From Actinomycetes bacterium (GTDB lineage Bacteria; Actinomycetota; Acidimicrobiia; Acidimicrobiales; JAJZXF01): DNA of 49,581 nt. The DNA lies in NCBI GenBank assembly GCA_021802485.1, contig JAJZXF010000009.1:1-49581 (forward strand), read 5' to 3'. Below are positions 1-49,581 of this stretch, in pieces; position 1 is the stretch's first letter, and every line of letters begins with the position of its first letter. The notes below the pieces were generated by a model that saw only the letters and a program-made list of their open reading frames with translations, was not told the origin of the DNA and made no database searches. The position numbers were made by a program, and so were the translations under genes.

Positions 1-202
1 GCTTTGCCGGGTGACGCTGTAGGGAAAGGTGATCCCTAAAAGTCTCTGCTCGACCATGTTGTACACCAGTTGCCGGGTTACCCCGGTCTCCGCGCCCCGT
101 TTCGTCCTTACCCTGTAGGTTGTCTGCAAACGCACATTCCAGAACAGCAGACTGAGGAAGCATCTGCTGGTGGGTCTTCTCGCTTGTGTACAACGTAGAC
201 AT
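1..202 (-). CDS. Unidentified partial ORF running off the window edge
   Basis: An ORF opens with ATG at 202 on the minus strand and stays open for 67 codons to the window edge. A strong Shine-Dalgarno sequence (AAAAGGAGGTGAACAAG) stands immediately before the ATG, which is the main reason to believe in it. I do not recognise the product: the visible part is hydrophilic, with no domain I can name. A second minus frame is also open through the same bases and contains VTRQLVYNMVEQRLLG. That is faintly reminiscent of the N-terminus of TnpB-like proteins (YN...EQR), but too weak to call. Its position just after an IS200/IS605-like palindrome makes a transposon gene possible. It is not rplJ, the usual neighbour of rplA. 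Confidence 0.35.
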   Translation of the reverse strand, partial: MSTLYTSEKTHQQMLPQSAVLECAFADNLQGKDETGRGDRGNPATGVQHGRAETFRDHLSLQRHPAK

Positions 203-234
203 CTTGTTCACCTCCTTTTCGATATCTTGGTCTG

Positions 235-296
235 GTCAACCTGGGCTTGGGGGGACATTCCCCCAAGCCCCCGGCTTTAGCCGTGGGGCGGTTGAC
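235..296 (-). repeat. Structured palindromic module resembling an IS200/IS605 end (copy 1)
   Basis: The outer arms GTCAACC (235-241) and GGTTGAC (290-296) are perfect complements. They enclose two further hairpins: CTTGGGGG/CCCCCAAG, and a core that reads CGGCTAAAGCCGGGGG on the minus strand. A related module lies at 29416-29463, with the core CGGCTGAAGCCGGGGG and a different but complementary outer stem. Nested hairpins of this kind are typical of the ends of IS200/IS605 elements and of the 3' end of the RNA encoded there. No TnpA or TnpB can be confirmed here. The unidentified ORF begins 33 bp beyond the module on the minus strand. Confidence 0.5.
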
Positions 297-562
297 GTCT
301 CCTCGATAACCCTTCCCTCGATAAACAGACGCCGCAGTATTTGGCGCCGCCGCTCACTACTCAGAGCAGGCAGCGGATCGCCTCGTCAGGCGGGCATGCG
401 CCCCTTAGGTGCCAGTGACGGCACGCCGGAGATCTGCGGCGAATTTGGATTAACCTTCAGCTGTCCCACACCCGGCTTGGGGCCGAGCAGAGGTCCAGAC
501 TGAAGGTACTTGCAACAATTCCTTGTCTTGTCGTTCTTGCGCTGTTACTGGTCCCCCGAGAG
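297..562. other. Non-coding stretch downstream of rplA
   Basis: I see no credible gene, RNA or terminator in this interval. In most actinobacteria the region after rplA holds the L10 leader and rplJ-rplL. Neither is recognisable here, so the ribosomal protein cluster appears to be interrupted or rearranged at this point. Confidence 0.4.
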
Positions 563-1285
563 CTATGCGCTCGCGGATAGCCTCTCTTCTTGAATGCGGT
601 TCAAATGCGGGTCGATCTTCACGCCCGGTCCCATCGTAGACGACAACGTGACCGAGCGCAGGTAGCGCCCTTTGGCAGATGCGGGCTTCACTCGCTCAAG
701 TTCGTCAACGACACTCGATGCGTTCGCAAGCAGTTGGTCGGTACTGAACGAAACACGACCGATCGGCACGTGAACGTTGCCGACCTTATCGGTGCGATAC
801 TCGACCCTCCCTGCCTTGTACTCACGCACCGTTCGTGCGATATCGAACGTCACAGTACCCACCTTTGGGTTCGGCATCAAGCCTCTAGGACCAAGAACGC
901 GACCGAGACTTCCGACTTGGACCATCATGTCCGGCGTGGCGATCGCAACGTCAAACTCCAGGAAACCCTCGCTCGCTATCCGCTTGACCAGGTCGTCCGC
1001 GCCGACGATATCTGCGCCCTCTTCCCTTGCCTCGGCTGCTGCTTCGCCAGCAGCGAACACAGCCACCCGCACCGTTCTTCCCGTACCGAATGGAAGTGAC
1101 AAAGAGCCTCTCACAATCTGATCCGCATGCCGGGGATCGACCCCTAAGCGAACAGCAAGCTCCACCGTCTCATCAAAGCGCGCGCTAGCCAGCTCCTTCA
1201 CAAGGTGCACGGCATCTGCCAGCGAGTACAGCTGCTGGCCATCAAATCGCTGGGTCGCGGCACTGTAACGCTTACCCTGTCCCAT
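563..1285 (-). CDS. rplA: 50S ribosomal protein L1
   Basis: L1 is the large-subunit protein of the mobile L1 stalk, which helps tRNA leave the E site; in many bacteria it represses its own operon. The protein has 240 residues from the chosen start, normal for bacterial L1. It carries the family signatures LGPRGLMPNPKVGTVT and the C-terminal GPGVKID segment. A longer reading begins 11 codons upstream at 1318. I prefer the ATG at 1285 because AAGGATGGAG lies just before it and homologues begin at MGQGKRY. It follows rplK directly in the minus-strand cluster secE-nusG-rplK-rplA. No rplJ follows within the window. Confidence 0.95.
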   Translation of the reverse strand: MGQGKRYSAATQRFDGQQLYSLADAVHLVKELASARFDETVELAVRLGVDPRHADQIVRGSLSLPFGTGRTVRVAVFAAGEAAAEAREEGADIVGADDLVKRIASEGFLEFDVAIATPDMMVQVGSLGRVLGPRGLMPNPKVGTVTFDIARTVREYKAGRVEYRTDKVGNVHVPIGRVSFSTDQLLANASSVVDELERVKPASAKGRYLRSVTLSSTMGPGVKIDPHLNRIQEERLSASA

Positions 1286-1324
1286 TACATCTCCATCCTT
1301 CTTGCTCACTTGAGCCATGCGGGT

Positions 1325-1759
1325 TCACTGAACGCTAGCGACCTTCACACCCATGGAGCGAGCTGTGCCCTCTATCTGGCGCCTCGCGGCATCCGGGTCG
1401 TTCGCGTTCAGGTCGCGCATCTTTATGTCCGCAATCTCCGCGACCTGATCAGTGGTGATACTCGCAACCTGTTCCCTACCCGGCGCCTGCGAACCCTTCT
1501 CCAAACCCGCCGCGCGCCTGATCAAGACTGTGGTCGGAGGTGTCTTGAGTACAAAGCTGAAGGAGCGGTCCTCATAAATGGTGATCTCCGCCGGCACAAC
1601 CGAGCCTCTCTGGGCCTCCGTGGCTGCATTGTACTGCTTGCAAAACTCCATTGTCTGCACGCCGTGGGGACCGAGTGCTGTACCCACTGGTGGCGCTGGC
1701 GTAGCCTGCCCAGCCGGCAACTGGATCTTCACTACTGCCATCACGCGCTTCTTTGCCAT
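1325..1759 (-). CDS. rplK: 50S ribosomal protein L11
   Basis: L11 binds 23S rRNA at the GTPase-associated centre and contributes to elongation-factor turnover; in other bacteria it is needed for RelA activation. At 144 residues it has the normal length. The N-terminal domain shows the proline-rich [13 protein letters not shown] segment and MEFCKQYN. The C-terminal RNA-binding domain holds [17 protein letters not shown] followed by the usual GTARSMGV ending. The start [13 protein letters not shown] matches the standard N-terminus. It lies between nusG and rplA, as in most bacteria, and is presumably co-transcribed with them. Confidence 0.96.
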
Positions 1760-1903
1760 AATTCGATCTGAACTCCTGTAAGTAATTGTTGGCTTGTGAT
1801 GTTAGGCGAACACACATGAACACCCAACACACCAGGTCGCAACACGCTGGCGCAATCTTCCTTCAAGCAATGCTTGCAGTCCGCCAGAGGCAGCGCTGCG
1901 TAC

Positions 1904-2563
1904 CTACAACTTCGACACCTGGCTGAACTCGAGTTCGACGGGCGTCTCACGACCGAAGATGTTGACCAGCACCTTGAGCTTGAGCTGGTCTTCATTCATC
2001 TCCGAGACAACACCGGTAAAGTCGGCAAATGGGCCTTCCTTCACCCGCACCGTCTCGCCAACGTCGTACTCGTGGCGCGGACGAGTCTTTCTAACTGCAT
2101 CAGTGCCTGTGCCGCGCACCTGGAGGATGTTCTCCACCTCTCGCTTCGACAGCGGCGTCGGCCTCGTCCCAGGCCCAACGAAACCGGTCACGCCTGGCGT
2201 GTTCCTCACCACTGCCCAGGCCTCGTCATCGAGCTCGCACCTCGTGATCAGATAGCCAGGGAAGGCTTTCTTCTTCACTACCGCCTTGGTCTTGGTATCC
2301 ACAACGTCTTCTGTCGGGATGATCACCTCGTAGATGCGATCCTCCATATTCATCGACGAGATCCTGCTCTCGAGGTTCGATTTCACCTTGTTCTCGTAAC
2401 CCGCATAGGTATGCACGACATACCACCGCCCTGGTCGGAGATAAGGACTCGAGGACTCCTCCTCCGCTGCAGTTCCGCTGTGCTCGGCCTCCGTCCCATC
2501 AACACCGGCTTCGGTGTCACCAACGACGGTCACATCCATCTCTTCGTTACCGCTAGCAACCAT
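1904..2563 (-). CDS. nusG: Transcription termination/antitermination factor NusG
   Basis: NusG binds RNA polymerase to modulate pausing and links it to Rho or ribosomal S10. The first 45 or so residues are acidic and poorly conserved, a common actinobacterial extension. The NGN domain follows, starting at [16 protein letters not shown]. The C-terminal KOW domain carries [17 protein letters not shown] and ends in EFSQVSKL. The start is uncertain: GTG at 2584 gives 226 residues, while the ATG at 2563 gives 219 and has an AGGTGA motif upstream. It sits between secE and rplK, the classical arrangement. Confidence 0.95.
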
Positions 2564-2695
2564 GCTCAAGTCATTCACCTGCACCGCTCGCGCTTGGATG
2601 ACCCTCGGACGCGACCGCGAGCGAGCGCAGACAAGGGACGCGCTGGCCCGAAAGCAGCGTCACGTATGAGAAAGGGGGAAGAGAAAAAGGCGAGA

Positions 2696-2992
2696 TCATG
2701 GCTTGAACATGAAGAGCATAGCCTTCGAGAACGCATAGTTGAGAACAAAGATGAGAGCAGTGAGCAGCACCAGAGCGACGAGCACAACAGAGGCGTAGTT
2801 TACGACCTCAGGTGACTTCGGCCATGCGACCTGGCGCATCTCGCTACGCACCTCACGAGAAAACTCCGCGGGCGTCGTTCGCTCCGAAGGTTGACGGGGA
2901 TTGCGAACCGGTGGCTTCCTGACCGCGGCAGACCCATCCGCCTCCACCTGTCCTTGGCGCTGCATCATACGTTTCGTCTGGCGATTAACCAA
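2696..2992 (-). CDS. secE: Preprotein translocase subunit SecE
   Basis: SecE clamps SecY in the protein-conducting channel of the cytoplasmic membrane. The 98-residue protein has a hydrophilic N-terminal extension of about 50 residues. The amphipathic helix follows (FSREVRSEMRQVAWPKSPEV, the family signature), then one C-terminal membrane segment of about 20 hydrophobic residues. This is the short, single-span form usual outside the enterobacteria. The likely start is TTG at 2992 because GAGG stands 8 nt upstream; an internal ATG lies 8 codons later. It precedes nusG and follows tRNA-Trp, a common conserved order. Confidence 0.92.
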   Translation of the reverse strand: MVNRQTKRMMQRQGQVEADGSAAVRKPPVRNPRQPSERTTPAEFSREVRSEMRQVAWPKSPEVVNYASVVLVALVLLTALIFVLNYAFSKAMLFMFKP

Positions 2993-3026
2993 CTGTTGAA
3001 CCTCTTGAACGCTATTCTAGATTGAG

Positions 3027-3099
3027 CAGGGCAGGAGGGACTCGAACCCCCAACCACCGGTTTTGGAGACCGGTGCTCTGCCAGTTGAGCTACTGCCCT
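3027..3099 (-). tRNA. trnW: tRNA-Trp (CCA anticodon)
   Basis: A 73-nt cloverleaf reads on the minus strand. The 7-bp acceptor stem AGGGCAG/CTGCCCT is perfect, the discriminator is G, and the T arm contains GGTTCGAGTCC. The anticodon loop CTCCAAA gives anticodon CCA. The 3' CCA is not encoded. tRNA-Trp just before secE is a widely conserved arrangement. Confidence 0.96.
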
Positions 3100-3318
3100 T
3101 TGCGGGTTACTCGACCAACTGGCGTAAACCAGTTGAAAGGTTAGCACGTCCGCGATAGATCGACATGATCAGCTATAGCTGGCCCACACGAGACCGCCAG
3201 GACCTTCTGCCAATCCCAGCTCTGCGTAGCTTCGCTGCAACGTCTGGCCGGTGAACCACGCGAAAATGCCCCAACGGATCCCTCGAGCGGTGTGCTATCT
3301 GCAGTGTACCTCGTGCGC

Positions 3319-3483
3319 TCAGCGGGTCTCTTTGTGCAGGGTATGCCTACGATCCCACCGGCAGTACTTGGACACCTCGAGACGCTCACGATCATTTTGC
3401 TTGTTCTTCATCGTGATGTAGTTTCGTCGCTTGCACTCCTCACAGGCGAGCGTCACCTTCACGCGCTTTTCATTCCTTGCCAT
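3319..3483 (-). CDS. rpmG: 50S ribosomal protein L33
   Basis: The 54-residue protein is a small zinc-ribbon-type component of the large subunit. It begins [20 protein letters not shown], includes [11 protein letters not shown], and ends [10 protein letters not shown]. The first CxxC pair (residues 14 and 17) is intact. In the second pair only Cys41 remains: the position of the fourth Cys is Asp in [10 protein letters not shown]. This is intermediate between zinc-binding and Cys-free L33 forms and is one of the features recalling Acidimicrobiia. The gene lies between tRNA-Met and tRNA-Trp in the minus-strand cluster leading into secE. Confidence 0.93.
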
Positions 3484-3620
3484 TCATTAACCTCTCGTTC
3501 GTGAGTCCCACGAGTAAGCGTAGCGGACCTCGATCACACTACGGAACCCAGCGAGAATCAGGACCTTGCGCTCGCGCTGATCAGCCGCGGATCAGCGATA
3601 GTACGACCCGCGAACCCAGA

Positions 3621-3659
3621 CCATCTCCAAGCAATAATGCCATCTCCAAGCAATAAATG
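3621..3659. repeat. Short tandem duplication beside tRNA-Met
   Basis: The sequence CCATCTCCAAGCAATAATG at 3621-3639 is repeated immediately at 3640-3659 with one inserted A. The second copy overlaps the encoded CCA of tRNA-Met. It looks like a recent slippage or unequal-crossing duplication with no evident function. Confidence 0.7.
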
Positions 3660-3734
3660 GTAGCGGCGGTCGGACTCGAACCGACGACCTCACGATTATG
3701 AGCCGTGTGCTCTAACCAACTGAGCTACGCCGCC
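3658..3734 (-). tRNA. trnM: tRNA-Met (CAT anticodon, elongator type)
   Basis: The cloverleaf reads GGCGGCG at the 5' acceptor and CGCCGCTA at the 3' end, closing with a G1-U72 wobble seen in actinobacterial elongator tRNA-Met. The anticodon stem-loop CACGG-CTCATAA-TCGTG gives CAT. The 3' CCA is encoded (3658-3660). The closed acceptor end and absence of the three G:C pairs in the anticodon stem argue against the initiator form. Confidence 0.92.
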
Positions 3735-3738
3735 ACGG

Positions 3739-3811
3739 AGCCCCCTGTCGGAATCGAACCGACGACACCAGCCTTACCATGGCTGTGCTCTGCCTACTGA
3801 GCTAAGGGGGC
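3739..3811 (-). tRNA. trnT: tRNA-Thr (GGT anticodon)
   Basis: The acceptor stem GCCCCCT/AGGGGGC is perfect. The anticodon stem-loop CAGCC-ATGGTAA-GGCTG gives anticodon GGT, and the T loop GGTTCGATTCC is normal. CCA is not encoded. Only 4 nt separate it from tRNA-Met, so the two are processed from one transcript. Confidence 0.95.
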
Positions 3812-3881
3812 ACATACACGTAGTTGTGCAGTGTAGCCGACTCGCCCACACGAGCAACGATAACCGGATATCCTCGACATT

Positions 3882-4352
3882 GTGACCGAGACGCATCTTT
3901 CCCGCGACGCCTTCGAGCGGCTTACCGCCGAGCTCGAAGACCTAACGACCCGAGGACGGGTGGAGATAGCAAGGGCAATCGAGGCAGCTCGAGCGCTCGG
4001 CGACCTATCGGAGAACGGCGACTACCACGCTGCGAAAGATGCCCAGGGAAAGATGGAGGCTCGCATACGCCAGCTCCAAAGCATGCTCGAGTCCGCAGTC
4101 GTGATCGAGGCACGTCCCGGCACAGGTGGGAAGGTGGCCGCAGGTTCAGTCGTGGCACTTCGCTATGACGGCGATGACGAGGTCCAGCGATTCCTGGTCG
4201 GCTCGATCGAGGAGCGCCGCGATGACATGTCGGTAATCTCCGTCGCCTCCCCCCTTGGCCAGGTCCTACTCGGCCGTTCGAGCGGGGACAAGGTCTCCTA
4301 CGACGCTCCAACCGGAACGCTGACAGTTCATGTCGTAGAGGTTCAGGGATGA
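3882..4352 (+). CDS. greA: Transcription elongation factor GreA
   Basis: GreA inserts an N-terminal coiled coil into the secondary channel of RNA polymerase and stimulates cleavage of backtracked transcripts. The 156-residue protein has the long N-terminal helical hairpin with the tip motif [15 protein letters not shown]. Its acidic Asp and Glu residues coordinate catalytic magnesium. The C-terminal FKBP-like domain ends in the conserved [18 protein letters not shown] segment. The start is GTG. The stop codon overlaps the start of leuC in ATGA, so greA is translationally coupled to leucine biosynthesis genes, an unusual pairing of a general transcription factor with a pathway operon. Confidence 0.94.
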
Positions 4353-5857
4353 GCACGCTTGAACCAGTGAACCGCCAGGCTGCAACGGTCGCTGAGACGA
4401 CCAACGTTGGAGGCGGAAAAGCCAACGCCTCGGCGAGAACCATCATCGACAAGGTTTGGGAGCGCCATGTGGTCCGCACAGCCCCGGGGGAACCAGACCT
4501 GCTCTTCATCGACCTTCACCTGGTCCACGAGGTGACCTCGCCGCAGGCATTCGAGGGTCTGAGGATGGAAGGAAGGCGCGTTCGCCGGCCCGAGCTGACC
4601 ATTGCCACCGCGGATCACAATGTCCCAACTCTTCACATCGATCAGCCTGTGGCTGATCCCGTATCAGCCAAACAGCTCGCAACCCTCACGGCGAACTGCA
4701 ACGAGGCGGGAATCGTCTGTTACCCGATTGCCCATCCCAACCAGGGCATAGTGCACGTAATCGGGCCCGAGCAGGGCCTTACCCAACCCGGCATGACCAT
4801 CGTCTGTGGTGACAGCCACACCGCCACCCACGGCGCTTTCGGTGCCCTTGCGTTCGGGATCGGCACGAGCGAGGTGGAGCACGTGCTCGCCACCCAGACC
4901 CTTCCCCAAGCGAGACCAGCCACCATGTCGGTCTCGGTAGAGGGCGAGCTGCCTGATTGCGTGACAGCAAAGGACCTGGTGCTCGCTATCATCGCGAAGA
5001 TCGGCACCGGCGGCGGAATCGGGCACGTCATCGAGTACCGAGGAGGGACGATCCGGCGACTCTCCATGGAAGCGCGCATGACCGTGTGCAACATGAGCAT
5101 CGAGGCAGGCGCCCGCGCTGGCATGATCGCTCCCGATGACACCACGTTTGGCTACCTTGAGGGTCGCGAGAACGCTCCCACGGGAAAGCAATGGGAGGCG
5201 GCCCTCGACGACTGGCGCAGCCTCGCGACTGACCCTGGGGCAACCTTCGCAAAGAGCGTCGAAATAGATGCGACTTCGTTGCAACCTTATGTGACCTGGG
5301 GAACCAATCCGTCGCAGGTAGTTCCGATCGATCAAGCAGTGCCGAACCCGGACATGATGGAGGACCCAGCGGGGCGTGAATCAGCCGCGAGAGCACTTGC
5401 CTATATGGGGCTCAACGCAGGTACGCCCATAAGGGACATCACGGTCGACACGGTGTTCATCGGCTCGTGCACCAACTCGAGGATCGAAGACCTGAGAGCC
5501 GCAGCCCAAGTCCTCGATGGCCATCGAGTGCGCTCAGGTGTTAGGGCACTCGTGGTTCCAGGCTCCCAGAGGGTGAAGGCCCAGGCAGAAGCGGAGGGGC
5601 TGAACCGGGTCTTCTCCGACGCCGGTTTCGAGTGGCGTGAGCCCGGATGCTCGATGTGTCTTGGAATGAACCCAGACCGCCTCTCACCAGGCGAACGGTG
5701 CGCGTCGACATCGAACCGCAACTTCGAAGGCCGCCAAGGGCGGGGTGGGCGAACCCACCTTGTCTCACCCGTAGTCGCAGCAGCAACCGCCGTAGCGGGA
5801 CACTTTGCGACTCCCTCTGACATTTCTGACTCTTACAACAAGGGAGCAAGCAAGTGA
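4349..5857 (+). CDS. leuC: 3-isopropylmalate dehydratase large subunit
   Basis: With LeuD it isomerises 2-isopropylmalate to 3-isopropylmalate, the second step of leucine synthesis. It belongs to the aconitase superfamily and needs a [4Fe-4S] cluster. Visible signatures are [20 protein letters not shown], the cluster motif [11 protein letters not shown], and [10 protein letters not shown] with the other two cluster cysteines. At 502 residues it is about 30 longer than usual. The extra residues are an N-terminal extension before [12 protein letters not shown], kept here because the ATG lies in the ATGA overlap with greA. The 3' end overlaps leuD by 4 bp (GTGA). Confidence 0.96.
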
Positions 5858-6453
5858 GGCCGGTCCAGTTCGTCACAGGCACAGCGGTCCCCCTGGAGCG
5901 CTCAGATGTCGACACTGACCAGATCATCCCGAGTGAATGGCTAAAGCGCGTCGATCGGCACGGGTTCGGAGCAGGCCTCTTTGCTGAGTGGCGTGACGGA
6001 CCCGACTTCGTGCTGAACCGCCCCGAGTATGCTGGAGCCACATTGCTCATCGCTGGCCCCAACTTCGGCACCGGGTCTTCGCGCGAACACGCCGTGTGGG
6101 CCTTGCTCGACTATGGATTCGAAGCAGTGATCTCAGAGCGCTTCGCCGACATCTTCAAGAACAACTGCACGAAGCAAGGCCTCGTGCCAGTAGAGGTCAC
6201 CGCAGAGACCGTGCACGCGCTAATCGCCGCTCTTTCTGCGAAACCATCGCTTGAGATCACTGTCGATGTCGAGCACGGGATCTTATCTGCACCCGAAGCA
6301 GGCATCGAAGCCAGCTTCCAACTCGCTGAGCACGTCCGCTATCGCCTGCTCAACGGGCTCGACGATATTGGAATCACGCTCGCGCACGAACCCGATATCT
6401 CCGCGTACGAAGCAGCTCGCCCCGCCTGGATGCCGGTCGTTCGCCCAGGCTAG
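5854..6453 (+). CDS. leuD: 3-isopropylmalate dehydratase small subunit
   Basis: LeuD supplies the swivelling domain of isopropylmalate isomerase. The 199-residue protein starts with GTG inside the leuC stop region. It shows the family patterns [16 protein letters not shown] near the N-terminus and [27 protein letters not shown], which covers the substrate-recognition loop, then [15 protein letters not shown]. Length and motifs are normal. It is the last gene of the greA-leuC-leuD unit; the next 1.9 kb holds only decayed elements and one small antitoxin gene. Confidence 0.95.
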
Positions 6454-6487
6454 AAAACCGAGCCTACCGGCACGGATGTGGGTCGAG

Positions 6488-7482
6488 TCAAGGACCTGAG
6501 CCCCCGCGCGATTCATGCGACAGGACGTGCTCAATCGGTCCGAGGGTGAGAATGATGAGGTCAAGTGCGGCGTAGGCGGTGCGCTTGTTGCCGTCGGGCA
6601 AAGGATGGTTCTTGACCAGATGCTTGAGCAGGACCGCGGCCTATTGCTCGAACTCTGGGTAGGACTCGACGTCGCCAAAGGACGCCTGCGCTGACGCGAG
6701 GGCGGAATCGGCAAGGCCGATACCAGCACCCTTGGCCAGTGAACTACTCGACCCTTACAGACCGAGCTTCCGGGCCGTCTACCGTGAGACCCAGGCACGA
6801 CACAAGTCATGTGGCCCCCTCTACGTCCTGGTGCCCGTCTCTTCATTCCCGCTTCCACACCCGGCACCTACTGCTTCAGGCTCTGCACCGACCAAGGCTG
6901 GTTCCAGGTTCCGAGGCGAGGTCTCGTTGTTCTTTGCCTAAGTTCTTCACGAACCGGCAGCTACCACCGAAACGCTTGACGAGGGTGAACTGCCCATCTG
7001 TTGGGTATGCGCGATACCTGTTCGCTGTGCGTCCACACTGAACCTTGCGGTGTGAGCGTGAGCGCTTCTTCGCTTAGTGCCTCGCCTGTTTGTCGAACAG
7101 TTGCTCGCATCGTCTACAGGCTACCTCGGGGATGTATCATCGGCTGGGGACTGGAAGAAAACGCGAGCGTTGCAGGGGAATGCCGAAAAGGTTGAGAATC
7201 AGGTCGGGGTCTCCGGCCAGCTGACGCGTAGCCGCGACGATGTTGACGCTGCGACTTGGCGTGTGGCGGATAGCGCTAATCGCGAGGTTACGCAGAGGAG
7301 TCGCCAGGACACGCGGGAGCGTTCCGGTGCGGACCTGAGACCAGTCCTCATCGAAGGTCACATCGCGTGCGCAGTGCGGACCGTTCTCAATTGCCGGCAC
7401 CCTTGGCCAGTAACTCTCCGTCGACGCCGAGGATCATCTCGACGATAGACCGGTAGTCGCCCAGGCTCCGATGCTCGATCAA
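6488..7482 (-). pseudogene. Doc/Fic-family toxin, split by insertion and carrying a nonsense codon
   Basis: The 5' part (7387-7482) begins at a TTG overlapping the antitoxin stop and encodes 31 residues, including IVEMILGVDGELLAKGAG. The 3' part (6488-6740) resumes in the same repeat and reads GIGLADSALASAQASFG, then KHLVKNHPLPDGNKRTAY. This matches Doc-type death-on-curing proteins, including the Fic motif (HPxxDGNKR). The halves are separated by 656 bp and share ACTGGCCAAGGGTGC (7397-7411 and 6726-6740). Removing the insert and one copy restores one reading frame. A TAG at 6641-6643 replaces a codon that is usually Lys before AAVLL. Doc enzymes phosphorylate elongation factor Tu; this copy cannot be functional. 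Confidence 0.82.
6741..7396 (-). mobile_element. ISAs1-family transposase fragment inserted in the toxin gene
   Basis: The minus-strand ORF at 7137-7396 encodes the C-terminal part of an ISAs1 (H-repeat) transposase. Visible landmarks are IENGPHCARDVTFDED, then LRNLAISAIRHT and NIVAATRQLAGDPDLILNLFGI. The N-terminal two thirds are missing, and the fragment abuts the 5' half of the toxin gene directly. The remaining 395 bp (6741-7136) contain nothing I recognise. The insert is flanked by a 15-bp direct repeat of toxin sequence, longer than the 8-10 bp target duplications usual for this family, so some later rearrangement is likely. No terminal inverted repeats are visible. Confidence 0.72.
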
Positions 7483-7694
7483 AGCTCCGCGAGCCTCTCG
7501 AACACGTCGCGTTGAGACTCGAGCAGGTGCCGGAGGCTCTGCTGAAACTCTGGGTCTGCTCGACGAACCCGGATGTGCTCAATAACGGCATTCCGGACAG
7601 CCTCAGATACCGACTGGTTGTCGGCCCTGGCAACTACCTCCAGAGCCTCGGCCGTTGGGCCGGGGAGGCGGATGGTGGTGGTGCGTGTATTCAT
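7479..7694 (-). CDS. Ribbon-helix-helix antitoxin (partner of the broken Doc-type toxin)
   Basis: The 71-residue protein begins MNTRTTTIRLPGPTAEALEV, a ribbon-helix-helix fold: a short beta strand with TTTIRL for base contacts, then two helices around ALEVVARADNQSVSEAVRNAVIEHI. The C-terminal 30 residues (DPEFQQSLRHLLESQRDVFERLAEL region) would form the toxin-neutralising tail. Its stop overlaps the TTG start of the Doc-type toxin remnant, the classical toxin-antitoxin arrangement. Unlike the toxin it has no lesion. The ATG at 7694 is chosen because the fold begins there; the frame extends further upstream but only into transposase remnant. Confidence 0.72.
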   Translation of the reverse strand: MNTRTTTIRLPGPTAEALEVVARADNQSVSEAVRNAVIEHIRVRRADPEFQQSLRHLLESQRDVFERLAEL

Positions 7695-7709
7695 GCCATT
7701 ACTATGGCA
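7694..7709. promoter_or_regulatory. Palindrome at the antitoxin start, candidate autoregulatory operator
   Basis: TGCCAT-TACT-ATGGCA is a perfect 6-bp inverted repeat with a 4-bp spacer, touching the first base of the antitoxin ATG. Ribbon-helix-helix antitoxins normally repress their own operon from such short palindromes. The function is inferred from position and symmetry only. Confidence 0.45.
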
Positions 7710-7759
7710 CGGATACATCCGGCTGGCAACGTCAGACCTACATCGTCCCATCGATGAGC

Positions 7760-8360
7760 CGGTAATAGAGCAGTCCGTGGAACCTGGAGCTCCTTCGCTT
7801 GAAACGGAATGTGAATCCAGATAGGCGTTCAGATGCTCACACGAGATCGCGCCCTGGTGGGTCCCCAGCAGCCAGCGTTTGGCGAGGCCCGCCAACCGGT
7901 GGACCCCCGGCATCGAAACGTGCGCCGGGTCCCGCTTCCAGCGATCATGGCGGCTAGCTGGCTCGGAGCCAGCCGCTGCAATCCGGCGGTAGGCCTTTCA
8001 GCCATCAGTGAATACCACCAGCCCCGGCTCGATCATTCCAGCCACGAAGGGGAGCAGGCTCGCAGCAGCGGTGTCCCGGATCCGGCTCAGTCGGACCCAG
8101 CCGAAGCCCTTTGGTGCAAGCGTTTCGACGACGATCACCATAATCGACTTGTTGATTACCCGTATAGTGCGGGCAAACAGAGCCGGCCGGCCAGCGGAGC
8201 TTCTCCAGGTTGCGGGTGCAGGTTGCTTCATTGGGGAACCAGTCCTGGAACGATGTCCAACTGCCGGATAGTCGGCGCCGACCGGTTGGGTCCACCCATT
8301 CAACTGCTCGAATGGCGAGACTCCTCCAGTCGGCTTGGTATTGAAGCTTCCGGCGGTTCC
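7760..8360 (-). mobile_element. IS1595-family (ISXO2-like) transposase remnant
   Basis: Three minus-strand frames in series give parts of one transposase. The N-terminal zinc-binding part reads WTSFQDWFPNEATCTRNLEK then LRWPAGSVCPH. The catalytic part reads IMVIVVETLAPKGFGWVRLS and MIEPGLVVFTDG. The C-terminal part reads VHRLAGLAKRWLLGTHQGAI. The stretch between CPH and the catalytic strand, about 100 residues in homologues, is deleted, and at least one frameshift separates the last two parts. It is clearly dead. Inverted repeats were not located. It ends about 20 bp before the leuA stop. Confidence 0.75.
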
Positions 8361-8382
8361 TCTTTTTCACTTCCGTCGTCGG

Positions 8383-9927
8383 TCAGGGCCCGCTTACGAT
8401 GCGGCGCACGTCATCTCTCGACCTCGTCCGTACGAGCCGGCTGACCGCGTTTAGGTACGCCCTAGCGGAGGCCTCTACGACATCGGTCGACACACCGCGA
8501 CCCGACACCCTGACATCGCCGTCCTCGATCTGGACCACAACATCGCCCAGTGCGTCTATCCCCCCGGTCACAGACGACACGTTGAAGTCGACAAGCCGCG
8601 CCTCCACCCCGGTAGCATCCCGAATGGCTCTGCATGACGCGTCGATCATCCCATCACCGGTTGCGTCGCCTTCTGACTTGCGCCCGCCCAAGCTGATGAT
8701 CACGTGCGCTCTTGGCTCCTTCACCGTTCCGCCAGCAACCTCCAGGGACTCCAGCACGTAACCGGTCTCGACGTCAGCACCGAGCTCCTCCACGACAATC
8801 GCCTCAAGGTCCGCCTCGGTAATCTGCACCTTGCGATCGGCGAGCTCCTTGAAACGAGTAAAGGCAGCACTCAACGCTTCCCCTTGGACCTTGATTCCCA
8901 TCTTCGCGAGCGTGTCAGCAAACGCGTGCCGGCCAGAGTGCTTCCCCAGCACGATCTGGCTGCCCTTCTGGCCCACCTTCGAGGCTTCGATAATCTCGTA
9001 GGTCGACCGTTCCGCCAGCACCCCGTGCTGGTGGATGCCGGACTCGTGGGCAAAAGCGTTGCGACCCACAACTGCCTTGTTGTACTGGACGGGATACCCA
9101 GTTAGACGAGACACCAGCCTCGAGGTCCGGGAAAGCTCTTCAGTCCGCACCGATGTCGTGACCTCGTCGAAAACATCATCGCGGATCGCAAGCGCCATTA
9201 CTACCTCTTCCAGCGCTGCGTTACCCGCCCGCTCACCCAGGCCGTTCACGCATACCTCCACCTGACGAGCGCCTGCCTTCACCCCTGCAAGGCTGTTCGC
9301 GGTCGCAAGGCCAAGATCGTTGTGGCAGTGCGTCGACAGCACGTAGTCCCCTGCAATCTGCTCGCGAATATAGGTGATCATCGATCCGAAGTCCCACGGA
9401 ATCCCATATCCGACCGTGTCGGGAATGTTGAGCGTCGTCGCGCCGGCATCAACCGCGGCCGCGAGCACCTCCAGCATGAAATCAACGGGCGTACGCGTCG
9501 CATCCTGGGGACTGAACTCGACATCGTCAGTGAACTCACGTGCTCGCGCAACACCCGCTGTCGTCTCTTGAAGCACCTGTTCCGGCGTCATCTTGAGCAT
9601 GTGCTCCATATGGGTAGGGCTAGTCGAGATGAATACATGAATCCTCGCAGCATCCGCGTCTCGAAGAGCGTCCCAGCAACGGTCCACATCGCTTAGGTTC
9701 GTACGCGATAACCCGGCAATGACCGGACCATCCACCCCGCGCGCGATCGCCTGGACCGCTTCAAAGTCACCTTGGCTCGCGACTGGAAACCCCGCCTCTA
9801 TGTAGTCGACGCCGAGGTTGGCCAACTGCTCCGCAATCTCCAGCTTCTCCGCTGGATCGAGCGAGATTCCCGGAGATTGCTCACCGTCTCTCAGCGTCGT
9901 GTCAAAGATGATCAGATGCTCGGCCAT
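8383..9927 (-). CDS. leuA: 2-isopropylmalate synthase
   Basis: LeuA condenses acetyl-CoA with 2-oxoisovalerate, the committing step of leucine synthesis. The 514-residue protein has the HMGL-type TIM barrel (FDTTLRDGEQSPGISLD at the N-terminus; the metal-binding STHCHNDLGLATANSLAG; VNGLGERAGNAALEEVVMAL). A C-terminal LeuA dimer domain, site of leucine feedback inhibition, spans about residues 370-500. Homocitrate and citramalate synthases share the barrel, but length and neighbours favour LeuA. An upstream GTG (10026) lies inside the attenuator; ATG 9927 is chosen because MAEHLIIFDTTLRDGE is the family N-terminus. Transcription is governed by the attenuator upstream. Confidence 0.95.
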   Translation of the reverse strand: MAEHLIIFDTTLRDGEQSPGISLDPAEKLEIAEQLANLGVDYIEAGFPVASQGDFEAVQAIARGVDGPVIAGLSRTNLSDVDRCWDALRDADAARIHVFISTSPTHMEHMLKMTPEQVLQETTAGVARAREFTDDVEFSPQDATRTPVDFMLEVLAAAVDAGATTLNIPDTVGYGIPWDFGSMITYIREQIAGDYVLSTHCHNDLGLATANSLAGVKAGARQVEVCVNGLGERAGNAALEEVVMALAIRDDVFDEVTTSVRTEELSRTSRLVSRLTGYPVQYNKAVVGRNAFAHESGIHQHGVLAERSTYEIIEASKVGQKGSQIVLGKHSGRHAFADTLAKMGIKVQGEALSAAFTRFKELADRKVQITEADLEAIVVEELGADVETGYVLESLEVAGGTVKEPRAHVIISLGGRKSEGDATGDGMIDASCRAIRDATGVEARLVDFNVSSVTGGIDALGDVVVQIEDGDVRVSGRGVSTDVVEASARAYLNAVSRLVRTRSRDDVRRIVSGP

Positions 9928-10001
9928 GTTTGCTTTCCTCTCCCTTGGGTATTCCACTCTTGCCAACTCGCTCATGCCGGTTCCAACAAAGTCCACACAA
10001 C

Positions 10002-10032
10002 AAAAAACCCCCTGGCCCGAAGGCACAGGAGG
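10002..10032 (-). terminator. leuA attenuator terminator
   Basis: On the minus strand CCTCCTGTGCC-TTCG-GGCCAGGGGG folds into a 10-bp stem with one bulged U and a UUCG tetraloop, followed at once by six T residues. It lies between the leader peptide gene and leuA. A competing pairing is visible: GAGGC at the leader stop codon (10055-10059) is complementary to GCCTC at 10029-10033, the 5' arm of the terminator. This provides the anti-terminator expected when ribosomes stall at the leucine codons. Confidence 0.88.
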
Positions 10033-10057
10033 CTTGGCGAGCGCGACGACGCCCGCC

Positions 10058-10138
10058 TCAACTAAGAAGCAGAACCTGAGCTGTTACTTCGCCAACTGTT
10101 GTCACCCCGCGAGGGGCTAGTACATTATGAACCTGCAT
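10058..10138 (-). CDS. leuL: leuA leader peptide
   Basis: A 26-codon ORF begins with ATG at 10138 and ends just before the stop with GTT CTG CTT CTT AGT (Val-Leu-Leu-Leu-Ser). Three consecutive leucine codons next to the stop, followed by a terminator, are the hallmark of ribosome-mediated attenuation: scarce charged tRNA-Leu stalls the ribosome and prevents termination. There is no Shine-Dalgarno sequence. The ATG lies 10 nt after the -10 box, so the mRNA should begin only about 3-5 nt before it. It is too short for routine gene finders. Confidence 0.85.
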   Translation of the reverse strand: MQVHNVLAPRGVTTVGEVTAQVLLLS

Positions 10139-10148
10139 AATGAAATGT

Positions 10149-10177
10149 ATTATGCCACAGCACGCAGCCGGAGTCAA
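10149..10177 (-). promoter_or_regulatory. leuA operon promoter
   Basis: On the minus strand TTGACT (10172-10177) and CATAAT (10149-10154) are separated by exactly 17 bp, an excellent sigma-70-type promoter. The predicted start site falls near 10142, a few bases before the leader ATG. Confidence 0.8.
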
Positions 10178-10221
10178 AGATCCGCCGAAGGACTGCGCGG
10201 GATGTATTCTGAGATCGTTAC

Positions 10222-10932
10222 GTGCACGACGAGCGGACCAGGACGAGGATCGTGGCTATCAACAAAGCATTGCAGACAACACACGATGTCACGCAAGACG
10301 AAGCTCTGGCGCGCGCCGCAGGGCGCAAAGACCACCTAGAACACCCTCCGCGACGAACGCCCGCCTGGCTGGTCCCTCTGGCGGTAGTCCTCGTGGTTGC
10401 ATCGGTCGCCACCGGATGCGCATCGAACAACCCGGTCGCTGTTTGTGGATCACAAGCACACAAGAGCTACGCACATGCCGATCTCTCCGGCAAGAACCTG
10501 ACTGGCGATAACACCTGTGCAGATTTCACGGGGGCGACACTTACCAACGCCACCATGCAAGGCGGCGACTTCTCCGGAGCAACATTCTCAAACGCGATCC
10601 TCGACTCGGCCAACCTCTCTAGCGCAAACCTGACCAGTGCCAATCTGCTCTCCGCAAGTCTTGCAGGAGCGAGTTTCCAAGGCGCAGACCTTCGAAACGC
10701 AAACCTTTCGGGTGCAAACCTCGCTGGGACGAACTTCTCGAGTGCGAATCTGGAGGGCGCGAATCTGCTGGGGGCGTACTTGCGCAATGCCAACTTCTAC
10801 GGCGCGAACCTGAAGGGAGCTCAACTACCCTCTAGACCGGCAGGCAACGTCATGTGGCAAAGCGCAACCTGTCCCGACGGCTCGATCGTCGCCACCACCG
10901 GCGGCAGCTGCACAAGCGGAAACGGCGGTTAG
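10222..10932 (+). CDS. Pentapeptide-repeat lipoprotein
   Basis: The 236-residue protein has a cytoplasmic N-terminal stretch of about 45 residues, then a hydrophobic segment (WLVPLAVVLVVASV) ending in the lipobox-like ATGC, so Cys66 or thereabouts may be lipidated outside the membrane. Residues from about 80 to 205 are pentapeptide repeats of the A(D/N)LXX type, which fold as a right-handed quadrilateral beta-helix. The C-terminus (WQSATCPDGSIVATTGGSC) is a recurring tail in secreted members. The long N-terminal region before the hydrophobic segment is unusual for a lipoprotein, so a simple anchor is possible. The start is GTG; it is divergent from the leuA promoter. Function unknown. Confidence 0.75.
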   Translation: MHDERTRTRIVAINKALQTTHDVTQDEALARAAGRKDHLEHPPRRTPAWLVPLAVVLVVASVATGCASNNPVAVCGSQAHKSYAHADLSGKNLTGDNTCADFTGATLTNATMQGGDFSGATFSNAILDSANLSSANLTSANLLSASLAGASFQGADLRNANLSGANLAGTNFSSANLEGANLLGAYLRNANFYGANLKGAQLPSRPAGNVMWQSATCPDGSIVATTGGSCTSGNGG

Positions 10933-11232
10933 AGCTATGTCACTCGCTCGACCTGGCCCCTCCGACCAGCACTCAGAACGGCGACACACCCGGCGCCTTC
11001 GCGTGCTTCTCGCGCTTTGCACTGTTGCATCTGCTGGCGCAGCATCTGCCGCGCGCGTGCGAGCTGCGGACAAAGCCACCAGCAAGCGGCCCGTGAGTTC
11101 GCCGCAACATTGGCCTGAGGTGACACGAAAGAGCAAAGCCCGCAGCCACCAACCATAATCTCGCGGCCTGGATAACGACCTTCGGCTACTACCGCAGTGC
11201 GCCGCAGTGCCCCGTCCGCAACGCGGGGGCGT
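10933..11232. other. Intergenic region without a supported gene
   Basis: Short overlapping frames exist on both strands but have no ribosome-binding site or recognisable domain. I see no clear terminator or RNA. Confidence 0.4.
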
Positions 11233-11991
11233 TCACTTGCCGAACAAGTCCCCGAGTACTCCGCCTGCGACACCACCAGCGGCACCAGCAGTCACCGTGC
11301 TACTGGTGCTTCCCGGCAGGAATGGAGCAAGCGCGCCAGCGAGGTTTGGCAGCGGCATCGACTGCAGCCAGATACTCCCCGGACCAGTGAGAACAGCCAT
11401 GTGGTGGCCATCCTCGCCAAAGTAACGGTTCATCAAACCAGGCGTCCTTATGACCTGGAAGCTAACCGAAGTCTGAAACATCCCGACATGACCAGGGTGC
11501 GCTCGCATCGTCTGTCCAGCCACCAGGTTGTACGTTACAACCTCACCCGACAGCTCCACCCACGCTTTCGCTGTGCCGCCAAGCTTTTGGAGGATGAACC
11601 CCTCTCCACCAAAGATCCCGCCCCGAAACGACTGCTGGAAGCCGGCCGATATCTCGATTCCAGGCATACCACACAGAAATCCGCGACGATGCACCATGTA
11701 CTCGGCGCCCGGAGCCACATCTACGGAAAGGATCTTCCCAGGCACCTTTGCAGCGAAAGCAACCATCCCGGGCCCAGCGCCAGCGGTGTAGGTGCTCAGC
11801 ATCAAGCTCGAGCCGCCAGCCACACGCTTGATCGCTCCGAGAAACCCCTTCGACGCTCCCGAAGTACCGGTACTCATCTCGACCGTGTCGGTCATCCACG
11901 AGAACTCGCCGGCCTCCGACACCACGCTCTCCCCCGGTTGGAGTCCCACCTCTAGAACGGGAAGCACCGTTCCCTGAATACGATCTTCCAT
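11233..11991 (-). CDS. AIM24 family protein (TIGR00266)
   Basis: The 252-residue protein matches the AIM24/TIGR00266 family, a double-layered beta-barrel fold found in bacteria and, as Aim24, in mitochondrial inner membranes; its biochemical role is unknown. Landmarks are LQPGESVVSEAGEFSWMT near the N-terminus, repeated glycine-rich turns (FGGEGFILQKLGG), and the C-terminal Gly/Ala-rich GGVAGGVLGDLFGK tail. The start has GAGG upstream. It is a single gene on the minus strand between the pentapeptide lipoprotein and the thiolase, with no obvious functional link to either. Confidence 0.8.
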   Translation of the reverse strand: MEDRIQGTVLPVLEVGLQPGESVVSEAGEFSWMTDTVEMSTGTSGASKGFLGAIKRVAGGSSLMLSTYTAGAGPGMVAFAAKVPGKILSVDVAPGAEYMVHRRGFLCGMPGIEISAGFQQSFRGGIFGGEGFILQKLGGTAKAWVELSGEVVTYNLVAGQTMRAHPGHVGMFQTSVSFQVIRTPGLMNRYFGEDGHHMAVLTGPGSIWLQSMPLPNLAGALAPFLPGSTSSTVTAGAAGGVAGGVLGDLFGK

Positions 11992-12268
11992 TTCAGCCTC
12001 CTCTCAACCGCTGCCCGTGCCTCGATGCACCCGCGATTCATAGCGCTGCCTGAATCATCAATCACGCTGAAGCACAGCCATTGCTCACCCTTATGTCGGC
12101 AATACTACCGCTATTGGTCTCAGCCTGCTCTCCCGCTGTCACCTGCACGAAACGCGACATACGAGGCTGCGACCCAACGAGCCGCCGCCTGCTTCCCCGG
12201 GGCGGTACTCGGCGAATGTGAGCACGAAACCACTGGCCTCACGAGGATCTCCAACTCGACAGCTCCAA

Positions 12269-13453
12269 TCAGCCGGCGACCCTCAGTGCCAGTGCATCTC
12301 CCTGGCCACCGCCACCGCACATGGTTGCTACCCCTATACCGCCGCCCCTACGCTCGAGTTCCAGTGCAAGCGTGAGAACAAGCCGCGTCCCTGACATTCC
12401 TATCGGATGTCCAAGCGCTATAGCGCCGCCGTTCACATTGCAGTTATCGGAGGCGATACCAAGGTCGTCCATAGACGCAATCGCTACGGAGGCGAACGCC
12501 TCGTTGATTTCGAACAGGTCGACGTCACTCACTTGCAATCCGGCGCGGTCCACTGCCTTGCGCGCTGCACGCGACGGCTGTGTGAGCAGGGAAGCATCGG
12601 GGCCTGCGACCTGACCGTACCCTATGATTTCAGCCAGATATCCTGCTCCGAGCTTCTCGGCTCTTTCTTTGGACATCACGACAACGCTGGCGCCTCCGTC
12701 AGAGATCTGGCTCGCGTTCCCCGCAGTGACCGTGCCCGCAGGATCGAACGCTGGTCGCAGCTTTGCCAACGTCTCAACTGTCGTCTCAGGTCGCACTCCC
12801 TCATCCACATCGACCACCAGCGGATCACCCTTGCGTTGTGGGACCGAAACTGGCACGATCTCGCCGGCGAACCGGCCGTCTTTCGCCGCCACCGCGGCCC
12901 GTTCGTGCGACAGCGCTGCGAACGCGTCCAAGCGGTCACGCTCGATGCCTGCCTCCTTCGTATAACGATCTGTCGCTAGACCCATCCCGCAGTGATCGAA
13001 CGCACAGAACAGGCCGTCGTGCATCATCGAGTCCACGACAGTCGAGTCCCCAAGGCGATAACCCGATCTCGCCCCCGGAAGCAGGTACGGCGCTCTGGTC
13101 ATGGACTCCATTCCGCCAGCGACTACCACTTCGGCCTCGCCCATCGAGATCATTTGATCCGCGAGGTAGATACTGTTCAACCCCGACAGGCAGACCTTGT
13201 TGACGGTCGTCGCTGGCACCGTCATCGGAATGCCCCCTGCGACCGCAGCTTGGCGGGCCGTGATCTGGCCCTGGCCTGCGCCGAGCACCTGTCCCATGAA
13301 GACATAGTCAACCTGTTCCGGTGCCAAACCCGCGCGTGCGAGGGCTGCCGCTATAGCAAACCCCCCGAGCTCCATGGCACTGAATGCCGAAAGCGCTCCC
13401 GAGAGCTTTCCAATTGGCGTCCGGGCGCCCGACACGATGACGGCTCCAGGCAT
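12269..13453 (-). CDS. phaA: Acetyl-CoA C-acetyltransferase (thiolase)
   Basis: The enzyme condenses two acetyl-CoA to acetoacetyl-CoA, the entry into the ethylmalonyl-CoA pathway, or runs in reverse in beta-oxidation. The 394-residue protein has the catalytic nucleophile in VNKVCLSG (Cys88), the GGMESMTRAPYLL segment, the catalytic His in NGGAIALGHPIGMSG, and the second Cys in MCGGGGQG. Length and motifs fit biosynthetic thiolases. It is transcribed divergently from the crotonyl-CoA carboxylase/reductase gene 173 bp away, so the intergenic region probably carries both promoters. The symbol is by analogy; atoB or thlA would serve equally. Confidence 0.92.
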   Translation of the reverse strand: MPGAVIVSGARTPIGKLSGALSAFSAMELGGFAIAAALARAGLAPEQVDYVFMGQVLGAGQGQITARQAAVAGGIPMTVPATTVNKVCLSGLNSIYLADQMISMGEAEVVVAGGMESMTRAPYLLPGARSGYRLGDSTVVDSMMHDGLFCAFDHCGMGLATDRYTKEAGIERDRLDAFAALSHERAAVAAKDGRFAGEIVPVSVPQRKGDPLVVDVDEGVRPETTVETLAKLRPAFDPAGTVTAGNASQISDGGASVVVMSKERAEKLGAGYLAEIIGYGQVAGPDASLLTQPSRAARKAVDRAGLQVSDVDLFEINEAFASVAIASMDDLGIASDNCNVNGGAIALGHPIGMSGTRLVLTLALELERRGGGIGVATMCGGGGQGDALALRVAG

Positions 13454-13626
13454 ATATCTTCCTCCTCAACGATGCTTCTAGCTGGGCTATTTGGGCCTAA
13501 ATGGGCAGTTCCAGCGCAAGTATGACCCCACGCGGCCCCCGGGATGCTGCGCCGAGATGTTGAAGTTTACCGCAACGGGATCAGCGGGCGGCAGGTGCGT
13601 GACCAACGCGAGTACATTACTCCCTC

Positions 13627-14967
13627 ATGCGATCCTTCTTCGAAGCCATCCGCAACGGAGCCAGCGGAGACCAACTGAGTTCGATACCCCTCCCGGAAAC
13701 CTACAGAGCAGCAATAGTTAAAAGGGACGAGGTGGGCATCTTCGCGGACATCCAGTCAAGCAAGAAGGATCCGCGACGATCCATACACGTCGAACAGGTG
13801 AGCGTCCCAGACATAGCGCCTGACGAGGCATTCATCGCGGTGATGGCAAGTTCGATCAACTTCAACACCGTCTGGACGTCCACGTTCGAGCCGATCCCAA
13901 CCTTTTCCTTCCTAGCGCGCCTTGGCCGGGAAAGTAAGTGGGGCGCCCGTCACGACCTCCCCTATCACGTCATCGGATCCGATGCAGCTGGCGTAGTGAT
14001 CCGAACGGGATCCGCTGTACGAAACTGGAAACCCGGCGATAAGGTCGTTGTCCACTGCAACTACGTAGATGATCAGGATCCGTCGTCACATGACGACTCG
14101 ATGCTCGCAAGCAACCAGCGCATCTGGGGCTTCGAGTCGAACTTCGGCGGACTTGCGGACCTCGCACTCGTGAAGGCCAACCAGCTGATGCCAAAGCCTG
14201 CCCACCTGAGCTGGGAGGAGTCTGCGGTCAATCCGCTGTGCAATTCGACTGCTTACCGGATGCTCGTGAGCCGCAACGGTGCGGACATGAAACAGGGCGA
14301 CGTGGTACTTGTCTGGGGCGCTACCGGCGGCCTCGGGGGATACGCGATCCAGTACGTTCTAAACGGAGGCGGCACTCCCGTGGGTGTCGTCAGTTCACCA
14401 AAAAAAGCAGAGATTTTAGCGAAAATGGGATGCGCCGCCGTGATCGACCGCTCTGAGCGAGGCTACAAGTTCTGGAAGGACTCGAGCACCGCCGACGAGT
14501 CCGAGTGGCGTAGGTTCGGAAAGGACATCCGCTCTCTCGTGGGCGAGGACCCAGACATCGTCTTCGAGCATCCAGGGCGGGCAACCATGGGTGCGTCCGT
14601 CTTCGTAGCAAAGCGCGGCGGCACGATCGTGACGTGCGCTGCAACCTCGGGGTACATGATCGAATACGACAACCGCCACCTATGGATGAAGCTCAAGACC
14701 ATCAAGGGAAGCCACTTCGCAAACTATCGCGAGGCATACGACGCGAACCGGCTCATATGCAAAGGAATGGTGCAGCCAGTCCTGTCCGCGATCTACCCGC
14801 TCGATGAGAGCGGCGAGGCGGCATTTCAGGTGCACCAAAACCTCCACGAGGGAAAGATCGGGGTGCTCTGCCTTGCGCCGGAGAAAGGGATGGGAATCGA
14901 CGACCCAGAGTTGAGAGAACGCGTGGGCGATCAGCGAATCGAGCTGTTCCGCAACGAGGGAGCTTGA
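13627..14967 (+). CDS. ccr: Crotonyl-CoA carboxylase/reductase
   Basis: Ccr reductively carboxylates crotonyl-CoA with NADPH and CO2 to ethylmalonyl-CoA, the signature step of the ethylmalonyl-CoA pathway. The 446-residue protein is a medium-chain dehydrogenase. It shows the N-terminal substrate domain (MASSINFNTVWTSTFEPIPTF), HVIGSDAAGVVIRTG, the Rossmann fingerprint WGATGGLGGYAIQY, and the C-terminal FEHPGRATMGASVFVAKRGG segment typical of Ccr rather than generic quinone oxidoreductases. Simple crotonyl-CoA reductases are close relatives, so carboxylation is inferred from the neighbours. It is first of four genes: ccr, epi, pccB and an epsilon-like subunit. Confidence 0.93.
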   Translation: MRSFFEAIRNGASGDQLSSIPLPETYRAAIVKRDEVGIFADIQSSKKDPRRSIHVEQVSVPDIAPDEAFIAVMASSINFNTVWTSTFEPIPTFSFLARLGRESKWGARHDLPYHVIGSDAAGVVIRTGSAVRNWKPGDKVVVHCNYVDDQDPSSHDDSMLASNQRIWGFESNFGGLADLALVKANQLMPKPAHLSWEESAVNPLCNSTAYRMLVSRNGADMKQGDVVLVWGATGGLGGYAIQYVLNGGGTPVGVVSSPKKAEILAKMGCAAVIDRSERGYKFWKDSSTADESEWRRFGKDIRSLVGEDPDIVFEHPGRATMGASVFVAKRGGTIVTCAATSGYMIEYDNRHLWMKLKTIKGSHFANYREAYDANRLICKGMVQPVLSAIYPLDESGEAAFQVHQNLHEGKIGVLCLAPEKGMGIDDPELRERVGDQRIELFRNEGA

Positions 14968-14972
14968 TCTGA

Positions 14973-15410
14973 GTGGAAGCTCACACCCCAAGCGGGCCCC
15001 GTGACTGCCTGTTCACCGAGATAGACCATGTGGCAATAGCCGTCCGGGACCTCGACGCGGCGACGTCCTACTACGAGGAGACATTTGGAGCACGGGTAGT
15101 GCACAGAGAACAGATCTCCTCCGACAAGGTGGAGGAAGCCTTGATCCAAGTCGCCGACTCCTTCATCCAGCTGCTCCGTCCAACAAGCGACGAGTCGGGT
15201 GTTGCGCGATTCATCGAGACCAGAGGTGAGGGACTCCACCATGTTGGCTACCGGGTCGCAAGCTGCGCGGCTGCGCTCGAGGCGGTGAAGCGGGCAGGGG
15301 GGCGAATGATCGACGCCGCTCCCCGACCCGGCTCCCGCGGGACCATGGTCGCGTTCGTGCATCCGAAGGGAGCATTCGGAACGCTGATCGAGCTGGTGGA
15401 AGAGGGATAG
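14973..15410 (+). CDS. epi: Methylmalonyl/ethylmalonyl-CoA epimerase
   Basis: The 145-residue protein is a vicinal-oxygen-chelate metalloenzyme that interconverts the 2R and 2S forms of methylmalonyl-CoA and ethylmalonyl-CoA. The two beta-alpha-beta modules are clear: ITEIDHVAIAVRDLDAATSYY with the first metal His, and GLHHVGYRVAS with the second His; the C-terminal GTLIELVEE supplies the Glu ligand. The GTG start lies 5 bp after the ccr stop, so co-transcription is certain in practice. In the ethylmalonyl-CoA pathway one epimerase serves both substrates, which fits its place between ccr and pccB. Confidence 0.92.
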   Translation: MEAHTPSGPRDCLFTEIDHVAIAVRDLDAATSYYEETFGARVVHREQISSDKVEEALIQVADSFIQLLRPTSDESGVARFIETRGEGLHHVGYRVASCAAALEAVKRAGGRMIDAAPRPGSRGTMVAFVHPKGAFGTLIELVEEG

Positions 15411-15538
15411 CCGGACGTGCACAGCAGACCACTATGTGCCCGGACTACCAGCAGACCCGCTTCCCCCCGGTCGCAGACCATACGACGCCAGCTACACCAG
15501 CACGACTATGCCGATAATGTGAACAGCGAGGTACGCCG

Positions 15539-17095
15539 ATGAACCACCCGATGAACGAACTTCTCGCCGACCTTGCGAGCCGCAAGGAAAAGGCGCTACA
15601 GGCTGGATCCCAGCGAGCAGTGGAGCGCCATCATTCGAAGGGAAAGATGACCGCTCGTGAGCGAATCGACTACTTGCTCGATGAGGGGTCCTTCCAAGAA
15701 CTAGACATGCTCGCGCACCACCGGGCTCACGGCATGGGTCTCGAGCGCACGCACCCGTACACTGACGGCGTGGTGACGGGCTTCGGGACCATCGACGCAA
15801 GACGCGTCTGCCTGTTCAGCCAGGACTTCACGGTCTTCGGCGGAGCGCTCGGCGAGGTCTTCGCTGAGAAGGTGCACAAGATCATGGATCTCGCTGAGAC
15901 GATGGGCGTCCCAATGATCGGGCTCAACGACGGAGCGGGCGCGAGAATCCAAGAAGGCGTGGTCTCGCTTGCGTCTTACGGCGGGATATTCTTCAGGAAC
16001 GTTCGCGCGTCGGGAGTGATACCACAGATAAGCGTGGTGCTCGGGCCATGCGCGGGTGGCGCGGTCTACAGCCCCGCGATCACCGACTTCGTCTTCATGG
16101 TCCAAAAGACAAGCCACATGTTCATCACCGGGCCGGATGTGGTGAAAACGGTCACGGGCGAGGACGTCACCCTCGAGGAGCTTGGCGGGGCTGCAAGCCA
16201 CGCAAGCAAGTCCGGCGTTGCAAACTTCGTCTCCCCGGATGAGAAATCGTGTCTGGACGACGTTCGTTACCTGGTAAGCCTCCTTCCGGCAAACAACCTA
16301 GAGGAGCCGCCGCGCGAGGTGAGCTCTGACGACCCGGAGCGCTTGGTTCCCGAGCTGATAGACATCATGCCAACGAGCCCGAACCAGCCCTACGACATGA
16401 AGGAGATTATCGCCGCGGTCGTCGACAACGGTGATTACTTCGAGTACTCGGCCCAGTGGGGAAGGAGCCTCACCTGTGGGTTCGCTCGGATAGACGGCAG
16501 GGTCGTCGGCATCGTTGGAAACCAACCCCAGTCACTAGCTGGAGTTCTCGACATCACCTCGTCGGAAAAGGGTGCCCGTTTCGTGCGGACCTGCGACTCG
16601 TTCAACATTCCCCTCGTCACCTTCGTCGACGTGCCGGGATTCATGCCCGGCAGCGACCAGGAGTACGGCGGCATCATCCGCCACGGGGCAAAGCTCCTCT
16701 ACGCCTACTGCGAGGCCACGGTACCTCGGATACAGGTAATAACCCGGAAGGCCTACGGTGGCGCGTACGTCGTCATGAATTCCAAATCGATTGGCGCGGA
16801 CCTCGCGTTCGCATGGCCTTCGGCCGAGCTCGCGGTCATGGGACCCCAGGGAGCAATCGAAATCGTCCACCGCAGGGAGCTCGAGAGCGCAGAAGACCCC
16901 GCTGCAAGACGCGCTGAGCTCGTCGAGGAGTACACCGAGCGCTATGCGAACCCATACATAGCCGCAGCGCGAGGATATGTCGACGACGTAATCGACCCTA
17001 GCGAGACAAGGCGCGTGCTGGTCCGAAGCCTCGACATGCTCGCAAGCAAGCGCGAGGAGCTCCCGAGAAGAAAGCACGGGAACATCCCGTTATGA
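15539..17095 (+). CDS. pccB: Propionyl-CoA carboxylase beta (carboxyltransferase) subunit
   Basis: The 518-residue protein transfers carboxyl from biotin to propionyl-CoA, giving methylmalonyl-CoA. The two crotonase-type halves are visible: N-terminal KGKMTARERIDYLLDEGSF, IGLNDGAGARIQEGVVSLA and GPCAGGAVYSPAITDF; C-terminal VDVPGFMPGSDQEYGGIIRHGAKLL then ITRKAYGGAYVVMNSK. The DVPGFMPG segment and length agree with PccB/AccD-type subunits; acetyl-CoA or methylmalonyl-CoA decarboxylase specificity cannot be excluded. No biotin carboxylase alpha gene is in the window, so it must use one elsewhere. The stop overlaps the next ORF in ATGA. Confidence 0.93.
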   Translation: MNHPMNELLADLASRKEKALQAGSQRAVERHHSKGKMTARERIDYLLDEGSFQELDMLAHHRAHGMGLERTHPYTDGVVTGFGTIDARRVCLFSQDFTVFGGALGEVFAEKVHKIMDLAETMGVPMIGLNDGAGARIQEGVVSLASYGGIFFRNVRASGVIPQISVVLGPCAGGAVYSPAITDFVFMVQKTSHMFITGPDVVKTVTGEDVTLEELGGAASHASKSGVANFVSPDEKSCLDDVRYLVSLLPANNLEEPPREVSSDDPERLVPELIDIMPTSPNQPYDMKEIIAAVVDNGDYFEYSAQWGRSLTCGFARIDGRVVGIVGNQPQSLAGVLDITSSEKGARFVRTCDSFNIPLVTFVDVPGFMPGSDQEYGGIIRHGAKLLYAYCEATVPRIQVITRKAYGGAYVVMNSKSIGADLAFAWPSAELAVMGPQGAIEIVHRRELESAEDPAARRAELVEEYTERYANPYIAAARGYVDDVIDPSETRRVLVRSLDMLASKREELPRRKHGNIPL

Positions 17096-17394
17096 CCAAC
17101 AAGCCGCAGTCTGACCACGGATTGCGTTCATCGGTATCGGCGCAAACGGGAATCGGTGCGACGCGCGCGGTGGGCACCTTGTCCGCCAGATCGCGTGTAG
17201 CACCCACTCAACCTGTTCCACCAGAGCTCGTGGCGGTTATCGCTGCCGCTGCACAAGGTGTCCGATCTGCCCAGCTTTCCCGCCTATCTCATCAGCCGCC
17301 AGAGTTGCAGCTCACTGAGAACCGCTGGAAGTTCTCCGGTAGGCGCTGGGCAAAGAGGCCGCTCCTGCGCAGGGAGAGACCGTCAGCTCACTAG
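17092..17394 (+). CDS. Acyl-CoA carboxylase epsilon-like small subunit
   Basis: This 100-residue protein starts within the pccB stop (ATGA), so it is translationally coupled. The first 35 residues are low-complexity. Then follow VPPELVAVIAAAAQG, a short helix, and a basic tail containing WKFSGRRWAKRP. Small proteins with a PEE/PEL-type helix and a (W)RFSGRWW-like tail follow carboxyltransferase genes in many actinobacteria, where epsilon subunits stabilise the alpha-beta complex. The call rests on position and this weak pattern rather than a firm family match. Confidence 0.55.
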   Translation: MTNKPQSDHGLRSSVSAQTGIGATRAVGTLSARSRVAPTQPVPPELVAVIAAAAQGVRSAQLSRLSHQPPELQLTENRWKFSGRRWAKRPLLRRERPSAH

Positions 17395-17455
17395 CTCGAA
17401 CTTGCTCCGGATCGCTGGGTGACTGGCCCGGCTGGTATGGGAGTTCCGGCGTCGG

Positions 17456-19525
17456 TCAGCGGTCACGCGTGATTTCGCCATCGGGATCTATGTCGCAAGA
17501 AGTGCTGTCTCGCCTGTGCTCGGATGCCAACTTCACCATGTCGAGGAGGATCTTTGCTAGCTCGAAATCCTTTGGCGTATAGATCGCTGCAACGCCCCCC
17601 TCCATCAGCTGCTCCCGATCCTCGGCGGGAATGATGCCCCCGGCGACCACCGGCACCTTGACGCCAGCAACTGCGAGTTCCCTCATCACCGCTGGGATGA
17701 TCTCCATGTGGCCCCCTGACAGAATCGACAAGCCAACCAAGTCGACATCCTCATCTCGCGCCGCTACCGCAATCTCAGCCGGGGACAACCGTATTCCCTG
17801 ATAGATCACCTCAAATCCTGCCTCACGTGCCGCTACTGCGATCTGCTCCGCCCCATTGGAGTGGCCATCGAGGCCCGGCTTTGCCACAAGCAGCCGTGGC
17901 GGCCCGCCTGGAAGCTCTCGGACACCCTCGCGCGCTTCACTAAAGCTCGCTCCTGCAGTTGGCACGGATGCGCCCGAGACGCCTGTGGGCGCTCTGTACT
18001 CGCCAAACACGTCGCGGAGCGCTCGTGCCCACTCGCCCGTCGTGCCACCTGCGTGAGCTAGCGCAATCGTCGACGCCATGATGTTCTCACCTCCCTCAGC
18101 GGCCTTGCGAAGTTGATCCAGCGCTCGGCGAACCTCGATGGTGTTGCGGGACTCCCGCCATGCCTTGACGTCCGCCCTAAGCGCGACTTCTGTGGCTGGA
18201 TCAACTCTCAGCACGGTCTCCTCGATGCCGCTAGGGACCCCGCTACCCGCAGCGGTTAACGGGGAGGGTGCCGTCTCGGTGAAGCAGTTCACGCCAATTA
18301 CGGGATGCTCGCCCGATTCAATCCTACGCATGCGCTCCGTCTGGCTGACCACGAGGCGACGTTTGAGCTCGTCAACAATCTCAAATGCACCACCACGATC
18401 GAGAACATCATTCAGCTCTGCATCTGCGGACTCGATCAGCTCGTCGGTTACAGAGCCGATAACCTTCGAGCCGTCAAAGATGTCCTCGTACTCCAGCAGA
18501 TCGGTCTCCACAGCAAGGACCTGCTGGATACGAAGGGACCACTGCTGGTCCCAAGGTCGCGGAAGCCCGATCGCCTCGTTCCAAGCTGGTAGCTGCACCG
18601 CCCTCGCTCGCGCCTTCTTGGACAAGGTGACGCCGAGCGCCTCGAGCACGATCCGCTGGACGTTGTTCTCCGGCTGGCTCTCGGTGAGGCCGAGAGAGTT
18701 CACCTGCACCCCGTAGCGAAAACGCCTGAGCTTTGGATCTCTTACGCCATATCGCTCTAGGCATATCCGGTCCCACATCTCGACGAAAGCCCGCATCTTG
18801 CAGGTCTCTTCCACAAAGCGAATACCCGCGTTGACAAAGAATGATATCCGACCCACCACCTGTGGGAGATCGTCCGGTCCAAGGTCGGGGGACTCTCGAA
18901 CCGCATCCAAAACACCGATTGCGGTCGCAAGAGCGTAGGCAATCTCCTGGACGGGCGTGGCTCCGGCTTCCTGCAGGTGGTAGCTGCACACATTGATCGG
19001 GTTCCACTTTGGGACGTGCCTCACTGCGTAGGTGATCAGATCAACCGAGAGGCGCCTGCTCGGACCAGGCGGAAAGATATAAGTCCCTCGAGACAGGTAC
19101 TCTTTCACGATATCGTTCTGGGTGGTACCACTCAGACGGCCGGGCTCAACGTCAGAGTTTTCCGCATGTGCTATGTAGAGCCCGAACAGCCACGCGGCTG
19201 TCGCGTTGATGGTCATCGATGTGTTCATCTCCGCTACCGGGATCTGGTCCATCAGCTGAGCCATATGGCCGAGATGGGCGACCGGCACCCCCACCTTTCC
19301 CACCTCCCCGACTGCCTCAGGCGCATCCGGGTCATAGCCGACCTGGGTAGGCAGATCAAACGCGACCGAGAGCCCAGTCTGGCCCTTCGCCAGGTTCGTA
19401 CGGTAAAGCTCGTTTGACGCCTTGGCGCTGGAGTGCCCCGAGTACGTCCGCATGACCCATGGCTTGTCGCGATCACCACGTCGAGAAAAACCCATATAAC
19501 CATTCTGCCCGACTCCGGCGGTCAT
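17456..19525 (-). CDS. ecm: Ethylmalonyl-CoA mutase (MeaA type, B12-dependent)
   Basis: The 689-residue single chain combines a TIM-barrel mutase domain (about residues 10-520) and a C-terminal cobalamin domain (about 565-675). The barrel shows GLSVAFDLPTQVGYDPD, MNTSMTINATAAWLFGLYIA, GTTQNDIVKEYLSRGTYI and NVCSYHLQEAGATPVQEIA. The B12 motif DxHxxG is in KPGLDGHSNGAEQIA, followed by GLSILSGGHMEIIP and VVAGGIIP. FDLPTQ and GEVGKVGVPV resemble MeaA/ethylmalonyl-CoA mutase more than methylmalonyl-CoA mutase. It would convert ethylmalonyl-CoA to methylsuccinyl-CoA. It is convergent with the ccr cluster, whose product it uses. No cobalamin riboswitch is apparent upstream. Confidence 0.88.
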   Translation of the reverse strand: MTAGVGQNGYMGFSRRGDRDKPWVMRTYSGHSSAKASNELYRTNLAKGQTGLSVAFDLPTQVGYDPDAPEAVGEVGKVGVPVAHLGHMAQLMDQIPVAEMNTSMTINATAAWLFGLYIAHAENSDVEPGRLSGTTQNDIVKEYLSRGTYIFPPGPSRRLSVDLITYAVRHVPKWNPINVCSYHLQEAGATPVQEIAYALATAIGVLDAVRESPDLGPDDLPQVVGRISFFVNAGIRFVEETCKMRAFVEMWDRICLERYGVRDPKLRRFRYGVQVNSLGLTESQPENNVQRIVLEALGVTLSKKARARAVQLPAWNEAIGLPRPWDQQWSLRIQQVLAVETDLLEYEDIFDGSKVIGSVTDELIESADAELNDVLDRGGAFEIVDELKRRLVVSQTERMRRIESGEHPVIGVNCFTETAPSPLTAAGSGVPSGIEETVLRVDPATEVALRADVKAWRESRNTIEVRRALDQLRKAAEGGENIMASTIALAHAGGTTGEWARALRDVFGEYRAPTGVSGASVPTAGASFSEAREGVRELPGGPPRLLVAKPGLDGHSNGAEQIAVAAREAGFEVIYQGIRLSPAEIAVAARDEDVDLVGLSILSGGHMEIIPAVMRELAVAGVKVPVVAGGIIPAEDREQLMEGGVAAIYTPKDFELAKILLDMVKLASEHRRDSTSCDIDPDGEITRDR

Positions 19526-19679
19526 CTCAGCACTCCGGTCGCGCCCAAAGCGAAGAACCGCGCACTACCCGAATCGGGGAAGGGAATTCCAGCACTGGGC
19601 CGGGTTGCAAATGTCGAGCATCGTGCTCGCTGCTGGCCCACAAGATACGCCACCTTTGCCAACCAGCCCAAGAGTTGCT

Positions 19680-20567
19680 CTAAGAAGGACGGCTTTGTGC
19701 AGAGTGGTTGGATTCAGGCTGGTGGTAGTCGTAGAAACCCTTGCCGGACTTGCGACCAAGCATCTCAGCAGAGACCATCCTGCGCAGCAGGGGTGCAGCA
19801 GCACAGCTTGGATCCTTGCTCTCAGCGTAGAGTACGTCGAGGATCGCGACGCTGGTATCCAACCCAACCAGGTCGAGTAGCGCAAATGGTCCCATCGGGA
19901 AGCCGCACCCTCCTTTCATCGCGGTGTCAATATCCTCCTTTGAGGCAGTTCCCTGCTCGAAGAGCTTCACGGCATTGTTCAAGTAAGGAAATAGCAGCGC
20001 ATTGACGATGAAGCCCGCCCTGTCCGCAACCTCAACCGGCGTCTTCTGGCATGCCTCGCTAAACGCCCGGGCAATATCGATCGTCTCCTGGGAAGCGGTC
20101 AATGGACGCACTATCTCCACCAGGCTCATCCTGGGCGCAGGGTTGAAGAAATGAATACCGCATACCCGATCTGGACGACCGGTGACCATAGCCAACTCGA
20201 TCACAGGAAGCGTTGAGGTGTTCGTAGCTAGAACTGCACTCTCCACACATACCCTGTCCAGCTCATTGAAGAGGTGCTTCTTCGTGGGAAGGTCTTCAAG
20301 AACCGACTCGATCACAAGGTCGACATCGCCTAGATCCGACAGATCGGAGGTAGCAGTCACCCTGGCGAGAGCAGAGGTGCGCTCCTCGTCCGTCAGCGAC
20401 CCCTTGGCCACTCGCTTCCCGAGCGACTTCTCCAGCGTCGCGATCACCGCATCTGCGGTAGAGCGAGCCCTAGACCTCATCACCACCTCATGGCCTGCGA
20501 CAGCAGCGCACTCTGCAATCCCAGCACCCATCATTCCTGAACCGACCACACCCACCTTTTTCAACAT
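19680..20567 (-). CDS. hbd: 3-hydroxybutyryl-CoA dehydrogenase
   Basis: The 295-residue protein has the N-terminal NAD fold (KKVGVVGSGMMGAGIAECAA) and the C-terminal 3HCDH domain. It includes the catalytic segment CGIHFFNPAPRMSLVEIV with its His, DRAGFIVNALLFPYLN, and GCGFPMGPFALLDLVGLD, and ends RKSGKGFYDY. It would interconvert acetoacetyl-CoA and (S)-3-hydroxybutyryl-CoA between the thiolase and crotonyl-CoA. ATG 20567 is chosen because GGAGGT lies just before it and the Rossmann motif follows; the frame extends 37 codons further upstream without support. It lies 154 bp upstream of ecm on the same strand. Confidence 0.92.
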   Translation of the reverse strand: MLKKVGVVGSGMMGAGIAECAAVAGHEVVMRSRARSTADAVIATLEKSLGKRVAKGSLTDEERTSALARVTATSDLSDLGDVDLVIESVLEDLPTKKHLFNELDRVCVESAVLATNTSTLPVIELAMVTGRPDRVCGIHFFNPAPRMSLVEIVRPLTASQETIDIARAFSEACQKTPVEVADRAGFIVNALLFPYLNNAVKLFEQGTASKEDIDTAMKGGCGFPMGPFALLDLVGLDTSVAILDVLYAESKDPSCAAAPLLRRMVSAEMLGRKSGKGFYDYHQPESNHSAQSRPS

Positions 20568-20683
20568 GTCATACCTCCAAGTTGACGCCACAAACGCAAG
20601 TCCCACTTGCAGCATTCGCAGTCCAAGTGGAGGAGCAAGCGTATTGGCTGAGTCCACAGACATGAGCAGAGAGGCCATCGTGA

Positions 20684-20701
20684 AACATAGGGCCGTATGT
20701 T
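20684..20701. promoter_or_regulatory. Palindrome upstream of hbd, candidate repressor site
   Basis: AACATA-GGGCCG-TATGTT has perfect 6-bp arms and a near-symmetric GGCC centre, 18 bp in all. It lies 117 bp before the hbd start. Size and symmetry fit a TetR-type operator, but no regulator gene adjoins it, so this is positional inference. Confidence 0.35.
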
Positions 20702-20808
20702 ATCAGAAGCGCTCCGAGACACCAGGCCCTTCAGGTCCCCAGCAAGGCGTCATCGTAAGGACTTCACACGACAGGTGAGCACGGATCTAGCGAGAATCCA
20801 TCGCCTGA

Positions 20809-20897
20809 CAGGCTGTCGCAAAATGCATTTGGAGTGGAATGCCACCTGCGGTTTTGCCTTCGGAGACCGCTGTTTCGGGCCATTTTGCGACAGCCTG
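20809..20897. mobile_element. MITE-like element, 89 bp with 17-bp terminal inverted repeats
   Basis: CAGGCTGTCGCAAAATG (20809-20825) and its exact complement CATTTTGCGACAGCCTG (20881-20897) bound a 55-bp interior with no ORF. The four bases CTGA stand directly outside both ends (20805-20808 and 20898-20901), consistent with a 4-bp target duplication. It should be mobilised by a transposase elsewhere that recognises GGCTGTCGCAAAATG-type ends; none is present here. A large stable hairpin is an alternative, but the flanking duplication favours a transposed element. Confidence 0.7.
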
Positions 20898-20901
20898 CTG
20901 A

Positions 20902-21241
20902 GCGTCTTCGAGGACTCACACTTGAAGTCCATGTGGCATCGGCCAAGGGAACCGCGGAAGAACCAGGAAAGAACGTCGCGCTAGACACTCCAAGCTCTCG
21001 GCCCTTCAGTGCGGAGCAACTCACCAACACTCTACCGACGGCACCCGGAGAACAACGTACTGGGCCCACGGACGTGTTGCTGCGAGCATCACCGGCTTGG
21101 CAATAACAAGGGTCATTGAATCTGTGCTGCTCAGGGCGTCACGGGAGCAGCTACGCATTCACGACCCCGGGCTAAGGTGAGTTTAGGAGTACCGCTGAAG
21201 GAACCAAGGAACCAAGCAAGAATGGGAAGGAACGAAAGCGC
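20902..21241. other. Intergenic region between the MITE and the peptidase gene
   Basis: Together with 20568-20808 this makes a gap of about 670 bp between hbd and the S51 peptidase, broken only by the palindrome and the MITE. No gene or RNA could be supported. A purine-rich run (AAGGAAC...GGAAGGAACG) precedes the peptidase ATG and probably includes its ribosome-binding site. Confidence 0.4.
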
Positions 21242-21928
21242 ATGTCGACCAAACCGGGTCTGCTGGCACTGGTAGGTGGGGGGGAGTGGCGTGAGGGTGC
21301 ATCCTTCGACCGTGAGTTACTTGAGCGTGGGGGTGGAGACGTCCTCGTCCTACCGACGGCTGCTGCCTTCGAGAACCCATCAAGAGCCGTCGAGGCTGCA
21401 AGGGCCTGGTTCGAGTCCCTCGGTGGAAGAGCAAACGCGCTGATGGTGCTTCACAAGCCCGAGGCTGACGACCCTGCAAACGCTGAACGGATCATGATGA
21501 GCCGCTTTATCTACCTGAGCGGCGGCTCCCCCTTGCATCTTCGCTCCGTGCTCAAGGGCTCGCGAGTCTGGAAAGCCCTTGTTGATGCATGGCGAAGCGG
21601 TGCGGTGGTCGCCGGCTCATCTGCCGGTGCCATGGTGATGTGTGATCCGATGGTCGACCCGCGAGGTGGAGCATTTACAGTCGGTTTGGGTATGGTGGAA
21701 CAGCTTGCGATCCTGCCCCACTACGATGCTAAGACAGATCGGCCCGCGCCTCACAGTAAGGCACATCGAACCATCACCTTGGCAGGCAGCCGGTTCCCTG
21801 TCGCGTGCATACCTGAGCGCACCGCGCTTCTCAGGGACCCTAATGGTTCTTGGCGCGAAGCAGGCGAAGGGGATGTTCACGTGTTCTTGGGTGAGTCCAA
21901 GCTCTCGGTCAACGAGCTTCAAAACTGA
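21242..21928 (+). CDS. S51-family peptidase (peptidase E/cyanophycinase-like)
   Basis: The 228-residue protein has a class-I glutamine amidotransferase-like fold. The N-terminal LLALVGGGEWREGASFDREL is followed by VLVLPTAAAFENP. The nucleophile elbow is AGSSAGAMVMCD, with the catalytic Ser in GSSAGA, and a candidate His lies in LPHYDAKTDRP. Members include peptidase E, which cleaves Asp-X dipeptides, and cyanophycinase, which degrades multi-Arg-poly-Asp. The usual cyanophycinase length is about 270, so a peptidase E-like dipeptidase is as likely. It stands alone, upstream of the DUF3107 gene on the same strand. Confidence 0.75.
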   Translation: MSTKPGLLALVGGGEWREGASFDRELLERGGGDVLVLPTAAAFENPSRAVEAARAWFESLGGRANALMVLHKPEADDPANAERIMMSRFIYLSGGSPLHLRSVLKGSRVWKALVDAWRSGAVVAGSSAGAMVMCDPMVDPRGGAFTVGLGMVEQLAILPHYDAKTDRPAPHSKAHRTITLAGSRFPVACIPERTALLRDPNGSWREAGEGDVHVFLGESKLSVNELQN

Positions 21929-22117
21929 CCCCATGAACCCGCACTCTCTGCGCAGAAAGGATCCAATTCCTAGATGAGCCATATTCCACCGCAACGGGTT
22001 CTGATGGTCGAGAAAGCGACCGAACTCTGAAAACAGTAGCGTCAAACTGCCCGGCTGACTTTGGAATAGAACCTCGACCAAAATGGCCACAGCAGGATCA
22101 AGATAAGGAGAATCGAA

Positions 22118-22354
22118 ATGGATATTCGTATTGGTATCATGCAGACGCCAAAGGAGCTGGAAGTTGAGGTCGGAGACGACACCGATCAAGCGCGAGTCGT
22201 CAAAGACATCGAAAAGGCTCTTGGCGATCCCGACGGTGTTCTCTGGCTCACGGACCGAAAGGGCAGGAAGATTGCGGTCCAGGTAGCAAAGATCGCCTAC
22301 GTCGAGGTCATGCCGTCGGGTGAGGAGCGTCGGGTCGGCTTCGGCATCCTGTGA
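22118..22354 (+). CDS. DUF3107 family protein
   Basis: A 78-residue protein beginning MDIRIGIMQTPKELEVEVGD and ending RRVGFGIL, matching the actinobacterial DUF3107 family of unknown function. Family members are small, acidic and nearly always single-copy. AAGGAGA stands 6 nt before the ATG. It begins a run of closely spaced plus-strand genes (DUF3107, two ArsA-like ATPases, methyltransferase, PHP phosphoesterase, histidine kinase). Confidence 0.85.
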   Translation: MDIRIGIMQTPKELEVEVGDDTDQARVVKDIEKALGDPDGVLWLTDRKGRKIAVQVAKIAYVEVMPSGEERRVGFGIL

Positions 22355-22408
22355 CCCGAGAGCGCCTGCATCCCCCTCGCTGCGACGTCCTGCGGGTGGC
22401 CTGGGTCG

Positions 22409-23374
22409 GTGACCAGCATGGTTGACCAGCTCGATCTACTGGATCACCAGCTCCTCTTCGTGACCGGCAAGGGTGGCGTGGGAAAGACGACGGTCTCTGC
22501 GGCGCTCGCCCTCCTTGCAGCGAACCGAGGCAAGAAGGCGCTCGTATGCGACGTGGATGCAACAGGCGACCTAGCGGGACTCTTCGAGACGGACCCCTTC
22601 CGCTTCAAAGAGAGTGAGGTCATGGCAGGCCTTTGGGGAATGGCGATGGACACCGAGGCATCATTGCGGGAATACCTCAGGCTCTACTTGAAGATTCCAG
22701 TCTTTGGGCGGATCGGTGCACTTGCCAAGGCCTTTGACTTCGTTGCCACCGCAGCCCCGGGCGTGCGGGAAATCCTCGTCGTCGGCAAGCTCTGTTGGGA
22801 AGTCAGGCAAGGCCGTTGGGACATTGTGATAGTCGACTCGCCCGCGAGCGGTCACATCGTCGGGCACCTCGCAGCTCCGCAGGCAATCAACGACCTCGTC
22901 CGCACCGGTCTGATCCGCTCCCAGACAGGATGGATGCTCGAAATACTGTCCGATCCATCAAAGACCGCGGCCTGCATCGTCACAACTCCCGAGGAGATGC
23001 CGGTCAATGAAACCCTTGAACTAGCCACGCGCCTACGCTCCGAGACCACCGTCGCGCTAGCGGGCGTCATGGTCAACCGTGTTTTCCCCGAGCTATTCAA
23101 CACCGTAGAGCAAGAGGTGTTCGATGCGATCTGCGACCCCCGCTGCGCAGACGAGGTCGAGAGTTCGCTCGGACCACAGGGAGCTGTTGTGCTCGAAGCA
23201 GCAAGGCTCGCCGTCGCGATGCGAAGATCCAAGGCCGCTCACCTGGAACACCTCAGGTCCGGTATCGACGAAGCCGTGCCTCTCCTCTACCTACCGTACG
23301 TCTTCAGCCACTTTCATGGCCTGAGAATGACACGCCAGATTGCCCAACTGATATCAGAGGAGTTCGGGCACTGA
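22409..23374 (+). CDS. ArsA-family ATPase, first of a pair
   Basis: The 321-residue protein has the deviant Walker A GKGGVGKTTVSAALALLAAN, the switch I-like DVDATGDLAGLF, and IVDSPASGHIVGHL as Walker B region. It belongs to the ArsA/Get3 group of P-loop ATPases, but nothing marks it as an arsenite pump: no arsenic genes adjoin. In mycobacteria two adjacent ArsA-like proteins (Rv3679/Rv3680) form a heterodimer implicated in envelope stress and multidrug tolerance; this pair has the same organisation. The start is GTG 22409 or ATG 22418. The stop overlaps the next start in TGATG. Confidence 0.85.
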   Translation: MTSMVDQLDLLDHQLLFVTGKGGVGKTTVSAALALLAANRGKKALVCDVDATGDLAGLFETDPFRFKESEVMAGLWGMAMDTEASLREYLRLYLKIPVFGRIGALAKAFDFVATAAPGVREILVVGKLCWEVRQGRWDIVIVDSPASGHIVGHLAAPQAINDLVRTGLIRSQTGWMLEILSDPSKTAACIVTTPEEMPVNETLELATRLRSETTVALAGVMVNRVFPELFNTVEQEVFDAICDPRCADEVESSLGPQGAVVLEAARLAVAMRRSKAAHLEHLRSGIDEAVPLLYLPYVFSHFHGLRMTRQIAQLISEEFGH

Positions 23375-24579
23375 TGCCGCCATCGCGGCACCCCAGGGCT
23401 CCCCTCACATCCCACGGATCACTCAAGGGCCTGCTTGCATCCAAAGAGATCGTCATCTGTTGCGGCCCTGGAGGGGTCGGAAAGACGACGATCGCTGCTT
23501 CCATCGCGACCATGGCAGCCCTTCGCGAGAAAGGAAAGGTCCTCGTGCTCACCATCGATCCCGCCCGGCGCCTAGCGGATGCTCTCGGGCTTTCGAGCGG
23601 TCTTGGAAGCTCGGAACACAAGGTCCCCGCAAGCGCATTCTCGTCCGCGGGTGCAGCGCCACGTGGGGAGCTCTGGGCTGCGATGCTCGACACGAAAGAG
23701 TCCTGGGACGCGCTAGTACGTCGCCACTCACCGAACGAGCGGATCGCGAGCCAGATCCTCTCCAACAAGCTCTACCAGAGCATATCGGGTCAGTTCGTCC
23801 AAAGCCATGACTACATTGCTATGGAGAAGCTCTTCGAGATCCACGCCGACGGAAAGTACGACCTCATCGTGGTGGACACTCCGCCGAGTCGGCACGCGCT
23901 CGACTTTCTTGAAGCCCCGAAGCGCATGGCCGACTTCTTCTCGAGTCGCCTGCTCAGATGGCTGACCGTCCCCTACAGATCCCGTCTCGTGGGAATGGCG
24001 TCACGGCCGTTCTACCAGATTGCAGATAAGGTTCTCGGAACCCAGTTCCTCGAGGACATCGTGGAGTTCTTCACGCTCTTCCAAAGTATGTACTCCGGTT
24101 TCGTCGACAGGGCTCGCTCCGTGAACGGCCTTCTCCATGACGAGCGAACCACCTTCGTGGTCGTTTCGACCCTGGAGACCGTTCCGCTTCACGAAGCCCA
24201 GTTCTTTGCCAGTGCACTACAAGACCGGGGATTTGGTCTCGGCGCCGTCGTGTTGAACAAGGTTCTTCCCTACTACCTTCGCGATCCCGCGGCTGCAAGG
24301 ACAGCGGAGGCTATGGCAGCAGATCCAGCGAACCTCGCCGATCGCCTGGCTCAATGCATAGAAGCCACCCATGTCACAGCGGAGAGAGAAGCTCTCTCCC
24401 GGGTCATCACGGAAGTCGCGGAGAGCTTTCGGAACTTTCAGGTGCTAGCGGAGCGCGAGATGGGACAGGAGTCGGCTATGACCACGACAGCAGAGGTCGT
24501 GGCGATCGCCCCATCCCTCGATACGGACGTCTACAGCCTGGACGGTCTCCTCGCCCTGGGAGAACACATCTTGGCCTGA
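23374..24579 (+). CDS. ArsA-family ATPase, second of a pair
   Basis: The 401-residue protein carries Walker A CGPGGVGKTTIAASIATMA, the LTIDPARRLADALGL motif (signature of ArsA/Get3-type ATPases), and Walker B IVVDTPPSRHALDFLEAP. A helical insertion with FSSRLLRWLTVPYRSRL follows, then a C-terminal helical part. It is longer than its partner, as in the mycobacterial heterodimer. The start codon overlaps the preceding stop by one base, so the pair is translationally coupled. Function is inferred by analogy; substrate unknown. Confidence 0.86.
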   Translation: MPPSRHPRAPLTSHGSLKGLLASKEIVICCGPGGVGKTTIAASIATMAALREKGKVLVLTIDPARRLADALGLSSGLGSSEHKVPASAFSSAGAAPRGELWAAMLDTKESWDALVRRHSPNERIASQILSNKLYQSISGQFVQSHDYIAMEKLFEIHADGKYDLIVVDTPPSRHALDFLEAPKRMADFFSSRLLRWLTVPYRSRLVGMASRPFYQIADKVLGTQFLEDIVEFFTLFQSMYSGFVDRARSVNGLLHDERTTFVVVSTLETVPLHEAQFFASALQDRGFGLGAVVLNKVLPYYLRDPAAARTAEAMAADPANLADRLAQCIEATHVTAEREALSRVITEVAESFRNFQVLAEREMGQESAMTTTAEVVAIAPSLDTDVYSLDGLLALGEHILA

Positions 24580-24678
24580 ACGCTCCATCCGATGGCCCAC
24601 ATCACATGTTCCTCGTATGGTCAATGGTTCTCTGTGAAGGCATCGCTAGGTGCTGCAAAGCAGCGTACAGTTTCTTGG

Positions 24679-25317
24679 ATGATCGTCAGCCCAGAGATAG
24701 AACAATACGCAGAGGCGCACACCACCTGCGAGACCGCACAAATAAAGGACCTCGCAGCTGAGACCGTGGCCAAACTCGAGGACCCGGGCATGATGGTGGG
24801 CGCCGTAGAGGGTCGCCTCCTCGAGATGCTCGCGTTCGCGACCAAGGCCCGGTCCATCCTCGAAATCGGCACCTTCAGCGGGTACTCCTGCCTTGCAATG
24901 GCCGCAGGGATGCCGTCAGATGGACACATCACCACGTGCGAGATCAGCGAGCGCCATGCTGGCATCGCCCGCAGGAACATCGCCCGGTGCGGGTACGCGG
25001 ACCGCATAGATGTACTGCTCGGCCCCGCACTAGACACACTGGCAACGCTCGATGGTCCGTTCGATCTCATCTTCATTGACGCAGACAAGCACAACTACAT
25101 CCCCTACTACGAAGCAGCCATTGACATGCTCTCCCCAGCAGGGATCATCGTTGTGGACAACACCCTCTGGAGCGCTCGCGTGCTCGACCCAGGCGATACG
25201 ACCGAGGACACCTCGGCAATACGTGCCTTCAATGACCACGTGAGAGACGATCCCCGAGTCGTGTGCGTCCTGCTCACCGTGCGCGACGGCGTCACGATAA
25301 TTCGCAAGGCAGTGTGA
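24679..25317 (+). CDS. Class I SAM-dependent O-methyltransferase
   Basis: The 212-residue protein matches the catechol/caffeoyl-CoA O-methyltransferase family. SAM motif I is SILEIGTFSGYSCLAMA; the acidic CEISERHAGIARRNIAR, the FDLIFIDADKHNYIPYYE metal-binding region and IIVVDNTLWSARV follow in order. ATG 24679 is preferred to an upstream ATG (24592) because MIVSPEIEQYAEAHTT is the family N-terminus. The metal ligands are the Asp in DADKHNY and the Asn in DNTLW. Substrate unknown. It is followed by the PHP gene with a GTGA overlap. Confidence 0.88.
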   Translation: MIVSPEIEQYAEAHTTCETAQIKDLAAETVAKLEDPGMMVGAVEGRLLEMLAFATKARSILEIGTFSGYSCLAMAAGMPSDGHITTCEISERHAGIARRNIARCGYADRIDVLLGPALDTLATLDGPFDLIFIDADKHNYIPYYEAAIDMLSPAGIIVVDNTLWSARVLDPGDTTEDTSAIRAFNDHVRDDPRVVCVLLTVRDGVTIIRKAV

Positions 25318-26279
25318 GCAAGTACGTGCTCGACTACCACCTTCACCTCTGGCCGCATGGTTCGCGCACAACAACCGTAACGGTCGATGACGTAGCGTCC
25401 TGGTGCGAGAAGGCTAGTTCTCGCTCGGTCCCCGAGATAGCGATCACCGAGCACCTGTTCCGCTTCAAACAAGCAAAGGGGCTCCTTGACAGCGTTTGCA
25501 AGTCCGATCCATCGCCGCGGCTGCAATCAAACATGGCCCGTTACTTCGAAAACCACGCGACCGCTGACCTCGACGGTTACGTAACAACCCTCCATCAGGC
25601 AAGGGCCGCTGGCCTTGCAGTCCGGGTCGGCCTGGAGGTTGACTACTACCGTGGCCATATGACTGAAGTCGCCAACATCCTGGACGGCTACCCGTTTGAC
25701 GTCCTTCTGGGCTCGATCCACTGGCTCGGTGCCTGGCGCTTCGACGACATCGATGACCCAGACTCGATCGCCGAATGGAATGCGCGAGAGGTCGACACGG
25801 TCTGGAATGACTACACCCAGGCGGTCATCGAGCTAGCGGAGTCAGGCGTTTGTGATGTCCTTTCACACCCAGACCTCGCAAAGGTCATGGGCAACCTTCC
25901 GACCTCTTGCGAAGATTCGTGGCAACGAATTGCCGAAGCGCTACGCGCATCCGGAATGGCCGCAGAGGTGTCCTCTGCTGGGTGGCGCAAGCCTGTGGGC
26001 GAACCGTACCCGGCCACGGGTCTTATCCGCCTGCTCTGCGATAGGGGGATTCCCGTGACCACCGCGTCAGACGCCCACCGGATCGACGACATCGCCTATA
26101 GGTTCGAGGATCTTGCATTGTTCGCTGAATCAGCAGGTTGCGAGGCGATATGCGCTTTCGACCACAGATCGCGCCTGCTTGTCCCGCTTCGAGGCAGCGC
26201 CCACCGCGGAGTGGGTGCCCAAGGCATTTCCCAAGCCGCAGGCTTCATCGAATCGGACCATCGCTGGACTTCGAAATGA
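25314..26279 (+). CDS. PHP-domain phosphoesterase (histidinol-phosphatase-like)
   Basis: The 321-residue protein has metal-binding motifs of the PHP superfamily in order: DYHLHLWPHG, AITEHLFRFK, GLEVDYYRG, LLGSIHWLG, SHPDLAKVMG and TASDAHRID. This is the layout of HisK-type histidinol-phosphate phosphatases, which hydrolyse histidinol phosphate using a trinuclear metal site. With no his genes nearby, a nucleotidase or other phosphoesterase role is possible. The start is GTG 25314, overlapping the methyltransferase stop. The stop overlaps the kinase ATG in ATGA. Confidence 0.82.
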   Translation: MSKYVLDYHLHLWPHGSRTTTVTVDDVASWCEKASSRSVPEIAITEHLFRFKQAKGLLDSVCKSDPSPRLQSNMARYFENHATADLDGYVTTLHQARAAGLAVRVGLEVDYYRGHMTEVANILDGYPFDVLLGSIHWLGAWRFDDIDDPDSIAEWNAREVDTVWNDYTQAVIELAESGVCDVLSHPDLAKVMGNLPTSCEDSWQRIAEALRASGMAAEVSSAGWRKPVGEPYPATGLIRLLCDRGIPVTTASDAHRIDDIAYRFEDLALFAESAGCEAICAFDHRSRLLVPLRGSAHRGVGAQGISQAAGFIESDHRWTSK

Positions 26280-27925
26280 ACGAGCAGGCACACAGCCACC
26301 TCCCAGGATCGTCGTCGCTTCTCCAGGCAGCTGATACCACACGCACCGCAGATGCCGCGGACAGCCACATCCAGCGTCTAGCCGGTTCGTGGGCGGTACT
26401 TGCAGACCTCTCCTTCGCTGACCTGCTGCTATTGGTCCCGCTCCTGCCCGCAGGCGGACCTGCACTCTCCTTCAGCGTCGCTGCCCAGATACGTCCGAGC
26501 ACAAGCCAGACCCTCTTCCAAGAAGACCTGGTCGGCAGCGTTATCGCGGAGAAGGAGGCGTCACTGCCATCGGCTGCATGGCGCGAAGCTCGGATCACCA
26601 GGGGCGAGGTGAACCTCGCAGGGGTTGAGGAACCAGTAAAGATGAGCTGCATTCCCGTGCGTCGCGGTGAACTGGTCCTCGCAGTACTTGCCAAGATCTC
26701 GCCCCTTCACGCCGGCAGGAGACGCTCGGGAGAGCTCGAGCGAGTTTACATCCAGCTCTCTGACCGTCTCTCCAACATGATCGCCGAAGGGGTGTTCCCG
26801 TATCCAGGCGAGGAGATCGGCCTCGGAGCCGAAGCGCCACGAGTCGGGGACGGGCTCGTCCTGCTCAACCCCGCAGGAGAAGTGGAGCACATCTCACCCA
26901 ACGTAGTGAACGCTCTTCACAGAATGGGCATATCAGCCAACGTGATCGGCAAGCGCCTGTCCGACATAGGCATGAAGGAGACCGCTGTCGAACGGGCCCT
27001 CAGCCTCAGGTTCCCCGTCGTCGAAGAGGTCGAATGCCGGCCAGACGTCACCGTTCTCATGCAGTGCACCCCACTGCTCTCAGCTGGGGAGCTGACCGGC
27101 GGCATGGTGCTTATGCGCGATGTGACCGACCTTCGCCGCTTAGGGCGCCTCCTATTGTCGAAGGAGGCCGCGATCCGCGAGGTTCATCACCGTGTAAAGA
27201 ACAACCTTCAGACGATCTCCGCCCTGCTTCGCTTGCAGGCACGCCGCCTCAAACGAGGTGAAGGCAGTGTCGCTCTGGAGGAGGCTGAGCGCCGCATACG
27301 CTCCATCGCGCTGGTTCACGAGATTCTCTCGCGCGAGCCAGGTGACCAGGTAACATTCGACCAGATAGTGCGATCGCTCGTTCACATGGCAGAAGAGTCC
27401 GCTGTCGGCTACGGAGGCGTCCAAGTTCTGGTCTCCGGCGATGCGGGTGAGGTCGCTGTGGATATCGCCACTCCGTTGGCGCTTGCAGTAGCAGAATTGC
27501 TGCAAAACGCGGTCGAGCATGCCTTCGGGGCCCACGAGCACCGCTCTCAGAGGAGCTCGGACGCGGCTCCCCTGGGTGGAGAAAAAAAGGACTCCGCTAT
27601 GCAAGAGCACAGTGCGAGCACGCGCAAGGGGCACATCTGGGTCAAGCTCGCAAACGACGGCAACACGGTGAAGATCGATATTCGCGACGATGGATGTGGC
27701 ATCCCGCCTGATCTCGACATCTCGACTACCACCAGCCTTGGCCTGTCAATAGTCCGTGATCTGATAACAAGCCAGCTTGCCGGAACGATCTCGATGAAGG
27801 CCATCGAAGCGACCGAGGTCGACGATACTGGCACGAGCAACGCCAACCACGCGGGTACGATCGTCCAGGTCCAAGTACCAACTGGGCCCTCGACTCATGA
27901 TCTTGGACTGAACACCTACGGGTAG
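26276..27925 (+). CDS. Sensor histidine kinase, PdtaS type
   Basis: The 549-residue soluble kinase has an N-terminal GAF-like sensory domain (about residues 30-180), a PAS domain (about 185-290), and a HisKA_2 dimerisation domain with EVHHRVKNNLQTISALLRLQ, phosphoacceptor His near 305. The ATPase domain shows N-box ELLQNAVEHAFG, G1 DDGCGIP and GLSIVRD. A polar insertion of about 35 residues lies after the N-box. No membrane span is seen, so it senses a cytoplasmic signal. In mycobacteria PdtaS signals to the antiterminator PdtaR and lies close to whiB1, as here. No response regulator adjoins it. The ATG lies in ATGA with the PHP stop. Confidence 0.88.
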   Translation: MNEQAHSHLPGSSSLLQAADTTRTADAADSHIQRLAGSWAVLADLSFADLLLLVPLLPAGGPALSFSVAAQIRPSTSQTLFQEDLVGSVIAEKEASLPSAAWREARITRGEVNLAGVEEPVKMSCIPVRRGELVLAVLAKISPLHAGRRRSGELERVYIQLSDRLSNMIAEGVFPYPGEEIGLGAEAPRVGDGLVLLNPAGEVEHISPNVVNALHRMGISANVIGKRLSDIGMKETAVERALSLRFPVVEEVECRPDVTVLMQCTPLLSAGELTGGMVLMRDVTDLRRLGRLLLSKEAAIREVHHRVKNNLQTISALLRLQARRLKRGEGSVALEEAERRIRSIALVHEILSREPGDQVTFDQIVRSLVHMAEESAVGYGGVQVLVSGDAGEVAVDIATPLALAVAELLQNAVEHAFGAHEHRSQRSSDAAPLGGEKKDSAMQEHSASTRKGHIWVKLANDGNTVKIDIRDDGCGIPPDLDISTTTSLGLSIVRDLITSQLAGTISMKAIEATEVDDTGTSNANHAGTIVQVQVPTGPSTHDLGLNTYG

Positions 27926-28005
27926 CGCCCAAGAGAGGAGCTAATCACCGATCGCACTCTGGTCGCGCCCGCGATGCAACACGAGACCTCGGCAAGCACG
28001 CTAGG

Positions 28006-28037
28006 AGCCGCCTCTAGAGAGCTTCCAGGGGGCGGCT
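28006..28037. terminator. Convergent terminator between the kinase gene and whiB
   Basis: AGCCGCC (28006-28012) and GGCGGCT (28031-28037) form a 7-bp stem that can be extended inward by weaker pairs. It lies between two convergent genes. No T-run follows on the plus strand, so efficiency is uncertain. Confidence 0.5.
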
Positions 28038-28060
28038 GTTGCTAACTCTGCCTCACCAGC

Positions 28061-28357
28061 TCAGCAGGCCTGCCTTTGGCGTTGCTGGGCCAGCCAGTCC
28101 TTGCGGAGTTTGCGCCGTTCCTCTTCGGACGTCGCGCCCCAGACCCCAGACTCCTGATTGGTCTCAAGTGCAAACTCCAGACATTGCTCCTGCGCAGCAC
28201 ACGCGTTACACACGGCCTTTGCAGCTTCAATTTGCTCTAGGGCAGGACCCGTACTCCCAATTGGGAAAAACAGGTCAGGCTCGGTGTCGCGGCATGCCGC
28301 ATCACCTCGCCAATCATCAATATCCCATTCAATCGAGCGGCTCCACGTAAGTGCCAC
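28061..28357 (-). CDS. whiB1: WhiB-family iron-sulfur transcriptional regulator
   Basis: WhiB proteins bind a [4Fe-4S] cluster and contact the housekeeping sigma factor. The four cluster cysteines are in DAACRDTEPDLFFPIG and AVCNACAAQEQCLEFAL (C...CxxC...C). GVWGATSEEERRKLRK follows: the turn and the basic DNA-binding tail. The pattern is closest to WhiB1, and the neighbouring PdtaS-type kinase agrees. The start is uncertain: GTG 28357 has AAGGAGG only 4 nt away and gives 98 residues, while ATG 28399 gives 112. A -10 element TATACT (28450-28455, minus strand) suggests a 5' untranslated region of 40-80 nt. Confidence 0.88.
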   Translation of the reverse strand: MALTWSRSIEWDIDDWRGDAACRDTEPDLFFPIGSTGPALEQIEAAKAVCNACAAQEQCLEFALETNQESGVWGATSEEERRKLRKDWLAQQRQRQAC

Positions 28358-28599
28358 CTCGCCTCCTTGGGCGCCTTGGCGCGTCGAGTAGAAATCCATG
28401 ACATCTGGCGTCGCCGACGGTGCGCGCCGGACCGACTCGGTTTCACTAGAGTATACGCAAATGCTCATTCCTGCAAGCGCGACCACACAAGAATCTCAAA
28501 CGATGCCGGAGTTAGTCATATGCGCAGCTCACACGGCACGGACTTCGTCAATGGCATGCACAGCACTGGCCAGATCACGCTACCCGATGGTCCTATAGC

Positions 28600-29346
28600 A
28601 TGAAGATCCTCGCACATAGGGGGTTCTGGCGAAGCCAGCACGCAAGGCGGGGCCAGCACGCAAGTCACGACGAGCGAGCCAAGCGGGAAAACACAGTCGA
28701 CGCCTACCTGGATGCCCGCCTTGCAGGCGTTGACGGCGTCGAATTGGACGTACGCAGAAGTCATGACGGAGCCTTGGTGGTCTTTCACGACCCAGTCATA
28801 GAAGACATCGGGCCGATCACCGAGATCCGCGTTCCCGACCTTCCGCCATGGATACCGCTTCTCGATGACGCTCTGAACGCATGTGCGGGAAGCTTCGTGA
28901 ACATAGAGGTGAAGGTGCCTCACTTTCCTAACAACGACCAGCTCGGCAGCACGGAATGGGCCCAAGGCCCAGCGATTGCATCAGAGGTGGTGGCTGTGGT
29001 CGACGCCCACGGCGCACGCCAGAGCGTTCTCGTGTCATCCTTTGACCTAAGAACAGTTGACGCGGTCAAGGCAATCGAGCCAGACCTGCCCACCGGACTC
29101 CTCATCCACAAAGCCGCCGAAGTGCAGGTCGGCCTCAACCTGGCCGCAGAGCGCGGCCACAACGCATTGCATCCGAGGCACAGCTTGGTCACGTCCGACC
29201 TCGTGCAGCAGACCCACGACGCAGGACTGGACCTTTTCACATGGACCGTGAACGCAAGAAACCGGATCGAACATATGCGTGATCTCGGGGTCGACTGCTT
29301 GATCACCGACGTTCCCGATGTTGCTCTAGCAGTCACGAGCCGTTGA
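28600..29346 (+). CDS. Glycerophosphodiester phosphodiesterase
   Basis: The enzyme hydrolyses glycerophosphodiesters from phospholipid turnover to glycerol-3-phosphate and an alcohol. The 248-residue TIM-barrel protein shows LAHRGFWRSQ with the first catalytic His, KRENTVDAYLDA, GVELDVRRSHDGALVVFHDP with the metal ligands and second His, and the C-terminal FTWTVNARNRIEHMRDLGVD then LITDVPD. An insertion of about 18 polar residues lies between HRGFW and REN; its DNA contains CCAGCACGCAAG twice, pointing to slippage. No signal peptide is present, so it acts in the cytoplasm. Confidence 0.9.
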   Translation: MKILAHRGFWRSQHARRGQHASHDERAKRENTVDAYLDARLAGVDGVELDVRRSHDGALVVFHDPVIEDIGPITEIRVPDLPPWIPLLDDALNACAGSFVNIEVKVPHFPNNDQLGSTEWAQGPAIASEVVAVVDAHGARQSVLVSSFDLRTVDAVKAIEPDLPTGLLIHKAAEVQVGLNLAAERGHNALHPRHSLVTSDLVQQTHDAGLDLFTWTVNARNRIEHMRDLGVDCLITDVPDVALAVTSR

Positions 29347-29398
29347 CCAAACGCGACCCACGCGCCGGATGGCTGGGGATACGAGCATTGGGAGGAGG

Positions 29399-29463
29399 TC
29401 GGGCCTCCGGCCCGAGTGGGACTATCCCTCCCGACGGCTGAAGCCGGGGGTTTCTCGTCCCAC
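29399..29463 (+). repeat. Structured palindromic module resembling an IS200/IS605 end (copy 2)
   Basis: Three hairpin elements stand in series: TCGGGCC-TCC-GGCCCGA (29399-29415), then outer arms GTGGGAC (29416-29422) and GTCCCAC (29457-29463) enclosing the core CGGCTGAAGCCGGGGG. The core differs from the module at 235-296 by one base, while the outer stems differ in sequence yet remain complementary. The ending GCCGGGGGTTTCTCGTCC resembles right ends of IS1341-type (TnpB-only) elements, where the 3' end of the guide RNA is encoded. No tnpB adjoins. It may also terminate the phosphodiesterase transcript. Confidence 0.55.
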
Positions 29464-29474
29464 ACCCATCTGCA

Positions 29475-30656
29475 ATGAAGCACTTCGCCCGCCGATCTCG
29501 AGAATCGCTCGCGACCCGCAGGAACCTGCAGTCCCTCCTGGGATGGCTCTGGCTGATCGATGCGGCCCTCCAGCTACAGCCCAGGATGTTAACTTCAAGA
29601 TTCTCTGCGGAGGTCCTCGGAGAAAACACGATGGGTCCGCCGAACGTCCTAACCAACCTGATTCATACGATCGCACTACACATCTCAGCACACCCCACCG
29701 CATGGGACATCTTCTTTGTCGTGGTGCAGGCACTGCTTGGGGTAGCGCTGCTCAGCCATAGATTCGAAACCGTCGTACTTGCTGGGTCTACCGCTTGGGG
29801 AATCATGGTTTGGATCGTCGGAGAAGGGCTCGGCGGCATCTTGGTACCCCAGGCGTCAATCCTCACGGGGGCCCCAGGCTCTGCGCTCCTCTACTCTGCG
29901 ATCAGCCTGGTACTGCTCCCAAGCCCCAACGGATCTGTCGAACCCTCGACCAACTCTCCTGGTGGCTCCTCACCTTCTCCGCCAGCCGCATCTACCCCAG
30001 CCGACTCGGGTCTCCTGGGCCAAATGGGTTCACGAGTGATGTGGGCACTTGTCTGGATCAGCACATCCCTGCTGGAGCTGGAAAGCGCAAACCATGCACC
30101 AAACGCGATCTCTGCACAGATCAGCGCCAATGCCTCCGGCGAACCATGGCTCATCGCCAAGCTCGACCACCTCGCTGCCAGCGCAACTCTTGGAAAAGGG
30201 ACGCTCGTAGCCTTTGCAATCCTCTTGCTGGGTTGCCTCACCGGCACCTGGGCCCTGCGTCGATCCACTCTCAGGCCAGCGCTCGCGCTCGGCATCATCC
30301 TCGCCATCATCTATTGGGTGCTCGGCCAAAATTTCGGTGCTGTCTTCACGGGTGGGTCAACCGACCCAAACACTGGCCCCGCCTTCGTGCTGCTCGCGCT
30401 GTGTCTCTGGCCGCAAAGCACCGGGCCGAGTAAACATGCGAGGCAGTTGGTGGGGCGCTTCCGAAAAGCTTCGACTCTCCGGCACGCGGCAGACATCCGC
30501 GAGAACTATTTGCAGGGACTCGCGCAACATAGTAAGAATATCGGGTCATGCAATTTCGGCAGCCCTGGCAGCCCTGCCAGACTACTCGCAATGGTCAGCA
30601 AACCATGCTCCCTCGCAAATCCCCCACTTCGACCAGATCCTTCGCTAGGGTCCTAA
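29475..30656 (+). CDS. Multi-pass membrane protein of unknown function
   Basis: The 393-residue protein has about six to eight hydrophobic segments: around residues 18-38, 75-95, 98-125, 130-150, 185-200, 240-260, 268-290 and 302-318. A Pro/Ser-rich linker (about 150-178) separates two halves. Recurring features of this uncharacterised actinobacterial family are WLWLIDAALQLQP near the N-terminus and GQNFGAVFTGGSTDPNTGP near the C-terminal span. The last 60 residues are basic and probably cytoplasmic. It begins 12 bp after the hairpin module and is followed closely by the SepX/GlpR-like gene. I cannot assign a function. Confidence 0.65.
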   Translation: MKHFARRSRESLATRRNLQSLLGWLWLIDAALQLQPRMLTSRFSAEVLGENTMGPPNVLTNLIHTIALHISAHPTAWDIFFVVVQALLGVALLSHRFETVVLAGSTAWGIMVWIVGEGLGGILVPQASILTGAPGSALLYSAISLVLLPSPNGSVEPSTNSPGGSSPSPPAASTPADSGLLGQMGSRVMWALVWISTSLLELESANHAPNAISAQISANASGEPWLIAKLDHLAASATLGKGTLVAFAILLLGCLTGTWALRRSTLRPALALGIILAIIYWVLGQNFGAVFTGGSTDPNTGPAFVLLALCLWPQSTGPSKHARQLVGRFRKASTLRHAADIRENYLQGLAQHSKNIGSCNFGSPGSPARLLAMVSKPCSLANPPLRPDPSLGS

Positions 30657-30675
30657 GAAAGGCAGGTCTAGGAGC

Positions 30676-31395
30676 TTGATGATCATGGTCGTTCTGTTCT
30701 TTGCAGCCATCTGGGCTGCTGTTTTATTGCATAGTTACTTTCGAAGGAGAGCGGAGAGTCGCAGCAGCGACTCGATCGGTTCGTTCCTGCGCCATCTGAG
30801 CGTGCTTCAAAGAACAGCTCCAGCGCTCGTGCAACCAGCAAACACGCTCCGGCTCGTTGAAGACAGTAGGTTTCGTGCTCCAGATGGAACTGCTGTCGGC
30901 GGTTCAGCGGTTGGAAGCTCTTACGGGATGGCGAACCGGGCTCTCGAGCGGAACTCAGACAGCGACCGTGGGGTCTCACGCTGGCAGTATCCAGATTCCT
31001 ACGGCAATGCAGCCCCGCATCCGGGGGAGTTCAGACATCCAAGTCAACTTGGTACGCTTCCATACCACCATAATCGGCAACGAACCTCCACAGTTTTGGC
31101 GCGCAGGCGACGCACGTTGGCTGGGCTATGCGCAGGTACGTTGCTGACTGCGATGATAGGTATCGCTCCCGGATTTCACGTCGTGTGGCTCATGACAGCT
31201 CTTCTCGCGGTAGCGCTCCTCGCTTACATGGCCCTGCTCGTCAACCTTCGCAATCTGGCCGCTGAACGCAGCGCGAAGCTTCGTTACCTACCGTATGCTT
31301 CTACGGGTTATGCCCACGATGGATACAGCGACTGGGCAGGTGACCCTCAGGAAGGAGAGTGGCTCGCTCCCCTCTCCAGCTCAGCATCTCGCTAA
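30676..31395 (+). CDS. SepX/GlpR-like actinobacterial membrane protein
   Basis: The 239-residue protein has an N-terminal membrane span (VVLFFAAIWAAVLLHSYF) followed by RRRAESRSSDSIGSFLRHLSVLQR. A disordered central region follows, then a basic RRRRTLAG run and two C-terminal spans around residues 145-185, and LRNLAAERSAKLRYLP. The span followed by R-rich sequence, the SxxxFxxxLxVL motif and the C-terminal hairpin match the SepX/GlpR group. These are actinobacterial divisome proteins that connect FtsZ-associated factors with the membrane. The match is by architecture and short patterns, so it is provisional. Confidence 0.5.
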   Translation: MMIMVVLFFAAIWAAVLLHSYFRRRAESRSSDSIGSFLRHLSVLQRTAPALVQPANTLRLVEDSRFRAPDGTAVGGSAVGSSYGMANRALERNSDSDRGVSRWQYPDSYGNAAPHPGEFRHPSQLGTLPYHHNRQRTSTVLARRRRTLAGLCAGTLLTAMIGIAPGFHVVWLMTALLAVALLAYMALLVNLRNLAAERSAKLRYLPYASTGYAHDGYSDWAGDPQEGEWLAPLSSSASR

Positions 31396-31407
31396 GCGCG
31401 CCAAATC

Positions 31408-32046
31408 GTGCAAGAGCAGTTGCAAGAGCAGTTGCAAGTAGCGCTCGAACCTATCAACGAAGCTCTGGCCAGCGCTGACAAGGCTCGTGAAAGGGGTCTT
31501 TCCCACTGTAGGTCGGTGATACGCTGCTGCGGTCGCTCAATCCAAGCAATCCATCGTGGCGACATAAGCACCTTCACCACGCTCGCAGATGAGGCCGAGG
31601 CACAGTTGCGAATAGCCCAGGATGCCCTACGGGATCATCCAAGAGTCGCATTTGCCGGCTTTCTACATGACGCCGAGAAGGAGTACGCAGAGGCTCGGCT
31701 CACTTTTGCCCTCGTATACGAGCAACCCGTTCCAACCCACGAGGAACTCCAAGTTCAGCCTCCCGCCTGGCTCAACGGGATCGCAGAGGCTGCATCTGAG
31801 TTGCGCCGCAATCTGCTCGACAAGCTGAGAGCTGGTGAAGCCCAGATTGCCGAACGCCTCTTGAGCGCTATGCAGGCAGTCTATGACCTGCTGATCACCG
31901 TCGACTACCCCGACGCCATCACAGCTGGCCTCCGGCGCTCGAACGATGCTCTTCGGGCGGTGCTGGAACGCAGCCGAGCGGACGTGACCACTACCGTGCT
32001 TCAGGAGAGGTTCCGAGCTGACCTGCGTGACGCTCTAGAACACTGA
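31408..32046 (+). CDS. Translin-like protein
   Basis: The 212-residue all-helical protein shows GLSHCRSVIRCCGRSIQAIH followed by RGD near residue 30, and YDLLITVDYPDAITAGLRRS then NDALRAVLERSRADVTTTV near the C-terminus. This pattern recalls the translin fold of archaeal and bacterial homologues (often mis-annotated as haloacid dehalogenase): octameric nucleic-acid-binding shells, some with RNase activity. The first bases contain CAAGAGCAGTTG twice, encoding repeated QEQL. The start is GTG 31408, 12 bp after the previous stop, so it is likely in one operon with the SepX/GlpR-like gene. Confidence 0.55.
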   Translation: MQEQLQEQLQVALEPINEALASADKARERGLSHCRSVIRCCGRSIQAIHRGDISTFTTLADEAEAQLRIAQDALRDHPRVAFAGFLHDAEKEYAEARLTFALVYEQPVPTHEELQVQPPAWLNGIAEAASELRRNLLDKLRAGEAQIAERLLSAMQAVYDLLITVDYPDAITAGLRRSNDALRAVLERSRADVTTTVLQERFRADLRDALEH

Positions 32047-32932
32047 GAACCTCCCCGCCCTGACAGACAGGCCTTCTGACCCGACCGTCTGGCTTGGGTT
32101 GCCCGACATCGCACACATCACGCTGGCGCGACCAACGGAACTCGCTCCGAGGAGCTGGTGGATGAGTTTGCTAGTTTCGGCTTGCACGACGTTTCCGCCG
32201 AGGCCTGGTTCTGGGCACCACTCAGGGTTATGGGTTATGGCCTTTGGGCACTGCACCTTGCGGTGCGTGTTGCGCTGATCAGGTGAGCAGCGTTTGACAG
32301 CCCGGGGTTACGTGACGCGGATGATGACATCCGGTCCTATAGGGACATAGCCCCATGGCAACCATTCAGGTCCCGTCGTGCGCGCAAAGGGCCCTGTAGT
32401 GGCGTCCAGGGCCAAAAGGGGCCTATGACCTCGGGAGTCGCGAGATCACAGAGAGTTTGCTTCACTGGTGGACGTGCAGGGACAACAGCGCCGAGCTGGA
32501 AGCTGAAAACGCGGAGAAGCGCAAGGAGAACGCGGATCTGGTTGTAGACGTTGATCACCTTCGCGGGCTTGTTTCCGAGCTTTCAGGCGAAACTCAACAC
32601 AGCTTCGTGATACACGCCTCTGTGAACGCTTCGCTGCGTACTTGCGGGCCGCGAACGCATCACTCGGGGTCAGTGTGGATCGCTGGCCATTCGGTGTAGA
32701 GCACTTTCATCTCCTCCTCCTTGCCGATTTATCCCGTCGCTTTCGAGAAGTTCGGGCTAACACGGAATAGGGCTATCGGGCGAGACAACCAGGCGGATCA
32801 CATCTTGCGGAAGCTGGCTCCTCCAACAATCACCGGAGGGTGCCTCATCGATGCCGTGCTGGACCCCCAAAATACTAAGACCCTTGTCTAGCTGCCTGGA
32901 TGCCTCATCGACGCTGAATCCGCACAAATGCC
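32047..32932. other. Long non-coding stretch before the ilvB promoter
   Basis: About 890 bp without a supported gene. A plus-strand frame at 32457-32699 reads AELEAENAEKRKENADLVVD, a coiled-coil pattern like the N-terminus of IS66-type transposases, but it is too short and unsupported to call. Near 32834-32915 the phrase GATGCCTCATCGA(C/T)GC occurs in two similar copies. The region looks like decayed sequence, possibly former mobile DNA. Confidence 0.4.
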
Positions 32933-32961
32933 TTGCGAAGCTGGCGGCCGCATGTGATAAT
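32933..32961 (+). promoter_or_regulatory. ilvB operon promoter
   Basis: TTGCGA (32933-32938) and GATAAT (32956-32961) are separated by 17 bp, with TG one base upstream of the -10 hexamer. The predicted transcription start near 32968 is only a few bases before the leader ATG at 32972, the same geometry as the leuA promoter. Confidence 0.72.
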
Positions 32962-32971
32962 GGTCATCAAC

Positions 32972-33007
32972 ATGTATACGGTCACCCTTCTCGTAGTAGT
33001 CACGTAG
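32972..33007 (+). CDS. ilvL: ilvB leader peptide
   Basis: An 11-codon ORF reads M-Y-T-V-T-L-L-V-V-V-T before TAG: six of eleven residues are valine or leucine, and five of them are consecutive (CTT CTC GTA GTA GTC). An in-frame ATG at 32960 would overlap the -10 box and so cannot be on the transcript. There is no Shine-Dalgarno sequence; near-leaderless initiation is expected. Stalling here when branched-chain aminoacyl-tRNA is scarce would favour read-through into ilvBNC. Confidence 0.82.
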   Translation: MYTVTLLVVVT

Positions 33008-33070
33008 CGCACGCCCGGCATATCGCGCGTGCGCAGACGACCTCCCGAATCGGGGGGTCGTTTTATTTTA
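33007..33070 (+). terminator. ilvB attenuator: pause hairpin and terminator
   Basis: A first hairpin pairs GCGCACGC (33007-33014) with GCGTGCGC (33027-33034), beginning at the leader stop codon. A second hairpin, ACGACCTCCCGA with TCGGGGGGTCGT (33037-33061), is followed by TTTTATTTTA and is a strong intrinsic terminator. It lies 89 bp before ilvB. The arrangement leader peptide, pause hairpin, terminator is that of a transcription attenuator responding to leucine and valine supply. Confidence 0.88.
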
Positions 33071-33158
33071 TACCGGCGTCCAACCACCAGACCCGGCAAT
33101 GACCCGTACGAACCACGACCAGTAAGAGCAGACCAAGAAAACCGGAACGGAGAGAACA

Positions 33159-34898
33159 ATGCAACTGACGGGAGCCCAAGCGCTGATCAAGAGCCTGGAG
33201 ACCGAAGGGGTGGAGGTCATCTTCGGGCTTCCGGGCGGAGCGATCCTGCCCGTGTACGACCCGATCCTCGACTCGTCAATACGCCATATCCTGGTGCGCC
33301 ATGAGCAGGGAGCAGGCCATGCGGCCGAGGGATACGCACAGGTGACGGGGCGCCCTGGCGTCGCAATGGTCACGAGCGGACCTGGGGCCACGAACATAGT
33401 CACACCACTGTGCAACGCCTACATGGACTCGACCCCCCTCGTCGTGATCACAGGGCAGGTCGCGACCGGATCGATCGGCACTGACGCGTTCCAGGAGTGC
33501 GATACTACCGGCATCACGATGTCGGCCACCAAGCATAACTGGCTCGTGAGCAGCGCCGATGACATCCCTCGCGTGATCCGGGAGGCTTTCCATGTCGCGA
33601 CAACCGGCAGGCCAGGGCCAGTGCTGGTTGATCTTCCAAAGGATGTGTCGAACTCCATGATGGAGTGGTACTGGCCGTCGGAGATTGACCTTCCGGGCTA
33701 CAGGCCACCAGCTGGCGGCGATTCCGCCTCGATCCGAGAGGCTGCCCGTCTCATCTCAGAGGCATCACGGCCGGTCATCTACGCAGGCGGTGGCGTGCTC
33801 AAGTCCAGGGCGACGGCCGCTCTCGCCAAGCTGGTTGAGATGACAGGTATCCCGGTCGTGACAACCCTCATGGCACGGGGCTCTTTCCCAGACAACCACC
33901 CCAGATGTCTCGGAATGCCTGGCATGCACGGCAATTACACCGCGGTGACCGCAATCCAGCGCTCAGATCTGCTGATAGCAATCGGCAGCCGGTTCGACGA
34001 CCGCGTGACGGGCAAGGTCGCTGCGTTCGCCCCGGATGCAAAGGTGATCCACATTGACATCGATCCCGCAGAGCTGGGCAAGGTTCGCCGCGCCGAGGTC
34101 CCGATCGCGGGCGACTGCAGGCTGGTGCTCGAAGAGCTGATCACCGTGCTCGAAGAGACTGCGCGGCAGGCCTCACCCGCCAGCCGCGGTGACAACCCGC
34201 TTGCCCAATGGCACGCGGAGATTGCCCGCTGGCAGGCGCGCTACCCGCTGACCTACGACCGCCAACCGCCTGACGGCGTGTTGAAGCCACAGTACGTCGT
34301 GGAGTGCATCAGGGACTCCGTCGACGATGACACCATCCTCGTCGCCGGCGTTGGGCAGCACCAAATGTGGGCCTCGCAATACTGGAGGTTCAATAAACCC
34401 AACACGTGGGTGAACTCCGGTGGCCTTGGAACAATGGGGTTCGCGGTGCCAGCTGCGATCGGAGCCAAGGTTGCAAAGCCAGAGGCGACGGTCTGGGCCA
34501 TCGACGGCGACGGCTGCTTCCAGATGACGGCCCAAGAGCTCATCACTGCCTCTGCCGAAGGTATTCCAGTGAAGATAGCCATCTTGAACAACGCCTATCT
34601 AGGTATGGTGCGCCAGTGGCAGGAGATGTTCTATGCGGAGCGCTACTCGGAGGTCTACCTCTCCCCCGACCTGCCCGACTACGTGCGCTGGGCCGAGGCG
34701 ATGGGATGTGTCGGCTTCCGGGTGGAGGCGCCCGAGGAGGTCTCCTCAGTGATCGAGAAGGCCAACGAGATCGACGACCGCCCTGTCGTCATCGACTTCA
34801 GGACGGATGTCTTCGAGAAGGTCTACCCGATGGTTCCCGCAGGCGCCTCGAACGATGACATCATCGTGGATCCCGCCCATGGGGAAGGTGGTGCGTGA
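33159..34898 (+). CDS. ilvB: Acetolactate synthase large subunit
   Basis: The ThDP enzyme makes acetolactate or acetohydroxybutyrate, the first common step of branched-chain amino acid synthesis. The 579-residue protein shows the N-terminal [14 protein letters not shown], the catalytic Glu in [20 protein letters not shown], the FAD-binding middle domain ([17 protein letters not shown]), and the ThDP motif [19 protein letters not shown] followed by the usual [13 protein letters not shown]. Length and motifs are normal for the biosynthetic, FAD-containing form. AACGGAGAG precedes the ATG. It is the first structural gene after the attenuator and overlaps ilvN. Confidence 0.97.
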
Positions 34899-35458
34899 TG
34901 GGATCAGCAACCATTCGCCATCACCTTCTGTCAGTGCTTGTTGAGAACAAGGCCGGCGTTCTTGCACGCGTCGCGAATCTCTTCAGCCGCCGCGGTTACA
35001 ACATCTTCTCCCTTGCGGTCGCGCCCACCGACGACGAGCGCTTTTCCAGGATCACCATCTGCGTCGACGTCGAGTCAGCGCCACTAGAACAGGTCGTGAA
35101 GCAGCTCGACAAACTGGTGAACGTGGTCGAGATCACCGAGCTCGACCCCACCGAGGCAATCGAAGCCGAGCTCATGCTGATCACCCTCGAAGCCGATCGG
35201 GAATCTAGGAGCCAGGTGATACAGCTGGTCGACGTCTTCGACGGCAGGATCGTCGACGTGAGCCCAGACAGCCTCACCATCATGCTCGCTGGCACACCAT
35301 CGGACCTCGACCACTTCGAGGATCTCGTTGGACCCTACGGAATAGCCGGCCTGCAACGCACGGGACGCGTTGCTTTGCATAAGCTGGACAGATCCCGAGG
35401 CCGGCTGCACACTGTTTCCGGCATAGCTGCATCGAGCGGAAAGGCAAGTATCAAGTGA
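34898..35458 (+). CDS. ilvN: Acetolactate synthase small (regulatory) subunit
   Basis: IlvN activates IlvB and confers valine feedback inhibition. The 186-residue protein has an N-terminal ACT domain ([20 protein letters not shown] followed by [12 protein letters not shown]), a second ACT-like half around residues 85-165, and the usual [21 protein letters not shown] ending. The ATG at 34898 shares its A with the ilvB stop (TGATG); a GTG one codon upstream is an alternative. The stop overlaps ilvC in GTGA. Confidence 0.95.
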
Positions 35459-36480
35459 CGAAGCTCTACTATGAGAAAGACATCGACCCGGCACTCATCG
35501 CAGGACGCAAGGTCGCGATCATCGGTTACGGATCCCAAGGACATGCCCACGCGCTCAACCTCCACGACTCCGGCGTGGACGTTCGCGTCGGCCTGCGCAA
35601 GGGCTCCTCGTCGTGGTCGAAGGCCGAGCAGGCGGGACTCACGGTCATGACAATCGAGGACGCCACCCGGGAGGCGGACCTAATCATGATCCTGCTCCCC
35701 GACACCGAGCAGGCAGCGGTCTACGAAGCCTCGATAGCGCCGCACCTCGACGAACAGGACGCGCTGTTCTTCGCTCACGGGTTCAACATACGCTACAACC
35801 AGATATCGCCGCCCGCACACGTCGACGTCGCGATGGTCGCTCCGAAGGGCCCCGGACACCTGGTCAGGCGCACCTACACCGAAGGGGGAGGCGTCCCATC
35901 GCTCGTGGCCGTCGAGCAAGACGCCTCGGGAAAGGCAAAAGACGTTGCACTCTCCTACGCCCATGCCCTCGGCGCCACGAGAGCTGGTGTCCTTGAGACC
36001 ACATTTGCCGAGGAGACCGAGACCGACCTGTTCGGCGAGCAAGTCGTTCTCTGCGGCGGCATGACGGCTCTCGTTCGCGCTGGCTTCGAGACCCTCGTCG
36101 AAGCTGGCTACCAGCCGGAGTCTGCTTACTTCGAGTGCCTGCATGAGCTCAAACTCATCGTCGACCTCATGTACGAACAGGGCATCAGCGGTATGCGTTT
36201 TTCTATCTCAGACACCGCCGAGTATGGCGACATGACGAGGGGCCCACGCGTCATCGGGGACGCATCCCGCGAGGAGATGCGACGAATACTCTCTGACATT
36301 CGCGACGGCACCTTCGCCAAGGAGTGGGTCGCTGAGAACAGAGCAGGTCGCCCGCGATTCAACCAGCTACGCGAAGAGGCGGCAGCGCATCCCATCGAGG
36401 AGGTCGGGGCCAAGTTGAGAGCCATGATGCCGTTCGTCTCCGCAGGTCACAAGAGACTCCAGGACGTCTCGGGCGGCTGA
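35455..36480 (+). CDS. ilvC: Ketol-acid reductoisomerase, class I
   Basis: IlvC converts acetolactate to 2,3-dihydroxyisovalerate by a magnesium-dependent alkyl shift and NAD(P)H reduction. The 341-residue length is that of the short, class I enzyme. The N-terminal Rossmann domain contains [20 protein letters not shown] followed by RKGSSSW in the cofactor-specificity loop. The knotted C-terminal domain has the metal ligands in [13 protein letters not shown] and the catalytic [16 protein letters not shown]. The start is GTG overlapping the ilvN stop. It ends the ilvBNC unit; a hairpin follows. Confidence 0.97.
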
Positions 36481-36492
36481 GAGCCCGAGCGA

Positions 36493-36540
36493 TGCCAACC
36501 GGGGAGCTTGGAAACAGAACCCGAGTTGCCCCGGTTGGCA
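36493..36540. terminator. Bidirectional hairpin between ilvC and serC
   Basis: TGCCAACCGGGG (36493-36504) and CCCCGGTTGGCA (36529-36540) are perfect 12-bp complements with a 24-nt loop, located between convergent genes. A strong stem without a T-run; a shared terminator is the most economical reading. Confidence 0.6.
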
Positions 36541-36561
36541 GTGGTGGCAAACGCGGCGCGA

Positions 36562-37725
36562 TCAGAGAGCGTCAACTACATAGTCGACGCAGGCACAGAG
36601 CGCTTTGGCGTCCTCGGGATCGATCGCGGGGAACATGGCCACCCGTAGCTGGTTGCGGCCCAACTTGCGATAGGGCTCGGTGTCCACAATCCCGTTCGAT
36701 CTGAGGATCTTTGCAACCGCTATTGCGTCGATCGACTCATCGATGTCTATCGTTGCAACAACGTTGCTGCGCTGGAAGCGATCCGCCACGAACGGAGTTG
36801 CATAGCTGCTCGCTTCAGCCCAGCTGTAGATGAACCCTGCGGAGGTCGCACACCGTGAGGCGGCCCAATCTAGGCCACCATTGGCAAGCATCCACTCCAG
36901 CTGGTCGACCAAGAGCCACAAGGTGGCGAGCGCTGGCGTGTTATACGTCTGGTCCTGGCGAGAATTGGATATCGCCACGCTTAGATCCAGGGTAGGGGGC
37001 ATCCAGCGCCGGGAAGCCTTGATCACATCGACCCGGTCAAGAGCCCGCGGTGACATCAACGCGACCCACAGTCCCCCGTCGGACGCGAAGCACTTCTGGG
37101 GTGAAAAGAAGTACACGTCGACCTCGCTCATCTTGATCGCCAGCCCGCCAGCAGCCGAGGTCGCGTCCACTATGACCAGGCCATCAGCGCCCTGCGGCCG
37201 TCGAATCTCCATGGACACCCCTGTAGATGTCTCGTTGTGAGTCAGCGCGTACACATCCACCCCTGGCCGGCCAACAGGCGCTGGGTGCGTTCCAGGTTCC
37301 GACTTGATCACCTCTGGATCATCGAGATGCGGAGCCGCTGCAACCGCTGACGCGAACTTCGAGGAAAACTCCCCAAAGCTCAGGTGCTGGCTGTGACGCT
37401 CGATCAAGCTAAAGGTAGCTACATCCCAAAAGCAGGTTGCCCCGCCGTTGCCAAGCACCACCTCATAACCCGCAGGAAGGCCGAAAAGGTCTGCCATGCC
37501 CGAGCGGAGCCTTGAGACCACTGAGCGCACCCCATCCCGGCGGTGGCTCGTACCGAGGTATTTCCCTGCAACATCGCGCAGAGAATCTACGGCTTCGGGC
37601 CTCACCTTCGACGGGCCTGATCCGAAACGCCCGTCAGCTGGGAGCATCTCGGGAGGTATCGCTATCTCCGCGCTGCTCCGCCCCAAGTCGCTGTTGTCCT
37701 TGTCGATGTTCACTTCGTTAGTCAC
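36562..37725 (-). CDS. serC: Phosphoserine aminotransferase
   Basis: SerC makes phosphoserine from 3-phosphohydroxypyruvate and glutamate, the second step of serine synthesis (SerA lies nearby). The 387-residue protein is of the actinobacterial type. It shows [48 protein letters not shown], the PLP lysine in [15 protein letters not shown], and a C-terminal [18 protein letters not shown] segment. The start is uncertain: GTG 37725 and ATG 37737 are the best candidates, since about 30 residues normally precede [10 protein letters not shown]. It is divergent from the aminotransferase gene with essentially no space between the starts. Confidence 0.93.
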
Positions 37726-38994
37726 ATGTGCAAGCATGGCACTGTGCATGCATACAGTGACACTCAGGCAGCAAGTGGCCCCGAAGCAACCAGCGAACGC
37801 CGCATCTCGCGCCGGCTGGACGCTCTCTTGCCCTCGGCGACCCTTGCCGTTGACGCCCGTGCAAAGCAGCTGCGCGCAAGTGGCGTTGATATCATCGGCT
37901 TCGGCGCGGGAGAGCCGGACTTTCCAACCCCGAAAGGACCCGTCACCGCTGCAATCGAAGCCTGCGCCAACCCGGTGAACCACCACTACACTCCCGCAGC
38001 AGGGATTGGAGAGCTCCGAGAGGTAATCGCAAGAAAGACCCTGGCCGACACCGGGCTAGACGTCAAAGCGTCTCAGGTGGTGGTCACCAACGGGGCCAAG
38101 CACGCGATCTACAACACCTTTGCCGCCCTCATCGACCCCGGCGACGAGGTACTGGTGCCAACCCCCTACTGGACCACCTACCCAGAGTCCGCGAGCCTCG
38201 CAGGCGGCATACCGGTTGCCGTGGAGACACGCGAGGAAAGCGGCTTCCGGGTTAGCGTCGAACAGCTTGATGCAGCCAGGACACCGAGAACGAAGGTGCT
38301 CGTCTTCGTCTCTCCGTCAAACCCGACCGGTGCGGTCTATCCTCGCGAGGAGATCGAGGCAATCGGCCAATGGGCGCTCGATGCCGGGATCTGGGTCTTG
38401 ACCGACGAGATATACGGAAATCTCGTCTACCCGCCTTCAGAGCACCACTCGCTACCAGTCCTGGTGCCTGGCATCAAGTCAAGATGCGTCGTTGTCAACG
38501 GTGTATCGAAGACGTATGCGATGACCGGCTGGCGAGTCGGGTGGATGATCGCGCCAGAAGATGTGGCTCGCGCTGCTTCAAACTTCCAGTCTCAGACGAC
38601 CTCGAACGTATCCAACGTTGCCCAAGCGGCAGCAATCGCCGCTCTTTTCGGAGACCAGTCATCCGCGTCCGAGATGCGCGAGGAGTTCGACCGGCGCAGG
38701 CAACGGATGTGTGAGATGCTGAGAGAGATCCGAGGGGTGACGTTCGTAGAGCCCCAGGGAGCCTTTTACGCGTTTCCCTCGCTGAAAGGGGTGCTAGGTC
38801 GTAGTATCGCGGGCAGCTTGGTATCGACCACGAGCGACCTGGCGGAGATCGCGCTCGAACACGCTAGGGTGGCCGTCGTGCCGGGAGAAGCCTTCGGCGC
38901 TCCGGGATACATCCGGTTGTCCTACGCTATGGCGCTCGACGACATGGTCGAGGGAATGAACCGGCTGGCCGAGCTACTCGCAAGCGCGCGCTGA
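37726..38994 (+). CDS. aspC: Class I/II aminotransferase, aspartate aminotransferase type
   Basis: A fold-type I PLP aminotransferase of subgroup I-gamma. Visible are [38 protein letters not shown], the [10 protein letters not shown] segment, [16 protein letters not shown], the [17 protein letters not shown] motif with the PLP lysine, and the C-terminal [14 protein letters not shown] with the substrate-binding Arg. Length is 422 residues from ATG 37726 or 416 from GTG 37744; the first 25 residues are not conserved. Aspartate is the likeliest substrate, but related enzymes accept prephenate or alanine. It faces away from serC. Confidence 0.9.
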
Positions 38995-39088
38995 GCCGCT
39001 TGGAACCGGAGATAGCGGGACAGGAGATGCGAAAGCATCATGGCTAAGTGGAACCCACAAGATGAGATGAAGGGAGCGTTGCAAGCGC

Positions 39089-40660
39089 ATGGCGAGAGTC
39101 CTCGTTACTGAGAAGCTGGCCGAAACTGGGCTTGAGGTACTGAGAGCCGCGGGCCACGAAGTCGACGTCCAGCTCGACACTGGCCCCGAAGAGCTCCTCG
39201 AAATCGTCGCTGGCGCCCATGCGCTCATCATCCGCTCCGCTACAACCGTCACATCTGAGGTCCTCTCCAGGGGGAAGGACCTCGTGGTTGTAGGGCGCGC
39301 AGGCATTGGCCTCGACAATGTAGACGTCGCGACAGCGACCAAACGCGGGGTCATGGTCGTGAATGCACCGCAGTCGAACATCTTGTCCGCAGCGGAACAC
39401 GCGATGGCACTTATGCTCGCCCAGGCAAGGAACGTGCCACAGTCCTACGCAGCCATCCTGGCCGGCAAGTGGGAACGCTCCCGCTGGCAAGGGGTGGAAC
39501 TATATGGCAAGACCCTCGGGATCATTGGCCTTGGAAGGGTTGGGGCGCTCGTCGCGCAGCGGGCACTCGCCTTTGGCATGCGTCTTGTGGCATATGACCC
39601 GTACGTATCCGCTGAACGCGCACGCCAGATCAACGTGGCGATGCTGGATCTCGATGATCTCATCGCAACCGCTGACTTCGTATCGATCCACCTCCCAAAG
39701 ACCCCTGACACCATGGGCCTCGTTGATCGGAAGCTGCTTTTGAAAGCAAAGCCCGGCATTCGCATCGTGAACACTGCAAGGGGCGGCATCATTGACGAGG
39801 ACGCGCTTGCAGAAGCGATCCGCGATGGCAGGGTCGCCGGAGCGGGACTTGACGTCTTCGCCCACGAGCCTTGCGTTGACTCGCCACTACTGGAGCTGGA
39901 CTCGGTGATAGCGACCCCGCACCTTGGAGCCAGCACCGCTGAAGCCCAAGATAAGGCAGGCGTCACCATAGCCGAGCAGGTGAACCTAGCTCTTGCAGGT
40001 GAGTTCGTGCCGTTCGCTGTGAACGTGAGTGCAGCGGCAGCCTCCGAAACCATCAAGCCGTTCCTCCCCCTCGCGGAGCAACTTGGGAGAATCTTCGTCT
40101 GTTTGCACGATGGGCTACCGAATCAGCTCGAGATCGCCTACGAGGGCACCCTGGCGGGATACGACACGCGAATACTCACGCTGTCAATTCTAAAGGGCAT
40201 ACTTGGTGGGGTGAGTGAGGAGCCGGTGACTTACGTGAACGCGCCGCAACTCGCTACAGAGCACGGCCTTGAGATCACTGAGTCGTCCACCTCGACCACA
40301 CGGGACTTCGTCAATCTATTGGTACTGCGCTCCGAGAATCACGCGGTTGCAGGGACGCTGACCGGAGCGCGAGGCGAGCCACGGCTCGTAATGATGGACG
40401 ACCACGCGATCGAGGTTCCCCCCGCCCGTCATATGCTGGTCGTGCGCAATGACGACCGTCCCGGCATGATTGGCACAGTCGGCACTATCCTTGGCGCAGC
40501 AGGGATAAGCATCTCAAGCATGGCCGTGGGACCCTCGGCTGGCGAAACCACGGCCTTGATGGTCCTGTCCACCGACAAGGGTGTTGGCGTAGAGACCTTG
40601 GCGGAGCTGAGCAAAGCACCGGGCATACACGAGGCGCACGGCCTTACGGCAATGACCTGA
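39089..40660 (+). CDS. serA: D-3-phosphoglycerate dehydrogenase
   Basis: SerA oxidises 3-phosphoglycerate to 3-phosphohydroxypyruvate, the first step of serine synthesis. The 523-residue protein is the long type. The substrate domain contains LIIRSATTVTSEVL; the NAD domain contains LGIIGLGRVGALVAQRALAF, NTARGGIIDEDAL and the catalytic His in IATPHLGASTAEAQDK. An intervening ASB domain (about 315-445) and a C-terminal ACT domain (MLVVRNDDRPGMIGTVGTIL) follow, the latter for serine feedback. GGGAG lies upstream of the ATG. It follows the aminotransferase gene by 94 bp and is convergent with ilvD. Confidence 0.96.
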   Translation: MARVLVTEKLAETGLEVLRAAGHEVDVQLDTGPEELLEIVAGAHALIIRSATTVTSEVLSRGKDLVVVGRAGIGLDNVDVATATKRGVMVVNAPQSNILSAAEHAMALMLAQARNVPQSYAAILAGKWERSRWQGVELYGKTLGIIGLGRVGALVAQRALAFGMRLVAYDPYVSAERARQINVAMLDLDDLIATADFVSIHLPKTPDTMGLVDRKLLLKAKPGIRIVNTARGGIIDEDALAEAIRDGRVAGAGLDVFAHEPCVDSPLLELDSVIATPHLGASTAEAQDKAGVTIAEQVNLALAGEFVPFAVNVSAAAASETIKPFLPLAEQLGRIFVCLHDGLPNQLEIAYEGTLAGYDTRILTLSILKGILGGVSEEPVTYVNAPQLATEHGLEITESSTSTTRDFVNLLVLRSENHAVAGTLTGARGEPRLVMMDDHAIEVPPARHMLVVRNDDRPGMIGTVGTILGAAGISISSMAVGPSAGETTALMVLSTDKGVGVETLAELSKAPGIHEAHGLTAMT

Positions 40661-40683
40661 TTACGGCCCAAGAGCGACAACGC

Positions 40684-40707
40684 CACCCAACTGATTACGG
40701 CTGGGTG
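40684..40707. terminator. Small hairpin between convergent serA and ilvD
   Basis: CACCCA (40684-40689) and TGGGTG (40702-40707) form a 6-bp stem spanning the ilvD stop. The 11-mer CTGATTACGGC occurs twice, at each gene end (40657 and 40691). Weak evidence for a terminator. Confidence 0.3.
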
Positions 40708-42521
40708 ACCGCCCCGATATCTGCCCCAGTGACGAGGCTCGCGTACTTGGCCAGCGCGCCAGACGTATAGCGAGGCGATGGGGCCGTCCAGGTCTCACGC
40801 CTGCGACGGAGTTCGTCCTGGCCCACGATCAGGTCAATTGTCCTAGCCGGGACATCTATGACCACACGATCTCCGTCAGCAACGAGCCCAATAGGGCCAC
40901 CGTCGACGGCTTCCGGTGCGACATGCCCAATGCAGAAGCCATGCGTTCCTCCAGAGAACCGCCCATCGGTCACGAGAGCGCAGTCCCCGCCCCGCCCCAC
41001 GCCCTTTAGCGCTCCGGTAACAGCCAGCATCTCCCGCATCCCCGGCCCGCCCTTGGGTCCCTCGTAACGGATAACGAGCACGGTGCCTGGCTGTATGCTC
41101 CCAGCAAGTATCGCCTCCATCGCCAGGTCTTCCCCGTCAAAGACCCTTGCCGCACCTTCAAAGCGCAGCTGGTCCAGCCCCGCAACCTTCACAACACATC
41201 CGAGCGGAGCAAGGGAACCCTTCAGCACCACTATCCCGCCGTCAGCATGTATCGGATTAGAAAGCGCGTGCACGACCTCTCCGTCCGGCGCCGGAGGATT
41301 CAGCGCTTCGATGTTCTCCGCCACCGTACGGCCGGTCACGGTCAGGCAGTCCCCGTGGATGAGCCCAGCAGACAGAAGCTCTGCCATGATCACCGGCACA
41401 CCTCCAATCCGATCGATGTCCGTCATGTGAAAACGACCGTGAGGCTTCGTGTCCGCGAGATGGGGCACGCGGTTCGTGACAGCATTGAAGTCATCAAGCG
41501 TCAGGTCCACATGGGCCTCGTGAGCTATAGCAAGAAGGTGGAGTACCGCGTTGGTGGAGCCGCCCAAGGCCATCACCACCGCTATCGCGTTCTCGAAGGC
41601 AGCCTTCGTCATGATCTGCCGCGGCCTCAGATCAGCGTCAAGAAGTGACATGACCGCCCGGCCCGAAACGTACGCGAGGTCACTGCGCCTACGGTCGACG
41701 GCAGGAACCGATGCCGCTAGTGGCAGGGACATCCCCAGTGCCTCCGCTGCGGATGCCATCGTGTTGGCAGTGAACATCCCAGCACAAGATCCTTCGGTCG
41801 GACAGGCATTGTGCTCAATAAGAGACAACTCCTCGTCGGTCAAAGAACCAGACGCCTTGGCACCAACCGCCTCGAAGACGCTCACGATATCGATAGCCTC
41901 GTTGCGGACCCTGCCAGGGAGGATCGTCCCCCCGTACAGGAACACTGATGGCAGGTCGAGACGCGCCGCAGCCATAAGCATCCCCGGCAGTGACTTGTCG
42001 CAACCGGCAAGGCACACAAGCGCATCGAAGCGCTCGGCATGCATCATCAGCTCCACCGAATCCGCGATCACCTCCCTGCTCACGAGAGATGCGCGCATCC
42101 CCTCATGCCCCATCGAGATACCGTCCGAGACCGCTATAGTACAGAACTCAAACGGGAATCCCCCTGCTGCCTTGACGCCGTCCTTCGCCCGTCCAGCGAG
42201 ACGAGAAAGTGGGAGGTTGCACGGCGTCACCTCGTTCCAAGACGATGCCACGCCAACCTGGGGCTTGTCCCAATCGTCGTCAGTCATGCCGACCGCACGC
42301 AGCATGGCCCTCGCAGGAGCACGCTGGAACCCCTCTGTCACCTCCTTGCTTCGAGGCCGAGCGCGCTTGGCAATAGACGCTCTCGGCGCGCCAGCAACGC
42401 CTTGCGTCCTTGCAGTGCCGGCTACGCCAGTGCTGCCTGTGCTTCCCGCTCCAGCGGAAGCGAGCACAGATTCCGGATAGGCCTCGCCAACAGCTGCCAA
42501 CTGATCGGTTTCATCGGTCAT
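40695..42521 (-). CDS. ilvD: Dihydroxy-acid dehydratase
   Basis: IlvD dehydrates 2,3-dihydroxyisovalerate to 2-oxoisovalerate with an iron-sulfur cluster; its product is the LeuA substrate. The 608-residue protein has an Ala/Gly/Thr-rich N-terminal extension of about 50 residues before [20 protein letters not shown]. It then shows the cluster motifs [14 protein letters not shown] and [37 protein letters not shown], and the C-terminal [18 protein letters not shown] then PEA. ATG 42521 is used because MTDETDQL fits an N-terminus; a longer reading starts at 42560. A TATGAT stands 7 bp before the ATG, so leaderless transcription is possible. Confidence 0.94.
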
Positions 42522-42882
42522 TTGCAAGATCATACGACGCATTCCACAACGCCCGCCCACCGTGAGCTCCAGGGAACCGAAAGTGCACGCCGGAGAGGGC
42601 CCTGCGGAGGATGCACGACGAGCTCAATCAGTCGTCGCAGCAAACTAACGATGACCGCTTGGCACGCCCAAGCTACGAACCGGTCTAGGCGCAAGCATCA
42701 AAGGTGCGATGTCGAGTGCACAACACCACAAGGAGAAACGGCTTGGAGATACGCGATAACTCCTTGACACCAGGCCTCCGATCACAACAAGGGCCACCAA
42801 GCTGACCGGGTCAAGGTTTGGTCGCTTCTCGGAACAGACATCCGCTCCTAGTCGAAGAACTCGAAGAATCGGAACCCGGACC
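42522..42882. other. Non-coding region upstream of ilvD
   Basis: No leader peptide, T-box or terminator comparable to those of leuA and ilvB is visible here on the minus strand. The plus-strand part near 42830-42882 continues the DUF932 remnant frame but without recognisable conserved sequence. Confidence 0.4.
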
Positions 42883-43620
42883 TTGCCTGCAGGGAGCACC
42901 TACGAGGTGGTCCAGAACGCAGATGCGTTCGGACTCCTCGACGACCTTGCAGGCGCTGGCGGTGCACGCTTTGAGACAGCTGGCATGCTGCGCACAGGTT
43001 CCCGGGTGTTTGCGACCATGAAGCTTCCGGGAACGATCCGTATCGCAGGCGATGACGTACACGACATGTACGTAGCAGTTGCTACGAGCCATGACGGATC
43101 GATGGCGCTCACCGCTATGGTGACCCCGGTAAGGGTGGTGTGTCAGAACACGCTCAGCTTCGGCATCGGAGAAGCTCCACGCATTCACCGCATACGCCAT
43201 ACATCAAGTGCCAAGGCCCGTATGGCAGAAGCAGAAGCGGTGCTTGACACAGCAGAGCACTATGCGAAGAGCTTCGCTGAAACCGCGAACCGTCTCGTCT
43301 CAATGCGCCTCGGTCGCTTCGACGCAGATGCGATGCTCGAAAAGCTATGGCCAGACGTTGGAGCAGATTGCACGAAGGCCCGCAACGCAGAGGCACGGGC
43401 AATGGTGCTTGGCATCTATGACTGCTCACAGAGCACCGCAGACTACACCGGCACCAGCTGGGGACTGCTGCAGAGCGTGAGCGAGTACGTAGAGCACGTC
43501 GCAAAGCCGAGAGGTGGCATAGCGGGTGCACAACGCAGAGCAGAAGGAATGCTCTTCGGAGACGGCACGCCCGCAAGGCTGCTAGCGAAGGCGAGCAGTC
43601 TCCTTGGGGCGCTTGTCTGA
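42883..43620 (+). pseudogene. DUF932 (phage/plasmid-type, TIGR03299-like) protein, N-terminally truncated
   Basis: The 245 readable residues correspond to the C-terminal two thirds of DUF932 proteins, which are carried by phages, plasmids and integrative elements. Landmarks are FETAGMLRTGSRVFATMKLP, VHDMYVAVATSHDGSMALTA, VRVVCQNTLSFGIGEA, and TSWGLLQSVSEYVEHVAKPR near the end. The N-terminal hundred residues are absent and the first in-frame start is a TTG without ribosome-binding site, so I treat it as a remnant. A short translated product cannot be excluded, as the frame is otherwise intact. It marks the beginning of the accessory region. Confidence 0.65.
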
Positions 43621-43625
43621 GCAGT

Positions 43626-43659
43626 AGCTACGCCGGAGCAGAAATGCTCCGGCGTAGCT
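43626..43659. terminator. Strong 15-bp hairpin after the DUF932 remnant
   Basis: AGCTACGCCGGAGCA-GAAA-TGCTCCGGCGTAGCT is a perfect 15-bp stem closed by a GAAA tetraloop. It lies 6 bp after the DUF932 stop. No T-run follows, so it may be a rho-independent-like terminator or a protective 3' hairpin. Confidence 0.65.
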
Positions 43660-43834
43660 GTGGTCGCACCGGGTGATGAGGAGTGGTGCGGCCAGATCGC
43701 GAGCCTATAGGGGTAAAGGGGACTGCAGCGTGCAGGTGGGGACAGGTCCTGCCTTCAGGCAGGCTTTCCAGGTGGGTCGGGCGTGGAAAGTTGGGTGTCG
43801 GATACATTGATAGACTAGAGCACGGAGGCTACAC

Positions 43835-44353
43835 ATGATTGCTGTTACCTGGAGCGCTCTTGGCATCTTGACCGCGGTGAGCTTCTCGTTCATTGCCATA
43901 GTTCGGGCGGACCTTGCCCGCATGCGCACGGAGCTGAAAGCTGAGATCGTCGGTCTCGATACGAAGATCGAGTCTGTCCGTACGGATCTGAAGGGTGAGA
44001 TCGCAGGTCTTCGCACGGGGCTGAAGGGTGAGATGGTCGGTCTTCGCACGGAGCTGAAGGGTGAGATGGTCGGTCTTCGCACGGAGCTGAAGGGTGAGAT
44101 GGTCGGGCTCGATGGCAAGATCACAGGCCTTGATACGAAGATCGAGTCAGTCCGTACGGAGCTGAAGGGTGAGATCGTCGGGCTTCGCACGGAGCTGAAA
44201 GCGGAGATGGGACGGGCAGAGGATCGCCTGGGGGCGAGGATCGACAAGCTCGATGAGACCACCGGACGGATCGACACTCGCCTCGGCCAGACGAACGAGC
44301 GCATTGACGCACTCTACCGCCACCTCGCAGTCCCAGAGGGCCAGCCTGCCTGA
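43835..44353 (+). CDS. Membrane-anchored hendecad-repeat coiled-coil protein
   Basis: The 172-residue protein has an N-terminal membrane span (about residues 4-24) followed by an almost continuous helix built of 11-residue repeats with consensus GLRTELKGEMV. GLDTKIESVRT occurs twice as a longer motif. The C-terminal 50 residues (RIDKLDETTGRIDTRLGQTN) continue the coiled coil with another spacing. Three 33-bp DNA units are tandem and nearly identical at 44006-44104. GGAGG precedes the ATG. Hendecads form straight or right-handed coiled coils. No enzymatic domain is present; a structural or scaffolding role is plausible. Confidence 0.7.
   Translation: MIAVTWSALGILTAVSFSFIAIVRADLARMRTELKAEIVGLDTKIESVRTDLKGEIAGLRTGLKGEMVGLRTELKGEMVGLRTELKGEMVGLDGKITGLDTKIESVRTELKGEIVGLRTELKAEMGRAEDRLGARIDKLDETTGRIDTRLGQTNERIDALYRHLAVPEGQPA
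44006..44104 (+). repeat. Three tandem 33-bp units inside the coiled-coil gene
   Basis: Units start at 44006, 44039 and 44072, each beginning GGTCTTCGCACGG and ending GGTGAGATGGTC; the first differs at one or two bases. Each encodes one hendecad. Near-identity at synonymous positions shows recent expansion. Confidence 0.85.
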
Positions 44354-44725
44354 CTGGCATCCTTTCCGAGCCCAGCGGTAGCAGCGAGGGTCTTGCTTGT
44401 TGAGCGTCACGGGATCCACTGCAGGGCTGTGAGAGGTGACGGGGAGCTAGCCGAAAGCGCCAGCATCGTCCCGGCCACGAGGAGTGTTCCGCATCGCGTG
44501 TACGCGTTTCCCCCCGGGGCGATACAGCGGGCACACGCGGGGCCCCCGGAACTCCGTTGCGCCAGCTCGAGCAGCGCCTCTCGCACCCGCGCCGACGGGA
44601 GCTTGTCCGTGCCGTAGGGATGAGCTACGGGTCTGGCAGCGGCCGTGTTCGAGCATCGAGCGAGGCGTGGCGCCGATCGACAAATATGTATGCATGCCAA
44701 TGCGGGAAGGCGCACGACGGGACCG

Positions 44726-44851
44726 GTGACTAAGCGCGCCTGGCTGATGCTCTTAGGACTCATGGTCGCCGCGGTGGTCCTCGGGATGGCCGTTGCATCC
44801 ACCGTGGGTTCCGTGCCGGGGGTCCTGGTCAGGTGTGCGACAGAAACGTAG
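44726..44851 (+). CDS. Possible small membrane peptide
   Basis: A 41-codon ORF starting with GTG encodes a single hydrophobic segment (AWLMLLGLMVAAVVLGMAVA) and a short polar tail with one Cys. There is no good ribosome-binding site and no recognisable homologue. It may be fortuitous. Confidence 0.2.
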   Translation: MTKRAWLMLLGLMVAAVVLGMAVASTVGSVPGVLVRCATET

Positions 44852-44892
44852 GTCCCATCAGGTGCCTCCAGCAGGGGTGAGGGCTCTTGGTA

Positions 44893-44919
44893 ATCTGGTT
44901 GTGGGGACCACAACCAGAT
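44893..44919. repeat. Perfect 12-bp inverted repeat
   Basis: ATCTGGTTGTGG-GGA-CCACAACCAGAT is a perfect stem with a 3-nt loop, about 100 bp beyond the transposase remnant's stop. It could be a terminator or part of the transposon end; there is no T-run on either side. Confidence 0.55.
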
Positions 44920-45022
44920 AGTAGCCTAGGCGACCTAGGAATGATGGATGAATCCTTGTCCGTCTGGACGAGCGCCGAGCTGTATCGACAACGGGTGTGA
45001 GACACAGTTGCAGGTAGTGGGG

Positions 45023-46246
45023 TCACGCCACGCTCGTCTGAGTGCGGGGCAACTTCCAGACTTCTTCCCAGCGCCCACTTGCTTCCTGACAGCGTAGGGT
45101 TGCGATGCCGGTAGCACCCCCGCAACATTCCGGAGAGCTTGAGGCGTTGGGCGATCACGGCCTTGCTTCGACCGTGCCGGAGCCGACGAAGTGCCCTGCA
45201 GCCCGAAACGTCTTGTAGGCCATCCGTTCTGCGTTGTTCTCGAAGTAGCCCAGTGCTGTGTTGATGTCGTTGGTCTTGTTGGCAGGGACATCGAGTGCTC
45301 TTGCTGCGGTGAGGATAGCTGGTATGTCGCCGCCGTCAAGCTCATCTTTGCGCTCTTTGAGCCATCCGGCCCGTTCGTCTCCGAGTACGTTAGCGAGCAG
45401 CTTTGCGAGGTCTGAGAGGTGCACTCTTTCGTGGTAGAGGTCGACGATGTGGGTCGCAGAGGGGAAGTGCACCTTCGCGAGGTTTCAGATCCACACTGCG
45501 CCGTCGCCGAGGACAACCACGTCTGTGGCTTTCGCTGAGCCTCGGCGGCGGGCCTCGGCGGAGATGAGGGTGCCGAAGTGCTCGACGGGTTCCAAGGTAG
45601 CCACGTAACTCGAAGAGTCCGGATCTCTGATCGGATAGCCCTCGTCGTCCACTGCGGTCTGGGTGAAGACAACACCGAGTTTGGCTTCCCTGGTATGTGC
45701 TCGCCCGTCTGGGCCCTTTCCCTTCCTGTAAGCGGTGTCCACAGGCACTGCTGGTATCCCGGTGCCATCAAGAGCTACGTATAGCTTCGGGATCGCACCA
45801 GCTGGAGGAAGTGGCACCACCTCTCCGGTTGCGACACACGCTGCATGGATGTCGATTGCTGCTGCTATTGCCTTGCCGTCAGCTTCTGCACAGCGCTCCA
45901 CCCGTTTGGTGGAAAGCTCAATCCCGGTGAGCTCGGCGAGTAGATCACGGCCCTTCGCAAAGGGAACAGCAGCACCCACCCGGTCTGTCATCGCCGCAAG
46001 TCCTGGGGTCAGCGAGGTGTGAGATACCCCCAGCTCCTCGTCACGGGGCACAACGCCTGAAGCGCAATCCGAACAGTGGTAGTAGGCACGGTTCAGCTCG
46101 ATGGGACCGAGCACGGTGTCGAGCCTCTTGGTCCGGTAGGAGACGAACTCAGCGAGGTGAGCGGACCCGCAGTCTATGCGCTGTGAGCGATGTCCTGTAT
46201 CGAGTGCCAACAGTTGCTCCAGCAGACTCCCGCCTAGCTTTCTCAT
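45023..46246 (-). pseudogene. ISKra4-family transposase, inactivated
   Basis: The frame from 46246 encodes QRIDCGSAHLAEFVSYRTKR, LGPIELNRAYYHCSDCASGV, then KLYVALDGTGIPAVP with the first catalytic Asp and VVVLGDGAVWI with the second. A TGA at 45485-45487 replaces the Trp codon usually found in WIWN. Reading resumes in frame with HIVDLYHERVHLSDLAKLLA and the catalytic VGSGTVEA. A small deletion there breaks the frame; the last part (GATGIATLRCQEASGRWEEV) continues in another frame to 45023. Two independent lesions make it a pseudogene. Terminal repeats were not identified. Confidence 0.82.
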
Positions 46247-46314
46247 CGCTGTTCTGATCGTTTTCAGCAGTCCGGATCGTGTTCTGTTCTGCTTCCTGAG
46301 ATGTCAGACAGTGC

Positions 46315-47535
46315 TTGTGGGATACACGACGGCGTCATACTGTCTCCGATGTGCAGAAGTGTCCCGCGCCGGCCGTTCGAGCGTTTCGCATCGAGTTGCC
46401 CGACGGCCGTGGCTACTGGAGCGTCGTCGACGACGAGTACGCGAAGGTGGCGGTCGCCGGCCGGTTCTTGTTCGACCTGCGCTTCGCCCGGGACCGGGCG
46501 GAGTCCACTACCCGCACCTACGCCGGGGAGCTGGCGCGCTTCTTGGCCTGGTGCACGAGCACTGGCCGCAGCCTGGAGCAGGGAGCCTCGGACCTGAGCC
46601 GATTCGTCCTCGCTCTGCGGGCGACACCGATCGAACGTGCTGGCGCGGGGCAGGGGCGCCCACCTGGGCCAGGACGGGTGAACCACGTGCTTTCGGTCGT
46701 GCGCGAGATGTACAAGCACGCGGTCGGGGCGGGGACCGTGGATCCGTCGGTGCTCGCCGCCCTCTACGAGGTGGGCGACGACCGGTTCTTGCCGGTCGAG
46801 CTACGCCCTGAGGGCTCCGGGCTCCGTTACCGGGCCCGGCCCCGCCACCGGCTACGCTCCAGCCGTTCCGCCCAGCCGGAGTCGGCGTCGCAAGCCGAGT
46901 GGGAGGGGCTGCTCGAGGCCGCGACGTCGTGGCGAGACCGGTTCCCCCTCGTGTTGCTGTGGTTCTGCGGGCTTCGCATCGGCGAGGCGCTCGGGCTGCG
47001 CAAAGAGGACTTGCACTTCATGGACCATGCCAGCGCCCTTGGCTGCTCGTTGCCCGGCCCGCACCTGCACGTCGTGCGCCGAGAGGACAACCCCAACCAC
47101 GCGTCGGCGAAGTCGCGCCACAACCGCAGCGTGCCGGTCGGGACGATCCTCCTCGCCTACTACGACCGCTACGCAGAAGAGCGCCTCGCCTGCGCCTCCG
47201 CCAACCGCAGCGACTTCGTCTTCGTCAACCTGTTCCACGCCCCACTCGGCGCCCCGATGAGCGCCTCGGCGGTCCGCCAGGGCCTGCGGACCCTGTCACG
47301 CCGAGCCGGACTTGCACGAGCCGTGCATCCGCACATGCTCCGGCATTCGGCAGGCAGCAAGATGGCGGAGGCCGGGGTCGCGATCGACGTCGTCCAGGAG
47401 CTCCTCGGGCATCGCTCGATTACCTCCACCCAAATCTACGTGCATCCGAGCCGCGCCCGGATGCGCCAAGCAGTGGAAGCCGTCGAGGCACTGAGCGTCA
47501 AGCGCCGGGAACAGCGGCGAAAGGAGCAGGGATGA
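46315..47535 (+). CDS. Tyrosine recombinase (integrase), first of a pair
   Basis: The 406-residue protein has an N-terminal SAM-like core-binding domain (about residues 60-165, with TRTYAGELARFLAWC) and a catalytic domain with all key residues: Arg in WFCGLRIGEALGL, Lys in SAKSRHNRSVPVG, HxxR in HPHMLRHSAGSKMAEAG, His in LLGHRSITSTQ, and nucleophile Tyr in QIYVHPS. It should be active. The start is GTG 46315 or a GTG further in (near 46349). The stop overlaps the next start in ATGA, so it works with the following recombinase as in Tn554-like two-recombinase modules. The DNA is visibly GC-richer than the flanking chromosome. Confidence 0.88.
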   Translation: MWDTRRRHTVSDVQKCPAPAVRAFRIELPDGRGYWSVVDDEYAKVAVAGRFLFDLRFARDRAESTTRTYAGELARFLAWCTSTGRSLEQGASDLSRFVLALRATPIERAGAGQGRPPGPGRVNHVLSVVREMYKHAVGAGTVDPSVLAALYEVGDDRFLPVELRPEGSGLRYRARPRHRLRSSRSAQPESASQAEWEGLLEAATSWRDRFPLVLLWFCGLRIGEALGLRKEDLHFMDHASALGCSLPGPHLHVVRREDNPNHASAKSRHNRSVPVGTILLAYYDRYAEERLACASANRSDFVFVNLFHAPLGAPMSASAVRQGLRTLSRRAGLARAVHPHMLRHSAGSKMAEAGVAIDVVQELLGHRSITSTQIYVHPSRARMRQAVEAVEALSVKRREQRRKEQG

Positions 47536-49517
47536 GAGCTCTTGGAGCCGAGCGGGTCGACGTCGTCGAGCCGGACGATCCGTCAGAGGCAAAGCTGCAC
47601 GCGCTCATCGACTGGCCCGAGCTCTTCCGAGCTGGCTACGATGCCGAGGCGCAGGTCTTCGCCCCGCGTGCCGACGATCCCCTCTTCGGCTACACCGAGT
47701 GCAAGACGGCGGCCTGCGACCAGGTGGCCAGGACCATCCTCGGGTTGTGCTGGCGATGCGACCAGCTGTGAAAGAAGGTCGGGCCGGAGGCGGACTTCGC
47801 CAGTTTCTGTGAGAGCGCACCGGGGCCGCAACGCCGCAGTCGCAGCAAGGACGCACTCTGCGCGGTGTGTCGAACTCCCGGCCACGAGCGGCCAGTGCGG
47901 GCCCATGGCCTGTGTGCTGCCTGCGAGCAGGCAATGGGAAAACGTGGCCAGAGCAAGGAGCAGTACGTGGCCGGCGACGAGGAATTCCCCCCGGCGACCT
48001 CCCGGCCGAGCTTTGGCCGCTGCGTGGTCGCGAGCTGCACCCGCTTTGCCTGGCACGCCTCACCCGCGCTGTGCGAACAGCACCACCGCCACTGGCGCTC
48101 CGATGGCAGGCCGAGCGGCCGGGCTATGCAGGCCTGGTGCGCCCGCCAGGGCACGGTTGACCGTGACGGCCGGCTCGTGGTGCTCTCCCGCCTCTCGGAG
48201 CGCCTCAGGCTCGAGCTGCTCTACGGCCTCCAGCGCGCCATCGATCTGGGCCACAAGGCTAGGCCGCTCAACGTGCAATCAGCTGTCAACGGCGTGCGAG
48301 CCCAGGGAGTCGCCTCGATCCTCGAGCTGTCGTTGGACAAGTTCAAGCAAGGCATGCCGGCATGGCTGTTCCTCTCTTTCGCCGCCGATCAGGTGGGACT
48401 TGCCCTGTCCGACCGGGAGAGCGAGGTGAAAAAGGACGTCTGGGACCAACGGGTGTTCGGCAAGATCCCCGGGCGAATGCGCTTCAGCCCCATCAGCCAG
48501 GCCTGGCTACGCGAGAGCGCCAAGGCGTGGGCAGCCGAGCGCATCGACACCGTGCGGACGCCCCGTGTACTGCAGGTGACGCTGCGGGTACTGCGGGCGT
48601 TCTCGGAGTCGCTTCGGCGCAACCGCCCCGACGGTGGTGTCGACCCCGCGCTCGTGCAGCGGGCGGATCTTGCCGCGTTCGTCAACGACCTCGCGCACCT
48701 TGAGGCGAGAGGTGACCTGGCGCGCAATACGCGGCGCACCTGGGTGGCCGAGCTCGATCGGTTCCTGCGCGAGGCCCGGGCGATGGGGCTCAGCCGTCCC
48801 GGTGGTCCAATGCACAGCTTTCCCGAGAACGCCGTGCTCTACCCGACCGACCACCTGCCGAGCGCGTCACGTGAGGAGCAGGGCAGGGCGCTTCCCCAGG
48901 TCGTCCTCGACCAGCTGTTGCACCCCGCGGCGCTGGCGGCGCTCGAAGAGCTCTTCGGGGAAGACCGGCGGGCGATGGTCGAGCTCGAGGCCTCAGTCGG
49001 TCGGCGCACCGGCGAACTGTGCACGCTGCACCTTGAGTGCCTGGCCTTCGAGGAGATCCCCGACGAGTCGGGCCAGTTGCGCTCCGCCCCGGTGCTCGGC
49101 CACGACATGCCCAAGGTCGGCGTCGTCGGCTACCGCCTGCCGATCGACGAGGAGACGGCTGTGATCATCCGTGCTCAGCAGGCCCGCGTCATTGCCCGCT
49201 ATCCCGACACCGAGCCCGCGGACCTCGTACTCTTCCCTGCTCCGGTGATGAACCCCCGCGGCACCAAGGGCATGAACGTGAGCACGTTCGACCTGCACTT
49301 CCGAACCTGGGTGGATAGGCTCGACGAGCTGAGGGGTGAAGACGGCGAGCCCTATGACCGCCAGAGCATCACCGTGTACTCGTTCCGGCACAGCTTCGCC
49401 CAGCGCCACGTAGTGAGCGATGTTGCGTCAGACGCATCATTCGACATAGTTCGTGATCACCGCTCACCAGGGCCTGCGTGTCGGCTGTGCGGGGCCGTGC
49501 TGATAGCAGCGGGCTAA
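47532..49517 (+). pseudogene. Second tyrosine recombinase with zinc-finger-like N-terminus, in-frame TGA and truncated end
   Basis: ATG 47532 overlaps the previous stop. Frame 47532-49517 is continuous except for TGA at 47769-47771, after LGLCWRCDQL. Three Cys-rich blocks precede and follow it: ECKTAACDQV...CWRC, CAVCRTPGHERPVRAHGLC and CVVASCTRF...LCEQHHRHW, resembling zinc-ribbon modules. A core domain follows (about residues 330-460), then VGRRTGELCTLHLECL (catalytic Arg) and VYSFRHSFAQRH (HxxR-like box, Tyr in place of His). Homologous recombinases continue with a GH box and the nucleophile Tyr; here both are missing after 49410, replaced by unrelated sequence. ORF 47865-49517 could still be translated alone, but not as an active recombinase. 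Confidence 0.72.
49413..49467. repeat. Inverted repeat at the recombinase breakpoint, possible IS end
   Basis: GTGAGCG (49413-49419) and CGCTCAC (49461-49467) are inverted, and GCGTC-A-GACGC is a palindrome between them. They start where similarity to recombinases stops, so an inserted element probably begins here and extends beyond the window. Its family was not recognised. Confidence 0.4.
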
Positions 49518-49581
49518 GAGGGCAATAAACACCCTGCTCAGAGGGTATCCACAACGGGCTGCCGATCAGATGCTACGCTGT

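Follow-up and report, generated by a model that had tools for sequence, protein, structure and literature searches.

A putative leucine attenuator with a near-leaderless leader peptide upstream of leuA in Acidimicrobiia

Leader-peptide systems related to the leuA element

In the attenuator of the Escherichia coli leu operon (the enterobacterial Leu_leader), an intrinsic terminator preceding leuA is governed by Leu codons, as we propose below for an actinobacterial locus. The enterobacterial element differs from that locus in its Shine-Dalgarno-led leader peptide and its classical 1:2/2:3/3:4 pairings.

In Actinobacteria, leaderless leader peptides have been described before leuA, leuS, ilvB or trp genes of Streptomyces lividans (PMC8079986), Corynebacterium diphtheriae (PMC5784534) and C. 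glutamicum (PMC4046766, PMC11857589). Leaderless leader-peptide attenuation is ordinary in kind for Actinobacteria, being already known from Corynebacterium and Streptomyces, and the novelty implied for a leaderless attenuator by the original prediction, made from the DNA letters of the locus, is correspondingly limited. The S. lividans leaders LeuL1 (leuA) and LeuL2 (leuS) resemble the element described here in that a leaderless, Leu-run leader ORF is placed upstream of the gene, and LeuL2 is followed by a terminator; however, there is no typical terminator between LeuL1 and leuA, and the Leu codons of both leaders (MRFGLLLLSCRGEGL, MRAVRLLLSEPR) lie further from the stop codon (PMC8079986). 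The ilvBNC attenuator of C. glutamicum (ilvB-II motif) shares BCAA codons, an intrinsic terminator and a leader start near the transcript start, one nucleotide away in C. glutamicum and within a few nucleotides as predicted from the promoter in our case. Its published model has three hairpins, the first of which spans the ORF, and an antiterminator that overlaps the terminator (PMC11857589, PMC10272879), whereas our element has two separate hairpins, both past the stop codon.

The ilvB1 leader of Mycobacterium tuberculosis was experimentally found to be an attenuator, and replacement of its LVVI codons by AAAA abolished induction (PMC13236596). Here too, a terminator comes after a leader ORF rich in BCAA codons, and in the published model a ribosome at the stop codon masks a hairpin that forms on stalling; in contrast to our element, formation of its antiterminator is proposed to exclude that of the terminator and vice versa, and the leader is 166 nt long (PMC13236596). 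Finally, the LEU element of actinobacterial leuA genes includes a Leu-run leader ORF upstream of leuA, but comprises a pseudoknot and a pairing with the leuA ribosome site, with no terminator described, and the genome list of that survey contains no Acidimicrobiia (PMC1262725). The absence of an intrinsic terminator between leader and leuA sets the LEU element apart from ours, which carries one.

A search of the open-access literature found no paper combining Acidimicrobiia, leader peptides and attenuation. Within this literature, a variant that has two hairpins, one of them a terminator, regulatory codons close to the stop and no detectable antiterminator, and that is reused across the class, appears to be undescribed. 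If correct, our reading gives an account of attenuators for amino-acid genes in Acidimicrobiia, most of whose known members are metagenome assemblies, and makes the near-leaderless start a standing design of their BCAA attenuators and not an oddity.

The leuA locus

The analysed window is a 49,581-nt stretch of contig JAJZXF010000009.1 (assembly GCA_021802485.1). It carries leuA on the minus strand (8383-9927, start at 9927), whose product scores above the cut-offs of NF002086 and TIGR00973, both NCBIfam models of 2-isopropylmalate synthase. The closest relatives of leuA share 66-80% identity over the full length (87% for one partial sequence), and their sources are labelled as MAGs of Acidimicrobiales, Acidimicrobiaceae, Acidimicrobiia or Actinomycetota, together with Ferrithrix thermotolerans. 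These relatives make it very probable that the window comes from a member of Acidimicrobiia, within Actinomycetota.

Ahead of leuA, the minus strand contains all components of the leader foreseen by the original prediction. The promoter (10177-10149) is composed of a TTGACT -35 box (10172-10177) and a CATAAT -10 box (10149-10154) with TG just before it, separated by a 17-bp spacer. It scores 10/12 and is the best of three candidates within 4 kb (shuffled sequences yield 0.7). The ATG of the leader ORF (10138) is placed 10 nt past the -10 box, and no Shine-Dalgarno site precedes it. The ORF (10138-10058; stop codon at 10060-10058) encodes a 26-codon peptide, MQVHNVLAPRGVTTVGEVTAQVLLLS, that ends Val-Leu-Leu-Leu-Ser; the three presumed regulatory Leu codons, CTG CTT CTT (10064-10072), are thus separated from the stop by a single Ser codon. 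The leader gave no match to the families of Rfam 15 at gathering score, Leu_leader included, and one chance-level match at a permissive threshold.

The leuA promoter adjoins a divergent ORF (10222-10932, plus strand) that by eye resembles a pentapeptide-repeat protein gene. Downstream of leuA (7998-8370, minus strand) there are overlapping ORFs with a likeness, also judged by eye, to a degenerate zinc-ribbon transposase. Elsewhere, a HEARO RNA, an RNA associated with HNH endonuclease ORFs, was found at 38-296 on the minus strand (Rfam RF02033, 93.6 bits); it lies right at the edge of the contig, which would truncate any ORF beyond it.

Conservation of the leader ORF and of the predicted near-leaderless start

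An upstream ORF with LLL, at most three further residues (mostly one) and a stop codon was found in 99 of the 105 leuA loci with upstream sequence, a set that contains some duplicates, i.e., the same genome obtained via two collections. Among the deviating loci are two near contig ends, one in which leuA is located directly 3' of another gene (L033), and one that keeps both hairpins although no recognised ORF of its leader contains an LLL run (L100). Such recurrence across the class places the arrangement far beyond chance. As in other attenuators, the cognate biosynthetic gene is preceded by a short ORF in which codons for the pathway product are clustered.

Among 89 distinct leaders, the gap between the last Leu codon and the stop is exactly one codon, usually Thr, in 84. 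The last Leu codon is CTT (CUU; 10064-10066 in the window) in 70 of the 89 leaders, while CTT makes up only 9.4% of the Leu codons within the leuA genes. Leaders are typically 10-17 codons long, that of F. thermotolerans DSM 19514 (L062) being MVAEQFGLLLLL, followed by the stop codon. The 26 codons of the window leader exceed most of them; a relative of the same genus, represented by the 5' end of its leuA (L112), has a 27-codon leader, so the greater length looks like a feature of the genus.

The promoter spacing is conserved as well. A TTGAC box begins 35-41 nt before the leader start in 58 of the 89 distinct leaders, compared with a mean of 0.75 per 7-nt bin elsewhere, and the window's -35 box lies at the matching distance. 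In most leaders, 4-10 nt separate the end of the best-scoring -10 box from the start codon; best-site picks of this kind (for leuA relatives, ilvB loci and the wider set alike) are somewhat generous, and the exact-box TTGAC count is the cleaner test. Shine-Dalgarno-like motifs precede 10 of the 89 leader starts, but 59 of the 105 leuA starts. Because these three properties are shared among the leaders, the near-leaderless geometry appears to be kept class-wide, and it strongly suggests that translation of the leader peptide begins very close to the transcript start. The leaderless-type initiation foreseen for this locus is therefore supported, as a prediction from promoter geometry, beyond the single sequence in which it was noticed.

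Two conserved hairpins

The leader ORF is followed by two hairpins on the minus strand. Hairpin A (10057-10036), with a 9-bp stem, starts directly past the stop codon. The second, B, is an intrinsic terminator located between the leader ORF and the structural gene, as in attenuators generally, and comprises a hairpin (10035-10005) and a run of six T residues (10007-10002). Its predicted folding energy is -20.5 kcal/mol (z -3.84), a value reached by none of 200 shuffled sequences; A and B jointly fold at -38.0 kcal/mol (z -4.85).

The consensus fold of a 77-sequence alignment contains exactly two hairpins, A and B, with compensatory changes at all 18 consensus pairs, including all nine of hairpin A. 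Consensus cells of the two stems are paired in 96.4% of cases, compared with 88.1% for shuffled sequences and 36-48% when the partners are slid against each other. The loops show no conservation. A terminator was recognised in 88 of 90 distinct leaders, compared with 66 of 440 shuffled controls, and its T-run mostly lies 50-57 nt past the leader stop codon. The proposed look-up of covariation in related genomes thus bears out the terminator pairing at every pair.

Taken at the level of the whole element, the putative identification as a leucine attenuator of leuA is backed by strong comparative evidence, drawn from the leader ORF with its Leu codons close to the stop, from the spacing of the promoter and from the terminator.

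Proposed mechanism of attenuation

The element very probably acts by ribosome-mediated transcription attenuation and would thereby couple expression of leuA to the supply of charged tRNA-Leu. That control depends on leucine, and its likely direction, are suggested by the codons, by the identity of the target gene and by the analogous ilvB1 leader of M. tuberculosis. RNA polymerase would start about 3-5 nt ahead of the leader ATG, at which the ribosome would begin without a Shine-Dalgarno site. With leucine in good supply, the ribosome would reach the stop codon and lie with its leading edge over the 5' arm of hairpin A, or would depart, and transcription would stop at terminator B, near 10002. 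Under leucine shortage, it would stall at the three Leu codons just before hairpin A, leaving A free to fold in front of it, and termination would drop; hairpin A would thus act as a sensor of ribosome position. Given that the ribosome footprint is about 28 nt, the ribosome would be expected to overlie the 5' arm of A once it is at the stop codon, but not to reach A while it is stalled at the first or second Leu codon. Geometry of this kind is also proposed for the ilvB1 attenuator of M. tuberculosis (PMC13236596).

How hairpin A could oppose the non-overlapping B is a separate matter, for which our leading guess is a steric clash among the ribosome, the hairpin and the polymerase, or else pausing, because the data speak against a conserved base-paired antiterminator. 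Specifically, the stalled ribosome together with hairpin A close to RNA polymerase, or a pause induced by A, may hinder formation of B, while a ribosome at the stop codon would dissolve A or leave. This explanation, plausible if still tentative, fits the strict spacing (a single codon between the last Leu codon and the stop, A directly past the stop, and a T-run mostly 50-57 nt past it) and the conservation of two non-overlapping hairpins, with no pairing partner found for B. Against this, its geometry is reasoned from general footprint sizes, and we know of no identical precedent for steric or kinetic attenuation without an antiterminator. Since A and the terminator are strongly conserved and an antiterminator is not, the possibility that a stalled ribosome averts termination without a competing stem is directly testable in about 135 natural variants.

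A rival reading is a classical attenuator with the antiterminator of the original prediction, in which GAGGC (10059-10055) pairs with GCCTC (10033-10029) upon ribosome stalling and sequesters the terminator 5' arm. Both strings are present, the five complementary bases also occur in the same-genus relative L112, and GAGGC would be covered by a ribosome at the stop codon. The pairing itself did not hold up. In the window, the stable structure upstream is hairpin A, which by itself has an energy advantage of 1.9 kcal/mol, and the predicted probability of the GAGGC:GCCTC pairing is about 0.05. Across the 77 relatives, the five pairs form in 66.9% of cells vs. 67.8% with shuffled partners, and two-sided (compensatory) changes number 3, compared with 8.8 expected from shuffles. 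Fold, constraint, partner shuffling and pair counts all leave this antiterminator without support; we rejected it and consider the classical scheme improbable.

Two further candidate pairings were rejected. The likeness of the Leu codons to the terminator 5' arm raised the idea that the Leu codon run (CUCCUCC-like) pairs with the terminator 3' arm, but this pairing is not enriched over shuffles, and the ribosome covers these codons in both states. Nor did the 3' arm of hairpin A show any meaningful enrichment, over shuffles in 135 leaders, of pairing with the loop and 5' arm of the terminator. In the same 135 leaders, duplex energies of the terminator arms with the leader or with hairpin A were no better than those of shuffled sequence, and for the terminator 5' arm with hairpin A they were somewhat worse. 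When each leader was folded from the point at which the front of a ribosome stalled at the Leu codons would lie, the terminator 5' arm was mostly unpaired (mean pairing 0.15 to 0.20), and in none of the leaders did its pairing exceed 0.5. The leader alignment likewise gave no convincing covariation linking regions outside A and B. Given the lack of covariation and of duplex enrichment, and the free terminator 5' arm in the stalled-ribosome folds, a conserved base-paired antiterminator is unlikely, barring contacts beyond what these methods model. The antiterminator mutually exclusive with the terminator that characterises classical attenuators was not found, and in view of the missing conserved or enriched pairing partner the element is filed as an attenuator-like variant and not as the classical form.

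It has also been proposed, for the actinobacterial LEU element, that a protein binds the RNA, and by analogy the leader peptide and its Leu codons might not be the sensor at all, the element being a protein- or ligand-binding RNA. Mutations of leader codons of S. coelicolor leuA and ilvB, as cited in the survey that proposed the LEU-element-binding protein, behaved unlike the prediction of classical attenuation (PMC1262725), which counts against an attenuation model. On the other hand, codon identity tracks the downstream gene on one scaffold (Leu for leuA and leuS, Val/Ile for ilvB, Ile for citramalate synthase) and the hairpin loops are not conserved, which makes a sensor of this type very unlikely here. 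A constitutive terminator next to a chance short ORF, without regulation, is hardly credible given the class-wide conservation of the ORF end, the promoter spacing and both hairpins.

Related elements before ilvB and other genes

A second element of similar layout occurs in the window upstream of ilvB (32933-33069, plus strand). It comprises (i) a promoter, TTGCGA-17-GATAAT (32933-32961); (ii) a leader ORF, MYTVTLLVVVT (32972-33007), starting 10 nt past the -10 box, a gap identical to that of the leuA element; (iii) a hairpin A (33007-33034); and (iv) a predicted terminator hairpin with a T-rich tail (33035-33069). Compared with Rfam, this leader gave weak, sub-threshold matches only. A BCAA leader ORF was recognised in 25 of 30 ilvB loci, that of the window included, and in most of them two hairpins come next.

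A covariance model built from the leuA element was searched against the class, a phylum-wide sample and the window's own genome. It detected the element in at least 128 of 247 genomes of the class and in at least 11 genomes outside the class in the phylum-wide sample of 396, both values being lower bounds because strict filters were used. In its own genome the model found the window copy only, and inspection by eye of about 600 nt upstream of leuS in this genome revealed no attenuator. The model may be used to annotate the leaders of leuA and related genes in unannotated genomes.

Six of the downstream genes were scanned with NCBIfam, and the remaining ones were named by N-terminal resemblance. 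The layout is constant, while the codons vary with the gene: (i) LLL for both forms of leuA and for leuS, whose leaders end LLLT-stop; (ii) runs of Val/Ile/Leu codons for ilvB, e.g., VVVLVT-stop; (iii) VIVIL-stop for leuB; and (iv) IIII for citramalate synthase. The start codon lies 4-12 nt past a -10-like box in 45 of 55 leaders of this wider set. One modular, near-leaderless scaffold may exist in Acidimicrobiia and some neighbouring actinobacterial lineages, composed of exchangeable codons, one further codon, a stop, a position-sensing hairpin and a terminator, with steric or kinetic control in place of a base-paired antiterminator. We put forward with some reserve this generalised form, which would stand before two only distantly related leuA forms and, with its codons exchanged, also before the genes ilvB, leuS and leuB and that of citramalate synthase.

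The citramalate synthase gene is found at L169, behind a leader ORF ending IAIIIIS-stop, which makes this leader a candidate isoleucine attenuator of like layout. Many other matches of the model sit before a second form of leuA, only about 26-30% identical to leuA of the window and fitting best TIGR00970 and NF002991. At L148, L152, L155 and other loci in the range L146-L185, the leader element lies upstream of this distant form; the combination of leader and gene therefore differs among related families.
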